Source: a virus
Virus record (IMG/VR): IMGVR_UViG_3300034521_000087
Span: 1 to 41,795 of that record
Reading direction: 5' to 3' (one strand)
DNA length: 41,795 nt
In this document: positions 1 to 41,795 of the stretch, one piece after another
How the letters are laid out: the number at the start of each line of letters is the position of its first letter
How positions within the stretch are numbered: the first letter of the stretch is position 1
Position numbers and translations under genes: made by a program
Notes under the pieces: generated by a model
Seen by the model: only the letters and a program-made list of their open reading frames with translations
What the model was told of the DNA's origin: nothing
The model's database searches: none

Positions 1-735
1 CGTGGAAGCGTATGCCAGAAAACCTTTCGGCTTCTTCGTCCCGTTACCGCTGGTAAAGGCGATTTCTTCCTGCTCTGCAAACTCAATTGCCAGTTCGCTG
101 TTGATCCAGTCCTCAACGTTGAAGAAGGCATCATCCAACATCGTCTGGGTTGCCTGGGGATTACCGTATATTTCACCCATGAATGGCTCAATCTGACCGA
201 GTTTGGAGGCATCCGTAGCCGGACGAGCATCCGTTTCACCAACCCAGCCAGACGCAGTACCGCCAAGGTTAACCAGTTTTTTATAGTTTGCGCCGCCAAC
301 GGTGATGGTCGTCGCTTCCTGGCGCATCACCACTTCATCTTTCAGCAGATCCAGGATAGTGCGATCAAGTTCTTCCGGTACGGCATAACCACCGTCTTCA
401 TCGACGCCGACCTGTAGAGCTTTACGCTCCAGATCGCGAAGGCCATCATCTTTACCCTTACGCATAAAATCGAGAAATGCCGTTTTGTGTTCACTTGCGG
501 CCTTGCTCTGAGGTCCACCAGCAGGACGTTTTACCTGCTTCAGTTCTTCTTCCAGAGCAGATTTAAGTTCGTCCAGTTCAGATAACTTACTGTTTAAGGT
601 TTCAACCTCACCGGCAAGTTTGCCCTTTTCTTGCTCAACAGCCTCCAGCCGCTTATCGTTCTTTTCTTTGAACGCATCAAACTTAGCCTGTAGCTCCTGC
701 GCAACCTGTTCTACATCTTTTTGTTCTACTGACAT
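1..735 (-). CDS. major capsid protein, HK97 fold, N-terminal part (cut by window end)
   Basis: Forms the icosahedral shell. The ATG at 735 opens 245 codons that run to base 1 without a stop. Residues 1-75 are charged and heptad-like, as expected of the HK97 delta (scaffold) domain that the prohead protease removes. The E-loop/P-domain part follows, with motifs GGYAVPEE, NLGGTASGWVGE and GTKKPKGFLAY typical of the family. The rest of the protein is at 41402-41795 on the same strand, so the gene spans the point where a circular genome was opened. The protease gene lies immediately upstream at 752-1423, the usual HK97 order. Confidence 0.93.
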   Translation of the reverse strand, partial: MSVEQKDVEQVAQELQAKFDAFKEKNDKRLEAVEQEKGKLAGEVETLNSKLSELDELKSALEEELKQVKRPAGGPQSKAASEHKTAFLDFMRKGKDDGLRDLERKALQVGVDEDGGYAVPEELDRTILDLLKDEVVMRQEATTITVGGANYKKLVNLGGTASGWVGETDARPATDASKLGQIEPFMGEIYGNPQATQTMLDDAFFNVEDWINSELAIEFAEQEEIAFTSGNGTKKPKGFLAYAST

Positions 736-751
736 GTTGTTTCTCTCCGGT

Positions 752-1423
752 TCAGAAATTCAGTGATTTAAGTGCATTCAGACCAGCAGTCACATCAGCA
801 TCGCGCTGACTGATTGCGCTATAGCCCCCGGCCATGAATGCTTTGGCCTGGGTGCGAGAAAGCCCAACATCGCGCAGGACTCGTTCAATACATTTCTGTG
901 ATGGTGTTTCACCACGTGCCAGCATGCTTTTCACATCACTGATTCGGGCTTCATCATTAGATGGGAACGTGACGGGGCTGACTTCCCAGAGGTCGATCTC
1001 TTTCAACAGAAATGCTTCTTTGGTTTTGTCGTATTCCCAGTCATTCAACCAATAGCCAATAGAAAGGCCGGTTATAGAACCGGCCTTCATGTGTCCGTGA
1101 GCGCGCTTCGCCAGCGGGTCATCATCAATGAGTAATCGCCCTTTAACGTAAAGGCCAACATCATCCTCTTTCATTTCGGTGTAGACACCGATCGGTTCAG
1201 CGGTCTGGTGTTGCCAGAGAAGTGCCGGCATCCGCCCCTTTTCTTTCCACGTCTGTAGCGATTTTGTGAAGGCACCAGGAACCACAATATCGCCGTAGCT
1301 GTCCTTCACGCCGAATACCGAACCGTATCCCTCAAACTCGCCGGTTTCACTGACAGACTTCAGTTTCAGCGGGACATCAAGTCGCTGTTTTGTTGACGGT
1401 CGTTCAGACGGGTTCATCGTCAT
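752..1423 (-). CDS. prohead protease, HK97 family (peptidase S78)
   Basis: Maturation protease that is packaged in the prohead and cleaves the capsid delta domain. The 223-residue length is normal for the family. Seen: FEGYGSVFG near residue 30, the His of LLWQHQ (about H72) and the Ser of TGLSIGY (about S121), matching the His/Ser catalytic pair of the family. The start overlaps the portal gene end by 20 bases, and a GAGG sits upstream. A second in-frame Met at codon 3 is an alternative start. Confidence 0.93.
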   Translation of the reverse strand: MTMNPSERPSTKQRLDVPLKLKSVSETGEFEGYGSVFGVKDSYGDIVVPGAFTKSLQTWKEKGRMPALLWQHQTAEPIGVYTEMKEDDVGLYVKGRLLIDDDPLAKRAHGHMKAGSITGLSIGYWLNDWEYDKTKEAFLLKEIDLWEVSPVTFPSNDEARISDVKSMLARGETPSQKCIERVLRDVGLSRTQAKAFMAGGYSAISQRDADVTAGLNALKSLNF

Positions 1424-2639
1424 GTGGTGGATCCTCGGTTGATTTTTGTTTGCTGCCGTCGGACGGTTTAGTTGTCATGTTCATTGGCGTCAGATAGATG
1501 TCTCCGCCTGGCCGGGGGTTGCGATCCTCCAGTTCCAGACAGTCATTCGGTGAAAACATGCCCCAGTTGATGCCGGTGGCGTACGCATCGAATCGAGATT
1601 TCATATCACCGCGCAGTAGCGCGCCAGCGTTGAATTTTGCGAAAAACTGCCCACGCTTGGACTTCTTCACCAGTCCGACGTTGATTCGCTGTTCGATACG
1701 GGTCATGTAGGGAACCAGTGAATAATTGATAAACCCAATTCCCAGATTCTCGATGTTGTTGAATGTCGCGCGGTCAGTGTTCTGCACCATGTGCATCGGT
1801 ACCCGGTAGAGACGACAAATTTCCTCAAGCTGGAATTTTCTGGTTTCAAGGAACTGCGCGTCTTCGGCGGACAAGGCCATTTGTTTCCACTGCAACCCCA
1901 TTTCAAGGATCATCGGTTTGTGAGCATTACCCAGTCCCTGATGTTTCTCTTCAAAATCGTTTTTCAGTCGTTCAAATGCCTGATCTGTAAGTTGCTGCTC
2001 TGTCTGCAATACACCTGATGTAACCGCGCCATTACTGAACAGACGGGCACCGTGCTCTTCAGTAGCCAGTCCAAGAGCGACCGCCTGTCTGGCATATGCG
2101 ATTGGATTCAGACCAACCAGCCCGTCGAATGTGAGGGTTCGAACGTGCCAGATTTCCTCCTGAGTAAGGATGTCGGATGTACCATCCGGAAACGTAACCT
2201 GGTAAACCGGCTCCCACTTGCTGTTTAATTTTGGTACTACAGAGCCAGGATCGAGCGGAAGCAGCTCAACAACCTCTCCCAGAGCGTAAACCTTGTACGC
2301 GTAGAAATTCCCGCGCAGACACAGACAAACGATGATAAGTTCCCAGAACTCCTGTGGGGTCATGTACTCGTTAGGCTGAACCGATAGCAGTTTGTGAAGG
2401 CGTTCATTAACCGCCTTTTCTTTGCGGTCACCGGTAACTTTTAACAGGTTGCATGGAAGCATACCCATCGACTCTGCCAGCACCCTGATGCAACCAAACA
2501 CAGCCGTCAGGTGCATCGCGCGGCGTGAACTGACTCGCCTTCCTGTGTAGGTGTCGTACGAATAGCCTGCCATTTCTGCCAGTTGTGCTGGGGTTGAAAC
2601 AGGAGTTCCGCTTTTCTGGAATAATCCGGGGAAAAACAT
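1404..2639 (-). CDS. portal protein, HK97 type
   Basis: Dodecameric ring at the capsid vertex through which DNA enters and leaves. The 411-residue protein has the family layout: an N-terminal segment with RRAMHLTAVFGCIRVLAESMG, the central PLDPGSVVP region, and EEICRLYRVPMHMV followed by NIENLGIGFINYSLVPYMTRIEQ. The C-terminal 20 residues are acidic and charged and overlap the protease start. It follows a small membrane protein gene and the terminase, all co-directional. Confidence 0.94.
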   Translation of the reverse strand: MFFPGLFQKSGTPVSTPAQLAEMAGYSYDTYTGRRVSSRRAMHLTAVFGCIRVLAESMGMLPCNLLKVTGDRKEKAVNERLHKLLSVQPNEYMTPQEFWELIIVCLCLRGNFYAYKVYALGEVVELLPLDPGSVVPKLNSKWEPVYQVTFPDGTSDILTQEEIWHVRTLTFDGLVGLNPIAYARQAVALGLATEEHGARLFSNGAVTSGVLQTEQQLTDQAFERLKNDFEEKHQGLGNAHKPMILEMGLQWKQMALSAEDAQFLETRKFQLEEICRLYRVPMHMVQNTDRATFNNIENLGIGFINYSLVPYMTRIEQRINVGLVKKSKRGQFFAKFNAGALLRGDMKSRFDAYATGINWGMFSPNDCLELEDRNPRPGGDIYLTPMNMTTKPSDGSKQKSTEDPPHDDEPV

Positions 2640-2642
2640 TCG

Positions 2643-2801
2643 TTACCCCCTCAGCAGATACTTGGAAACCAGCCATGACCAGAAAAGGCACAGCCCACCA
2701 CCAGCAATAAAACCAGCAGGCGGATACACCAACCATGCCCCATAAGAGAGCAACAGTGCTCCCAGCACCCCGATAGTTGGGGTGAGAATATTCAGGATCA
2801 T
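2643..2801 (-). CDS. small membrane protein between terminase and portal
   Basis: A 52-residue ORF fills the space between the large terminase (ends 2813) and portal (starts 2639). It is strongly hydrophobic, with two likely helices (residues about 5-28 and 30-47) and a basic C terminus (KYLLRG). It is in frame from ATG 2801 to TAA 2643. Short membrane ORFs at this place occur in HK97-like phages and their role is not established. The tight packing and codon structure support a real gene. Confidence 0.7.
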
Positions 2802-2812
2802 AATTGCCTCAG

Positions 2813-4546
2813 TTAAAGTGAACGTATGCCGTGCGTTTCAAGGCGATCAGAAAGGGTGTCAACTTTCTCATAGAGCATCAGACGGCCAATCCCCATAATC
2901 AGCGCCACTGCGCCGTCGATTTTGTTTTCGTTCTGCTCTTTGATGGGCTTCACCACATCGTCATTGCCGGGGATGTTTTTCCCCACCACGTTGGCAATAC
3001 ACCAGCTCATGATGGGGTTGCCGTCATGATGAAACCTGCCGGACTCGATCGCCGCTTCAAGCTCTTTCATCGGGTCTGACATGTTGGTGTAGTTCTGAAT
3101 GATGGTAATGGGATTAAGCTGCTCATCCGCCAGGTCATGAGAAAGCCCGGTTGCCCCGTAGGGATCAATCGGTGACTCGGTGACCGGGTTCAGTTTGTTC
3201 GCTGCTTTGGCCTCCTCCAGGATGTAGCGGTAATCCACCTCCGCACCATCAGTGACGGTGAGGTAACCCATCTCCACCCATTTCTGAAAGCGTTCAGCAG
3301 TGCGGCGATCCTCGTTTTTCTCCACGCTGTAAACCGTGTCATACGGTACCCAGAAGCGTGGTGCCACACTGTAATAATGCGTTTTGCCATCAATCTCGCG
3401 GGTGAACAGCCTCGCCATGCTGTTCATATCCAGTTTGCGTGCAAGGTCGAATGCCAGCACACAGGGCTGCCCTTCGAAATGCTCGAGCGTAAGCGTTTTG
3501 TCTTCGCAGTTCTGCCAGGACACAAGGTTATAGAAAGCCGCCCGCGCCGCCACCCAGATATTCAGATGCTTGGTTTTAAAAACGCCCGCCTGCCGGGCAT
3601 TGTTAATCGCGCGCTGCTGCTGACTGAGAAGAAAATCGCGGTACACCGAGACGCCCATATTCGGGTTCGCCTTCTCCAGCACCTTCGGATCCGTCCAGTC
3701 GTCGCCTTCATCAACCGTGTAGATGATGCCGAACAGCTCCTCGTTGGGTACCGAGCCGTTAAGCATCTCGATCACTTCGCGGCGTTTGTCGTAGCACGGA
3801 CCTTCAATGTTGTAACCGGCGGTGGTGATCGCCCACATCAGCGGCTGGCGACGCGCGCCCATTCCGGTCAGCATGGTGGTATAGAGCGAGTCGGTCTGGT
3901 GTTCGTGATATTCGTCGACGATGGCGCAGTGCGGCGACGCGCCGTCGCCCGGGTTGCCAATCAGCGGTTCGAACCGCGCACCGTCCTCAGGCCGGTTCAG
4001 GTTGGAGGCATTCACCTCTATGCCGAACGCTTCGACGAGCAGCGGAGTCCGCTTACACATCAGCCTCGCGGGACGGAACACTTCCCACGCCTGTTTTTCG
4101 GTCGTGGCGCCGGAATACACCTCCGCGCCGAATTCGTTGTCACAGGTAAAGCAGTACAGCGCCACGCCGGCGGAGATCGCCGACTTACCGTTTTTACGGG
4201 GGATCTCGGTGTAAACCTCGCGAAAGCGGCGCAGCCTTGTCCCCTTTTGCACCCAGCCAAAGGCACAACAGATGATGAAAAGTTGCCACGACTCCAGGGT
4301 GATCGGCATCCGTTTGAACGCCCATTCGCCCTTGGTATGCGGCAGCAATTGAATAAACTTCGCGGCCTTCTCCGCCATGTCCTTATCAAAGCGGTACCGG
4401 AATTTGCGGCTTTTCTCCTGAGCCATGTCGTCGATGTGGCGCTGACAGGCCTGAAGCACAAACTGGCACGCGGGTATCTTTCCCCGCACAACGTTGCGGG
4501 CGTATTGATTCGCGGCGTTGACGTTAGGGTACGATTTCCGGCTCAT
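2813..4546 (-). CDS. terminase large subunit, HK97-like (phage terminase-1 family)
   Basis: ATPase/nuclease motor that cuts concatemers and packages DNA. The length is 577 residues. Seen: Walker A-like PRKNGKS at residues 116-122, Walker B CAIVDE followed by YHEH near 207-215, ITTAGYN (coupling motif region), and the nuclease-domain [11 protein letters not shown] with an acidic residue. The gene overlaps the small terminase end by 4 bases (ATGA), indicating translational coupling. A long antisense ORF inside this gene (3377-4777) is a shadow. Confidence 0.95.
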
Positions 4547-5037
4547 GAGTTGATCATCTTCAGGAATGGGTTAGCGGTTTTCTTCTGCCCGGCCAGGCCG
4601 ATAAGACGCTGGCGACTACTGGGGTCAAGGCCCAGCATGGATCCGGTGGAGCTCATCTCCGATTCCTGCTCTTTCTTGACGGTCAGCTCGGGGTTCTTTA
4701 TCCTGCCGCCCATCGCGCCGACGATGGTGTTACCTTCCGATGCGATTTTCTTCACGGCACGGCGCCAGAATTCGTAAGCCACACACCAGCGCTCAAGAAC
4801 CGCCAGGTCGGTAACGCACAGCAGTCCCTGCCCGCATAACTCTTTTGTGGTCAGTTCCCACATGATGGAAGCCAGCGGGAGATCGTCTTCTGTGAACCAG
4901 TCCGGCGGCGCTACACCTTTAATTGGCGTAAAGACCGGTTCCTCTTTATTCAGGGCTCGCTTGCCGGGGTTACCGGCCAGTTCCTTGCGCGCCGTTGGCT
5001 TGGGGCGACGCCCGGAACGCCCTGCCGTTCCAGCCAT
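4543..5037 (-). CDS. terminase small subunit, P27 family
   Basis: DNA-recognition subunit that binds near cos and loads the large subunit. The basic N terminus ([19 protein letters not shown]) and the [10 protein letters not shown] motif are characteristic of P27-type small terminases, and the length of about 164 residues is typical. I prefer ATG 5037, with AGGAG 8 bases upstream, over an upstream in-frame GTG at 5046. It overlaps terL by 4 bases. The noncoding stretch just upstream is the likely cos region. Confidence 0.92.
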
Positions 5038-5046
5038 ATGCGGCAC

Positions 5047-5167
5047 TCCTGGTTAAATTTCATTTTTCGCGGGTATAAAAATTCGGGGAGGCGGGCAGTC
5101 CGGAAGGAAGGCGGTCGCAGAGATTCTGCCTCCCCCTCCCCTGACTGTTATCAGATGATAATCATTA
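5047..5167. other. candidate cos / terminase-binding region
   Basis: About 120 noncoding bases between HNH endonuclease and small terminase, the position of cos in HK97-type phages. The stretch is strand-asymmetric, with G-rich runs (ggggaggcgggcag) and C-rich runs (cctccccctcccc) around ggaaggaaggcggtcgc, plus short direct and inverted repeats. I cannot place the nick or the overhang from sequence alone. The assignment rests on position. Confidence 0.4.
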
Positions 5168-5518
5168 TCACTTAAGTCGCTCACGCGCGGTCTTCGCGGC
5201 GTGACACGACCAACACAGACTTTCGAGGTTACTGTCATCATCCGTGCCACCGTGAGCCTTCGCTTTGATGTGGTCGACACAGGAAGCCTGCTTGACGATC
5301 CCCTGCCTGAGATGGTTCTGACACAGACCGCTATCACGCTTCAGGATGCGGGCTCGTATCACTTCCCACTTCGTTCCATAACCACGCTGATGCCTTGATT
5401 GTCCTGGCTTGTATTGCCGCCATCCTTCGCCTTTATGTGATTCGCAGTATCCTGACGGATCGGTTGTTGTCGAGCGGCAGCCGCGAACGCGACAGGCTTT
5501 TGGTGTACGTGGTGGCAT
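5168..5518 (-). CDS. HNH endonuclease
   Basis: A 116-residue protein with an HNH fold signature: a Cys-rich N terminus (CRVRGCRS...CESH), then CVDHIKAKAHGG, the Asn of DSNLESLCWSCH, and a final His. HNH proteins beside the small terminase in HK97-type phages (HK97 gp74) work with terminase in cos cleavage. Position next to the putative cos supports the same role here. It starts at ATG 5518 with a modest CAGGT upstream. Confidence 0.88.
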   Translation of the reverse strand: MPPRTPKACRVRGCRSTTTDPSGYCESHKGEGWRQYKPGQSRHQRGYGTKWEVIRARILKRDSGLCQNHLRQGIVKQASCVDHIKAKAHGGTDDDSNLESLCWSCHAAKTARERLK

Positions 5519-5538
5519 TGTTCATACCTGCTGTATTG

Positions 5539-5733
5539 CTACTCTATGATTTTCACAACCTGATTACCGAGCGAGGCAGTGTTGCGTATATCGTCCACAA
5601 CGCATGCGGCATGCTCGCGACTTATGGCATAGATATTGAACGAGAACTGACGCCCGTCAGCGTCAGAATAAAACACCTGGAATGGATACCAGTCGCGCCC
5701 CTCATGATGCACACATAACTCTGTGTCGGATAT
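5539..5733 (-). CDS. small phage protein with apparent non-AUG (ATA) start
   Basis: Reads 64 codons with clear protein character (SDTELCVHHEGRDWYPF, FSFNIYAISREHAACVVDDIR) and ends at TAG 5539, 20 bases before the HNH gene. A strong AGGAGG sits 7 bases before an ATA codon at 5733, preceded by ATC at 5736. There is no ATG at the expected start. The downstream GTG at codon 8 would remove conserved-looking residues and lies too far from the Shine-Dalgarno sequence. Either ATA/ATC is used weakly, or the ATG start has mutated and the gene is damaged. No function can be assigned. Confidence 0.6.
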   Translation of the reverse strand: MSDTELCVHHEGRDWYPFQVFYSDADGRQFSFNIYAISREHAACVVDDIRNTASLGNQVVKIIE

Positions 5734-5797
5734 GATGCGCCTCCTGTAAAACGAGTTAGCATTATCACAAGCACTCAGTGAATGCCTGCTGTAATGC

Positions 5798-6175
5798 TTA
5801 TTTGACTGTTTCTATTGTCGAACCATGGGAATTCATCACGTACACCTGGTCTCCGGGATAAACGAACTGATAGCGACAGCCATCTCCAGCACCAGGAATG
5901 GTTTCACTCGCATACTCTTCAATGAGAATGGCAATGGCATGTCCCCCTTTAACACCCTTGCGGGAAGCCACAACTAATTCTTCCTCCTGAACAGGGGTTT
6001 TCATTTCTTCATCTTCATAAATATCAGGAAGCCAATAAGCAAAGTCCGGAGATTCGTATTCACTCATTAATCGCAGGGTGTCGCTGAATGTCTCAGAGCT
6101 GGGTCGGGCAATAGAGACTGAAGGTTATTCGCAAATGTGCGTTACACCGTCGATGATCGTTTTTACTGTAAACAT
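5798..6175 (-). pseudogene. small late-operon gene interrupted by an in-frame TAA at codon 17
   Basis: From ATG 6175 the frame reads MFTVKTIIDGVTHICE, then TAA (6125-6127), then continues open through PSVSIARPSSETF...LRL into an 89-residue ORF (from ATG 6067) ending at 5798. Both parts are in the same frame, and the intervening 19 codons look coding. This fits one gene of about 125 residues with a single CAA-to-TAA type change. The internal ATG 6067 has no recognisable Shine-Dalgarno sequence, so re-initiation would be weak. The C-terminal part (YWLPDIYEDEE, GDGCRYQFVYPGDQVYVMNS) is acidic and soluble. Function unknown. Confidence 0.65.
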
Positions 6176-6201
6176 GGTCTGTTCCTTCTTCTTCTGGTCG
6201 T

Positions 6202-6227
6202 AAAAAAGCCCCGCGCGTGCGAGGCCT
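6202..6227 (-). terminator. intrinsic terminator within late operon
   Basis: On the minus strand a stem GCCTCGC / GCGGGGC (one G-T pair) with loop ACGC is followed by TTTTTT. It lies between the zinc-ribbon gene (6251-6415) and the interrupted gene. Late transcription must read through it, consistent with Q-type antitermination. Confidence 0.7.
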
Positions 6228-6250
6228 GGGGTTATTTGTATCGCGACCCA

Positions 6251-6415
6251 CTACCTGTGAATGACGAACAGCGATTTACATTTAGGGCAAAGTAACGCCT
6301 GTTGCTGGCGTACTTTCGTGGTCGAGTGTGTGGATTTATGTCCGCATATCGGGCACATGACAGTCATATTGGCTACAAGCCCAACACGCTGCATTGCATA
6401 ATCGAAAAATGACAT
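6251..6415 (-). CDS. 54-residue zinc-ribbon protein (Com-like)
   Basis: A short ORF from ATG 6415 to TAG 6251. It carries CPICGH near residue 21 and CPKCKS near residue 43, two CxxC knuckles about 18 residues apart, as in small zinc-ribbon proteins of the phage Mu Com type. AAAGG lies about 9 bases upstream. It lies among small late genes after the spanins. Zn binding is inferred from the knuckles; the target is unknown. Confidence 0.72.
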   Translation of the reverse strand: MSFFDYAMQRVGLVANMTVMCPICGHKSTHSTTKVRQQQALLCPKCKSLFVIHR

Positions 6416-6538
6416 GGTAGTTAACCTTTCAATGAATGGGGCTTATTATACCATGCATAGCTCAATTATTAATCAATCATCATCGCATTCTTGATGCCAT
6501 TTAGCTTTGTCACAGGCATTCACTAAATGCCTTTGACA

Positions 6539-6769
6539 TCAGGAGAAGGAGATACCCAAATTAACCAGCACGGCTTTCTTTCCCTCAATACGGCGGTCAA
6601 GTTCGGCCACTGCATGTGGGCGTATAGCCTCAAGAAAGGCATTGTCTTGATAGGTGGACTGGATTGTCACACCAAGCCCGGCACCACTTTCCAGTATGCC
6701 TTTCTGTCGCTGTAGTTCTTTTATCTCGTTATTGATGTAATACGCTTCACTTAGGTTCTCTGCGTTCAT
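6539..6769 (-). CDS. small coiled-coil phage protein, unknown
   Basis: A 76-residue protein if started at ATG 6769 (MNAENLSEAYYIN). The upstream extension to 6853 lies inside the Rz1 gene and is unlikely. It is rich in charged and heptad-like segments (INNEIKELQRQKGILE, AVAELDRRIEGKKAVL), so it is probably an alpha-helical cytoplasmic protein. It overlaps the Rz1 end by 23 bases, which suggests co-translation with the lysis cassette. I do not recognise the family. Confidence 0.55.
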   Translation of the reverse strand: MNAENLSEAYYINNEIKELQRQKGILESGAGLGVTIQSTYQDNAFLEAIRPHAVAELDRRIEGKKAVLVNLGISFS

Positions 6770-6989
6770 GAACAGGCTCCTTCTTGCAGTTAGCCAGCAC
6801 TGATTTGTTATGTGCCAGAATGTCCCGCTTCGTCTGCTTATCCAGTACAGCAATATCGTGCTCAGTAAGGTAAATGATGTTTACCCAGTCACAGGCCGTG
6901 TCCGTTACTTCAGGTTTTGCGGGTAAATTTCTCACGCAACTCGCGATCAACATCGTCATCAGGAAGATGATTAACAGTCTGCTGAACAT
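6747..6989 (-). CDS. Rz1-like outer-membrane spanin lipoprotein
   Basis: An 80-residue ORF embedded out of frame in the end of the Rz-like gene, the hallmark of Rz/Rz1 pairs. ATG 6989 begins a signal sequence (FSRLLIIFLMTM) with lipobox LIAS-C, giving Cys at about residue 18. The mature part has a Pro-containing stretch (RNLPAKPEV), then a helical, charged tail. The predicted role is the outer-membrane half of the spanin complex that fuses inner and outer membranes at lysis. Confidence 0.75.
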   Translation of the reverse strand: MFSRLLIIFLMTMLIASCVRNLPAKPEVTDTACDWVNIIYLTEHDIAVLDKQTKRDILAHNKSVLANCKKEPVHERREPK

Positions 6990-7179
6990 CCCTGGCGCCT
7001 TTCGTTGTCTCTCCCCGGCGTTCTGCAACTGCTTCAGTAGCTGCTGCTCGTTCTTCGGTGCGCTGGATTGCCGCTTTGGTCTCAGCGATAGTGGTTCCGC
7101 GAGATTTCCCAAAACCAAAAGCGCCGGCAATTGCAGCCAGAACGGCAACAACCAGTCCAATAATCATTTCAATTCCCAT
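6910..7179 (-). CDS. Rz-like inner-membrane spanin
   Basis: Starting at ATG 7179 (MGIEMIIGL), with GAGGT upstream and 8 bases after the endolysin stop, the protein is 89 residues. It has one N-terminal membrane anchor (IIGLVVAVLAAIAGAFGFG) followed by a long charged helix (ETKAAIQRTEERAAATEAVAERR), as in i-spanins. The longer in-frame extension to 7314 overlaps the endolysin and is not needed. The Rz1-like gene overlaps its end. Confidence 0.78.
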   Translation of the reverse strand: MGIEMIIGLVVAVLAAIAGAFGFGKSRGTTIAETKAAIQRTEERAAATEAVAERRGETTKGARDVQQTVNHLPDDDVDRELREKFTRKT

Positions 7180-7186
7180 AGAAACC

Positions 7187-7816
7187 TCAGACCAGCACGG
7201 TTTTTGCCAGATTGAAGCGGTGCCGACGATCATCAAGACCGTTTTTACCGCCATTGATGATGACAGTGATACGTTCCACATCACCGGAATAAACCAGGCA
7301 TCCGCTGGTGGCAAAAAACCATGCTGCGGATCGTGCTGCGTTTATGTCCTGCTCCAGCAACTCCGGCTGCGTGACCAGATCCAGTTTTAGCGCCAGCCCG
7401 CATTTGCGGTAGTTGCTTAATCCTGTGATTTGCTTCAGCCCGCGCCCGCGATATTTCCAGCCATCCCCGGCGACCTGATTACCGAGATTTTTTTTACCCC
7501 ACTCCCCACCGTAGACCAGATTCGCGATGGCCCGCTGATTAGCCGGTTGCCTCGCCGTTCTACCGAGTGCAGTAGCCTGTTGCGGGGTAATGCGATGTTT
7601 GCCAAATACAGGAACAAGGCGATCGGCTGCATAGTTCAGACTTTCCACCAGCTTTTCATATCCGCCGGACTCGTGCCCCATTTGCGCGATGAACATTGCC
7701 TGGTCCAGTGGTGCGGTGATACCGAATTCTTTCATTGCCGCATCGATGTGCGGAAACCAACGCGCAGAAAGTCCGGCACTTATACCAGCCGCCTGCTGAA
7801 ATTGTGATTGATTCAT
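7187..7816 (-). CDS. endolysin, glycoside hydrolase 19 (chitinase-like) muramidase
   Basis: Cleaves peptidoglycan at the end of infection. The 209 residues include the GH19 landmarks: the acid in AQMGHESGG (E49), RLVPVFGKHRITPQQA, YGGEWGKKNLGN, and WKYRGRGLKQITG followed by SNY. There is no signal peptide or signal-anchor, so release depends on the holin. It is preceded by the holin-type genes and followed directly by the spanins. Confidence 0.93.
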   Translation of the reverse strand: MNQSQFQQAAGISAGLSARWFPHIDAAMKEFGITAPLDQAMFIAQMGHESGGYEKLVESLNYAADRLVPVFGKHRITPQQATALGRTARQPANQRAIANLVYGGEWGKKNLGNQVAGDGWKYRGRGLKQITGLSNYRKCGLALKLDLVTQPELLEQDINAARSAAWFFATSGCLVYSGDVERITVIINGGKNGLDDRRHRFNLAKTVLV

Positions 7817-7971
7817 GTGATTACCGAATTAGATCACTATTAATGGTAGGAGGTGAACGGCATTAAACAGGTGAAAGAAAATTTAATTTAAATCACAATA
7901 GCACCCAGAATAATCCTAATACCTATTTATATCCTTTGCGGGTTGTTGCGGTGTCGCTACAACTCGTTTTT

Positions 7972-8253
7972 TTACCTGTGAATGGCATCTATGAGTCGAG
8001 CCACATTTCCCCGCGCCCATAGCACAGCACCACAGATAAGAAGGTTGACAATGACCACCATCCAGTGTGATTCCTGATAGAGACCAAACAGATACCTGAA
8101 CGGGATGCTGGCGTATACCAGCACAACGAAGTAGGCCAGCATGGACACCATCGGACGATGTCTTGCCCCGTCACGTTGGTAGAACATCAGAACAAGAACG
8201 ATGACCGCGCAGATTAACGCATTGATCATCGCTGAAGGATCATTTGTTACCAT
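7972..8253 (-). CDS. small three-helix membrane protein, holin-type
   Basis: I place the start at ATG 8253 (MVTNDPSAM), with GGAGG 8-9 bases upstream; the ORF could extend to 8292. The 93 residues show three hydrophobic segments (INALICAVIVLVLMF, VSMLAYFVVLVYASI, WMVVIVNLLICGAVLWA) and a basic tail, as in three-helix phage holins. It overlaps the preceding membrane gene by 14 bases. Two adjacent hydrophobic genes suggest a holin/antiholin pair, which sequence alone does not resolve. Confidence 0.75.
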   Translation of the reverse strand: MVTNDPSAMINALICAVIVLVLMFYQRDGARHRPMVSMLAYFVVLVYASIPFRYLFGLYQESHWMVVIVNLLICGAVLWARGNVARLIDAIHR

Positions 8254-8635
8254 TGCCGGTCCCTCCTCCGCGTAAACGAGAGAGAATGCCAAACAGGCTA
8301 CCCAAATCCTGACTGTTGACGAATGTCAGCAACTTAATAGCAATTGCTGCAACGATTACCGCGCCCAGTGCATCAAGCGGCCTGTCGTTGTAACCAGTCC
8401 ATTTTGAGAAGTACGAGCCCAACAGGGGTGCGCCGATAACGCCAAAGATGAAAGAAGTGATGAAGTAACCCACCAGCTTAAAGCGGCTGATGTTCACCGC
8501 CGTCGCAACGTAGAATACTGCACCAGCAAAGGCACCAAACACTACGCCGTAATCAATGCCGGTTGCCAGGCCGAACATGCTGGCCCCCATCAGCCCACCA
8601 GCCGCTACCGTAGTGCCAGAAACAGGATCGGACAT
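8240..8635 (-). CDS. phage holin-like membrane protein
   Basis: A 131-residue protein, first gene of the lysis cassette. Four likely hydrophobic segments occur (about 8-27, 30-48, 52-75, 88-108), ending in a Gly/Asn-rich tail (RLRGGGTGNGNK). The start at ATG 8635 has AGAGGGGG upstream. By family resemblance it is a putative phage holin. It shares its end with the start of the three-helix protein. Confidence 0.75.
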   Translation of the reverse strand: MSDPVSGTTVAAGGLMGASMFGLATGIDYGVVFGAFAGAVFYVATAVNISRFKLVGYFITSFIFGVIGAPLLGSYFSKWTGYNDRPLDALGAVIVAAIAIKLLTFVNSQDLGSLFGILSRLRGGGTGNGNK

Positions 8636-8640
8636 TTAGC

Positions 8641-8979
8641 CCCCTCTTATTGCTGTGAGTCCTCTCAGAAATGAGGGGAAAGAGAATCAGGCTTCACGGG
8701 CTGGATTTTCAATAAAGCACGTAGTCATTGATACCCGTAAGCCTGAAATGAAAAAGGCCACGCAACTGCATGACCTTAATGAAAATAATAATGATTTGTT
8801 ATGTGTATTGTTTTGCAAGCGCCTCAACGGGTCGTGGCACGCCAGTGACTACAATCCATATTGTTCTATTTTAAGTATTGCTCAAGCTCTGCCGCGGATT
8901 TTATTATGCAAAACAGTGTCGAATCACATCAATAACACGAGAAATTGCTTATTTTTAGCTATTTACCGAAGGAGTAATT
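8641..8979. other. noncoding stretch upstream of the lysis cassette
   Basis: No convincing gene on either strand; the plus-strand ORF at 8655-8996 has poor composition and runs into a real start. It holds an imperfect 13-bp inverted repeat (8687-8700 with 8734-8746, one bulged base, loop about 33 nt). This would form a hairpin in the late minus-strand transcript just before the first holin-type gene. It also probably holds the promoter of the plus-strand gene at 8980 (TATTAT at 8902-8907, weak -35 TTGCTC at 8878-8883). Confidence 0.45.
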
Positions 8980-9225
8980 ATGACTGTCAACAATAATATT
9001 CTTACACACTGTCCGGCCTGTAACTTGCCCTTGACCTTAGGCCCTATCAGAGGGGATTTTCACGATTATACGTGTTCGACACATGGGAAGTTTAGTGTAT
9101 CAGGAACCGTGATAGTAATGGCTAACACTAGCCCGTCCACCATGGAAAACCTGTCGATAAAAATTCAGTCAGCTCAAAGACCTGAAGATATTGAAATGAT
9201 AACGACTTTAAACCTACTTGGTTAA
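8980..9225 (+). CDS. small zinc-binding moron protein on the opposite strand
   Basis: An 81-residue protein with a strong GAAGGAG six bases before ATG 8980. The N terminus carries HCPACNLPL and, about 22 residues later, YTCSTHGKFSVSG: a CxxC plus CxxH pair suggestive of a zinc ribbon. It is antisense to the late transcript, lies between the Q-like gene and lysis, and is bounded by its own hairpin terminator. That is the pattern of a moron expressed from the prophage. Function unknown. Confidence 0.7.
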   Translation: MTVNNNILTHCPACNLPLTLGPIRGDFHDYTCSTHGKFSVSGTVIVMANTSPSTMENLSIKIQSAQRPEDIEMITTLNLLG

Positions 9226-9243
9226 ACTTGCTTCAACGGCTAT

Positions 9244-9300
9244 ACGACGATATGACAGGGGTATTGATGCAAAGCACCTCGCGAATACCCCTGTCGTATC
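9244..9300 (+). terminator. long hairpin terminator after the plus-strand moron
   Basis: A 12-bp perfect inverted repeat (GACAGGGGTATT / AATACCCCTGTC) is flanked by weaker outer pairing (CGGC / GCCG). It lies 20 bases after the stop of the zinc-ribbon moron. The T tract is poor, so it may act as a bidirectional block or RNA stabiliser. Confidence 0.5.
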
Positions 9301-9305
9301 GCCGG

Positions 9306-9333
9306 AAAGCAAAAGCCCCGACTAGCGGGGCTC
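9306..9333 (-). terminator. minus-strand terminator, end of early operon / late leader terminator
   Basis: Minus-strand stem AGCCCCG (loop ctagt) CGGGGCT followed by TTTGCTTT. It lies about 140 bases beyond the Q-like gene stop and about 65 bases after a candidate late promoter, the position expected for tR', which Q proteins override. Confidence 0.65.
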
Positions 9334-9397
9334 TCGTCATAATCAAATTGTCGCTTCTCATCGCTGCCATCGTGGCGCAGCTCTGCCAAGCATAAAT

Positions 9398-9427
9398 ACA
9401 TTAGCTAACTTCCTGGCCCGTTTTCAA
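9398..9427 (-). promoter_or_regulatory. candidate late promoter PR'
   Basis: On the minus strand TTGAAA (9422-9427) and TAATGT (9398-9403) are separated by 18 bases. They lie just after the Q-like gene and upstream of a terminator. This is the architecture of lambdoid PR'-tR'. The -10 match is mediocre, so the call rests on arrangement. Confidence 0.4.
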
Positions 9428-9474
9428 CTCTGTCATTTAAAAATAGCACTAAAAGCTAAAATATACATTTGTGA

Positions 9475-10074
9475 CTATTCGGATAAGAGTTTCCTTGAGG
9501 ACAGAAAAACCTTTGCTCTGAAGATTTCCAGGCACCAGCGCACTCGTTTTCTGGCCTCTCCATCAGTCAGCCAGGGCGCGATAACCTGCAATTCTCTGGT
9601 GATGTCTGAGATTTTTTTTCTTGTGGTGTAATACTGGCATCCAACCACATAAACAGGATCGTTCAGGTCGAAAGCCTGAAGAACGGATTCCTCGACGAAC
9701 GCAACATCATCACTATTGATGGCCTCATCAATTATACTGACCTGCCGCTCGGGCCAGAGAATTATGCGTGCCCGCCGTAATGCCTGCTCACCGCGAAATC
9801 CCTCTTCCCTCGCTTGATTCAACGCGATGGTAAAACGCTCGAGCGCTTTATCAGACCAGTTCCTCCCCCTGATTACGTTCCAGCATGAATGTCCGCATGG
9901 TTTTCTTGGAGCAACTCCACCGCGAACACTTTCACCCCATACAGCGAGAAGAGATTTGATCCATCCAGACTGGATATCGGTCAGGAGCATGCTTTTCCCC
10001 AACCAGCTTTTGCGCGGCGCTATCGCTGCCTTTTCCAGCGCTGCCCGATGCGAACGTTTTTGACGAGGCGTCAT
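9475..10074 (-). CDS. DUF1133-type protein at the position of late antiterminator Q
   Basis: A 199-residue basic protein if started at ATG 10074 (MTPRQKRSHRAAL); an upstream GTG at 10089 is possible. The motifs PRKSWLGKSMLL, QSGWIKSLLAVWGESVRGG and YTTRKKISDITRELQ fit the DUF1133 family of lambdoid phages, found at the Q position. The last part (TDGEARKRVRWCLEIFRAKVFLS) is helical and basic, plausible for DNA or RNA polymerase contact. Antitermination is inferred from position; it is the last early gene before the late promoter. Confidence 0.7.
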   Translation of the reverse strand: MTPRQKRSHRAALEKAAIAPRKSWLGKSMLLTDIQSGWIKSLLAVWGESVRGGVAPRKPCGHSCWNVIRGRNWSDKALERFTIALNQAREEGFRGEQALRRARIILWPERQVSIIDEAINSDDVAFVEESVLQAFDLNDPVYVVGCQYYTTRKKISDITRELQVIAPWLTDGEARKRVRWCLEIFRAKVFLSSRKLLSE

Positions 10075-10089
10075 TATTCTTCTCTCCAC

Positions 10090-11079
10090 TTATGCCAGCA
10101 CACCAATTGCAAGCGCGCGATCGATAAAACGAAATATCAACTCCAGTTGGGAGCCGTATTTCTCTTCGAATGCCACGGTATCCGCATGTAACTCGTCGTG
10201 ATGCTCTCTGCACAAAGGCAACACCCAGAGGTCATGCGCTTTTGTCCCCATGCCGCCCTGACCGTGCCCTATCAGGTGGTGCGGATCATCTGCCTGCTTA
10301 CCACAGCAGGCGCACGGCTGGGCCTTCACCCAGCGCGTGTATTTCTCATTTTCCCAGCGTCTCCGCTTCGGGCGTAGCATGAAGCTTTCCGGCGATTCCG
10401 GATCAATCCTGAGTGTCAGTACCTTCTTCGCCTTCTCCTGCACAATGCTGGTGGCCGGTAATGAGGGCACAATATCGCTTTCTCGCATGATCGATTTCGG
10501 TTCTTCAACCGGCAATCTCAGCGCCTTATGTGCAACACTTTCAGGAATAACATCGCCCAGATCATTTCTGACCATCCACCAGCACAACTCCGGAAGAGTC
10601 AGAACATGCGACTCAGAAAAACCTAAATCTGTTCGAATGACTGACAAAATCCAGGATACCAGGTTTTTGCTGGCTATATCTGCAAGCTGTTCCGTGTATT
10701 GACCAGCGAGAGTGTGGTCACAGTGCCAGCACAACCGGATGCTACCAGGCTGATGGCGCATTATCGTGAAATTCTTGTCGTGCCATGTTGAATGGGGCCA
10801 CTGGCATTCGAACTTTTTGTTTAACCAGCCATCAAGCGAAGACAATCCACCAGCGCGCTGAATAACGCGCTGATCCTCAAATATCTCACTCATTACCGGA
10901 ACGTCTGCCAGTGGCTGAACCGCTGCCGGCACAGGACCAGTATCGTAAGAGGCCATGCTTTCAGGTTCTGGCTCGAGTAAAACCCGACCGCGCATGAATA
11001 GCGGCATCAGTTCAGCGCCGGGGCGGAAAAGCACAACCCCCATTCGATGAGCTATTTCAGGAGTTAACAACGCTCTCAC
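10090..11079 (-). CDS. DUF968 protein with C-terminal HNH/zinc domain
   Basis: A 329-residue protein. The C-terminal third has CACCGKQADDPHHLIGHGQGG, followed by LPLCREHHDELHAD, a zinc-coordinating HNH-like module seen in DUF968 proteins of lambdoid phages and prophages (YdfU type). The middle contains a CWHCDHT knuckle. It probably acts on DNA in recombination or replication, but no reaction is proven. It starts at GTG 11079 with GAGG upstream and ends just before the Q-like gene. Confidence 0.82.
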   Translation of the reverse strand: MRALLTPEIAHRMGVVLFRPGAELMPLFMRGRVLLEPEPESMASYDTGPVPAAVQPLADVPVMSEIFEDQRVIQRAGGLSSLDGWLNKKFECQWPHSTWHDKNFTIMRHQPGSIRLCWHCDHTLAGQYTEQLADIASKNLVSWILSVIRTDLGFSESHVLTLPELCWWMVRNDLGDVIPESVAHKALRLPVEEPKSIMRESDIVPSLPATSIVQEKAKKVLTLRIDPESPESFMLRPKRRRWENEKYTRWVKAQPCACCGKQADDPHHLIGHGQGGMGTKAHDLWVLPLCREHHDELHADTVAFEEKYGSQLELIFRFIDRALAIGVLA

Positions 11080-11086
11080 AGCAACC

Positions 11087-11902
11087 TCACCCGACCAGAT
11101 CGATAAGCTTCATCAACTCAGCAAATTTTGACTCGAAGAAATGTGGCTGGGTCTCGCGCGGGTTTGCTGGACTGGTAATGTTTTTCCCAAACAGACAGCC
11201 TTTCGCAGTAAGCGACCAGAACTTTTTAACTCCATTGATACCTGAACGGCTCTGGCGCTGTTTCTGCTCAACAATCCCCTGCCGGGACATCATGTGATAG
11301 ACCTGATTGGCAGTGATCCGGAGATTATTAGCCTTGAGGAGGGCGCTTAGTGATTGCGTAGGTCGACTAGACCCGTCCTGTGCGCCTGCTGGTGCATCAA
11401 TTGCATAGTGCGGCATCAGGTCTGGCAGGCCAGCAACTTGCTGCAGTTTGTGGTACGCCCCAAGCTTTGATGAATTTGAGAGGTTCAGCATTTTGGCGGC
11501 TGATTCGAGCAGGATAATACCGGCCTGAATTTTATCTGAAGTTTGTGAATGCGAAGCCGCATTCTGAGCAGCATCGAACGTTCTGATGACCTTAAGGTTA
11601 AAGGATGGGCTAATCCACATTGCATAGGCGTAAACAAGCTCTTTGCAGACGTAGGTTCCTCCGTTACGCCCCTGAATTGTCATCACCGGAATACTACGGG
11701 AATTTCCCGTAGTTTCTTTTTCCAACAATTCCACCAACGCCTGGGTTTCTGGACGCCGCATGAACTCATGGACTTCCATTGAACGAGCGGATCGCTTTTC
11801 GCCTGAAGCGTTAAGCGCTGCTTTTTGCAGATCGTTAAGGCAGTAATTGGATTCAAAATATTGACGTACGGAAACGTCATCAATTACAAGTAACTGATTC
11901 AT
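11087..11902 (-). CDS. KilA-N domain regulatory protein
   Basis: With ATG 11902 (MNQLLVIDD) and GGAGAAAAC upstream the protein is 271 residues. Residues about 60-115 (RSIPVMTIQGRNGGTYVCKELVYAYAMWISPSFNLKVIRTFD) form a KilA-N DNA-binding domain. The C-terminal part (QSLSALLKANNLRITANQVYHMMSRQGIV...FWSLTAKG) resembles the wHTH found in phage antirepressor-like proteins. The frame stays open upstream to 11998, overlapping rusA, but that extension lacks a good start. Predicted DNA-binding regulator or antirepressor. Confidence 0.82.
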   Translation of the reverse strand: MNQLLVIDDVSVRQYFESNYCLNDLQKAALNASGEKRSARSMEVHEFMRRPETQALVELLEKETTGNSRSIPVMTIQGRNGGTYVCKELVYAYAMWISPSFNLKVIRTFDAAQNAASHSQTSDKIQAGIILLESAAKMLNLSNSSKLGAYHKLQQVAGLPDLMPHYAIDAPAGAQDGSSRPTQSLSALLKANNLRITANQVYHMMSRQGIVEQKQRQSRSGINGVKKFWSLTAKGCLFGKNITSPANPRETQPHFFESKFAELMKLIDLVG

Positions 11903-11991
11903 TGTTTTCTCCACTGTTTTAGTGCGAAGGGGACTGCACTCCCGTTTCGCTTGCACCGGATAACCATACCCTGAATTACCCATGTTTTGCT

Positions 11992-12378
11992 CTAGCAAGA
12001 TGATATTTTTTCCTCAAATTTCTTGATCGAGATCTCTACTCTTCCCCCTTTCACTACTGGCCCCCACTCCACCAGCATTCTTTTTACCTGGCTGTCGTCT
12101 TCCCAGATCCCCGCATGGGTAAGAGCGTCAAACAGCGCTTTGTTGTAGTTATCCAGATCCCGGATCCGGTTGTCAGGCGGGAACAGGATTATTTCAACAG
12201 CCGCCGGTGACGATGACGGCTTCGGGAGCATGCGCAGTTGTTCAATGATTGCCGCACATGCTGACGACTGGAACTGGCGACCTTTGGCACTTATCAGGTG
12301 GCGCCCTGCCAGCGGCCCCTTATTCGGGGCGCGCCAGTACGTGTTCACACTCGGAGGAAACGGCAGCACCAGCTTCAT
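11992..12378 (-). CDS. rusA: RusA-type Holliday junction resolvase
   Basis: A 128-residue homodimeric endonuclease that resolves four-way junctions before packaging. Seen: the N-terminal LPFPPSVNTYWR motif, and the acidic triad region PPDNRIRDLDNYNKALFDAL with D74 and D76, then GIWEDDSQV with D95. These align with Asp70, Asp72 and Asp91 of E. coli RusA at a constant offset of 4. It overlaps the upstream gene by 4 bases (ATGA). Confidence 0.95.
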   Translation of the reverse strand: MKLVLPFPPSVNTYWRAPNKGPLAGRHLISAKGRQFQSSACAAIIEQLRMLPKPSSSPAAVEIILFPPDNRIRDLDNYNKALFDALTHAGIWEDDSQVKRMLVEWGPVVKGGRVEISIKKFEEKISSC

Positions 12379-12698
12379 ACCCGGATCCCCTTGTTTTTGA
12401 GATAGGCGATTGCACGGTCCTTCGCACCATCCTCACCATTCACAAGTGCATGCAGCAGGGAATCAGCATCAGCAACGTTCTCCAGATCGTTGATGGCTAT
12501 TCCCCGCGAAACGCCACGCGTCAGGGTGATAGCTCCTTTCCTCTCCAGTGCGCGCAGATGATCCGCAGCGGCATTTGGGGAGCTGCATCCCAGCAGCCCT
12601 GAAAGTTCTGTATTGGTTGGAGGATAACCATGCTCGCGTTGAAAGCTGATCAGGGTATCCAGTACATGCTGCTGGCGAGCCGTAAGAATTTCTTTCAC
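12375..12698 (-). CDS. LexA-type winged-helix DNA-binding protein
   Basis: A 107-residue protein. Residues 1-70 (LTARQQHVLDTLISFQREHGYPPTNTELSGLLGCSSPNAAADHLRALERKGAI) match the LexA DNA-binding domain, including the GYPPT turn. There is no S24 protease domain: the tail is only about 35 residues. It could compete for LexA sites or read phage operators; this is inference. It starts at GTG 12698 (GGGGGA upstream), overlapping the methyltransferase stop as GTGA. Confidence 0.82.
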   Translation of the reverse strand: MKEILTARQQHVLDTLISFQREHGYPPTNTELSGLLGCSSPNAAADHLRALERKGAITLTRGVSRGIAINDLENVADADSLLHALVNGEDGAKDRAIAYLKNKGIRV

Positions 12699-13570
12699 GT
12701 GCTTTCCCCCAGAATGTTGACCATCTGAGCAGAGGCAACAGCAATAATCTCGCTGGTGGGCATACGTTCAAGCCATAGCTGATTGATATTGCCTTTCAGC
12801 TTGTTCTGCTGTGACTCAGTCAGGGCGTCGACGCCATCCACCTGGTTAAACACCAGACCAACCTCGAGAGGCCAGATACGCGATTCAACTTCTGGTAATG
12901 TCAGCGGCGCAGGTGGCTGTACTGTTTCTGCCTGCTGGGCCTTACCAGCGGCAAATGTGACCAGCGACATAAACGCCTTCCCTTTTTCCTCCAGATCGGT
13001 ACGGCTGATGTAGCTGAAACGCTCGCCGCGCCATGACTTATCGAAGATTGCAATGGCACCAGCAAAGAAAGCACCAGTGGGTTTCTGCTTATCGTCAGCA
13101 GGAACAAACCACACAGGGAGATCGAAACCAATGCGACCGCGAATAAACATGATGTGATCGGCATCTTCAGGCCACCATGTTTCACTTGTCGCCGCTTTAA
13201 TGAGGAACACGTAACGCCCACCCTTTTCACGCATCTCCATTGTGTGATCCATGATGTGGGTCATGCCGGTGATCGCCTGTTTTTCGTGGTACTGAGAACG
13301 GCTATAGGGTGGATTACCGAATGCGGCCCCGCCGATTGACTCCAGCATTTCCGACCAATCCTGCATCAGCGCGTTATCTTCGGCTGTGTACCAGACCGGG
13401 CACTTCGCGTTATCGTCGTCAGCAAACAGATCCAGAACCAACGGCCCAAATATTGCGTTGATCCCCCAAAACAACAGATCCGGAGTACGCCATTGATCGC
13501 CAACCTCTTTCAGTTCGTGGGCTGGTTTGCTGCGCAGTTCCGCCAGCGCCTGGCAATATTTGTTTGTCAT
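12695..13570 (-). CDS. phage DNA N6-adenine methyltransferase (Dam family)
   Basis: A 291-residue protein. The catalytic motif NPPY occurs in GGAAFGNPPYSRSQYHEK near residue 90. LVLDLFADDDNAKC and WRTPDLLFWGINAIFG are typical of phage-type Dam enzymes. It probably methylates adenine in GATC or a similar site, protecting phage DNA or timing replication. The C-terminal 70 residues look like a separate helical extension. It overlaps the replication gene by one base (TAATG). Confidence 0.9.
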   Translation of the reverse strand: MTNKYCQALAELRSKPAHELKEVGDQWRTPDLLFWGINAIFGPLVLDLFADDDNAKCPVWYTAEDNALMQDWSEMLESIGGAAFGNPPYSRSQYHEKQAITGMTHIMDHTMEMREKGGRYVFLIKAATSETWWPEDADHIMFIRGRIGFDLPVWFVPADDKQKPTGAFFAGAIAIFDKSWRGERFSYISRTDLEEKGKAFMSLVTFAAGKAQQAETVQPPAPLTLPEVESRIWPLEVGLVFNQVDGVDALTESQQNKLKGNINQLWLERMPTSEIIAVASAQMVNILGEST

Positions 13571-14502
13571 TATCCCCTGAACCCCTCTGGAATTTTGGTA
13601 TCAACCGGACCGACCTTCATTGGGTCATGTTTCTTTCCGCCCCAAGATTCACGTGGCGGACGCCCCTTCTTGTCCCAACGGATCCCGCTTTGCAGATACC
13701 CCTCAAATTTTTTCGGGCCAAACAGTGTTTCAGGGCGCATGTACTGGTACTGCTCATCGTTGCCGTTCCAGTGCTCGTGTTTCAGGTCGATGACCAGTTG
13801 CAGATCAGCGACGCTGTAACCTTCACGCAGACGAGCACGAATATTTTCCAGCGAGGTTTTTGATTTCTGATAACGGGAACCGCTGACCTGGTTCAAATGG
13901 GTTAAAACCAGAATGGCGTTATCGGTGATCGCAACTTCAGTGTCTGGTTGCAACGCAACCGGACAAGAAGGTTTTATGATCTGTTTGTGGTGATCTGAGT
14001 AATGATCTGTATAGAGAATAGGTTCCGCGACTTCGCGGTTATGGTTCCGCGATTCTGCGTTTTCTGTTCCGTGATTCTGCGGAATAGGTTCCGCGACTTC
14101 GCGTTTCCCGTTCCGCGATTCTGCGGAATCCAGTGTTGTAGGGAATAAAGCCTCGATTAATGCATCCCCGTCTATACGGTAGTGCGTCTTTTTCGTACCG
14201 TTTACCTGCTTTTGCGCTTTATCAACAATTCCAGGTAACCAGCGAGTGCAAATCTTGTTTACCAGCCGCTGTACCTGGTCTTCACTGACTCCACGAATTT
14301 CCGCAGCTAACTCACTGTGCTCTTTGTAGAACCAGCCATCCTTCAGGTCTGATTTCCCGGACCAGAAGACCAACTGGTTGAGAACTGCCCCCAAAGCATG
14401 CGCCTGCTGATCACCGGAAAAAAAATCAAGGTAAGGGACCGGGATTGTTATTGCGTTGCGCTGGCCCGACAGCGACTGAACGATTTCAAATATCTGGCTC
14501 AT
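13570..14502 (-). CDS. replication initiator, O-like, conserved phage C-terminal domain
   Basis: A 310-residue protein. The N-terminal part (ALGAVLNQLVFWSGKSDLKDGWFYKEHSELAAEI...QVQRLVNKI) reads as a winged helix for origin binding. A low-complexity linker at about 120-165 is encoded by the iterons. The C-terminal part (LTHLNQVSGSRYQKSKTSLENIRARLREGYS...TLFGPKKFEGYLQ) matches the Phg_2220_C replication domain. There is no helicase or loader partner gene nearby, so host DnaC/DnaB loading is probably recruited directly. Origin inside its own coding region, as in lambda O. Confidence 0.88.
   Translation of the reverse strand: MSQIFEIVQSLSGQRNAITIPVPYLDFFSGDQQAHALGAVLNQLVFWSGKSDLKDGWFYKEHSELAAEIRGVSEDQVQRLVNKICTRWLPGIVDKAQKQVNGTKKTHYRIDGDALIEALFPTTLDSAESRNGKREVAEPIPQNHGTENAESRNHNREVAEPILYTDHYSDHHKQIIKPSCPVALQPDTEVAITDNAILVLTHLNQVSGSRYQKSKTSLENIRARLREGYSVADLQLVIDLKHEHWNGNDEQYQYMRPETLFGPKKFEGYLQSGIRWDKKGRPPRESWGGKKHDPMKVGPVDTKIPEGFRG
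14022..14131. repeat. five tandem 22-bp iterons, predicted replication origin
   Basis: Five back-to-back 22-base units start at 14022, 14044, 14066, 14088 and 14110. Each opens with GTTCCGCGA (one has GTTCCGTGA), then TTCTGCG or CTTCGCG, then a variable end. They lie in the linker of the O-like gene, as lambda ori does. Three TGATCTG repeats (13978, 13991, 14003), each with a GATC, lie on the low-coordinate side beside AT-rich sequence. Confidence 0.85.
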
Positions 14503-14671
14503 GATCGTCCTTTATCTCAGTAAACTTGCGCTGGAACTGCTCAAGCGGGCTGAAGCACTCATGCTCATAGCCTTTACGCAGGTAAATAACGCGGCGAGTT
14601 TCCGGTTCCCATCGGACAACGCGAACGGGGATTCCGTAGTGGTCTTTGAACCATCGGTTAAGTTCTCGCAT
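14486..14671 (-). CDS. DUF4222 protein
   Basis: A 61-residue basic protein (RWFKDHYGIPVRVVRWEPETRRVIYLRKGYEHECFSPLEQFQRKF) matching DUF4222 of lambdoid phages. The ATG 14671 has GAGGGG upstream. It overlaps the O-like gene by 17 bases. Location between the CII-like regulator and O suggests an early regulatory or accessory role; none is known. Confidence 0.8.
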   Translation of the reverse strand: MRELNRWFKDHYGIPVRVVRWEPETRRVIYLRKGYEHECFSPLEQFQRKFTEIKDDHEPDI

Positions 14672-14838
14672 AAGGATTCCCCTCTACGGCGCCATACCCC
14701 CACAATTGCCATCGCCCGACTGTGGTTACAGGGAACCCAGCGGCCTGATACCATGCGCTCATACCGAAACATGATGTAACCCTGAACAGGGAATGCACGT
14801 AGTTGCGGTATGCGGTTCTTTACCGTTAAACTGTTCAT
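14512..14838 (-). CDS. small early protein overlapping the DUF4222 gene
   Basis: ATG 14838 opens a frame of 108 codons. Its first 55 residues (NSLTVKNRIPQLRAFPVQGYIMFRYERM, WVPCNHSRAMAIVGVWRRRG) look coding and fill the gap after the CII-like gene, overlapping it by 4 bases (ATGA). The remainder lies in another frame of the DUF4222 gene and has Ser-rich, non-protein-like composition. The native product may once have ended near 14670. Function unknown. Confidence 0.5.
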   Translation of the reverse strand: MNSLTVKNRIPQLRAFPVQGYIMFRYERMVSGRWVPCNHSRAMAIVGVWRRRGESLCENLTDGSKTTTESPFALSDGNRKLAALFTCVKAMSMSASARLSSSSASLLR

Positions 14839-15389
14839 GCGTTAGTTTCTCCACTGATACGACACGCCACGGCGCCCGGAGCTGCACACTCGCGGGCGTC
14901 ACTCTTTTTCGGCGCACAAAAGACGCGAAAAAGCAGCGTTAAGTGTTCCTGCCATTTAGCCATCACCTGATAGCTGTTCTCTTCGATCTGGGCTCGTTCC
15001 TTCTCATCAATCACTCCGTCGGCTGTTGCCTTGCGAACGTACTGTGAATGCTTGCCAATCCACTCGACTGACTCCATCAGGCGCTGGTTGATATCGCCGT
15101 TCTCAATCTCTTCAACATCAGCCAAAGGCACAAAAACACCGTTGGAGTGACGTGCGATAGCATTCGCAATATGGTTTGAGCCACCAGCTCTCTGTAACAC
15201 CATTGCCCAGCCAAGCGGGAAGATCTGATCACCATCAGCCCTAAGGCGGTTAAACAGTGCATTTTCAGTAACGCCCAACCACTCAGCAGCCTCGGCATAA
15301 CCACCAGGCAATTCGGTGATCGTCTTTTTGATTGCGCCCACCAGCCAGGATGGTTGCTTATCAACTTTCCATTCGGGTTCTTTTCCCAC
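14835..15389 (-). CDS. CII-like phage regulatory protein (YmfL / Phage_CP76 type)
   Basis: A 184-residue protein, second gene of the PR operon, in the cII position. Residues 15-60 (LVGAIKKTITELPGGYAEAAEWLGVTENALFNRLRADG) contain a helix-turn-helix. A helical middle follows (MESVEWIGKHSQYVRKATADGVIDEKERAQIEEN). It starts at GTG 15389 with AGAGGA upstream. Predicted transcription activator of lysogeny genes by analogy with CII; the regulated promoter is not identified. Confidence 0.72.
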   Translation of the reverse strand: MGKEPEWKVDKQPSWLVGAIKKTITELPGGYAEAAEWLGVTENALFNRLRADGDQIFPLGWAMVLQRAGGSNHIANAIARHSNGVFVPLADVEEIENGDINQRLMESVEWIGKHSQYVRKATADGVIDEKERAQIEENSYQVMAKWQEHLTLLFRVFCAPKKSDARECAAPGAVACRISGETNA

Positions 15390-15432
15390 GGCTTGTTCCT
15401 CTCTTCTGTGGTTATAAAAAACGAAATATTTG

Positions 15433-15633
15433 TTACTGTTTTGGATAAATGTCAGGACGAAGATCGGATTTGCTGATAATTCCAGAAGTGGTTTCTTCCA
15501 GCTTTTTAGCTAAGGAAAAACCGGCTTTTTTGTAACCATTAAAAACTAAGCGCAGGTAGCCAGGTGTTGACCCAACGCTTCCGGCTAAATCACCTTGTTG
15601 CTCTTTGGTTAAAGAGTCCCAATACTCTTTCAT
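15433..15633 (-). CDS. cro: Cro-like repressor
   Basis: ATG 15633 follows AGGAGGT by 7 bases and gives 66 residues. The helix-turn-helix region is GDLAGSVGSTPGYLRLVFNGYKKAGFSLAKKLEE, as in YdaS/Cro-type proteins. It is divergent from cI with three operator-like palindromes between. The Shine-Dalgarno sequence lies inside the operator nearest cro. It should repress PRM and later PR. The longer in-frame extension to 15705 crosses the operators and is rejected. Confidence 0.85.
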   Translation of the reverse strand: MKEYWDSLTKEQQGDLAGSVGSTPGYLRLVFNGYKKAGFSLAKKLEETTSGIISKSDLRPDIYPKQ

Positions 15634-15636
15634 GAT

Positions 15637-15704
15637 ATGTACCTCCTGTGTACATATTACACGAAAGAAATGAACCATCAAGGTACTTGTACCACTGAGG
15701 TACA
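15637..15704. promoter_or_regulatory. OR operator region with PR promoter
   Basis: Three palindromes based on GTACC: ATGTAC-N7-GTACAT (15637-15655), GGTACTTGTACC (15682-15693) and TGTACC-N5-GGTACA (15688-15704). The minus-strand PR promoter is TTGATG (15676-15681), 16 bases, TAATAT (15654-15659). The last operator has the same arms as the one in PL, identifying the CI/Cro recognition site. Confidence 0.8.
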
Positions 15705-15715
15705 AATTGTTTAAT
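15687..15715 (+). promoter_or_regulatory. PRM promoter for cI
   Basis: TTGTAC (15687-15692) and TTTAAT (15710-15715) with 17-base spacing. A start about 7 bases after the -10 falls on 15722, the A of the cI start codon, giving a leaderless mRNA as for lambda PRM. The operator at 15688-15704 overlaps it. Confidence 0.6.
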
Positions 15716-15721
15716 TTACTG

Positions 15722-16396
15722 ATGAAAACTATCCAGGAAATCAGGCGGTTAAACGCCAGAAAATTGAGAGATGGTGTTGGCGGTAATACTTACTTTGCTA
15801 ACATGATCGATCGCGAGCCAACCCAGACCAGCAGGTTCATGGGAGAAGGTGCCACCAAAGGTATTGGTGACACTATGGCCAGACACATCGAAAAATGTTT
15901 CGATCTTCCTCAGGGGTGGTTAGATACAGAACATCAAACGACTAATGTTGCAAAAGAACCTGATGTTTCCGACACTAATAGAAACATTACTATGGTTCCC
16001 GTTATATCCTGGGTGCAGGCAGGAGCATGGACCGATTCTGGTTATGCTGAGGTAGATTTGAATAGTGTTGAAACCTATCCTTGTCCCGTGCCATGCGGGC
16101 CTATGACATATATCCTGCGTGTAATTGGAGACTCAATGATCGACGAATATCGTCCTGGCGATATGATTTTTGTCGATCCTGAGGTCGCTGCAACGCATGG
16201 TGATGATGTCATAGCCCTAATGCATGATTCTGGTGAGACAACATTTAAAAGGCTTATAGAAGACAGTGGTGCAAAATTTCTCAAAGCATTGAACCCTAAC
16301 TGGCCTGAGCCATACGTCAAGATTAATGGTAATTGCTCAATAATTGGTACTGTAGTTTTCTCAGGAAAGCCCAGAAGATACAGACATAAACCTTAA
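15722..16396 (+). CDS. cI: CI-type phage repressor with S24 autoprotease domain
   Basis: Maintains lysogeny and is cleaved in the SOS response. The 224 residues include an N-terminal helix-turn-helix (residues about 1-65). The C-terminal LexA/CI fold carries cleavage site A100-G101 (WVQAGAW), Ser138 in GDSMID and Lys176 in ETTFKR. I choose ATG 15722; a TTG at 15707 lies inside the operator/promoter. There is no Shine-Dalgarno sequence, in agreement with a leaderless PRM transcript. A strong terminator follows. Confidence 0.93.
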   Translation: MKTIQEIRRLNARKLRDGVGGNTYFANMIDREPTQTSRFMGEGATKGIGDTMARHIEKCFDLPQGWLDTEHQTTNVAKEPDVSDTNRNITMVPVISWVQAGAWTDSGYAEVDLNSVETYPCPVPCGPMTYILRVIGDSMIDEYRPGDMIFVDPEVAATHGDDVIALMHDSGETTFKRLIEDSGAKFLKALNPNWPEPYVKINGNCSIIGTVVFSGKPRRYRHKP

Positions 16397-16407
16397 TTTT
16401 TCACAGT

Positions 16408-16431
16408 AAACCTGCTTCGGCAGGTTTTTTT
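16408..16431 (+). terminator. intrinsic terminator after cI
   Basis: Stem AAACCTGC / GCAGGTTT with TTCG tetraloop followed by a T run. It separates cI from the PL promoter that begins 5 bases later. Confidence 0.85.
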
Positions 16432-16435
16432 ATGC

Positions 16436-16463
16436 TTGACAATGTACCTTGGCGGTACATAAT
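16436..16463 (+). promoter_or_regulatory. PL-type early promoter with embedded CI/Cro operator
   Basis: Perfect -35 TTGACA (16436-16441), 16-base spacer, -10 CATAAT (16458-16463). Between them is TGTACC-N5-GGTACA (16443-16459), with the same arms as OR 15688-15704. It drives the plus-strand early region from the structured leader to int. Confidence 0.85.
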
Positions 16464-16465
16464 GT

Positions 16466-16693
16466 ACCTACAAGCAACAGCGAACAGGCAGGACGCCCAC
16501 GAAGTAGCCGCCGGTGGCGTATGAATGACCGGATGATTCGCTGACAGGTATCTTCGGGAGGGGTTGCGGTTTGGGGTGACTACCAATCCAGCGCGCTCAC
16601 CTGGTGAACACGGTCCAGTCCAACCCACTGGCACCAGCTATGAAACACCGTAGGGTTGCCAGCCAGTCACTGGCACCCCGCCCGAAGATACCT
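16466..16693 (+). ncRNA. structured PL leader, candidate C4-type antisense RNA locus
   Basis: Starts at the PL transcript 5' end. CAGCGAA (16479-16485) pairs with TTCGCTG (16537-16543), enclosing nested GCC/GGC stems. AGGTATCTTCGGG (16546-16558) is fully complementary to CCCGAAGATACCT (16681-16693). GAACAGG (16482-16488) is complementary to CCTGTTC (16746-16752), in antiparallel order. Further hairpins lie between (CAACCC 16621 with GGGTTG 16653; TGCCAG 16657 with CTGGCA 16670). P1/P7 c4 antisense RNA uses two such short complementary tracts to block the downstream icd/ant mRNA; the same logic is proposed here. No N gene is present in the leader. Confidence 0.5.
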
Positions 16694-16811
16694 ACCACCG
16701 CGCCTGATGTGGATAAAAGCAGGCCAAAGCAATAAGAAATTCATCCCTGTTCTGGCGGCCCGGTGTTTTCCCGTGTATTTCCGGCAACCGCCAGCCTTTT
16801 CAGGGGACAAC

Positions 16812-16901
16812 ATGCAAGCGCACTCCTTCACTTACCAGTTATGGGTGACAGGTGTTAAACGGCGGAGTGCGCTTGCAGTTGTGGTGAAGTGCAGCCCTTA
16901 G
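16812..16901 (+). CDS. small Icd/Ash-like leader ORF
   Basis: ATG 16812 after AGGGGAC gives 29 residues (QAHSFTYQLWVTGVKRRSALAVVV...). The same frame is open from 16656, and the upstream part (PVLAARCFPVYFRQPPAFSGDN) also looks coding, so the product may be longer and start at a non-ATG codon. The text resembles the N-terminal part of Icd/Ash-type cell-division-inhibitor proteins found downstream of C4-like RNAs, but stops early. Low certainty. Confidence 0.4.
   Translation: MQAHSFTYQLWVTGVKRRSALAVVVKCSP
16813..16877. repeat. 14-bp perfect inverted repeat over the leader ORF
   Basis: TGCAAGCGCACTCC (16813-16826) and GGAGTGCGCTTGCA (16864-16877), loop 37 nt. The stem would begin one base after the A of ATG 16812, so the RNA hairpin would bury the start codon of the small ORF. 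No T tract follows. Confidence 0.7.
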
Positions 16902-17032
16902 AGGTAACCAGAAGATAAGCATCTGGCGCCACAACCCAATCACGTAGCCAGCGTGGTACCAGGAAGTAAGAAAGCTGTGTGTAGTCTTGGCGGTACCAGG
17001 GTCTTCAACCTGACAAAAGGGGGACGAAGATA

Positions 17033-17191
17033 ATGTTCTACCTCGGTACCGCCCTTTTTACGAAACAGACAAGGGCATCACCGGGCGACGGGCTCATAAC
17101 CCAATCCACCCGGGCGGTTGCAGCCGCAGGTGCTCTTGTCTGTTTTGTGGAGAAACTAACTGGCGGTCGCTACCGCCAACTCGAGGGTTAA
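17033..17191 (+). CDS. small early ORF, unknown
   Basis: A 52-residue ORF from ATG 17033, with AGGGGGA upstream, to TAA 17191, 4 bases before the next gene. It has a hydrophobic middle (AVAAAGALVCFVEKL) and a basic end (GGRYRQLEG). GGCGGTACC (16989) and GGTACCGCC (17045) flank its start as an inverted repeat. The spacing and ribosome-binding site favour a real gene. I do not recognise it. Confidence 0.45.
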   Translation: MFYLGTALFTKQTRASPGDGLITQSTRAVAAAGALVCFVEKLTGGRYRQLEG

Positions 17192-17195
17192 AACG

Positions 17196-17567
17196 ATGAG
17201 TAATGACCGCATGACCGTAGTGCCCGATTTCCTGGGCGAACTGGATGCCGGCGTGTTCATGAACAAGATCGCCGCAGCGCTGAATACCACCGCGCTCGGC
17301 GTTCTGAACAACGGCAACAAAGGCAAGGTAGTCCTCACCTTTGATTTTGAGCGTATGGGTAACTCCGTCGAAGAGAAGCGCGTCAAGATCAAGCACAAGC
17401 TGAACTACAGCACCCCGACGCCACGCGGAAAAGCGTCCGAAGAGGACACAACCGAAACCCCTATGTGGGTCAACAAAGGCGGGAAGCTCACCATCCTCCA
17501 GGAGGATCAGGGGCAACTGTTCGGGATCACCGGCGCGGTGGACGGAAAGCTTAAAGCGGCTCAGTGA
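17196..17567 (+). CDS. conserved phage protein, YfdP-like position
   Basis: A 123-residue soluble protein (NDRMTVVPDFLGELDAGVF, ALGVLNNGNKGKVVLTFDFERMGN, KHKLNYSTPTPRGKASEEDTTETPMWV, GQLFGITG). GAGGG lies 9 bases upstream of ATG 17196. It directly precedes yfdQ and yfdR homologues, matching the yfdP-yfdQ-yfdR order of the E. coli CPS-53 prophage. Homology to YfdP itself is inferred from position. Function unknown. Confidence 0.75.
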   Translation: MSNDRMTVVPDFLGELDAGVFMNKIAAALNTTALGVLNNGNKGKVVLTFDFERMGNSVEEKRVKIKHKLNYSTPTPRGKASEEDTTETPMWVNKGGKLTILQEDQGQLFGITGAVDGKLKAAQ

Positions 17568-17623
17568 TCCGCAGCAACAAATTCACTGATACCACTTCGA
17601 TCATCAGTTAATAAGGAATTTCT

Positions 17624-18451
17624 ATGTCTCAGTTAGACAACGGCACATTTCAGCAGGTAAAAGACCTGGTTCTTTCTGGCTACCATCTGAATGATATTCA
17701 GGGTCTGGCATGTCCAACCGCATTGTTACCTCAAGGAACCAGCGTTGAAAGCCTCGAGCGTTTTTCTCTTGAGCGTTTCCGCTTTCGCGGAGCAATGACC
17801 ACGACCAGCATTGACGACTTCGCTCGTTACTCGAAGGGCTACGCCAGCGCCTACGAACCCGCCCGTTGCTTTATTGACGCTGACAATATGACCGCCAGAT
17901 CGGTATTCAATATCGGCTCCCTGGACAACCCAGGACATGCCGATAACGTTGCCGCAATTACCCTGAAGAAAACAGCCCCGTTCCGCGCGCTGCTGCAGAT
18001 CGATGGTGAACGCCTGAAGCAAAAGCAAATCGCCGAATGGCTGGAAGACTGGAGCGATTATCTGCTGGCGTTCGATGCAGATGGCAATACGATGCAGATT
18101 TCCCAGGCGGCCCAGGCTGTACGCCGTATCACTATCCAGCAGGCAACCCAGCAGGATCATGAAACGGGTGACTTCGCAGGTAAACGTTCACTCATGCAAA
18201 GCGTCGAAGCCAGCAGCAAAGATGTCATGCCGGTGGCGTTCGAGTTCAAGTGTGTGCCGTATGAAGGGCTTGGCGAGCGCCGCTTTAGTCTGCGTAACAG
18301 CCTGCTGACTGGTGATGAGCCGTGCTTTGTTCTGCGTATCGTCCAACTGGAAGCCCAGGAAGAAGCGATCGCCAACGAATTTCGCGATCTGCTGATCAGT
18401 AAATTCGACGGTGAATCAGTAGAAACCTTCATCGGTAACTTTAAAGCGTAA
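17624..18451 (+). CDS. yfdQ: DUF2303 protein (YfdQ family)
   Basis: A 275-residue cytoplasmic protein with the YfdQ family signature (SLERFRFRGAMTTTSIDDFARYSKGY...CFIDADNMTARSVFNIGSLDNPGHADNVAAITLKKTAPF...FEFKCVPYEGLGERRFSLRNSL). AAGGA precedes ATG 17624. Its role in the phage is not established. A hairpin of 8 bp follows the stop, and yfdR lies downstream. Confidence 0.88.
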   Translation: MSQLDNGTFQQVKDLVLSGYHLNDIQGLACPTALLPQGTSVESLERFSLERFRFRGAMTTTSIDDFARYSKGYASAYEPARCFIDADNMTARSVFNIGSLDNPGHADNVAAITLKKTAPFRALLQIDGERLKQKQIAEWLEDWSDYLLAFDADGNTMQISQAAQAVRRITIQQATQQDHETGDFAGKRSLMQSVEASSKDVMPVAFEFKCVPYEGLGERRFSLRNSLLTGDEPCFVLRIVQLEAQEEAIANEFRDLLISKFDGESVETFIGNFKA

Positions 18452-18463
18452 TTGCTCAGCATT

Positions 18464-18487
18464 AAATCCCCGGCGCCGCGGGGATTT
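18464..18487 (+). terminator. hairpin between yfdQ and yfdR
   Basis: AAATCCCC (ggcgccgc) GGGGATTT, an 8-bp perfect stem 12 bases after the yfdQ stop. It is followed by ATTGAAG, so it is a weak terminator or a processing/stability element. Confidence 0.5.
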
Positions 18488-18582
18488 ATTGAAGCGTAAT
18501 TCCTTTATATATCGCCATCTGGCGAGGGATTCGTGCAACCAAAAATCGTGCGGTGCAGCGCACCAATTAAGGAGAACTAACG

Positions 18583-19122
18583 ATGAGTTTTATCCAGACT
18601 CTTTCCGGTAAGAAGTTCGATTATATCAACTCCACCATTGACGATATTGATATCGAGGATATCGCCGGTGCGCTTTCAAATATCTGCCGCTTCGCGGGAC
18701 ACTTGCCGGATTTTTACAGCGTGGCGCAGCATTCCGTTCTGTGCAGTCAACTTGTGGCGCCAGAGTTCGCCTTTGAAGCGCTGATGCATGATGCCGCAGA
18801 GGCGTACTGCCTGGACATCCCTGCCCCGCTGAAAGCGTTGTTGCCGGATTACCGCCTGATCGAGACGCGAACAGACCAACTGATCCGCCTGAAATTCGGC
18901 CTGCCGCTCGACGAGACATACCTCGTTAAATATGCCGACCTGACCATGCTAGCAACCGAACGCCGGGATCTGGATATCGACGACGGTTCCATATGGCCGA
19001 TTCTGGAAGGTATTCCACCAACGGATTTATTCGAAATTCATCCTTTGCGCCCCGGCCAGGCCTTCGGCCTGTTCATTAACCGGTTCAATGAACTGATGGA
19101 GCTGCGCCAATGCGCCGCCTGA
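18583..19122 (+). CDS. yfdR: HD-domain phosphohydrolase (YfdR family)
   Basis: A 179-residue protein with HD-superfamily metal-binding residues: H in GHLPDFYSVAQHSVL, the HD pair in EALMHDAAEAYCLDIPAPLK, and a later D in VKYADLTMLATERRDL. YfdR is related to 5'-deoxynucleotidases, so action on nucleotides or dNMPs is likely. AAGGAG lies 7 bases before ATG 18583. The end overlaps the next ORF by 13 bases. Confidence 0.9.
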   Translation: MSFIQTLSGKKFDYINSTIDDIDIEDIAGALSNICRFAGHLPDFYSVAQHSVLCSQLVAPEFAFEALMHDAAEAYCLDIPAPLKALLPDYRLIETRTDQLIRLKFGLPLDETYLVKYADLTMLATERRDLDIDDGSIWPILEGIPPTDLFEIHPLRPGQAFGLFINRFNELMELRQCAA

Positions 19123-19286
19123 AAGTAAAAGAGCTCGTTGCGGAGGCGCATGCCTCCGTACCGGAACTACCAGCAAAGCATGGGCGGCTTATGAAAGAGG
19201 TCGCAACACGACTGGAAGCAACCTATGCAGCGTTAACCGAGTCACTGGCTCGGCTGGATCAGCAACGTGAAGGTAATGCGCAATGA
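19110..19286 (+). CDS. small helical early protein, unknown
   Basis: A 58-residue ORF (RRLKVKELVAEAHASVPELP, MKEVATRLEATYAALTESLARLDQQ) starting inside yfdR and ending in an ATGA overlap with the next gene. It is mostly helical, probably coiled-coil in its second half. The overlaps on both sides place it in the translationally coupled early operon. No family recognised. Confidence 0.7.
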   Translation: MRRLKVKELVAEAHASVPELPAKHGRLMKEVATRLEATYAALTESLARLDQQREGNAQ

Positions 19287-19534
19287 CCGTATTCGAATAC
19301 GTCCAGGCTCATCCCAATACCACCAGCGATATTGCTAAAGCGCTGCACAGAAGGACACCTGTCGTGGCCGGCGCACTATCGCAACTCTACACCACTGGCC
19401 ACATCGTAAAAACTGGCGTTCGTGGTGGCGCACCAACATACCGCGTCAACGATCTGCCATTCGGTTGCAGTAATCCTCTGACGCTGATGTTTAACCAGCT
19501 TTTACTGGCAGTTCGCCAGGAGGCCGCCCAATGA
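19283..19534 (+). CDS. winged-helix-like small protein
   Basis: An 83-residue protein. Residues 1-55 (FEYVQAHPNTTSDIAKALHRRTPVVAGALSQLYTTGHIVKTGVRGGAPTYRVN) read as a compact winged helix with recognition helix and wing, typical of phage accessory regulators. It starts at ATGA overlap and ends at ATGA overlap, so it is in the same operon. The target is unknown. Confidence 0.72.
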   Translation: MTVFEYVQAHPNTTSDIAKALHRRTPVVAGALSQLYTTGHIVKTGVRGGAPTYRVNDLPFGCSNPLTLMFNQLLLAVRQEAAQ

Positions 19535-19983
19535 GCAACATCGACAAACAGGCGCTGCGTGAAGCGGCTGAGAAGGCGACAAAAGGTCAGTGGGTTGTTG
19601 AGTTCGACGATGAGATTTACGCCACTGATGGCGTGAACAATGAGCAAATAGCCATGGTGTTCAGTGAAAACGGAGCGCGTGATGCTGCGTTCATCGCCGC
19701 CGCCAGCCCAGAAACCGTGCTGGTGCTACTGGATGAGCTGGAAGCCGCAGAACATACCTCAGCAGTAGACCATGAAGCGGCGTGTTCTTTGGTCGAGGAA
19801 AACGAGGAGCTTCAACGGCGCATAGCAGAACTGGAGGCGCGCACCGTGAAACTACCGGAGCCTATTAGCGTTTTGCATCGACGAGATTTCAATGATGCGC
19901 ACCGAGCTATTTACGCATATCCGGAAGCAGAGGTTGACGCTGCATTAGCCGCCGCTGGCATCGGTAAGGGGGATCGAGCATGA
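19531..19983 (+). CDS. Ead/Ea22-like protein
   Basis: A 150-residue protein with the N-terminal Ea22/Ead signature (DKQALREAAEKATKGQWVVEFDDEIYATD, ARDAAFIAAASPETVLVLLDELE), followed by a coiled coil (LVEENEELQRRIAELEAR). Such genes fill the int side of PL operons in lambdoid phages, are non-essential, and are often mosaic. Function unknown. Coupled to both neighbours by ATGA overlaps. Confidence 0.82.
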   Translation: MSNIDKQALREAAEKATKGQWVVEFDDEIYATDGVNNEQIAMVFSENGARDAAFIAAASPETVLVLLDELEAAEHTSAVDHEAACSLVEENEELQRRIAELEARTVKLPEPISVLHRRDFNDAHRAIYAYPEAEVDAALAAAGIGKGDRA

Positions 19984-20288
19984 AACCAGCTAACTTAGCA
20001 CCAGTTTACTGTGCTCTTTACCCAGCTCTGGCAGAGATAGCGCGTAAGCATGGTTATGCCATGGCAATTCACGGGACGATGGCGCGTGACTTTGATCTGA
20101 TTTGCATCCCCTGGGTAGAGACTCCATCAAAACCAGAGGAAGTCGTTGCAGAAATCACATCGACCTATGCGACTACCGATATCACCAACCCCGGTTACAA
20201 GCATCACGGTCGCCTTGCGTACTCAGTATGCTTTGGGTTTGGTGAGTTCTTCGCTGACCTGTCATTCATGCCGATCGTTGAGGGCTAA
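19980..20288 (+). CDS. conserved small phage protein, unknown
   Basis: A 102-residue protein (VYCALYPALAEIARKHGYAMAIHGTMARDFDLICIPWVETPSKPEEVVAEI...GYKHHGRLAYSVCFG). The HGTMARDFDLICIPW stretch resembles the Gly/Asp-x-Asp pattern of minimal nucleotidyltransferase folds. This is suggestive only. It is widespread by appearance in PL operons. It overlaps the Ea22-like gene. Confidence 0.7.
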   Translation: MKPANLAPVYCALYPALAEIARKHGYAMAIHGTMARDFDLICIPWVETPSKPEEVVAEITSTYATTDITNPGYKHHGRLAYSVCFGFGEFFADLSFMPIVEG

Positions 20289-20291
20289 CTC

Positions 20292-21710
20292 ATGACCACT
20301 ATTACCAGAGAACGCCTGACAAAAATTCTGATTGAGACGATGTCGTTAATCAAAGAACGTTCTTCCCGTACTGGCGACGCGTCCGGAATAAGCACGGAAG
20401 TAAACGCCTCGCTTTTTGCTGAAGTTACACGCATGGCGCTGGCATCGCTTACCGCAAAGCCCGTTCTTTACGCAGCAGAGGAAACGCTTGCTTACGCTAA
20501 TATGGGTGAGCTTCACCTTACCTGTTTATCAGAGCCAATGGGTGACGCGGTTATTCCCCTATACACTACCCCTCCAGTGCAGAGAACGCCGGATATGACT
20601 GACTTCCGTCCCTGCCCGTTCTGCAACTCACCAGTGAAATGGTGCGGAGAAAACAGCGTGGATCCAGAAGATGACCACGCTTGCCACCACATCCAGTGTA
20701 CAAACCCTGAATGCGGCGCTGATTTTGATTTCACCAATACCGGCGACGACCTGCTTCCTGATGATCCCGCTATTCTTGACGCAATGACAACCACTGAGCT
20801 TCTGCAGCCGCTACGCGCAATATGTAAAAGCAGGTTTAATCGTCGCACCACCACGCCTGCGCCGGTAGTGCATCAGGAACCAATCGCATGGCTTAACGAT
20901 GCGTATTTAGCCAGAGGAGTGGTTGACGGAGAAGCAGGTAATGAAGATGCAGGTCCAGGGTATATCCCTGTTTATCGTGAACCTCTCCCACTCAAATCGC
21001 CGGTATCAGTGCCTGATGAAATGACGTTCGAGGAGGTCTCGCACCCTCACAATTTTGATTGCAATACACAATACGCGTACCAGCAGGGCTGGAACGCCTG
21101 CCGCGCCGCCCTGTTTCAGGGCAGCCAACCTGTAAGTTATCGTGATGAGTTGCCAGAAGAAAAAGGCGCATCGCTCCAACTGCGTAATTTAATCCGGCAG
21201 CGCCATGCTGAATGGTCTGATGCCACGTTCGGAAATGTTGGCCCTGTTGGTCCACTTAAGCACCTGTCGAAAGAGGCGCTGGAAGCCGCTGCCGAACCTG
21301 ACGATCTCAGCGAGTGGGCTGATATGCAGTTACTGTTATGGGACGCCCAGCGGCGCGCCGGTATCAGTGACGGTGAAATCACAGCGGCAATGGAAGAAAA
21401 GCTGCAGGTGAACATGGCGCGCCAGTGGCCTGAGCCGAAGGACGGTGAACCACGACTACACATTAAGGAAGCTGGCAACTCTCCGGTGATTCCGGATAGT
21501 TCGGAGGATACAAAGCGCCTTAACTGGCTTGATGCGCAAAACAAGAGGCTGAATGAGTATTACGGAACATCGTACGGTTGGAAATTTGACGCGAATTTCC
21601 AGAGGAACGCAATGATGCTCAATGACAGCAATTATCCGGTTATGACAGTTCGCCAAGCTATTGATCAGGCTATCGCATCAGCTCCGCAGCAGGAGGTAAA
21701 TCGTGAATAA
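20292..21710 (+). CDS. mosaic early protein with zinc knuckle and DUF550 (dATP/dGTP pyrophosphohydrolase-like) domain
   Basis: A 472-residue protein apparently assembled from several phage modules. Residues 1-95 are an accessory N-terminal domain (VLYAAEETLAYANMGE). About 104-150 is a zinc-ribbon of restriction-alleviation (Lar) type (CPFCNSPVKWCG...CTNPECGADF). About 195-280 is a second accessory segment. About 295-400 is DUF550 (LIRQRHAEWSDATFGNVGPVGPLKHLSKEALEA...DLSEWADMQLLLWDAQRRAG). A last segment (TKRLNWLDAQNKRLNEYYG) is another Ea-type module. The DUF550 part is related to MazG-like dATP/dGTP pyrophosphohydrolases; activity is inferred. Confidence 0.8.
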   Translation: MTTITRERLTKILIETMSLIKERSSRTGDASGISTEVNASLFAEVTRMALASLTAKPVLYAAEETLAYANMGELHLTCLSEPMGDAVIPLYTTPPVQRTPDMTDFRPCPFCNSPVKWCGENSVDPEDDHACHHIQCTNPECGADFDFTNTGDDLLPDDPAILDAMTTTELLQPLRAICKSRFNRRTTTPAPVVHQEPIAWLNDAYLARGVVDGEAGNEDAGPGYIPVYREPLPLKSPVSVPDEMTFEEVSHPHNFDCNTQYAYQQGWNACRAALFQGSQPVSYRDELPEEKGASLQLRNLIRQRHAEWSDATFGNVGPVGPLKHLSKEALEAAAEPDDLSEWADMQLLLWDAQRRAGISDGEITAAMEEKLQVNMARQWPEPKDGEPRLHIKEAGNSPVIPDSSEDTKRLNWLDAQNKRLNEYYGTSYGWKFDANFQRNAMMLNDSNYPVMTVRQAIDQAIASAPQQEVNRE

Positions 21711-21939
21711 ATCTGAACTACTTCAGAAAATTTCAGCACTTGCTTCAGAGTGCCACGCGCTAGGATGTGAACTTGATATTGGTGACGAACGGACAGAAGC
21801 TTTCGAAATATATGAAGTCCTTCGTCGGTTACAGCGTTTCGGATCTGCCAGTGAAATGTTGGCTGCAACCAACCCACTCTTGTCTCCAGGGATTCCAAAT
21901 GATACGGATTGGGTCGATTTTGACGCTGATGATGAATAA
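21703..21939 (+). CDS. small acidic early protein, unknown
   Basis: A 78-residue protein with GTG start 21703 and AGGAGG 6 bases upstream, overlapping the mosaic gene by 8 bases. Helical N-terminal half (NKSELLQKISALASECHALG, EIYEVLRRLQRFGS) and a very acidic tail (DWVDFDADDE). No family recognised. Last gene before xis. Confidence 0.6.
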   Translation: MNKSELLQKISALASECHALGCELDIGDERTEAFEIYEVLRRLQRFGSASEMLAATNPLLSPGIPNDTDWVDFDADDE

Positions 21940-21998
21940 ACCAAAATCGAACTTTGCTGAAATGGATACCGACCACCAGCACTGATAATTGATGTTAC

Positions 21999-22018
21999 AG
22001 CCCGGGTGCAGCCGGGCT
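21999..22018 (+). other. stem-loop just upstream of xis
   Basis: AGCCCGG / CCGGGCT, 7 bp, loop GTGCAG, 16 bases before the xis start, with the xis ribosome-binding site GGAG directly after it. No T run. It could affect xis translation or be an RNase processing site. Confidence 0.4.
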
Positions 22019-22034
22019 AAGTGGAGAAACAGCC

Positions 22035-22244
22035 ATGGCAAAGCTAATGAAGGCGAGTCAATGGGGACGCCGTGAATTTACCAATGACTCAGTTCCTGAC
22101 AACCGAACTATTAGACGTTGGGTCGAGAATGGTTTACTCATGGGACGTATCGTGGACGGTTCTGTTTTTGTCTGCGAAACAGAAAAATGGGGTGTCGACT
22201 CAATGGTTAGTCAAGTAGTTCGCCAGTTAATTAATGAGGGCTGA
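22035..22244 (+). CDS. xis: excisionase
   Basis: A 69-residue basic DNA-bending protein (KASQWGRREFTNDSVPDNRTIRRWVENGLLMGRIVDGSVFV), with a MerR/Xis-like winged helix. It lies directly upstream of int with a 2-base gap. GGAG precedes ATG 22035. It directs int to excise the prophage. Confidence 0.88.
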   Translation: MAKLMKASQWGRREFTNDSVPDNRTIRRWVENGLLMGRIVDGSVFVCETEKWGVDSMVSQVVRQLINEG

Positions 22245-22246
22245 CC

Positions 22247-23425
22247 ATGGCGGCAAGGCCAAGAAAAAAAGAATACCGACATCTGCCGGACTATCTGGTA
22301 TTTGATAAAGATCGAGGTGTTTATAAATTCACACTTATTACCGGGAAGAAGAAAAATATAGGTAAGGATCGGGCCATAGCAATAGCTATCGCCAGAGAGT
22401 ACAACCTGAGAATGAGACCTGAGCTTTCCCCGTCGGTTGATAATCTCATTAGAGAATCTGGTGGGGCTACTGGAGAAGCCAAACCATTTGCTGAACATGT
22501 GGATCACATAATGGAACGTGCTATTGAGGACGAGCGCCCTTCTCAGAGCACCCTAGATGACTGGAATAATGACGCACTACGCGTAAAAGAGTTTTTCGTG
22601 AATGTTCCTGCCTGCGATATCGAGTTGGAGCATGTTAACGCATACATCAATCAATACCATGCCGGCGCGTCTGCGAACGTGCAAAACAGAAAAGTCAGCT
22701 TCCTTAAAAAGCTGTTTTCGTATGCGGTCGATGAATCCCTGATGCTCGATAATCCGGCAACCCGGAAGAAAATGCGCAGGACCGAAGAGAAGAAAAGACA
22801 ACGCCTGTCTCTCGATCATTTCATGGCTATCCGGCGCGCTGCAGCACCATGGTTAAGAACGGCAATGGACCTGGCTCTACAGACGACACATGCGCGCCTC
22901 GAAGTATCGAGGATCCGTTATTCAATTCGCGAACCCAAAAACGGTGTATGTGGTTGTGTCTGGCTCGAACAAGCAGAGAATGGCATACATGGAACGCTTT
23001 ACATCCATCGTCAAAAGGTACAAAAGAAGGAAGCCTCGCACGTTGCGATTCCAATTGGGGATGAGCTAAAGCGTATAATTGATGCAAGTAGGGATAACGT
23101 AGCCAGTCCATTTGTTGTTCACAGGATTCCGGATCGGCATGTTAAACGCAGTAAAGAAGTTTCACTCCCGACTCAAGTTGCTCCTGACTATCTTAGTCGC
23201 TCATTCTCCTCGTTACGCGATGAGCTTGGACTGTATGATAATCTTACGATGGACGAACGCCCTACTTTTCACGAGATCAGAGCACTTGCGGCACATTTGT
23301 TTAATAACCAAGGAATCGACCCTCAAGGCAGGATGGCCCACAGTGATGCAAAATCAACGAAGATTTATACCAGCAACCACATCGACTGGGTGATTGTTCC
23401 TCATGGAGAGATAAAAACAGGTTGA
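22247..23425 (+). CDS. int: tyrosine-recombinase integrase
   Basis: A 392-residue recombinase that should act at the tRNA-Pro attP at 24948. An N-terminal arm-binding domain (RKKEYRHLPDYLVFDKDRGVYKFTLITGKKKNIG), a core-binding SAM-like domain (about 78-175), and the catalytic domain are visible. Catalytic residues: R217 (HARLEVSRIRY), probable Lys near 257-261, H342-x-x-R345 (FHEIRALA), H365 (MAHSD) and Y374 (KIYTS). Unusually, attP lies 1.5 kb downstream, beyond an accessory unit. Confidence 0.95.
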   Translation: MAARPRKKEYRHLPDYLVFDKDRGVYKFTLITGKKKNIGKDRAIAIAIAREYNLRMRPELSPSVDNLIRESGGATGEAKPFAEHVDHIMERAIEDERPSQSTLDDWNNDALRVKEFFVNVPACDIELEHVNAYINQYHAGASANVQNRKVSFLKKLFSYAVDESLMLDNPATRKKMRRTEEKKRQRLSLDHFMAIRRAAAPWLRTAMDLALQTTHARLEVSRIRYSIREPKNGVCGCVWLEQAENGIHGTLYIHRQKVQKKEASHVAIPIGDELKRIIDASRDNVASPFVVHRIPDRHVKRSKEVSLPTQVAPDYLSRSFSSLRDELGLYDNLTMDERPTFHEIRALAAHLFNNQGIDPQGRMAHSDAKSTKIYTSNHIDWVIVPHGEIKTG

Positions 23426-23704
23426 AAACATTAGTTTTTTATGGATTGTCAGGCAGAAGATTCTTGTTGGCACCTTGATAAATTCAAGGGCTGGAACTAT
23501 TACTGTAGTAGGAAATACTTTACGGGATATGACAAATCAAACATAACTCATTGTTTTATTTGAAAATGCCATTTCTATCCCACTAAAGAATTTAATAGAA
23601 TTTTATTGTCAAGGTGACATCACTCTTGTTAGTATGCAGGCAACAAGTGATTTCACAACAAAATGATCTATCCCACACAGTAGGTACAACAAGGAGAGGC
23701 TTAT

Positions 23705-23740
23705 ATGAAAAACTTCGAAATCGGTTACGGTGAAGGTTAA
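23705..23740 (+). CDS. 11-codon leader-type ORF before a terminator
   Basis: ATG 23705 preceded by AAGGAG at 8 bases; reads MKNFEIGYGEG then TAA. An intrinsic terminator begins 21 bases later and the DUF4760-like gene 71 bases later. A possible promoter is upstream (TTGTCA near 23608, TAGTAT 18 bases on). The remaining 280 bases between int and here hold no gene. The arrangement is that of a leader peptide controlling the downstream gene; translation is unproven. Confidence 0.45.
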   Translation: MKNFEIGYGEG

Positions 23741-23761
23741 GTCTTAATAAGCATTGAACTA

Positions 23762-23788
23762 AACTCCTCATTCTGAGGAGTTTTTTTT
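23762..23788 (+). terminator. strong intrinsic terminator / attenuator
   Basis: AACTCCTCA (ttc) TGAGGAGTT followed by eight T. It ends 23 bases before the DUF4760-like start codon, leaving no room for a separate promoter, so it should attenuate that gene. Confidence 0.88.
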
Positions 23789-23811
23789 CATCCAGTAGAA
23801 GGGTTTTCGGA

Positions 23812-24816
23812 ATGTACCGATGGATAAAAAGTAAAACGAGAATATTTCTGGGTGTGCTCGTTGGCATACTTCTAAGTCTGGTTGTCACTCGATTTTTATT
23901 AACTTTCAATGCAGTAGAGACTGCAGAGTGGTTCTATACAGCTTTCGATGCGGGGCTGATGACGACTTTCGCGACATTCTTCTCTTTGTATGGTGTCTAT
24001 AAGATAAGCAACAAATTCCCAGACACTAATGCACTCCTACCACTTTTTGGAATTGTTATCTGGAGCTTAATACTGCTCGCCTACTACGTGCTTCGATACA
24101 ATGATGCTTACCAAACAGCGCTATCAATAATTGTCGCAGGATCGATTGCCGGTATGGGGTGGTGGATCCAGTTCATTACCTCTGCAGCGAGTGATAGACG
24201 GAAACATACACTGAATGTAGTTTTGAGTACCCGCACTTGTACCGAGTATCAGACACATCTGCGCAATTTTACCCATCTTTGGCGGGGCAACCGCCATGCC
24301 CCAAAAGAGCTCTGCCTTTGGAGAGATGACCCTGATAACCCTAAATTCAAAGATGCAAAAGTCCCCGATGAGGTTGTTAATGCTATCAATGGCCTTCTCT
24401 ACATACTGAACTTTTACGAGTTTTTAGCCCAGGGTATTAAAGCTAATGATTTGGATGACAAGCTCTTAAGAGAATGTTTTTGTGGCTTTTTAGAAGGTTT
24501 GGAGAGAAAAGCTTATTTCATTCTTTCTGAAGCTCAAAAGAGAGACGAGAGATATTTTGAAGGGATTATTTTCCTATGTAAGCGCTGGAACAATGAGAAG
24601 TCATTAGTCGAAAAGCATCGACACTCAGCTCCACCAGCGGATATAGGTACTTGCTATCCTTCACAAGATGAAGTGATGAAAATGCTCGGTATGCAGCTAA
24701 AACCAGAATCGAAACCTAAGAGAAGAAGAAAAAGGCGCGGAGCGGTATCAACGTCCACCCCAGCAGCGAATGTATCAGAACTCAATCCTGAAACAAGTGC
24801 TGTATCTGGCACTTAA
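23812..24816 (+). CDS. four-helix membrane protein resembling DUF4760, moron beside attP
   Basis: A 334-residue protein. Four predicted transmembrane helices (about 11-32, 43-63, 75-95, 102-124) are followed by a cytoplasmic domain. There SDRRKHTLNVVLSTR and LLYILNFYEFLAQGIKANDLDDKLLRECF resemble the DUF4760 family, which I recognise only loosely. The tail is very basic (KPKRRRKRRG, 302-311). It sits between int and attP, so in the lysogen it lies at the prophage edge, a common place for lysogenic-conversion or exclusion genes. Weak Shine-Dalgarno sequence. Function unknown. Confidence 0.7.
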   Translation: MYRWIKSKTRIFLGVLVGILLSLVVTRFLLTFNAVETAEWFYTAFDAGLMTTFATFFSLYGVYKISNKFPDTNALLPLFGIVIWSLILLAYYVLRYNDAYQTALSIIVAGSIAGMGWWIQFITSAASDRRKHTLNVVLSTRTCTEYQTHLRNFTHLWRGNRHAPKELCLWRDDPDNPKFKDAKVPDEVVNAINGLLYILNFYEFLAQGIKANDLDDKLLRECFCGFLEGLERKAYFILSEAQKRDERYFEGIIFLCKRWNNEKSLVEKHRHSAPPADIGTCYPSQDEVMKMLGMQLKPESKPKRRRKRRGAVSTSTPAANVSELNPETSAVSGT

Positions 24817-24878
24817 TTCAGGGGTAAAACCATACATAACTCGTTGATGTATAAAGAGCGTGTTTTGTAAAAAATGCA

Positions 24879-24894
24879 CTGTTTGTTTATACAG
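24879..24894 (+). promoter_or_regulatory. LexA box upstream of attP
   Basis: CTG-TTTGTTTATA-CAG fits the CTG-N10-CAG SOS consensus. It overlaps a possible plus-strand promoter (TTGTAA, 17 bases, TATACA) pointing at the attP core 54 bases away. No gene lies directly downstream in the circular form. Confidence 0.7.
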
Positions 24895-24947
24895 TCAAAT
24901 GACCTATAAGCCAAACAGGGCGCTGCTTACAACTAATTAGTGAAGGT

Positions 24948-24995
24948 GTCATGGGGTGTCGGGGGTCGGAGGTTCAAATCCTCTCGTGCCGACCA
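24948..24995 (+). other. attP: attP core identical to 3' half of tRNA-Pro(GGG)
   Basis: Forty-eight bases from the anticodon stem (gtcATGGGGTgtcgg) through the T arm (GGAGGTTCAAATCCTC) to the acceptor end and CCA (TCGTGCCGACCA). From memory this equals the 3' part of E. coli proL. There is no 5' half, so it is not a functional tRNA gene here. Integration at proL would restore the tRNA. An intrinsic terminator follows. Confidence 0.88.
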
Positions 24996-25008
24996 AAATA
25001 CTCCTTAA

Positions 25009-25037
25009 GAACCAGCCTTTTACGGCTGGTTTTTTTA
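25009..25037 (+). terminator. intrinsic terminator after the attP core
   Basis: ACCAGCC (ttttac) GGCTGGT followed by seven T. It would terminate the reconstituted tRNA-Pro transcript on the phage side of the junction and stop plus-strand transcription entering from the LexA-boxed promoter in the circular form. Confidence 0.8.
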
Positions 25038-25102
25038 TGCCTGTTTTTTATACGGGGTATTGTTGGGGTAAAACCGGGGAATTATCCCGACGCGAATTAA
25101 TG

Positions 25103-25492
25103 TCAGATCACCGGACAATCATCGAACTCACCTGAGCGCGCATCGTTGATGATGTAGGTGATCACCCCAAATACTGGCGAAGTAACATTGTAGTCACCCG
25201 TTGAGTCAGGTATCTCTTCGCGCTTACCGTTCTCCAGATTCACCAGGTGAGGTCTTGGGTGCACGCGGAAGCGTTTTATCCTTAACTCACCATCCAACCT
25301 ACAGATGAGCAGAGAACCATCGCAAGGTTTCAGGGAACTATCTACTACCAACAAAGCACCATTCATGATGCCGTCTCTCCAGTATGTCTGCCCTGCTCTC
25401 ATGAAGTATGTGGCTGATGGATGCTCAATAAATTTCTCGTCTAGCGATATGTGGCGCTCAACGTAGTCCGCTGCCGGAGAAGGGAAGCCCAT
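25103..25492 (-). CDS. UmuD'-like protein lacking the cleavable arm and the catalytic serine
   Basis: A 129-residue protein whose start MGFPSPAADYVE corresponds to the first residues of processed UmuD' (after the Cys24-Gly25 cleavage site), as in P1 HumD. The body aligns with UmuD (HPSATYF, GALLVVDSSL, DGELRIKRFRV, VFGVITYII). At the UmuD Ser60 position (GDSM) it reads GQTY, so the Ser nucleophile is replaced, probably by Thr; the Lys of IKRF remains. It could pair with host UmuC or UmuD to alter translesion synthesis. GAGGT before ATG 25492. Divergent from dinI under two LexA boxes. Confidence 0.85.
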   Translation of the reverse strand: MGFPSPAADYVERHISLDEKFIEHPSATYFMRAGQTYWRDGIMNGALLVVDSSLKPCDGSLLICRLDGELRIKRFRVHPRPHLVNLENGKREEIPDSTGDYNVTSPVFGVITYIINDARSGEFDDCPVI

Positions 25493-25516
25493 AGTTACCT
25501 CTATCTACTATTGACA

Positions 25517-25556
25517 CTGGATAAAAACACAGTATATATACTGTATATCCAACCAG
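25517..25556. promoter_or_regulatory. two LexA boxes between the umuD'-like and dinI-like genes
   Basis: CTG-GATAAAAACA-CAG (25517-25532) and CTG-TATATCCAAC-CAG (25541-25556, flanked TA...TA as in the full consensus). They lie between divergent starts at 25492 and 25575 and should place both genes under SOS control. Confidence 0.85.
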
Positions 25557-25574
25557 TAAAGGGAGAAGGTAAAA

Positions 25575-25814
25575 ATGTTTGTTGAGCTGGTTTATGACAA
25601 GAGAAACGTTGCCGGGTTGCCAGGTGCAAGTAACATCATTCTGACCGAATTGACGAAGCGGGTGCACCGGATTTTTCCCGATGCTGAGGTGAGGGTGAAG
25701 CCAATGCAGGCTAACGCCTTAAACAGTGACTGCACAAAAACTGAGAAAGAACGGCTGAACCGTATGCTTGAGGAAATGTTTGAAGAGTCTGACATGTGGC
25801 TGGTTTCAGAATAA
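25575..25814 (+). CDS. dinI: DinI-like protein
   Basis: A 79-residue acidic-tailed protein. Similar to E. coli DinI in length, the central ELTKRVHRIFPDAEVRVK region and the end (RLNRMLEEMFEESDMWLVSE against DinI ESADDWFVSE). DinI binds RecA filaments and modulates UmuD, LexA and repressor cleavage. GGGAGAAGG precedes ATG 25575. It may limit prophage induction. Confidence 0.9.
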   Translation: MFVELVYDKRNVAGLPGASNIILTELTKRVHRIFPDAEVRVKPMQANALNSDCTKTEKERLNRMLEEMFEESDMWLVSE

Positions 25815-25827
25815 GAGCATTGTTTTG

Positions 25828-25965
25828 TCATATTGCATATGTAGAATCCGCACCGGCTGGCAACCATTCAATACTTGCACTATCGAACGATCGCCAGCCT
25901 GCCGCCGCTCGTTCTTGCATACGACGGGCTGCGGCAACTTTTTCAGGCGCATTTACTGGTGACAT
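25828..25965 (-). CDS. possible 45-residue ORF
   Basis: From ATG 25965 the frame reads SPVNAPEKVAAARRMQERAAAGWRSFDSA...WLPAGADSTYAI, with protein-like composition, overlapping the end of the recombinase-like gene by 23 bases in another frame. The ribosome-binding site is weak. It may be a small gene coupled to its upstream neighbour or the remains of that protein's C terminus. Confidence 0.25.
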   Translation of the reverse strand: MSPVNAPEKVAAARRMQERAAAGWRSFDSASIEWLPAGADSTYAI

Positions 25966-26401
25966 TCTTTGTCGTAACCCCCGAAGAGGCGAGCTTAAGC
26001 GCCAGGTTAAACGCAACAACTGTCACTGGTTTTTTCTCTGCTTTAACTCGATTAGAATGACTCTGGAACACGTAAACATCATCAGGATAAACTTCTCTTC
26101 TCCGTAAAATTATGTTCAGTACCGGTGAAGGGGCTATTATATTTATTTCCTTTAATCTGCCTTTTTGTTCAAAGGTCAAATTACTGCCAACCAAGTTAGT
26201 ATAGCGAAGCATTCTTACCCTTCCGATACCAACTGGTAAATAGTGAAGACACACCCACAAATCGGCCCATGTATCACTGATATCCAGCAATCTATGGTTG
26301 ATTGATGCAATCTCATAAAACGTAAGCAAATCCCTCTCCCCCCATTTTACGCAAGAAAATCCTTCTATATTGTTTACTACAGACTGATAGACGATATCCA
26401 C
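25943..26401 (-). CDS. short protein resembling a truncated tyrosine-recombinase catalytic domain
   Basis: A 152-residue protein, GTG start 26401. The stretch SDTWADLWVCLHYLPVGIGRVRMLRYTNLVG resembles box I of phage-type integrases. LKEINIIAPSPVLNIILRRREVYPDDVYVFQS resembles the beta region, and PVTVVAFNLALKLASSGVTTKNVTSK the lead-in to box II. It stops before the H-x-x-R and Tyr motifs, so it cannot be catalytic alone. It lies between dinI and the tail fibre, convergent with dinI. Either a decayed recombinase or a family that kept only this half. Confidence 0.45.
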   Translation of the reverse strand: MDIVYQSVVNNIEGFSCVKWGERDLLTFYEIASINHRLLDISDTWADLWVCLHYLPVGIGRVRMLRYTNLVGSNLTFEQKGRLKEINIIAPSPVLNIILRRREVYPDDVYVFQSHSNRVKAEKKPVTVVAFNLALKLASSGVTTKNVTSKCA

Positions 26402-26595
26402 TAGTTACCTAAATTGAGCTAAATTTTTATAATGATTACCAGCCTTCGGATACGCAAATATTACAGGTTTTAGTATGCCGAAATGGACTATCATGCCCGG
26501 TTCGACACAGTTTAATACAGGCGGAAACTATCAATATTTAACACTGAGTATCTTGCTGATTTTTAAATTCAGAGCTCACTGACTGGAAGCTGAAC

Positions 26596-26624
26596 AAAAA
26601 AAAGGAGCCTAATGGCCCCCTTCT
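26596..26624 (-). terminator. terminator of the late operon
   Basis: Minus-strand stem AAGGGGGCC (atta) GGCTCCTTT (nine pairs, two G-T) followed by a T run. It starts 2 bases beyond the tail fibre stop. The 195 bases between here and the recombinase-like gene hold nothing I can support. Confidence 0.85.
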
Positions 26625-26625
26625 T

Positions 26626-29007
26626 TTACTCGCCTTTCAGCGTCTTTAATTCGGCCTGCAACTCTTCCACCTGCCGCGCCAGAACCTTAACGGCGGAAAT
26701 GGCATCCAGCAATAACGGGTTGCTGTCCAGCACCAGGTTAACTTCGTCACCGTTGTGCACTTCCTTGACGTAGCACGGATCGATGTTGCGGATCTGCTGG
26801 GCAATCACCCCGCGGCGTATACGTCGCTTATCGTCATCCTTGTAGACGAAGGTTTTTAACTCCATCTCTTTGATGTTTTCCAGCGATAACGTGCCGTCTG
26901 TATCAGTGATCTCATCCTTAAGCGTGGAATCACAGATGGCTGCTGATGTTACCTTCTGCCAGCCCTGGAAATTGCCTCCCTCTACTGAACGGAACCACAT
27001 ACCGCTATTTCGTCCGCATACCTGAAGTCCGTACTGCCCCGCCGCCGCTATAGCGTGCCCGGTACTGAACCCGAACACGACACCGCCGGTCGGGGTATCG
27101 GTGTCGCCAGTTAAGAAATATGTCCTTTGCGTCGAAATGAGTTTCTGCCAGTTGCCAAAACTATTTGTCTGGCCGGGTATGTGCGTTATCACTGAACCAC
27201 CCAGGCCGTTAGACCTGAATCCATATGATTCCGCCTCAACAAGAACGCCGGATTCGTCATACCGCGATTGTGTAATATTGCCTTCAGCTAAGTTGTTTCC
27301 AACAGTATAGCCGGATTGCATAGCCATTTCGTGCACCGTTTTCTCACCGGCACGATAGGCGGATTTAACTTCTCCGCCTTTTACTAATGTTCCAGAGCCA
27401 GGCAAAGCGGCATCCGCGTTAGTAACTGTCCATAACGTATTCGCCGCTGTGAAGCCGCCGGACGCACGGATGATCCAGACGCCTACGAAATAGTTCGGGT
27501 TTACCTCCTGCGCGCCGTTGCGACCATATGCCAGGTGGCTGTCTGACGCTCTAAACCTGATTTGTGACGGGCTGTTAGGGATGGATACCTGTGACGATAA
27601 CGATGTACCGATTGTTCTAGCCGAGTTAAGTGACGATGGTTCCGGCGAAAAAGCGCCGTTATATGTAGAAATGTTAATCGAATAGTTTGTATTCGTTACG
27701 TTGCCAATGCTACCGAAAAGGCCTGTGATGTCAGGCGCGGCGTTAAACCTAACATTGCCGGCAGTGTAATACCCGCCGCCGTCGCCACGTCCAAATAGCC
27801 CGACAATTGATCGCGGGCCGGTAAAACCGTTAACGCCGGTATTCTGTACCCCGTTCATATCCGGGACGCGGAATGTCGTCGACCCGTCGCCGTTTGAATA
27901 ATTGCCGCGCATAGTGGGATCCGAAACCCAATCTGCATCATCGATCGGCGTGTGCATCTGCGCGTGCACCCATAGTTCAGGCCAGTCAGCGCGGTTTAGT
28001 AATTGCCCGTCGGACAGCACTGCCCACGCGGGGACAAAGGCGCGGCTAGTCCAAAGTGTCGGCGTCCCTACCCCGAAGTTTTGCACCCCGTTCATGGTCG
28101 GCCCTGTCCCGCCTCCGCCGCTTACGTAGTTTTCAACCCAACGTTGGGTCGTGGCGTCATACGGCCCCACCGGGTCACCGGCTAATGGCGTAGCGCCGAT
28201 AGGACGAACGTTAAGCCAGGCGTCTGCACGGTCCGCCAGGTCTGACAGGTTAAGAGATTTGACGAGTGCCTCAACAGGGTTGTGTGATGCTGCTTCTTCT
28301 GCTGATTTTCTCGCTTTCTCCGAATAGTGAAACGACGAATATTCGTTACCTGTTACCGGGTTGTCTTCCGGGTTAAGCGCATATTTACGAGCCAGTTCTT
28401 TATAGCCTTCGGCATTCGTTTCACTCTGGGCAGCCTCAGTGGCTGAGCCCTGCGCGCCAGTTGCAGCAGTTGACGCAGTCTGCGCATCAGTTGATACCTG
28501 CTGAGCAGTGTCAACGACCGTGTTTTTATCGGCTTCAACCTGCTGCGCATCCTGGTTGATTTGTGCAGCAAGCTGATTGAGGTAATCAACATCAAGTGTG
28601 CTCAGCGTTTCTGCAATACTCTTCCAGGATGGTCCTGAAAACGATGTTCCATCAGGCAGAAAGACCGTAATATTTCCGTCCGCACTGAATACAGCCTGCC
28701 AGTTTTGCTTGTCGTAGTTCAGCCCACGCAATGCCTCGGTGCTCTGCACCACCAGCGCCGCCGTAACCTGGTTCTGTGTGGCACGTGGTACTGCATTCCA
28801 CGCAGAACCTTGTTGTGTCGGTCCGGGGTATTTGCTAATGAGGGTGATTTCAGTATTTCCTTCAACGGACTTAACCGGCAGCGTATAAGTAACACCACCA
28901 ACAATAACGACAACGAAATCACCTGCGGTCAGTTCCGTAGAAAATGAGGTGCCTGCCCCGGAGACCAAATCTGAGTTATTGGTCAGGGTTAATGTTCCTG
29001 CTGACAT
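26626..29007 (-). CDS. tail fibre with collar domain and C-terminal S74-type chaperone
   Basis: A 793-residue receptor-binding protein, last gene of the late operon. Residues 1-130 form a tail-attachment domain. About 140-230 is an Ala/Gln-rich coiled stretch. About 300-420 is a tail-collar-like domain (WAVLSDGQLLNRADWPELWVH, STTFRVPDMNG). Pectin-lyase/fibre-tip repeats follow, and residues 691-793 are an intramolecular chaperone (DSTLKDEI, RRGVIAQQI, LDAISAVKVLARQVEEL). The chaperone motif usually written SDxxLK reads CDSTLK here, with Cys692 at the serine position. AAGGAAATA-type Shine-Dalgarno before ATG 29007. Confidence 0.88.
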   Translation of the reverse strand: MSAGTLTLTNNSDLVSGAGTSFSTELTAGDFVVVIVGGVTYTLPVKSVEGNTEITLISKYPGPTQQGSAWNAVPRATQNQVTAALVVQSTEALRGLNYDKQNWQAVFSADGNITVFLPDGTSFSGPSWKSIAETLSTLDVDYLNQLAAQINQDAQQVEADKNTVVDTAQQVSTDAQTASTAATGAQGSATEAAQSETNAEGYKELARKYALNPEDNPVTGNEYSSFHYSEKARKSAEEAASHNPVEALVKSLNLSDLADRADAWLNVRPIGATPLAGDPVGPYDATTQRWVENYVSGGGGTGPTMNGVQNFGVGTPTLWTSRAFVPAWAVLSDGQLLNRADWPELWVHAQMHTPIDDADWVSDPTMRGNYSNGDGSTTFRVPDMNGVQNTGVNGFTGPRSIVGLFGRGDGGGYYTAGNVRFNAAPDITGLFGSIGNVTNTNYSINISTYNGAFSPEPSSLNSARTIGTSLSSQVSIPNSPSQIRFRASDSHLAYGRNGAQEVNPNYFVGVWIIRASGGFTAANTLWTVTNADAALPGSGTLVKGGEVKSAYRAGEKTVHEMAMQSGYTVGNNLAEGNITQSRYDESGVLVEAESYGFRSNGLGGSVITHIPGQTNSFGNWQKLISTQRTYFLTGDTDTPTGGVVFGFSTGHAIAAAGQYGLQVCGRNSGMWFRSVEGGNFQGWQKVTSAAICDSTLKDEITDTDGTLSLENIKEMELKTFVYKDDDKRRIRRGVIAQQIRNIDPCYVKEVHNGDEVNLVLDSNPLLLDAISAVKVLARQVEELQAELKTLKGE

Positions 29008-29016
29008 ATTATTTCC

Positions 29017-29979
29017 TCAATACATGGGGGGAAGGACAAGGATCGGCATAGCGATGTTCTGGTTAAAATTATTGTTAAAGCCCTGATTGTAATAATTACC
29101 AACAACCCGACTAAGCCCGGCGCGGATATTACTCCCGGACCGAATCATTCCCTTAAAGCGCACATTATCGTAGTCACCAATCTTGCGGCTATTTGACCCG
29201 ACAAAACATAATTGCGTAAAACTGGTTCCTACGGACTGGTTACTGTCGGACACGGTAAGAAGGCGTTCGTAAACAAACGGGCGCTTAAGTGTGGAAAATG
29301 TCACCTGCCCAGCTGAGTTGGTCATGGTGATACCATCCCCCCCAACCGGAGCGGTATTATTGAATATTACCAGGTCTAATGTAACGCTCCCTGTAACGTC
29401 ATCAGACCCGGTGTAATTGGTATCCCGCACAATAATATTGGTGCCATCGAATCCTACTGATACACCTCCGTTATCCCAGCGGGCGAAGGGAATACCGCTA
29501 ACAGGAAGGGCGCGAGACCCATTCACAACCCACTGCCCAACCCATGCGCATGTCATTAATTTAGCGTTATTCGATATGGCGGTGAAATCGGTAGAGTCAG
29601 ACACCAACAGACCGGTGTTATAAGTTCCAACTGGCAATATCTCAAGGACAGTGCCACGCCAGTCATAAGGGGTCAGGTTATAGCCGAACTGCGTCCCGCC
29701 GTTAATGGTAACGCCGGTATTGCCATTACGCACAACAGACGCCATCGATACGGGCACGTTTACTTCAACCTGGTTGTCGATGATGTATTGCACCTCGGCG
29801 GGCACCGTAGGGACGACGATAACCTGTGACCCCGCCGTTAACTGGGTGCTTATTGTCATTTGATTACCGGCCGTGCCGCGCCCCGAAAAGTTCGTGCAAA
29901 ACGACGGGGCACGAAGCCCCGCTGTAATTGCCATTACTGGCCGACCATCGTTATAATCAATCAGAATACCTTCTGGCAT
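29017..29979 (-). CDS. tail tip-associated protein (DUF6453-like)
   Basis: A 320-residue beta-rich protein (PEGILIDYNDGRPVMAITAGLRAPSF, YIIDNQVEVNVPVSMASVVRNGNTGV). It ends with an Asn-rich tail (NNFNQNIAMPILVLPPMY). It lies between the J-like protein and the tail fibre, which suggests an accessory tail tip or fibre-connector role. Resemblance to DUF6453 is by eye. AGGTGA before ATG 29979. Confidence 0.68.
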   Translation of the reverse strand: MPEGILIDYNDGRPVMAITAGLRAPSFCTNFSGRGTAGNQMTISTQLTAGSQVIVVPTVPAEVQYIIDNQVEVNVPVSMASVVRNGNTGVTINGGTQFGYNLTPYDWRGTVLEILPVGTYNTGLLVSDSTDFTAISNNAKLMTCAWVGQWVVNGSRALPVSGIPFARWDNGGVSVGFDGTNIIVRDTNYTGSDDVTGSVTLDLVIFNNTAPVGGDGITMTNSAGQVTFSTLKRPFVYERLLTVSDSNQSVGTSFTQLCFVGSNSRKIGDYDNVRFKGMIRSGSNIRAGLSRVVGNYYNQGFNNNFNQNIAMPILVLPPMY

Positions 29980-29986
29980 AATTCAC

Positions 29987-32704
29987 CTACCATTTACCGA
30001 CAACAACTCGCCCACCGCCAGACAGATTGACAGTAATTCCATTCCCGTTAATAACGACCGTATTATTCACACCATTAAATGCAAACTGACCACTGTCAGC
30101 ATAAAATTTCCCATGGAATTCACAATTGCCGTTCTTATCGATATTCCACCCCCCCCCTAACGGCCCAGAAACGAAAGAGGTGGATCGGATATAGTTACCA
30201 ATTTTGGCGTTGGTGATACTGCCATCCTGAATAAGCGCATCGCGGATAAATACCTGTCCGTTAAAGACAAAGAAGGCGGCGGTGTAATTTCCCGGATCGC
30301 TACCAGAATAAATGCCGAACTGATCAGCAGCAAAAACCACTGTGGATTTATAGGTGCTGCCCGATGGCTCGATAGACATACCGAAACCAGTGTTGTATTT
30401 CACTCCATTCCTGACAATGCCGAGATTAGTGACATAAGAGGCTTTTGCCGTTCCATCGATATTTACTTCGGCGGTAAGTTTCTGGTTAACCGCAGCAGTA
30501 AGACTGCCTTCTGGTCCGATTGATGCCTGAACGTAAGTGGAAAGGTCGGCGAATGCGCCATCCAGATTTGCAACCGTAGTGGTCACCGTCATGACTTCGG
30601 CTTTGACTTCACCGTACTGCTCAAACTGACGCTGGACCGTGCCGTGATTGGCGAGGGCATTTTCCATTATGCCTTCAAGGTTTGTATCAACCCCGCCTTT
30701 AACGTTCTGGAATGCTTCGGAATTCTGAACTGAATCATCAATAAGGTCGATCAGGCTTCCTGTATCCATTGAGCACAGAGCGGGAACTTCGATAAATGCA
30801 GAAGCACCGAATGCGTTAATGGTCCTGATATACCAGTAATAGGTATGCCCGACCTGCAACTGATTGCTGGTCCATGTGGTCCCCATCCCCTCTCTGCTGG
30901 CGTTGCCCTCAACGATTTCAGTTGAGGTGCCTGGAAGCCTCGTTTCACCTGATGTCCAGAAGTCGAACTGGGTAGAAACGTTGGTGATAGCAGCAAGACG
31001 GGGGATCATTGTCACCGCAAAGAAACCCTGCTCAATATCAACATGCGAGGGCGGCGGCGGCGCTTCAACACTGAACTCAAGATAAGCTTCCGGCGATTCA
31101 GCCCCCATCTGATTCACCGCAGAAACATGCGCCGTGTAGGTATTCCTTGGCAACCCAGTCAGACGAGTGAAAGAACCCGGCACCTGGGCAGAAAGCACCA
31201 TCTGGCCATTACGACGAATGACGACTTTGTTATAGACAACCTGCCCGATATTTTCCCAGGACAGTATCCCCTGGACCACCTGACCGATTTCTTCGACGGT
31301 GTACTTCATGTTCTGCGGCTGGGCAACACCACCGGATGGTAATTGAGTGAATGGAGGGCGCTCTATAGGCTTGCCAACAGCATCACCCCATACATCAACC
31401 GTTTCCTGTTTCAGTGTCAGTTGCACGCCGTTCTGCACACCGAATTTCCAGTCCGTCACCCGCATCTCAACGTTCACGATGCCAATAGACGGGAAATTGA
31501 CTTTCACATACATTCCGGGGCGATATCGGTAGCCGCTGAGATTCAGCGTAACGTTCATCGTTCTGGCAATACGGGTACGCTTTAACTTCACATCAGCCAG
31601 GCGCTGAGCCTGAAACTCACTCGTCACAAATCGCAGTTTCATATCCTGCGAGATTTCGACGCCGTCCTCCGCCACCCACTCGCTTACCGATACAGATGGG
31701 AAATCAGCTTCAGTAAACCCCTGTTGCGGATCGACGAATGTTCCCTTGATAGTGTTAACACGCTCCGACTGGGAGACTTCCGGCATGATTTCGATATCAC
31801 CGGCCAGTTGGCTTTCGGTGATCACTTCCGTTGCCGGGCCATAGTACGCGCCAACCAGCAAACCATGCTTACCGGCAATATAGGTCACGTCACCTGCACA
31901 GGCCGCAAGCATCCCCTCCAGAATGCTCACCTTGTTTTCGCTTAGGTCAAACTCGCCATTGATCGTGTAGCGTCTTTCGACGGTATTGCCGCCGGTGATC
32001 ACATCCTCATCGCAGATGTTGGCGGCTTCCTGAAACTGGTCCCAGTTGATATCTGAATCAGGAACCTTCAGGTAGTTGCGGTAATAGTCCAGGATAACCA
32101 GCGCCGCGTTGTTACTGTATCCGGTCAGGCCTGTTCTCGGGTCGTATACGACGCGCCCAAACTTCTCTACCTTGATATTGGGAATACCGGAAGGGAATTT
32201 CTCTGCGCTGAATTTCAGGGATACACGAAGCCATGTGATCCCCTTACCGATCATGTCATTTTTCCATGACGGGCAGTTCGCCAGCATGAACGGATCTGCA
32301 GTCTGCCGGTTCGTGTGCAACTGGAATGATGCATGCTCGGGATAACTGCTGATGGGTTCGTCGCCGAGCCATACCGTTCCGATGCTGGATAATGAATGCC
32401 CTGCGAGGGCTACCGCCAGATGCAGCATCTCCCCGTCAGCCTGTTCGCCTGGCTGCTCTTCTGAAAAGAACAACGTACCGGCGGCAGTGGTACGTCCATA
32501 AACAACCGTTTTGGCGCTGGCAGCCGCACGAAGAACCTGTTTACGTTCTGATGTGTCACGGTATGAATCGATGGATGGTTTTTTGGTGAGAGCCTGAGTT
32601 GCGACCTGGGCAGCAACAGTGATAGCCATTGCGATCCCGTAATACTGATATGAAGCAGCAGCACCTGCTGCAACGGTCGCAATGATAGGTATAGCAGCAG
32701 GCAT
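29987..32704 (-). CDS. J-like tail tip / host specificity protein
   Basis: A 905-residue central tail-tip protein. The N-terminal 400 residues have the hub-like domains (KQVLRAAASAKTVVYGRTTAAGTLFF, GITWLRVSLKFS, NTIKGTFVDPQQGFTEADFP). Fibronectin-III-like domains lie at about 455-650, then a DUF1983-type segment (AKASYVTNLGIVRNGVKYNTGFGMSI, AADQFGIYSG). It ends in beta-strand repeats (VNNTVVINGNGITVNLSGGGRVVVG). Contacts the receptor or membrane at the distal tail end. TAATG overlap with the upstream gene. Confidence 0.9.
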   Translation of the reverse strand: MPAAIPIIATVAAGAAASYQYYGIAMAITVAAQVATQALTKKPSIDSYRDTSERKQVLRAAASAKTVVYGRTTAAGTLFFSEEQPGEQADGEMLHLAVALAGHSLSSIGTVWLGDEPISSYPEHASFQLHTNRQTADPFMLANCPSWKNDMIGKGITWLRVSLKFSAEKFPSGIPNIKVEKFGRVVYDPRTGLTGYSNNAALVILDYYRNYLKVPDSDINWDQFQEAANICDEDVITGGNTVERRYTINGEFDLSENKVSILEGMLAACAGDVTYIAGKHGLLVGAYYGPATEVITESQLAGDIEIMPEVSQSERVNTIKGTFVDPQQGFTEADFPSVSVSEWVAEDGVEISQDMKLRFVTSEFQAQRLADVKLKRTRIARTMNVTLNLSGYRYRPGMYVKVNFPSIGIVNVEMRVTDWKFGVQNGVQLTLKQETVDVWGDAVGKPIERPPFTQLPSGGVAQPQNMKYTVEEIGQVVQGILSWENIGQVVYNKVVIRRNGQMVLSAQVPGSFTRLTGLPRNTYTAHVSAVNQMGAESPEAYLEFSVEAPPPPSHVDIEQGFFAVTMIPRLAAITNVSTQFDFWTSGETRLPGTSTEIVEGNASREGMGTTWTSNQLQVGHTYYWYIRTINAFGASAFIEVPALCSMDTGSLIDLIDDSVQNSEAFQNVKGGVDTNLEGIMENALANHGTVQRQFEQYGEVKAEVMTVTTTVANLDGAFADLSTYVQASIGPEGSLTAAVNQKLTAEVNIDGTAKASYVTNLGIVRNGVKYNTGFGMSIEPSGSTYKSTVVFAADQFGIYSGSDPGNYTAAFFVFNGQVFIRDALIQDGSITNAKIGNYIRSTSFVSGPLGGGWNIDKNGNCEFHGKFYADSGQFAFNGVNNTVVINGNGITVNLSGGGRVVVGKW

Positions 32705-33102
32705 TAACGAACCCTCCAGACGCTCAGCGGTTTTACCCGTAAACTCACCAGACCATTTTCACCAGGCACCCAGACCGAACCGGAATACACCACGCCAGCG
32801 CACTTTGCCCCGCCATTCTCGACGATGGCGATGTCACCACGCTGCGCCAGTTTCACCGGAACCTCGTCAAGGTATTTGCCGATCACTTTTTCCAGCGTCC
32901 CGCCACCTGTAAGAATCGCTTTCTTTGCACCGGTTTCACTGTCATAAGTTCCACGCCAGTCTGCCGCATAGTCATCGCCACACATGGCCTGTGCGCAGTC
33001 AGCCGCAAACAGGCAACAGTCATGTTTGCCCCATGAAAAAGGCCGCTCAATGGCGGCCTTCATCACTGCATTTAATCTGTTTTGCCAGTCAGGGTGCTTC
33101 AT
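32704..33102 (-). CDS. NlpC/P60-like tail assembly protein (DUF6950 type)
   Basis: A 132-residue protein. FSWGKHDCCLFAADCAQAMCG contains the Cys of an NlpC/P60-like fold, and RGDIAIVENGGAKCAGVVYSG occupies the region where the catalytic His is normally found; His itself is not evident. Related to lambda K C-terminal domain in position, directly before the J-like gene. It may be a peptidoglycan peptidase or only structural. GAGGAAG precedes ATG 33102. Confidence 0.8.
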   Translation of the reverse strand: MKHPDWQNRLNAVMKAAIERPFSWGKHDCCLFAADCAQAMCGDDYAADWRGTYDSETGAKKAILTGGGTLEKVIGKYLDEVPVKLAQRGDIAIVENGGAKCAGVVYSGSVWVPGENGLVSLRVKPLSVWRVR

Positions 33103-33108
33103 GCTTCC

Positions 33109-33693
33109 TCACTTATAAGTAAACCCAGGCGCATCCTTTTTGTTGCCCCAGAAAATGGAACGCTCAGCCATCTGCGCCACATAGCGGAATATGCGGTCGC
33201 CAGAATAAGAAGCCTGCTGTGATTCGTCGGTATAGCGATCCGGGAAAGGTCGTTGCCAGTCTTCAAAAATATTACTGATGGTGTACTGAAGAGCGTTGGT
33301 TTCCCCGGCTGTGGCCCCGGTACCCGATACCTTCCCTTTAAACAGAAGATCGGCAACCTGCACCACGCCGTTGTCATCCATCGCAACCAGGTAGATTTCA
33401 GCATTGCGACCAACACAACGTTCATTCAGTGTTTTGGCGAACAGTGACAGGTCAAGCCCGGAAAGCGTCATCTTCACCTGCGTCGGGCTGGTCGTGTTCG
33501 TCTCAGTGGCATCATCAATCGAGCCCATGCGCCCCATGCCGTAATAGACGTAGCCACCCATTACGATCGTCCCGGTACCGGAATGCACATACACAGTGCC
33601 GGATTCAAACTGAATACTGGCAGCGATCACCGCTGTCACCCGGTCGCGGGAAAGCCAGTCAACCATTGCGTCAGAAAATGGTGAATACAACAT
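33109..33693 (-). CDS. tail protein, DUF1833-like (L position)
   Basis: A 194-residue protein (PFSDAMVDWLSRDRVTAVIAASIQFESGTVYVHSGTGTI, TQVKMTLSGLDLSLFAKTLNERCVGRNAEIYL, NIFEDWQRPFPDRYTDESQQ). It ends with a zinc-free WGNKKDAPGFTYK. It sits in the position of lambda L between M and K analogues. TAATG overlap with the upstream gene; GAGGAGG Shine-Dalgarno. Confidence 0.78.
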   Translation of the reverse strand: MLYSPFSDAMVDWLSRDRVTAVIAASIQFESGTVYVHSGTGTIVMGGYVYYGMGRMGSIDDATETNTTSPTQVKMTLSGLDLSLFAKTLNERCVGRNAEIYLVAMDDNGVVQVADLLFKGKVSGTGATAGETNALQYTISNIFEDWQRPFPDRYTDESQQASYSGDRIFRYVAQMAERSIFWGNKKDAPGFTYK

Positions 33694-34286
33694 TAAAACG
33701 CCTCCTCAAGCTCCAGTGTGTAACTCGTAAACACTCCTGGCACCCTGTTCCCCGCCCCCTGCTGGTTATCCTTCAGTTTGAAAATGCCGTAAGGTTTCGC
33801 CACCTCAATCGCAGCATTAGCAGGCGGGGAACTACGAAGCATAGGCGCAAAAGTAATCATGGCGGTCCCGTTCGCAGCGCTCGTCACGTCGGCGGTGATC
33901 ATCTTCAGTTCATCGTTCACAGTGATGTAGTCGCCTTGTTTCAAAACCATTACGCCAGGAGTCCATCCGCGTGTCTGCAATTGTGTCCCTGTCTGACTGG
34001 CACCATTCACAACCGGTACACCTGCCGGAGTTCTTCCTCCCCGCCCCCAGTCGTGGATTTTCACCCTGCCATACTCACCATCGAGTTCAGCAATTAGCGC
34101 ATCAATACGCCGCGATTTCTCATCTGAAAGATTGTTAAAGGTCAGAGAACATACCCAACGGGTACCTGGGAAACGGACAGTCTGTGATGCCCCGTTGAAG
34201 GGAGAACGAAAAGTTTTTGTGTTGCTTTCAGGTCGCCACGACAAAGACGCCGGACAGACATCATCCGGCCATTCAAGTGCAGCCAT
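33693..34286 (-). CDS. minor tail protein (M position)
   Basis: A 197-residue beta-rich protein (LSWRPESNTKTFRSPFNGASQTVRFPGTRWVCSLTFNNL, KIHDWGRGGRTPAGVPVVNGA, GWTPGVMVLKQGDYITVNDELKMI). Directly after the tape measure gene, so probably the distal tail/hub connector. CAGGAG lies 6 bases before ATG 34286. The family name is not certain. Confidence 0.75.
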   Translation of the reverse strand: MAALEWPDDVCPASLSWRPESNTKTFRSPFNGASQTVRFPGTRWVCSLTFNNLSDEKSRRIDALIAELDGEYGRVKIHDWGRGGRTPAGVPVVNGASQTGTQLQTRGWTPGVMVLKQGDYITVNDELKMITADVTSAANGTAMITFAPMLRSSPPANAAIEVAKPYGIFKLKDNQQGAGNRVPGVFTSYTLELEEAF

Positions 34287-34300
34287 AGTTAACTCCTGTT

Positions 34301-37300
34301 TTATACGCCGAGTAAGCGCCTCGCCTGGCCCCGATTGGAAAAGTCCTGCAAGATATCCTGACGTGCCTGTTTCGCACCGTCAGTCGCTCCCTGACGGGCA
34401 GCTTCCTGCATAGCCTGTTTCAGTGCCGCGTCTCCGTTACCGGAGATGGAAAAGTGTTGGGTAATATTGATATCTCCATTCCCACCAGATGCAGGCTGTG
34501 CCCCAACCATACGGACCCCAAGAGAACCATCGGCAGAACGCGTCAGCGGCATAATCGCTTCTGGCCCAGCTTCTCCCATCAGCCCCGCGCCTTTTGCGAA
34601 AGCAAAATAAGTTGGCGTCCTCACAATGCTGTTGCTGTAAGCACTGAGACTTTCAGAAGCATAGGCACCTCCTTTGGCATTCAACTTGATACCAGACGCA
34701 GCAGAGTTATAAGTTCCTGAGGGGGTGCTTCCTCCTGCCCCAGACGCACCAAACATTCCGCCAATAGAACTGAAAAAACCGCTGTTACTGGCCGACCGCA
34801 GGGAGTCCACCAGCATCGCGTTCAGAATGATTTTCTGCATAGACTGAAGCACCGAATTGGCCCAGTCTTCCCAGTCGACTTTATTACCGGCCAGAGCATC
34901 AGAAATATTACCGACGAGCCCAGACATGGAGTTATTAACCAGATCAGCAGACTGCGAAGCGTAATCCGAAGCAGTATCAGCCCAGTTAGCGAATCCTTCA
35001 CGCATGCCAGCGGTCCAGTTGCTGCGCTGGGCATCAGAGGCAGTGTAATAAGCTTCCTGATCGCGAAGACGTTCATCGAGATAGCGCTTATTCAACGCCA
35101 GCTCCTGACGGTATAGATCTTCGGAAATATCTCCAGACTGATATTGACGCTGTAGATCAACGTTCTTCTGCTGAAATTCCTCCCGTATGCGCAGCATTTC
35201 CTGCATACGTTCGCGGATGCGGCTTCCTTGTCCATACCCTGTCAGCTCTGCCTGATTAGAGGATCGAGCACTGGCGTTGGCATCAGCGAGGTTTGCTTCA
35301 TATGCAGCCAGTTGTTCACGAATCTTCTGCTGGTCGATAAGTGCTGCATTTTGCAAAAGCGTTTGTTTCTGCGTTTCGGTCAGAGTAGCAAGCTCACCCT
35401 GGCTTACCTGATATTTCAGTTTAGCCAGTTCGGTATTTTGCCCAGCTAGAGCGATTTGCTCTTTCTGCTGTTTAATCAGCTTGTCGTAAGTATCCGCCGT
35501 TTTTTCAGTTTCTGTTTTCCCGCCTTTAGCTTTCGGCTTATTAGCCTGATTATTTCTCCACTCCGCCAGGCCGTTGTTTATCAACTCCTGTCTGTTTGTC
35601 TGATACTGAGGATCATTTGTAAGCCCGAGATCGTCAGCAGCGTATCCGAGTCGCGCCAGCTCTTTCGCCTCTCCCTGTAACCGTGACAGCGCCAGTTCAC
35701 GACGACTCTTCGCCAGTGCATCAGTCTGCTTGCTGGTCAGATCAGCCTGAGGTATACGGAGAGGAATGTTGGCAAGTCCCTGTCTGGTACGCAGAAGATC
35801 ATTACCAAGCCCCAATAGCCTGTTGATCTCAGTATGCTGACCATTCATGTTAACCAGAGACTGATACTCAGCGTTTTGACGCCAGGCTCGCTCTTTAATC
35901 AGGTCATTACGTCGGCTTTCGTTTTCCTCAAGAGCTTGCGATACCGATCGAGATTTTTCTCTCAGTTGAGCAAGTTTTTCTTCTTCAACTGAAATTTGAT
36001 CAGTCAGTATTGAAATTGACTTAAGAATATTGAGATCGTTTTCTTGAGTTATTCCCGGTTTATTTCTCGCCTCATTGAGTTCATTAATCTGACGGTTCAG
36101 GCTAGCTACACTTTTTTCCTGTTCTGTAATCAACCTTTTTTGTTCTTCCAGTGCTGCGACAGTCTGACTACGGTTGCTGTCCAACTCAGGAAGAGACATT
36201 TTCGATGTCTTCTCTTTGATCTCGTCAATCTGGTTTGCGTATTCGCGGGCAGATTGTCGGGCCTGTTCCTGATTCTGGTACATGGTGTACCAGGCACCAG
36301 CGCCAAGCATGAGTAATCCAGGCAGACCACCAACCAGTGAAAGCAGCCCTGTTGCTCCACTTTTGACAAGTCCCATCACAGAGGTCGCAGAGTTAAGAGC
36401 CTGCTGTGATGCAGTAACAGCACGGTTAGACTGAACCAGCGCGGCATTTGCCGTGATCATCGCCCGTCTTTTCGCAATCGCGTTCTGCGTTGCTGTTGCC
36501 TCTGCATTGGTGTTACGTGCAAGTTCAAGCTCTGTCTGGGCCAGTTGGTAAGATCGTTCTGCTGCAATTGAATCTGCTGCGGCTTTTCGCTGAGACTGTG
36601 TTGCTGAACTGGCGCGGGCGGCAGCCAGCGCAATCTCATTTTTACGTGCATCGATCAGTTGTGCTGTTTGCCCACTGAGATCACCGAACATACCACCAAG
36701 ATACCTTGCCCCGCCAATAGCGGCCAGAGCACCAGCGGCAGCAGCTACGGTGTTAATATTATCTGAAATGGTATTGAGAACACCGGTCAGTGCGCTTGTC
36801 GCGCCGGTCGCTTCATTCGCACCGCCAACCCATGCCATGAAGGCATTTTCAATTTTTGTTGATGCTGCCGCCACTGTCTGCGGCATAGCACTGTATTCTT
36901 CGCGAAGTGATCCAAGCTGGCTGATTAGAGCAGGCACCACCTTATCAGCGGTTAATTGCCCCTGATCAGCCATCGCTTTAAGGTCTTTCCTAGCCACTCC
37001 CATCCCGGAGGCAAGGGCACGTATTACACGATCGCCGTTTTCATTGACAGAGTTAAACTCTTCTCCACGAAGGACGCCTTGTGCCAGCGCCTGGCTGAAC
37101 TGGGTGATTACTGAACTGGCTTCAGATGTGCTGGCACCAGACAGCTTAAGTCCCGTTGAAATAGCTTCGGTTACTTTCAGAACCTCTTCTGAACTGTAAC
37201 CATATTCGCGCATAGAAGCCGCCGAGCGAGCAAACAGGCTGGCGTTATCTGAAAATGCGGTGCCGGTTCGCTGGCTGATATCCATCAGTGCACGCTGTGA

Positions 37301-37630
37301 TTCTTTAAAATCATCTGTCGATTGCGATGCTTGCTTTAATCTGGCATTAACTGAACTCCATTCATCCGCCAGAGAAATCAGGTGGCCAGTGGCATATGCG
37401 CCTGCAAAAGCACCAGCCAGACCCATTGCAGAGGCTTTTGCTGTATTAAGTTGACTGGTTACTTCCGCCAGCGCCTTCTGTGTTTCTCTTGATGCTGCTG
37501 CCGCCTGACGACCACCATTCTGCATGGTGCGATAGTAATCTTGTCCGGTGCGTGAAGCACGCGCGATCTCCGTCTGGAAAGACTGAGAGTTAGCAGAAAT
37601 TTTAATAATAAGTTCGCGGAGAGTCGCCAT
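34301..37630 (-). CDS. tape measure protein
   Basis: A 1109-residue protein that sets tail length and is ejected with DNA. Residues about 70-260 carry the conserved tape-measure domain (SLADEWSSVNARLKQASQS, SQALAQGVLRGEEFNSVNENGDRVIRALASGMGV). A hydrophobic stretch follows (LLSLVGGLPGLLMLGAGAW, about 435-455), then long coiled coils (about 465-880) and a C-terminal region with GGAYASESLSAYSNSIV and AGEAGPEAIMPLTRS-like motif. Starts 13 bases after the moron terminator. Confidence 0.94.
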   Translation of the reverse strand: MATLRELIIKISANSQSFQTEIARASRTGQDYYRTMQNGGRQAAAASRETQKALAEVTSQLNTAKASAMGLAGAFAGAYATGHLISLADEWSSVNARLKQASQSTDDFKESQRALMDISQRTGTAFSDNASLFARSAASMREYGYSSEEVLKVTEAISTGLKLSGASTSEASSVITQFSQALAQGVLRGEEFNSVNENGDRVIRALASGMGVARKDLKAMADQGQLTADKVVPALISQLGSLREEYSAMPQTVAAASTKIENAFMAWVGGANEATGATSALTGVLNTISDNINTVAAAAGALAAIGGARYLGGMFGDLSGQTAQLIDARKNEIALAAARASSATQSQRKAAADSIAAERSYQLAQTELELARNTNAEATATQNAIAKRRAMITANAALVQSNRAVTASQQALNSATSVMGLVKSGATGLLSLVGGLPGLLMLGAGAWYTMYQNQEQARQSAREYANQIDEIKEKTSKMSLPELDSNRSQTVAALEEQKRLITEQEKSVASLNRQINELNEARNKPGITQENDLNILKSISILTDQISVEEEKLAQLREKSRSVSQALEENESRRNDLIKERAWRQNAEYQSLVNMNGQHTEINRLLGLGNDLLRTRQGLANIPLRIPQADLTSKQTDALAKSRRELALSRLQGEAKELARLGYAADDLGLTNDPQYQTNRQELINNGLAEWRNNQANKPKAKGGKTETEKTADTYDKLIKQQKEQIALAGQNTELAKLKYQVSQGELATLTETQKQTLLQNAALIDQQKIREQLAAYEANLADANASARSSNQAELTGYGQGSRIRERMQEMLRIREEFQQKNVDLQRQYQSGDISEDLYRQELALNKRYLDERLRDQEAYYTASDAQRSNWTAGMREGFANWADTASDYASQSADLVNNSMSGLVGNISDALAGNKVDWEDWANSVLQSMQKIILNAMLVDSLRSASNSGFFSSIGGMFGASGAGGSTPSGTYNSAASGIKLNAKGGAYASESLSAYSNSIVRTPTYFAFAKGAGLMGEAGPEAIMPLTRSADGSLGVRMVGAQPASGGNGDINITQHFSISGNGDAALKQAMQEAARQGATDGAKQARQDILQDFSNRGQARRLLGV

Positions 37631-37642
37631 ATTTCACCCAAT

Positions 37643-37667
37643 AAAAAACCCGCCTTTTTAGGCGGGT
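37643..37667 (-). terminator. terminator between lipoprotein moron and tape measure
   Basis: Minus-strand ACCCGCC (taaaaa) GGCGGGT followed by TTTTTAT, just before the tape measure gene. It isolates the moron transcript in the lysogen; late transcription reads through. Confidence 0.85.
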
Positions 37668-37688
37668 GTCTTTAATTCGAGAGTTTAC

Positions 37689-38102
37689 TTAAAAAGCTGT
37701 AGGTGAGAATCTGAAATCGCCGTTAGCCCCGTATCCAACCCGGTATATTAATACCTTATCTTTTACTACTTCAGCCCCAACCTCAACCATGCCACCGGCA
37801 CACCAGCCATGAGGAGTTGCACTTAAAACATGCCGACCTGGATTTGGGTAGAAGGTCACTTTTTCCCTTGAGTCAATATCTGCAATTGGATTGCCGTCAA
37901 TATAAATACTGATAAGGCACGCACTACCCATTAGTCCGGAATCTCTTTTGACGACAACTGTCCCGGTATCAGCAGAATTTTTAACGATTTTTTTATCCCA
38001 AATTCTGTCAGCAGAAACACTTCTTGCTTGTTCAGTAGAAACGGGCTGCGTAGAACATCCAGATAATAGAGCGATAGCAACAACCAGAAGTAATTTATTC
38101 AT
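37689..38102 (-). CDS. lipoprotein moron in the tail region
   Basis: A 137-residue lipoprotein. Signal peptide MNKLLLVVAIALL with lipobox LLSG-C16; +2 residue is Ser, which favours outer-membrane sorting. The mature part is compact beta-rich with two pairs of Cys (SACLISIYIDG, WCAGG), PGRHVLSATPHGWC and VLIYRVGYG. It lies between the T chaperone and tape measure with its own promoter and terminator, the position of the HK97 gp15 superinfection-exclusion moron. Function here is unproven. Confidence 0.75.
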   Translation of the reverse strand: MNKLLLVVAIALLSGCSTQPVSTEQARSVSADRIWDKKIVKNSADTGTVVVKRDSGLMGSACLISIYIDGNPIADIDSREKVTFYPNPGRHVLSATPHGWCAGGMVEVGAEVVKDKVLIYRVGYGANGDFRFSPTAF

Positions 38103-38147
38103 ATCCCTATTCCATATTTAGAAGGCAATAAATATTAATGTGGAATG

Positions 38148-38177
38148 ATTATAATGTCACTGGGTTGCTGCGGTTAA
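38148..38177 (-). promoter_or_regulatory. moron promoter
   Basis: Minus strand: TTAACC (38172-38177), 18 bases, perfect TATAAT (38148-38153), ending about 46 bases before the lipoprotein start. It overlaps the end of the T reading frame. Confidence 0.6.
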
Positions 38178-38435
38178 TGCAGCCTCAAGGTTTGCAAACG
38201 GGTCCTTCCCTTCATTCTGTTCATCACTCCCCCAGCGCAAAATTGCATCGGCCAGCGGTACCTTGCCCCCCTGTGATCCATAAATTGCAGACACAATTTG
38301 CGCCGCCTGTATATCAGCGCGAATATCACCAACAGGACTCTGTCTGTCAAACTCGATCCACATAAGCAACTCACTGGCCGTCATGCTCTGCCTGAGTTCC
38401 GAGAGCGTGCGCCCCATCCGGAGCGCAAGCGCCAT
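38157..38435 (-). CDS. tail assembly chaperone T region (DUF4035-like), made as GT fusion
   Basis: A 92-residue ORF from the internal ATG 38435 (RMGRTLSELRQSMTASELLMWIEFD, DIQAAQIVSAIYG). The frame is open further upstream and joins the end of the G-like gene through a -1 shift, giving VATPGVKFL before this Met. As in lambda gpGT, the fusion should bind the tape measure and recruit tail tube subunits. An independent start is unlikely. Confidence 0.82.
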   Translation of the reverse strand: MALALRMGRTLSELRQSMTASELLMWIEFDRQSPVGDIRADIQAAQIVSAIYGSQGGKVPLADAILRWGSDEQNEGKDPFANLEAALTAATQ

Positions 38436-38458
38436 CAGAAACTTTACACCGGGGGTGG

Positions 38459-38830
38459 CTACTTTTCCTTTGCGTCTTCCGCTGATGTGATGAGATCAAG
38501 GGCTTGTTTCAGCAGGCGGGAATGAACAGGACCATAAATTTCACGCACCTGCTCTCCTTCCTCCTGATTGAATACCGGTTGTTTGTCGGTATCACACAGC
38601 ACATCAATAAACAGAGCCACATCTGCACACAAGTTACGGTGAGCTTTCTCCGATACTGTCACTTCTTCTTCGTCGGTACCGGATTTTGTAATTTCCTGCC
38701 AACGTAGCCAACCTTCACCAGACGGTTCACGCAGAACCACCTTCACGCCTCCCCATTCAGGAACAGTAATGATTTTATGACGAAAGCCTGACATTTTAGC
38801 CAGCGCAAGTTCTTTAAGACTCTTTGCCAT
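38459..38830 (-). CDS. tail assembly chaperone G
   Basis: A 123-residue protein (SLKELALAKMSGFRHKIITVPEWGGVKVVLREPSGEGWLRWQEI) of the siphophage tail chaperone family. It coats the tape measure protein during tail assembly and is not in the virion. The end (SAEDAKEK) holds the slip site. It lies between tail tube and T. ATG 38830 follows AGAGAGAAGC. Confidence 0.85.
   Translation of the reverse strand: MAKSLKELALAKMSGFRHKIITVPEWGGVKVVLREPSGEGWLRWQEITKSGTDEEEVTVSEKAHRNLCADVALFIDVLCDTDKQPVFNQEEGEQVREIYGPVHSRLLKQALDLITSAEDAKEK
38462..38468 (-). other. predicted -1 frameshift site for GT
   Basis: The heptamer GGAAAAG lies just before the G stop TAG. The T frame is -1 relative to G (start offset 395 bases, 2 modulo 3). 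The A-site Lys codon AAG can re-pair as AAA. Lambda uses GGGAAAG, so this is a variant with a poorer P-site. Confidence 0.6.
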
Positions 38831-38861
38831 TATGCTTCTCTCTGGTTAGTCATACCTTTTA

Positions 38862-39566
38862 CTACGCAACCGTTACAGCACAAGTTTCTGAAATAACTTT
38901 GCCTGCCGGGGTTGAGGAATCAGTTACCTCACAAACGTAATCGCCAGAATCACCTGCTTCGGCGCTGGCCTTATTGAACGTCGCTGAAGTTTGTCCACTT
39001 ACCACGCTTCCGCCCTTTTTCCACACATAACTATACGGTGTGGTACCGCCAGCGGCCGCAACCGTCAGCGATAATGCAGTACCAGCAGTGACAGATTTCG
39101 TTTCAGACAAATCGGTAGTCAGACGAAGCGCGTTATCAATTTTCGTCGGCTTACCTTTCAGACGTAGCGAAAACGTTGCGGCCACCACACTGTTTGTCCC
39201 TGAAGACCAGGTGTGCTGACGAACTTCAGACAGGAACTGGAAGCCAATACCAGATGGGAAGACAATCCGAAAACCATACATGGTGTCGTTATCGTAAGCT
39301 TCACGCAGCGCATCCTGTGCCGGGTTAACATAGAAGTTACCGGACATAGAGATTTCTGACTGAGCACCCAGGCCGTTGATGTTTTCCTGCTCGGTGGAAC
39401 ACAGCGTGGTGACATCAATGTCCTGCTTCTGGCCGCCAGTAAACTGGACTTCTTTGATAGTACAGTGCAAATCCAGCCAGGTTGCGGCGCCAATCGTATC
39501 CAGTGTCGCTGGCGCAGAGGTGATCTGAATTTTAGTACCCTGCGATTTTTCATACAGTGAGGACAT
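38862..39566 (-). CDS. major tail tube protein with C-terminal Ig-like domain
   Basis: A 234-residue protein. Residues 1-145 form the tube domain (TLDTIGAATWLDLHCTIKEVQFTGGQKQDIDVTTLCSTEQENINGLGAQSEISMSGNFY). About 155-234 is an Ig-like fold (SVTAGTALSLTV, YVWKKGGSVVSGQTSATFNKA, DSGDYVCEVTD) of the I-set type, displayed on the tail surface and thought to aid adhesion. The order tube, G, GT, tape measure is standard. Confidence 0.92.
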   Translation of the reverse strand: MSSLYEKSQGTKIQITSAPATLDTIGAATWLDLHCTIKEVQFTGGQKQDIDVTTLCSTEQENINGLGAQSEISMSGNFYVNPAQDALREAYDNDTMYGFRIVFPSGIGFQFLSEVRQHTWSSGTNSVVAATFSLRLKGKPTKIDNALRLTTDLSETKSVTAGTALSLTVAAAGGTTPYSYVWKKGGSVVSGQTSATFNKASAEAGDSGDYVCEVTDSSTPAGKVISETCAVTVA

Positions 39567-39623
39567 ATTTGTCTCCTGGAAATAGAAAACCCGCCGTAGC
39601 GGGTCTGTGAGTTAATGGATGTA

Positions 39624-39971
39624 TCAGACAGTGACCTGAAATTCCAGCGTCGCCCGGTAATACCGGCTATCTGGTTCATAGCCAGGTGTTTTGCTTATGT
39701 TGGTGGGGGTAAGCGGTTTAACCGCCTGAAGCACCATTTCACGAAGATTTCGCGCTTCTTTAAGAGTCAGTGAGTAAACATCCACCTGGACCGATATCCC
39801 TGATTCGGCCTGCCCACAAAGAACATCGGCGGTCACATCAGAAATAAGTGAAAAAATAACCCATGGCGGTGATATCGAGGGCTGACCATCACTACCCAGC
39901 GGCGCAACGTAAGGATAAACTTGTCCACCGGCCAGAGGCTTCAGCAAAAGATAAAGGTCATCTTCCGTCAT
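39624..39971 (-). CDS. tail terminator/completion protein (DUF3168)
   Basis: A 115-residue protein (DLYLLLKPLAGGQVYPYVAPLGSDGQPSISPPWVIFSLI, QVDVYSLTLKEARNLREMVLQAVK) of the DUF3168 / HK97 gp11-type family that closes the tail tube. Overlaps the upstream gene by 4 bases. Confidence 0.88.
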   Translation of the reverse strand: MTEDDLYLLLKPLAGGQVYPYVAPLGSDGQPSISPPWVIFSLISDVTADVLCGQAESGISVQVDVYSLTLKEARNLREMVLQAVKPLTPTNISKTPGYEPDSRYYRATLEFQVTV

Positions 39972-40417
39972 TTACTCAGCACCTCATCAATGGCCTGGTT
40001 CATGCGTTTCATAGCAACCTGCGTCGCCAGTTCTTCGCGGGTATCAAACGCAGGACGGACAAAAGGATGTGGGGGCATATTCACTGTGCCCATTTCGACA
40101 AATCGCCAGTAAAACGCGTTACGTCGATCGGAGGCTTTCATTGAATTATCGCTATTACCCGTTCGCATGTTTCGACCGCGAATATGAACACCAGATGAGA
40201 TATCACCGCGTTTTCGCGATCTCTGTGTCAGTACCACAACGTTTTTCTTCAGCTTGCCGGTCCGCTCTGGAGCCCTTTCTATAACCTCGTCCTTCAAAAC
40301 CTCAGCCCCCGCGCGCGTGGCATCACGCAGGACTTTGTTGTTTTCGGCTTTGCTTAGTAATTCCAGATCGCGGGAAATCGCTTCAAGTCCAGAAAAATCA
40401 AGGATGATATCAATCAT
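39968..40417 (-). CDS. HK97 gp10-type tail completion protein
   Basis: A 149-residue protein (GLEAISRDLELLSKAENNKVLRDATRAGAEVLKDEVIERAPERTGKLKKNVVV; FYWRFVEMGTVNMPPHPFVRPAF). The ERTGKL and HPFVRPA motifs are typical of the gp10 family. Acts at the head-tail joint. Overlaps both neighbours by 4 bases. Confidence 0.92.
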   Translation of the reverse strand: MIDIILDFSGLEAISRDLELLSKAENNKVLRDATRAGAEVLKDEVIERAPERTGKLKKNVVVLTQRSRKRGDISSGVHIRGRNMRTGNSDNSMKASDRRNAFYWRFVEMGTVNMPPHPFVRPAFDTREELATQVAMKRMNQAIDEVLSK

Positions 40418-40752
40418 TTTTCCGCCCCATTTTTACACAGTATTTCCAGCCTGGTGGCTTTCCTGTCTGGTATGGGGGGACCGATGATATTTAGTACCGC
40501 ACCTTTAAATGGACCTGTCAGCACCTTTAACCTTGACGCAGCAGTCACATCGCGGCGGAAACGGACCCATACCCGGATCGTTGCCAGCGCCGTTTCTGCA
40601 CCTGATTGCAACTGCTCCCTACCACTGATACCCAGCACTTCCGCATAAATGGTTTTTCCCTCCTGCCACTCTTCAACCGGCTGGCCCGTCGTATCGCGCA
40701 CAGAAACAAAATTCAGGATAGTGACACGATGGCGTAATCGACCTGCCTGCAT
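40414..40752 (-). CDS. head-tail adaptor / head closure protein
   Basis: A 112-residue protein (AGRLRHRVTILNFVSVRDTTGQPVEEWQEG, TIRVWVRFRRDVTAASRLKV) of the phage head-tail joining family (SPP1 gp16 / HK97 gp7 type). It plugs the connector after packaging. Starts 10 bases after the upstream connector gene. Confidence 0.92.
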   Translation of the reverse strand: MQAGRLRHRVTILNFVSVRDTTGQPVEEWQEGKTIYAEVLGISGREQLQSGAETALATIRVWVRFRRDVTAASRLKVLTGPFKGAVLNIIGPPIPDRKATRLEILCKNGAEK

Positions 40753-40761
40753 ATTCCCTCC

Positions 40762-41081
40762 TTATGTTCCAGGATGCTTCCGGTGCGGCCCCAGGAGAGC
40801 CTGAACACCAAATGGCAACGTGCTGGTAATATTGCCAATATTTACCGGCTCTCTGTTCTCGTACCAGTGGCTGACAAGAAGCATTATCGCCAGCTTGATA
40901 TCGTCGCTAATGACAATCCCATCAGGGTCGTTATCCGGGATGCTCGAATCGTAGAGAGCTCTGTTTACCATTTTCTCAGCGTGTAACTTTGCCGCACTGA
41001 GATAGATCGCCAGTGTCTGATCTTCAGAAGCATCATCGCTGTCAATCCGGCATTGCACCCGCAGTTCGACAATAGACGGTA

Positions 41082-41085
<4 letters not shown>
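40762..41085 (-). CDS. head-tail connector (gp6-like)
   Basis: A 107-residue protein (VELRVQCRIDSDDASEDQTLAIYLSAAKLHAEKMVNRALY, LAIMLLVSHWYENREPV) of the phage QLRG/gp6 connector family. Forms the ring under the portal. Overlaps the upstream EP-repeat gene by 4 bases. Confidence 0.92.
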
Positions 41086-41363
<278 letters not shown>

Positions 41364-41401
41364 AAATCACCTCAAAAAAATGGGGCCGAAGCCCCTGAGA
41401 A

Positions 41402-41795
41402 TTAAGCACCCGTACCAATCTGAAGGAGCTTGATAGCCTGAGAATCGGCCAGCATACCGCCTGTGCGTTTAGTGGTGTAGAAACCAACAAATGGCTTATT
41501 GGTATATGGATCACGAAGGATGCGGGTACCGATACGATCAACGATCGTATAGCCACGTTTAAAGTTACCAAACGCAATAGCTTTAGCATCAGCCGCGATA
41601 TCCGGCATCTGTTCGTTCTCTGCTACACCGTACCCGGCCAGAGATGAAGGCTGACCAAGTTCCAGACCTGGACGCCACAGGTAGTTGCCTTCTGAATCTT
41701 TCAGGATTCGGATAGCAAACAGACTGTTGTTGTTCATCATGAACTTAGCGCCATTACGATGCACTTTACGCAGCGTGTAGACCAGTTTGATGATC
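41402..41795 (-). CDS. major capsid protein, C-terminal part (cut by window end)
   Basis: The frame enters at the window end (IIKLVYTLRKVHRNGAKFMMNNN) and runs 130 residues to the stop at 41402. It carries A-domain/P-domain features of HK97 capsids (GNYLWRPGLELGQPSSLAGYGV, AIAFGNFKRGYTIVDRIGTRILRDPYTNKPFVGFYTTKRTGG). It is the 3' part of the gene that starts at 735. Base 41795 is the third position of a codon while bases 3-1 form a complete codon, so the number of missing bases is 2 modulo 3. Confidence 0.93.
   Translation of the reverse strand, partial: IIKLVYTLRKVHRNGAKFMMNNNSLFAIRILKDSEGNYLWRPGLELGQPSSLAGYGVAENEQMPDIAADAKAIAFGNFKRGYTIVDRIGTRILRDPYTNKPFVGFYTTKRTGGMLADSQAIKLLQIGTGA

Follow-up and report, generated by a model that had tools for sequence, protein, structure and literature searches.

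In type III toxin-antitoxin systems, a terminator separates the antidote from the toxin that follows it, and a pseudo-ToxI allows phage TE to evade ToxIN (PMC5086642). AbiF has the order antidote-terminator-effector as well (PMC12373285). With the type III systems ToxIN and AbiQ and with AbiF, the locus described here shares a small upstream gene for a putative antidote, a Rho-independent terminator that limits the effector, carriage by phages or plasmids, and probable phage escape by antidote mimics (PMC5086642, PMC12373285). However, the putative antidote is a peptide of about 9-17 residues and not an RNA, the proposed effector is a DUF4760 membrane protein and not ToxN or AbiF, and multi-tag peptide arrays are present in lytic phages. 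The type II system RnlAB with its phage mimic, Dmd of T4, is similar in having a proteinaceous antidote and a phage-encoded substitute, but the putative antidote here has about 11 residues with a tag of 5-6 residues, a terminator lies between the genes, the effector is a membrane protein and several tags are joined in arrays. Leader-peptide attenuators such as trp and tna share the succession of tiny ORF, intrinsic terminator and regulated gene; in contrast to them, the DUF4760 unit has neither a conserved antiterminator nor a regulatory codon run, and its leader peptide also occurs in other phages that do not carry the gene.

The data reported here suggest that the unit is a hitherto undescribed phage-defence module and that its putative antidote peptide has been copied by other phages. 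In agreement with the earlier note, which had named it as the best candidate for an undescribed system, no description of the leader-terminator unit or of the tag code was found in the open-access papers searched, none of which mentions the tags in any relevant sense.

Layout and conservation of the unit

The window, i.e. the whole stretch of 41,795 nt that was analyzed (IMGVR_UViG_3300034521_000087), contains the unit downstream of an integrase gene (Table 1). The earlier note had described an 11-codon leader ORF with a ribosome-binding site, a terminator 23 bases before the next gene, a four-helix DUF4760-like membrane protein encoded by that gene, and the position of all three between int and attP; coordinates, distances and family hold, as does the position, attP being probable.

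Table 1. Features of the unit and its surroundings in the window
Feature	Position	Strand	Basis
Tyrosine integrase (context)	22247..23425	+	profile/sequence match
Candidate sigma-70 promoter of the unit, TTGTCA-18-TAGTAT, extended -10 (TG)	23606..23635	+	9/12; site count in region not above chance
Ribosome-binding site of tiny ORF, AAGGAGAGG	23691..23699	+	sequence
Tiny ORF, MKNFEIGYGEG, 11 aa, with IGYGEG tag as C-terminus before the stop codon	23705..23740	+	sequence
Intrinsic terminator, AAACTCCTCA-TTC-TGAGGAGTTT and T run, in gap between tiny ORF and membrane gene	23761..23788	+	sequence
Ribosome-binding site of membrane gene, AGAAGGG	23797..23803	+	sequence
DUF4760 (PF15956) membrane protein, 334 aa, proposed effector	23812..24816	+	Pfam, AF2
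Probable attP core, 53 bp	24946..24998	+	identity to E. coli genomes

The terminator stem (23761-23783) has 10 perfect pairs and a 3-nt loop, the T run extends to 23788, and the membrane gene starts 23 nt past it; of the two ribosome-binding sites in the unit, the one in front of this gene is the weaker. At the place corresponding to the candidate promoter, TTGtcA-17/18-TAnnAT boxes are seen by eye in L002, L003, L006 and L008. An 11-nt inverted repeat, GTGACATCACT / AGTGATTTCAC, at 23614-23656 straddles the candidate -10 box and raises the question of whether it is an operator or an integrase arm site. A sequence identical to the probable attP core is present in 5375 of the 5426 E. coli genomes searched; we take it to be the 3'-terminal part of a tRNA-Pro gene that serves as attP, and no feature is annotated under the matches listed. 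Elsewhere in the window, a 472-aa ORF (20292-21710) fuses Lar-like restriction-alleviation and dATP/dGTP pyrophosphohydrolase domains, and an S24-peptidase-like gene lies on the minus strand (25100-25560), preceded by ACAGTATATATACTGT, a palindrome that may be a LexA box.

The 334-aa product passes the gathering score of PF15956/DUF4760 (58.2 bits versus a cut-off of 25, E 1.4e-15), a family that has no recorded function; among the open-access papers searched, one names DUF4760, a single time, and no functional account of the family was found. The AF2 model (pLDDT 80.6, pTM 0.61) has four long helices at the N-terminus and, after them, a further helical domain. Sequence and fold searches of the PDB and a search of BFVD gave no credible match, and none of the families in the PADLOC-DB 2.0.0 models matched in the window. 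As opposed to a ToxN-like endoribonuclease, the protein is a helical membrane protein with no PDB match and, because its fold matches nothing solved, its toxicity is a guess. Among its relatives, the start of the phage-plasmid copy in L058 (3893-3965) is frameshifted relative to L107 and L142, and this copy may be truncated; L273 offers a natural leader-plus-gene reading.

E. coli chromosomes, plasmids, one annotated phage of Pseudomonas and contigs of IMG/VR served as sources of DUF4760 relatives. A unit was defined as an ATG ORF of 7-20 codons that has a ribosome-binding site and is followed, 3-60 nt after its stop, by an intrinsic terminator, the end of which is at most 60 nt from the gene. 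Such a unit is present at 24 of 26 DUF4760 loci, reaching about 20% protein identity, compared to none of 877 control ORFs (ORFs from the same contigs, non-redundant and 150 aa or longer, called in six frames and hence not all genes) and none of 1560 dinucleotide shuffles; because the rule was drawn up after the first examples had been seen, the evidence lies in this contrast and not in the exact rate. The arrangement of tiny ORF, terminator and DUF4760 gene is not due to chance, and the three elements, which the earlier note had taken as one unit, are conserved together; nor do the homologues always lack the leader, a possibility that it had raised against itself. The two loci with no detectable unit, L146 and L148, hold the most remote DUF4760 relatives of the 26. 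In the GFGEG clade (L057:4565-4625, L060:3215-3270), a long 5' leader with the inverted repeat GCACAGGGATA ... TATCCTGTGC lies upstream of the tiny ORF.

Leader peptide tags and the proposed attenuation in cis

The leaders differ in their N-terminal part, which drifts, while the C-terminal tag is retained and freely uses synonymous codons. The leaders include MKNFEIGYGEG (in the window), MRNLEIGYGEG, MKTFYIGYGEG, MMKHTTNFELLIGYGEG, MKNTLTVGFGEG, MATKNTLVRVGFGEG, MLNTFMSGFGEG, MLNVGVGEG, MKLETGVGAG, MGTGAPAMILSIGCEE, MVITQSGCFESGCFE and MTYKFNSGSNESGCNE; the tag is IGYGEG in the window and VGFGEG, GVGEG or SGCxE in other DUF4760 clades. The pN/pS ratio over the last five sense codons is 0.12, and GYGEG and GFGEG have 33 and 30 DNA spellings, respectively. 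Thus, it is the peptide that has been preserved. When the seven tag classes are placed on a tree built from 32 DUF4760 proteins, six changes suffice, the minimum, compared to a mean of 18.7 for shuffled labels (0 of 200 shuffles as low as six). This shows that tag and DUF4760 protein have travelled as pairs over great divergence, although part of the covariation may be due to the two genes being linked and inherited together.

The earlier note had read the layout as translation-coupled attenuation. Cis attenuation, by which ribosome loading or stop-codon arrest on the leader would set terminator formation and the C-terminal motif would be an arrest sequence, has several points in its favor: the gene is hardly ever found without a leader and a terminator in front of it, a tiny ORF and a terminator lie upstream of a gene as in known attenuators, and the gap between terminator and gene is too small for a promoter. 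Moreover, arrest peptides typically have a conserved C-terminus ending at the stop codon, and the conserved C-terminus of the leader resembles them. Nevertheless, we consider this explanation improbable. The five-base complementarity between AGGAG of the leader ribosome-binding site and CTCCT of the terminator is present in the window, as the earlier note had pointed out, but it is not kept across the wider family, being absent in L115, L129, L142, L145 and the DEFDGF clade, all of which retain leader and terminator. The predicted RNA fold is ordinary (z -1.5) and leaves this pairing unused; competition between the Shine-Dalgarno sequence and the terminator was, therefore, rejected as the switch. 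A long-range ATCGGT/ACCGAT complementarity between the leader and the gene start, which would speak for attenuation, is real in the clade of the window, absent beyond it and confounded with coding. No mutually exclusive antiterminator is conserved among the homologues, and the distance from the stop codon of the tiny ORF to the terminator varies from 9 to 44 nt. Together with the selection on amino acids and with tags fused in lytic-phage arrays that lack the gene (see below), these observations argue against attenuation as the mechanism, although it could still add a layer.

The order of antidote, terminator and effector and a similar transcript size would also be expected if, in the manner of type III toxin-antitoxin systems or AbiF, the neutralizing agent were the leader RNA and not the peptide. 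A Rho-independent terminator is indeed present between the two genes; however, no array of tandem nucleotide repeats is visible in 23640-23790, no conserved repeat or pseudoknot was seen, and an Rfam search gave nothing over the gathering score. Because selection acts on amino acids, and because the tags of lytic phages differ in DNA and context, an RNA antitoxin is very unlikely.

Tags shared with lytic phages

In a pattern scan of viral contigs for tags directly before a stop codon, IGYGEG was found in 43 contigs and VGFGEG in 41, counts that include redundant relatives and true DUF4760 leaders, compared to 11 for a permuted control. Chance as the source of the lytic-phage matches was rejected on the basis of this difference and, subsequently, of the arrays and shared neighbours. 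In large lytic enterobacterial phages (T5-like, Vequintavirinae, Straboviridae), small ORFs carry C-terminal strings of tags joined by short linkers. Arrays are present in Markadamsvirinae, Vequintavirinae and Slopekvirus; examples, each of which ends at the stop codon, are IIGYGEG-ISN-DEFDGF-VGFGEG in Eps7, ISN-DEFDGF-VGFGEG-ISSGCFE-DERPDL in NBEco001, DEFDGF-IGYGEG-IRQT-EDVDFF-VGFGEG-ISS-DERPDL in Ro1, IGYGEG-ITSEENWGF-VGFGEG-ITSH-DERPDL in a Klebsiella T5-like phage, and MIGYGEG-ITDR-DERPDL-LES-DEHPDF in Slopekvirus KP5. Tag sets vary between close relatives. Single tags are found at the end of a small protein in Jedunavirus, as the stand-alone ORF MVGFGEG behind TGAGGAGG in L090, and in a T4-sized phage as a run of tiny ORFs (MVETLVGFGEG, MNDEHPDF, MNDEFDGF). 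Of 39 different C-termini that end in DERPDL, 18 (one of them probably spurious) contain a second tag no more than 45 aa away, against 7 of 5513 background windows with a tag. In the array phages, the tag ORFs occur without a DUF4760 gene and far from any. Such multi-tag arrays cannot work as attenuators in cis, and action of the peptides in trans is, therefore, most likely.

A 19-base match in the major head protein of Guernseyvirinae, internal and with IGYGEG in frame, was set aside as being at chance level (E = 6). T7-like phages (L014, L017, L019 and other contigs of about 40 kb) have a 7-codon ORF, MIGYGEG, apparently between genes 7.3 and 8. A small helical protein with the sequence RLLDEMEACVxRVK, present in Vequintavirinae, Jedunavirus and T4-like phages (L038, L160, L161, L162, L167, L171), is tag-ended in some genomes and tagless in others, e.g. 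in RB18, where it adjoins uvsY.

If the array tags are copies of DUF4760 leaders, then DEFDGF and EENWGV, initially known from lytic-phage ORFs only, should also occur as leaders. A scan for DEFDGF before a stop codon led to prophage contigs with a tiny ORF (e.g. MRKLFDEFDGF), a terminator and a protein of 131-195 aa at 11 loci; four of the proteins were checked and match PF15956 with 75-124 bits (E 6.4e-21 to 5.8e-36), and the remaining proteins can be aligned to these four. Of eight matches to EENWGV, one is MTKLFRRIDEENWGV, followed by its stop codon, a terminator and a PF15956 protein (E 3.9e-24). By contrast, none of 50 matches to DERPDL, the commonest array tag, precedes a DUF4760 gene, and the rule can, therefore, not be generalized to all array tags. 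In prophage L219 (9694-9720, minus strand), a tiny ORF MADERPDL with a terminator lies between lysis-like and Rha-like genes, and Rha-like proteins in L191 and L220 end in DERPDL. MHDEFDGF followed by a hairpin with a T run, but with no adjoining DUF4760 gene, is present in L231 and 31 more viral contigs (32 matches), many of them prophage-sized.

Stand-alone tag ORFs without a neighbouring DUF4760 gene are thus numerous in prophages as well as in lytic phages and, together with DERPDL, which has no DUF4760 partner here, are what would be expected if the tags targeted another host factor or another defence, with DUF4760 being a companion gene limited by the terminator. Since each tag class precedes its own DUF4760 clade, and since the search with DEFDGF and EENWGV, both taken from lytic phages, arrived at DUF4760 genes, we regard this explanation as unlikely.

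A putative antidote peptide acting in trans

We consider it rather probable that the unit is a two-component module of a trans-acting antidote peptide and a DUF4760 effector, and that lytic phages encode mimics of the antidote. In this model, for which we infer the antidote direction, the toxicity, the trigger, the defence and the anti-defence, the tag peptide (IGYGEG in the window) would be produced at a high level from its own promoter, while the terminator would allow only a fraction of transcripts to reach the DUF4760 gene, such that the peptide would always be in excess of the membrane protein. Acting in trans, the peptide would hold its cognate DUF4760 protein silent. When an infecting phage halts host gene expression, the short-lived peptide would be exhausted and the membrane protein would become active, probably by causing membrane damage that aborts the infection. 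Lytic phages would counter with matching tags, either single or in arrays spanning several DUF4760 subfamilies.

A receptor and its ligand should show the same pairing of tags with clades, and the peptide might accordingly be an activator or sensed ligand, with the tags of lytic phages triggering DUF4760 proteins. However, because a lysogen makes its own tag beside the effector, which would keep DUF4760 on constantly, the tag is hardly an activator. Also, phages pile up tags in arrays rather than shedding them and, because lytic phages collect tags, these should help them. A benefit of the array tags to the phage fits an antidote better than a trigger, and we consider an activating peptide to be quite unlikely.

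More broadly, we give an even chance to the proposal that DUF4760 proteins are membrane effectors, each silenced by its own C-terminal peptide code (GYGEG, GFGEG, GVGEG, SGCxE, DEFDGF, EENWGV and others), and that lytic phages carry modular, polyvalent arrays as anti-defence, i.e. recombining decoys, an arrangement unlike the described types of toxin-antitoxin systems. If correct, this would provide a function for an uncharacterized protein family of prophages, phage-plasmids and temperate phages, and account for a class of tiny ORFs in T5-like, Vequintavirinae and T4-like phages. The code would, moreover, be readable, in that the tags of a lytic phage would predict which lysogens' defences fall to it.
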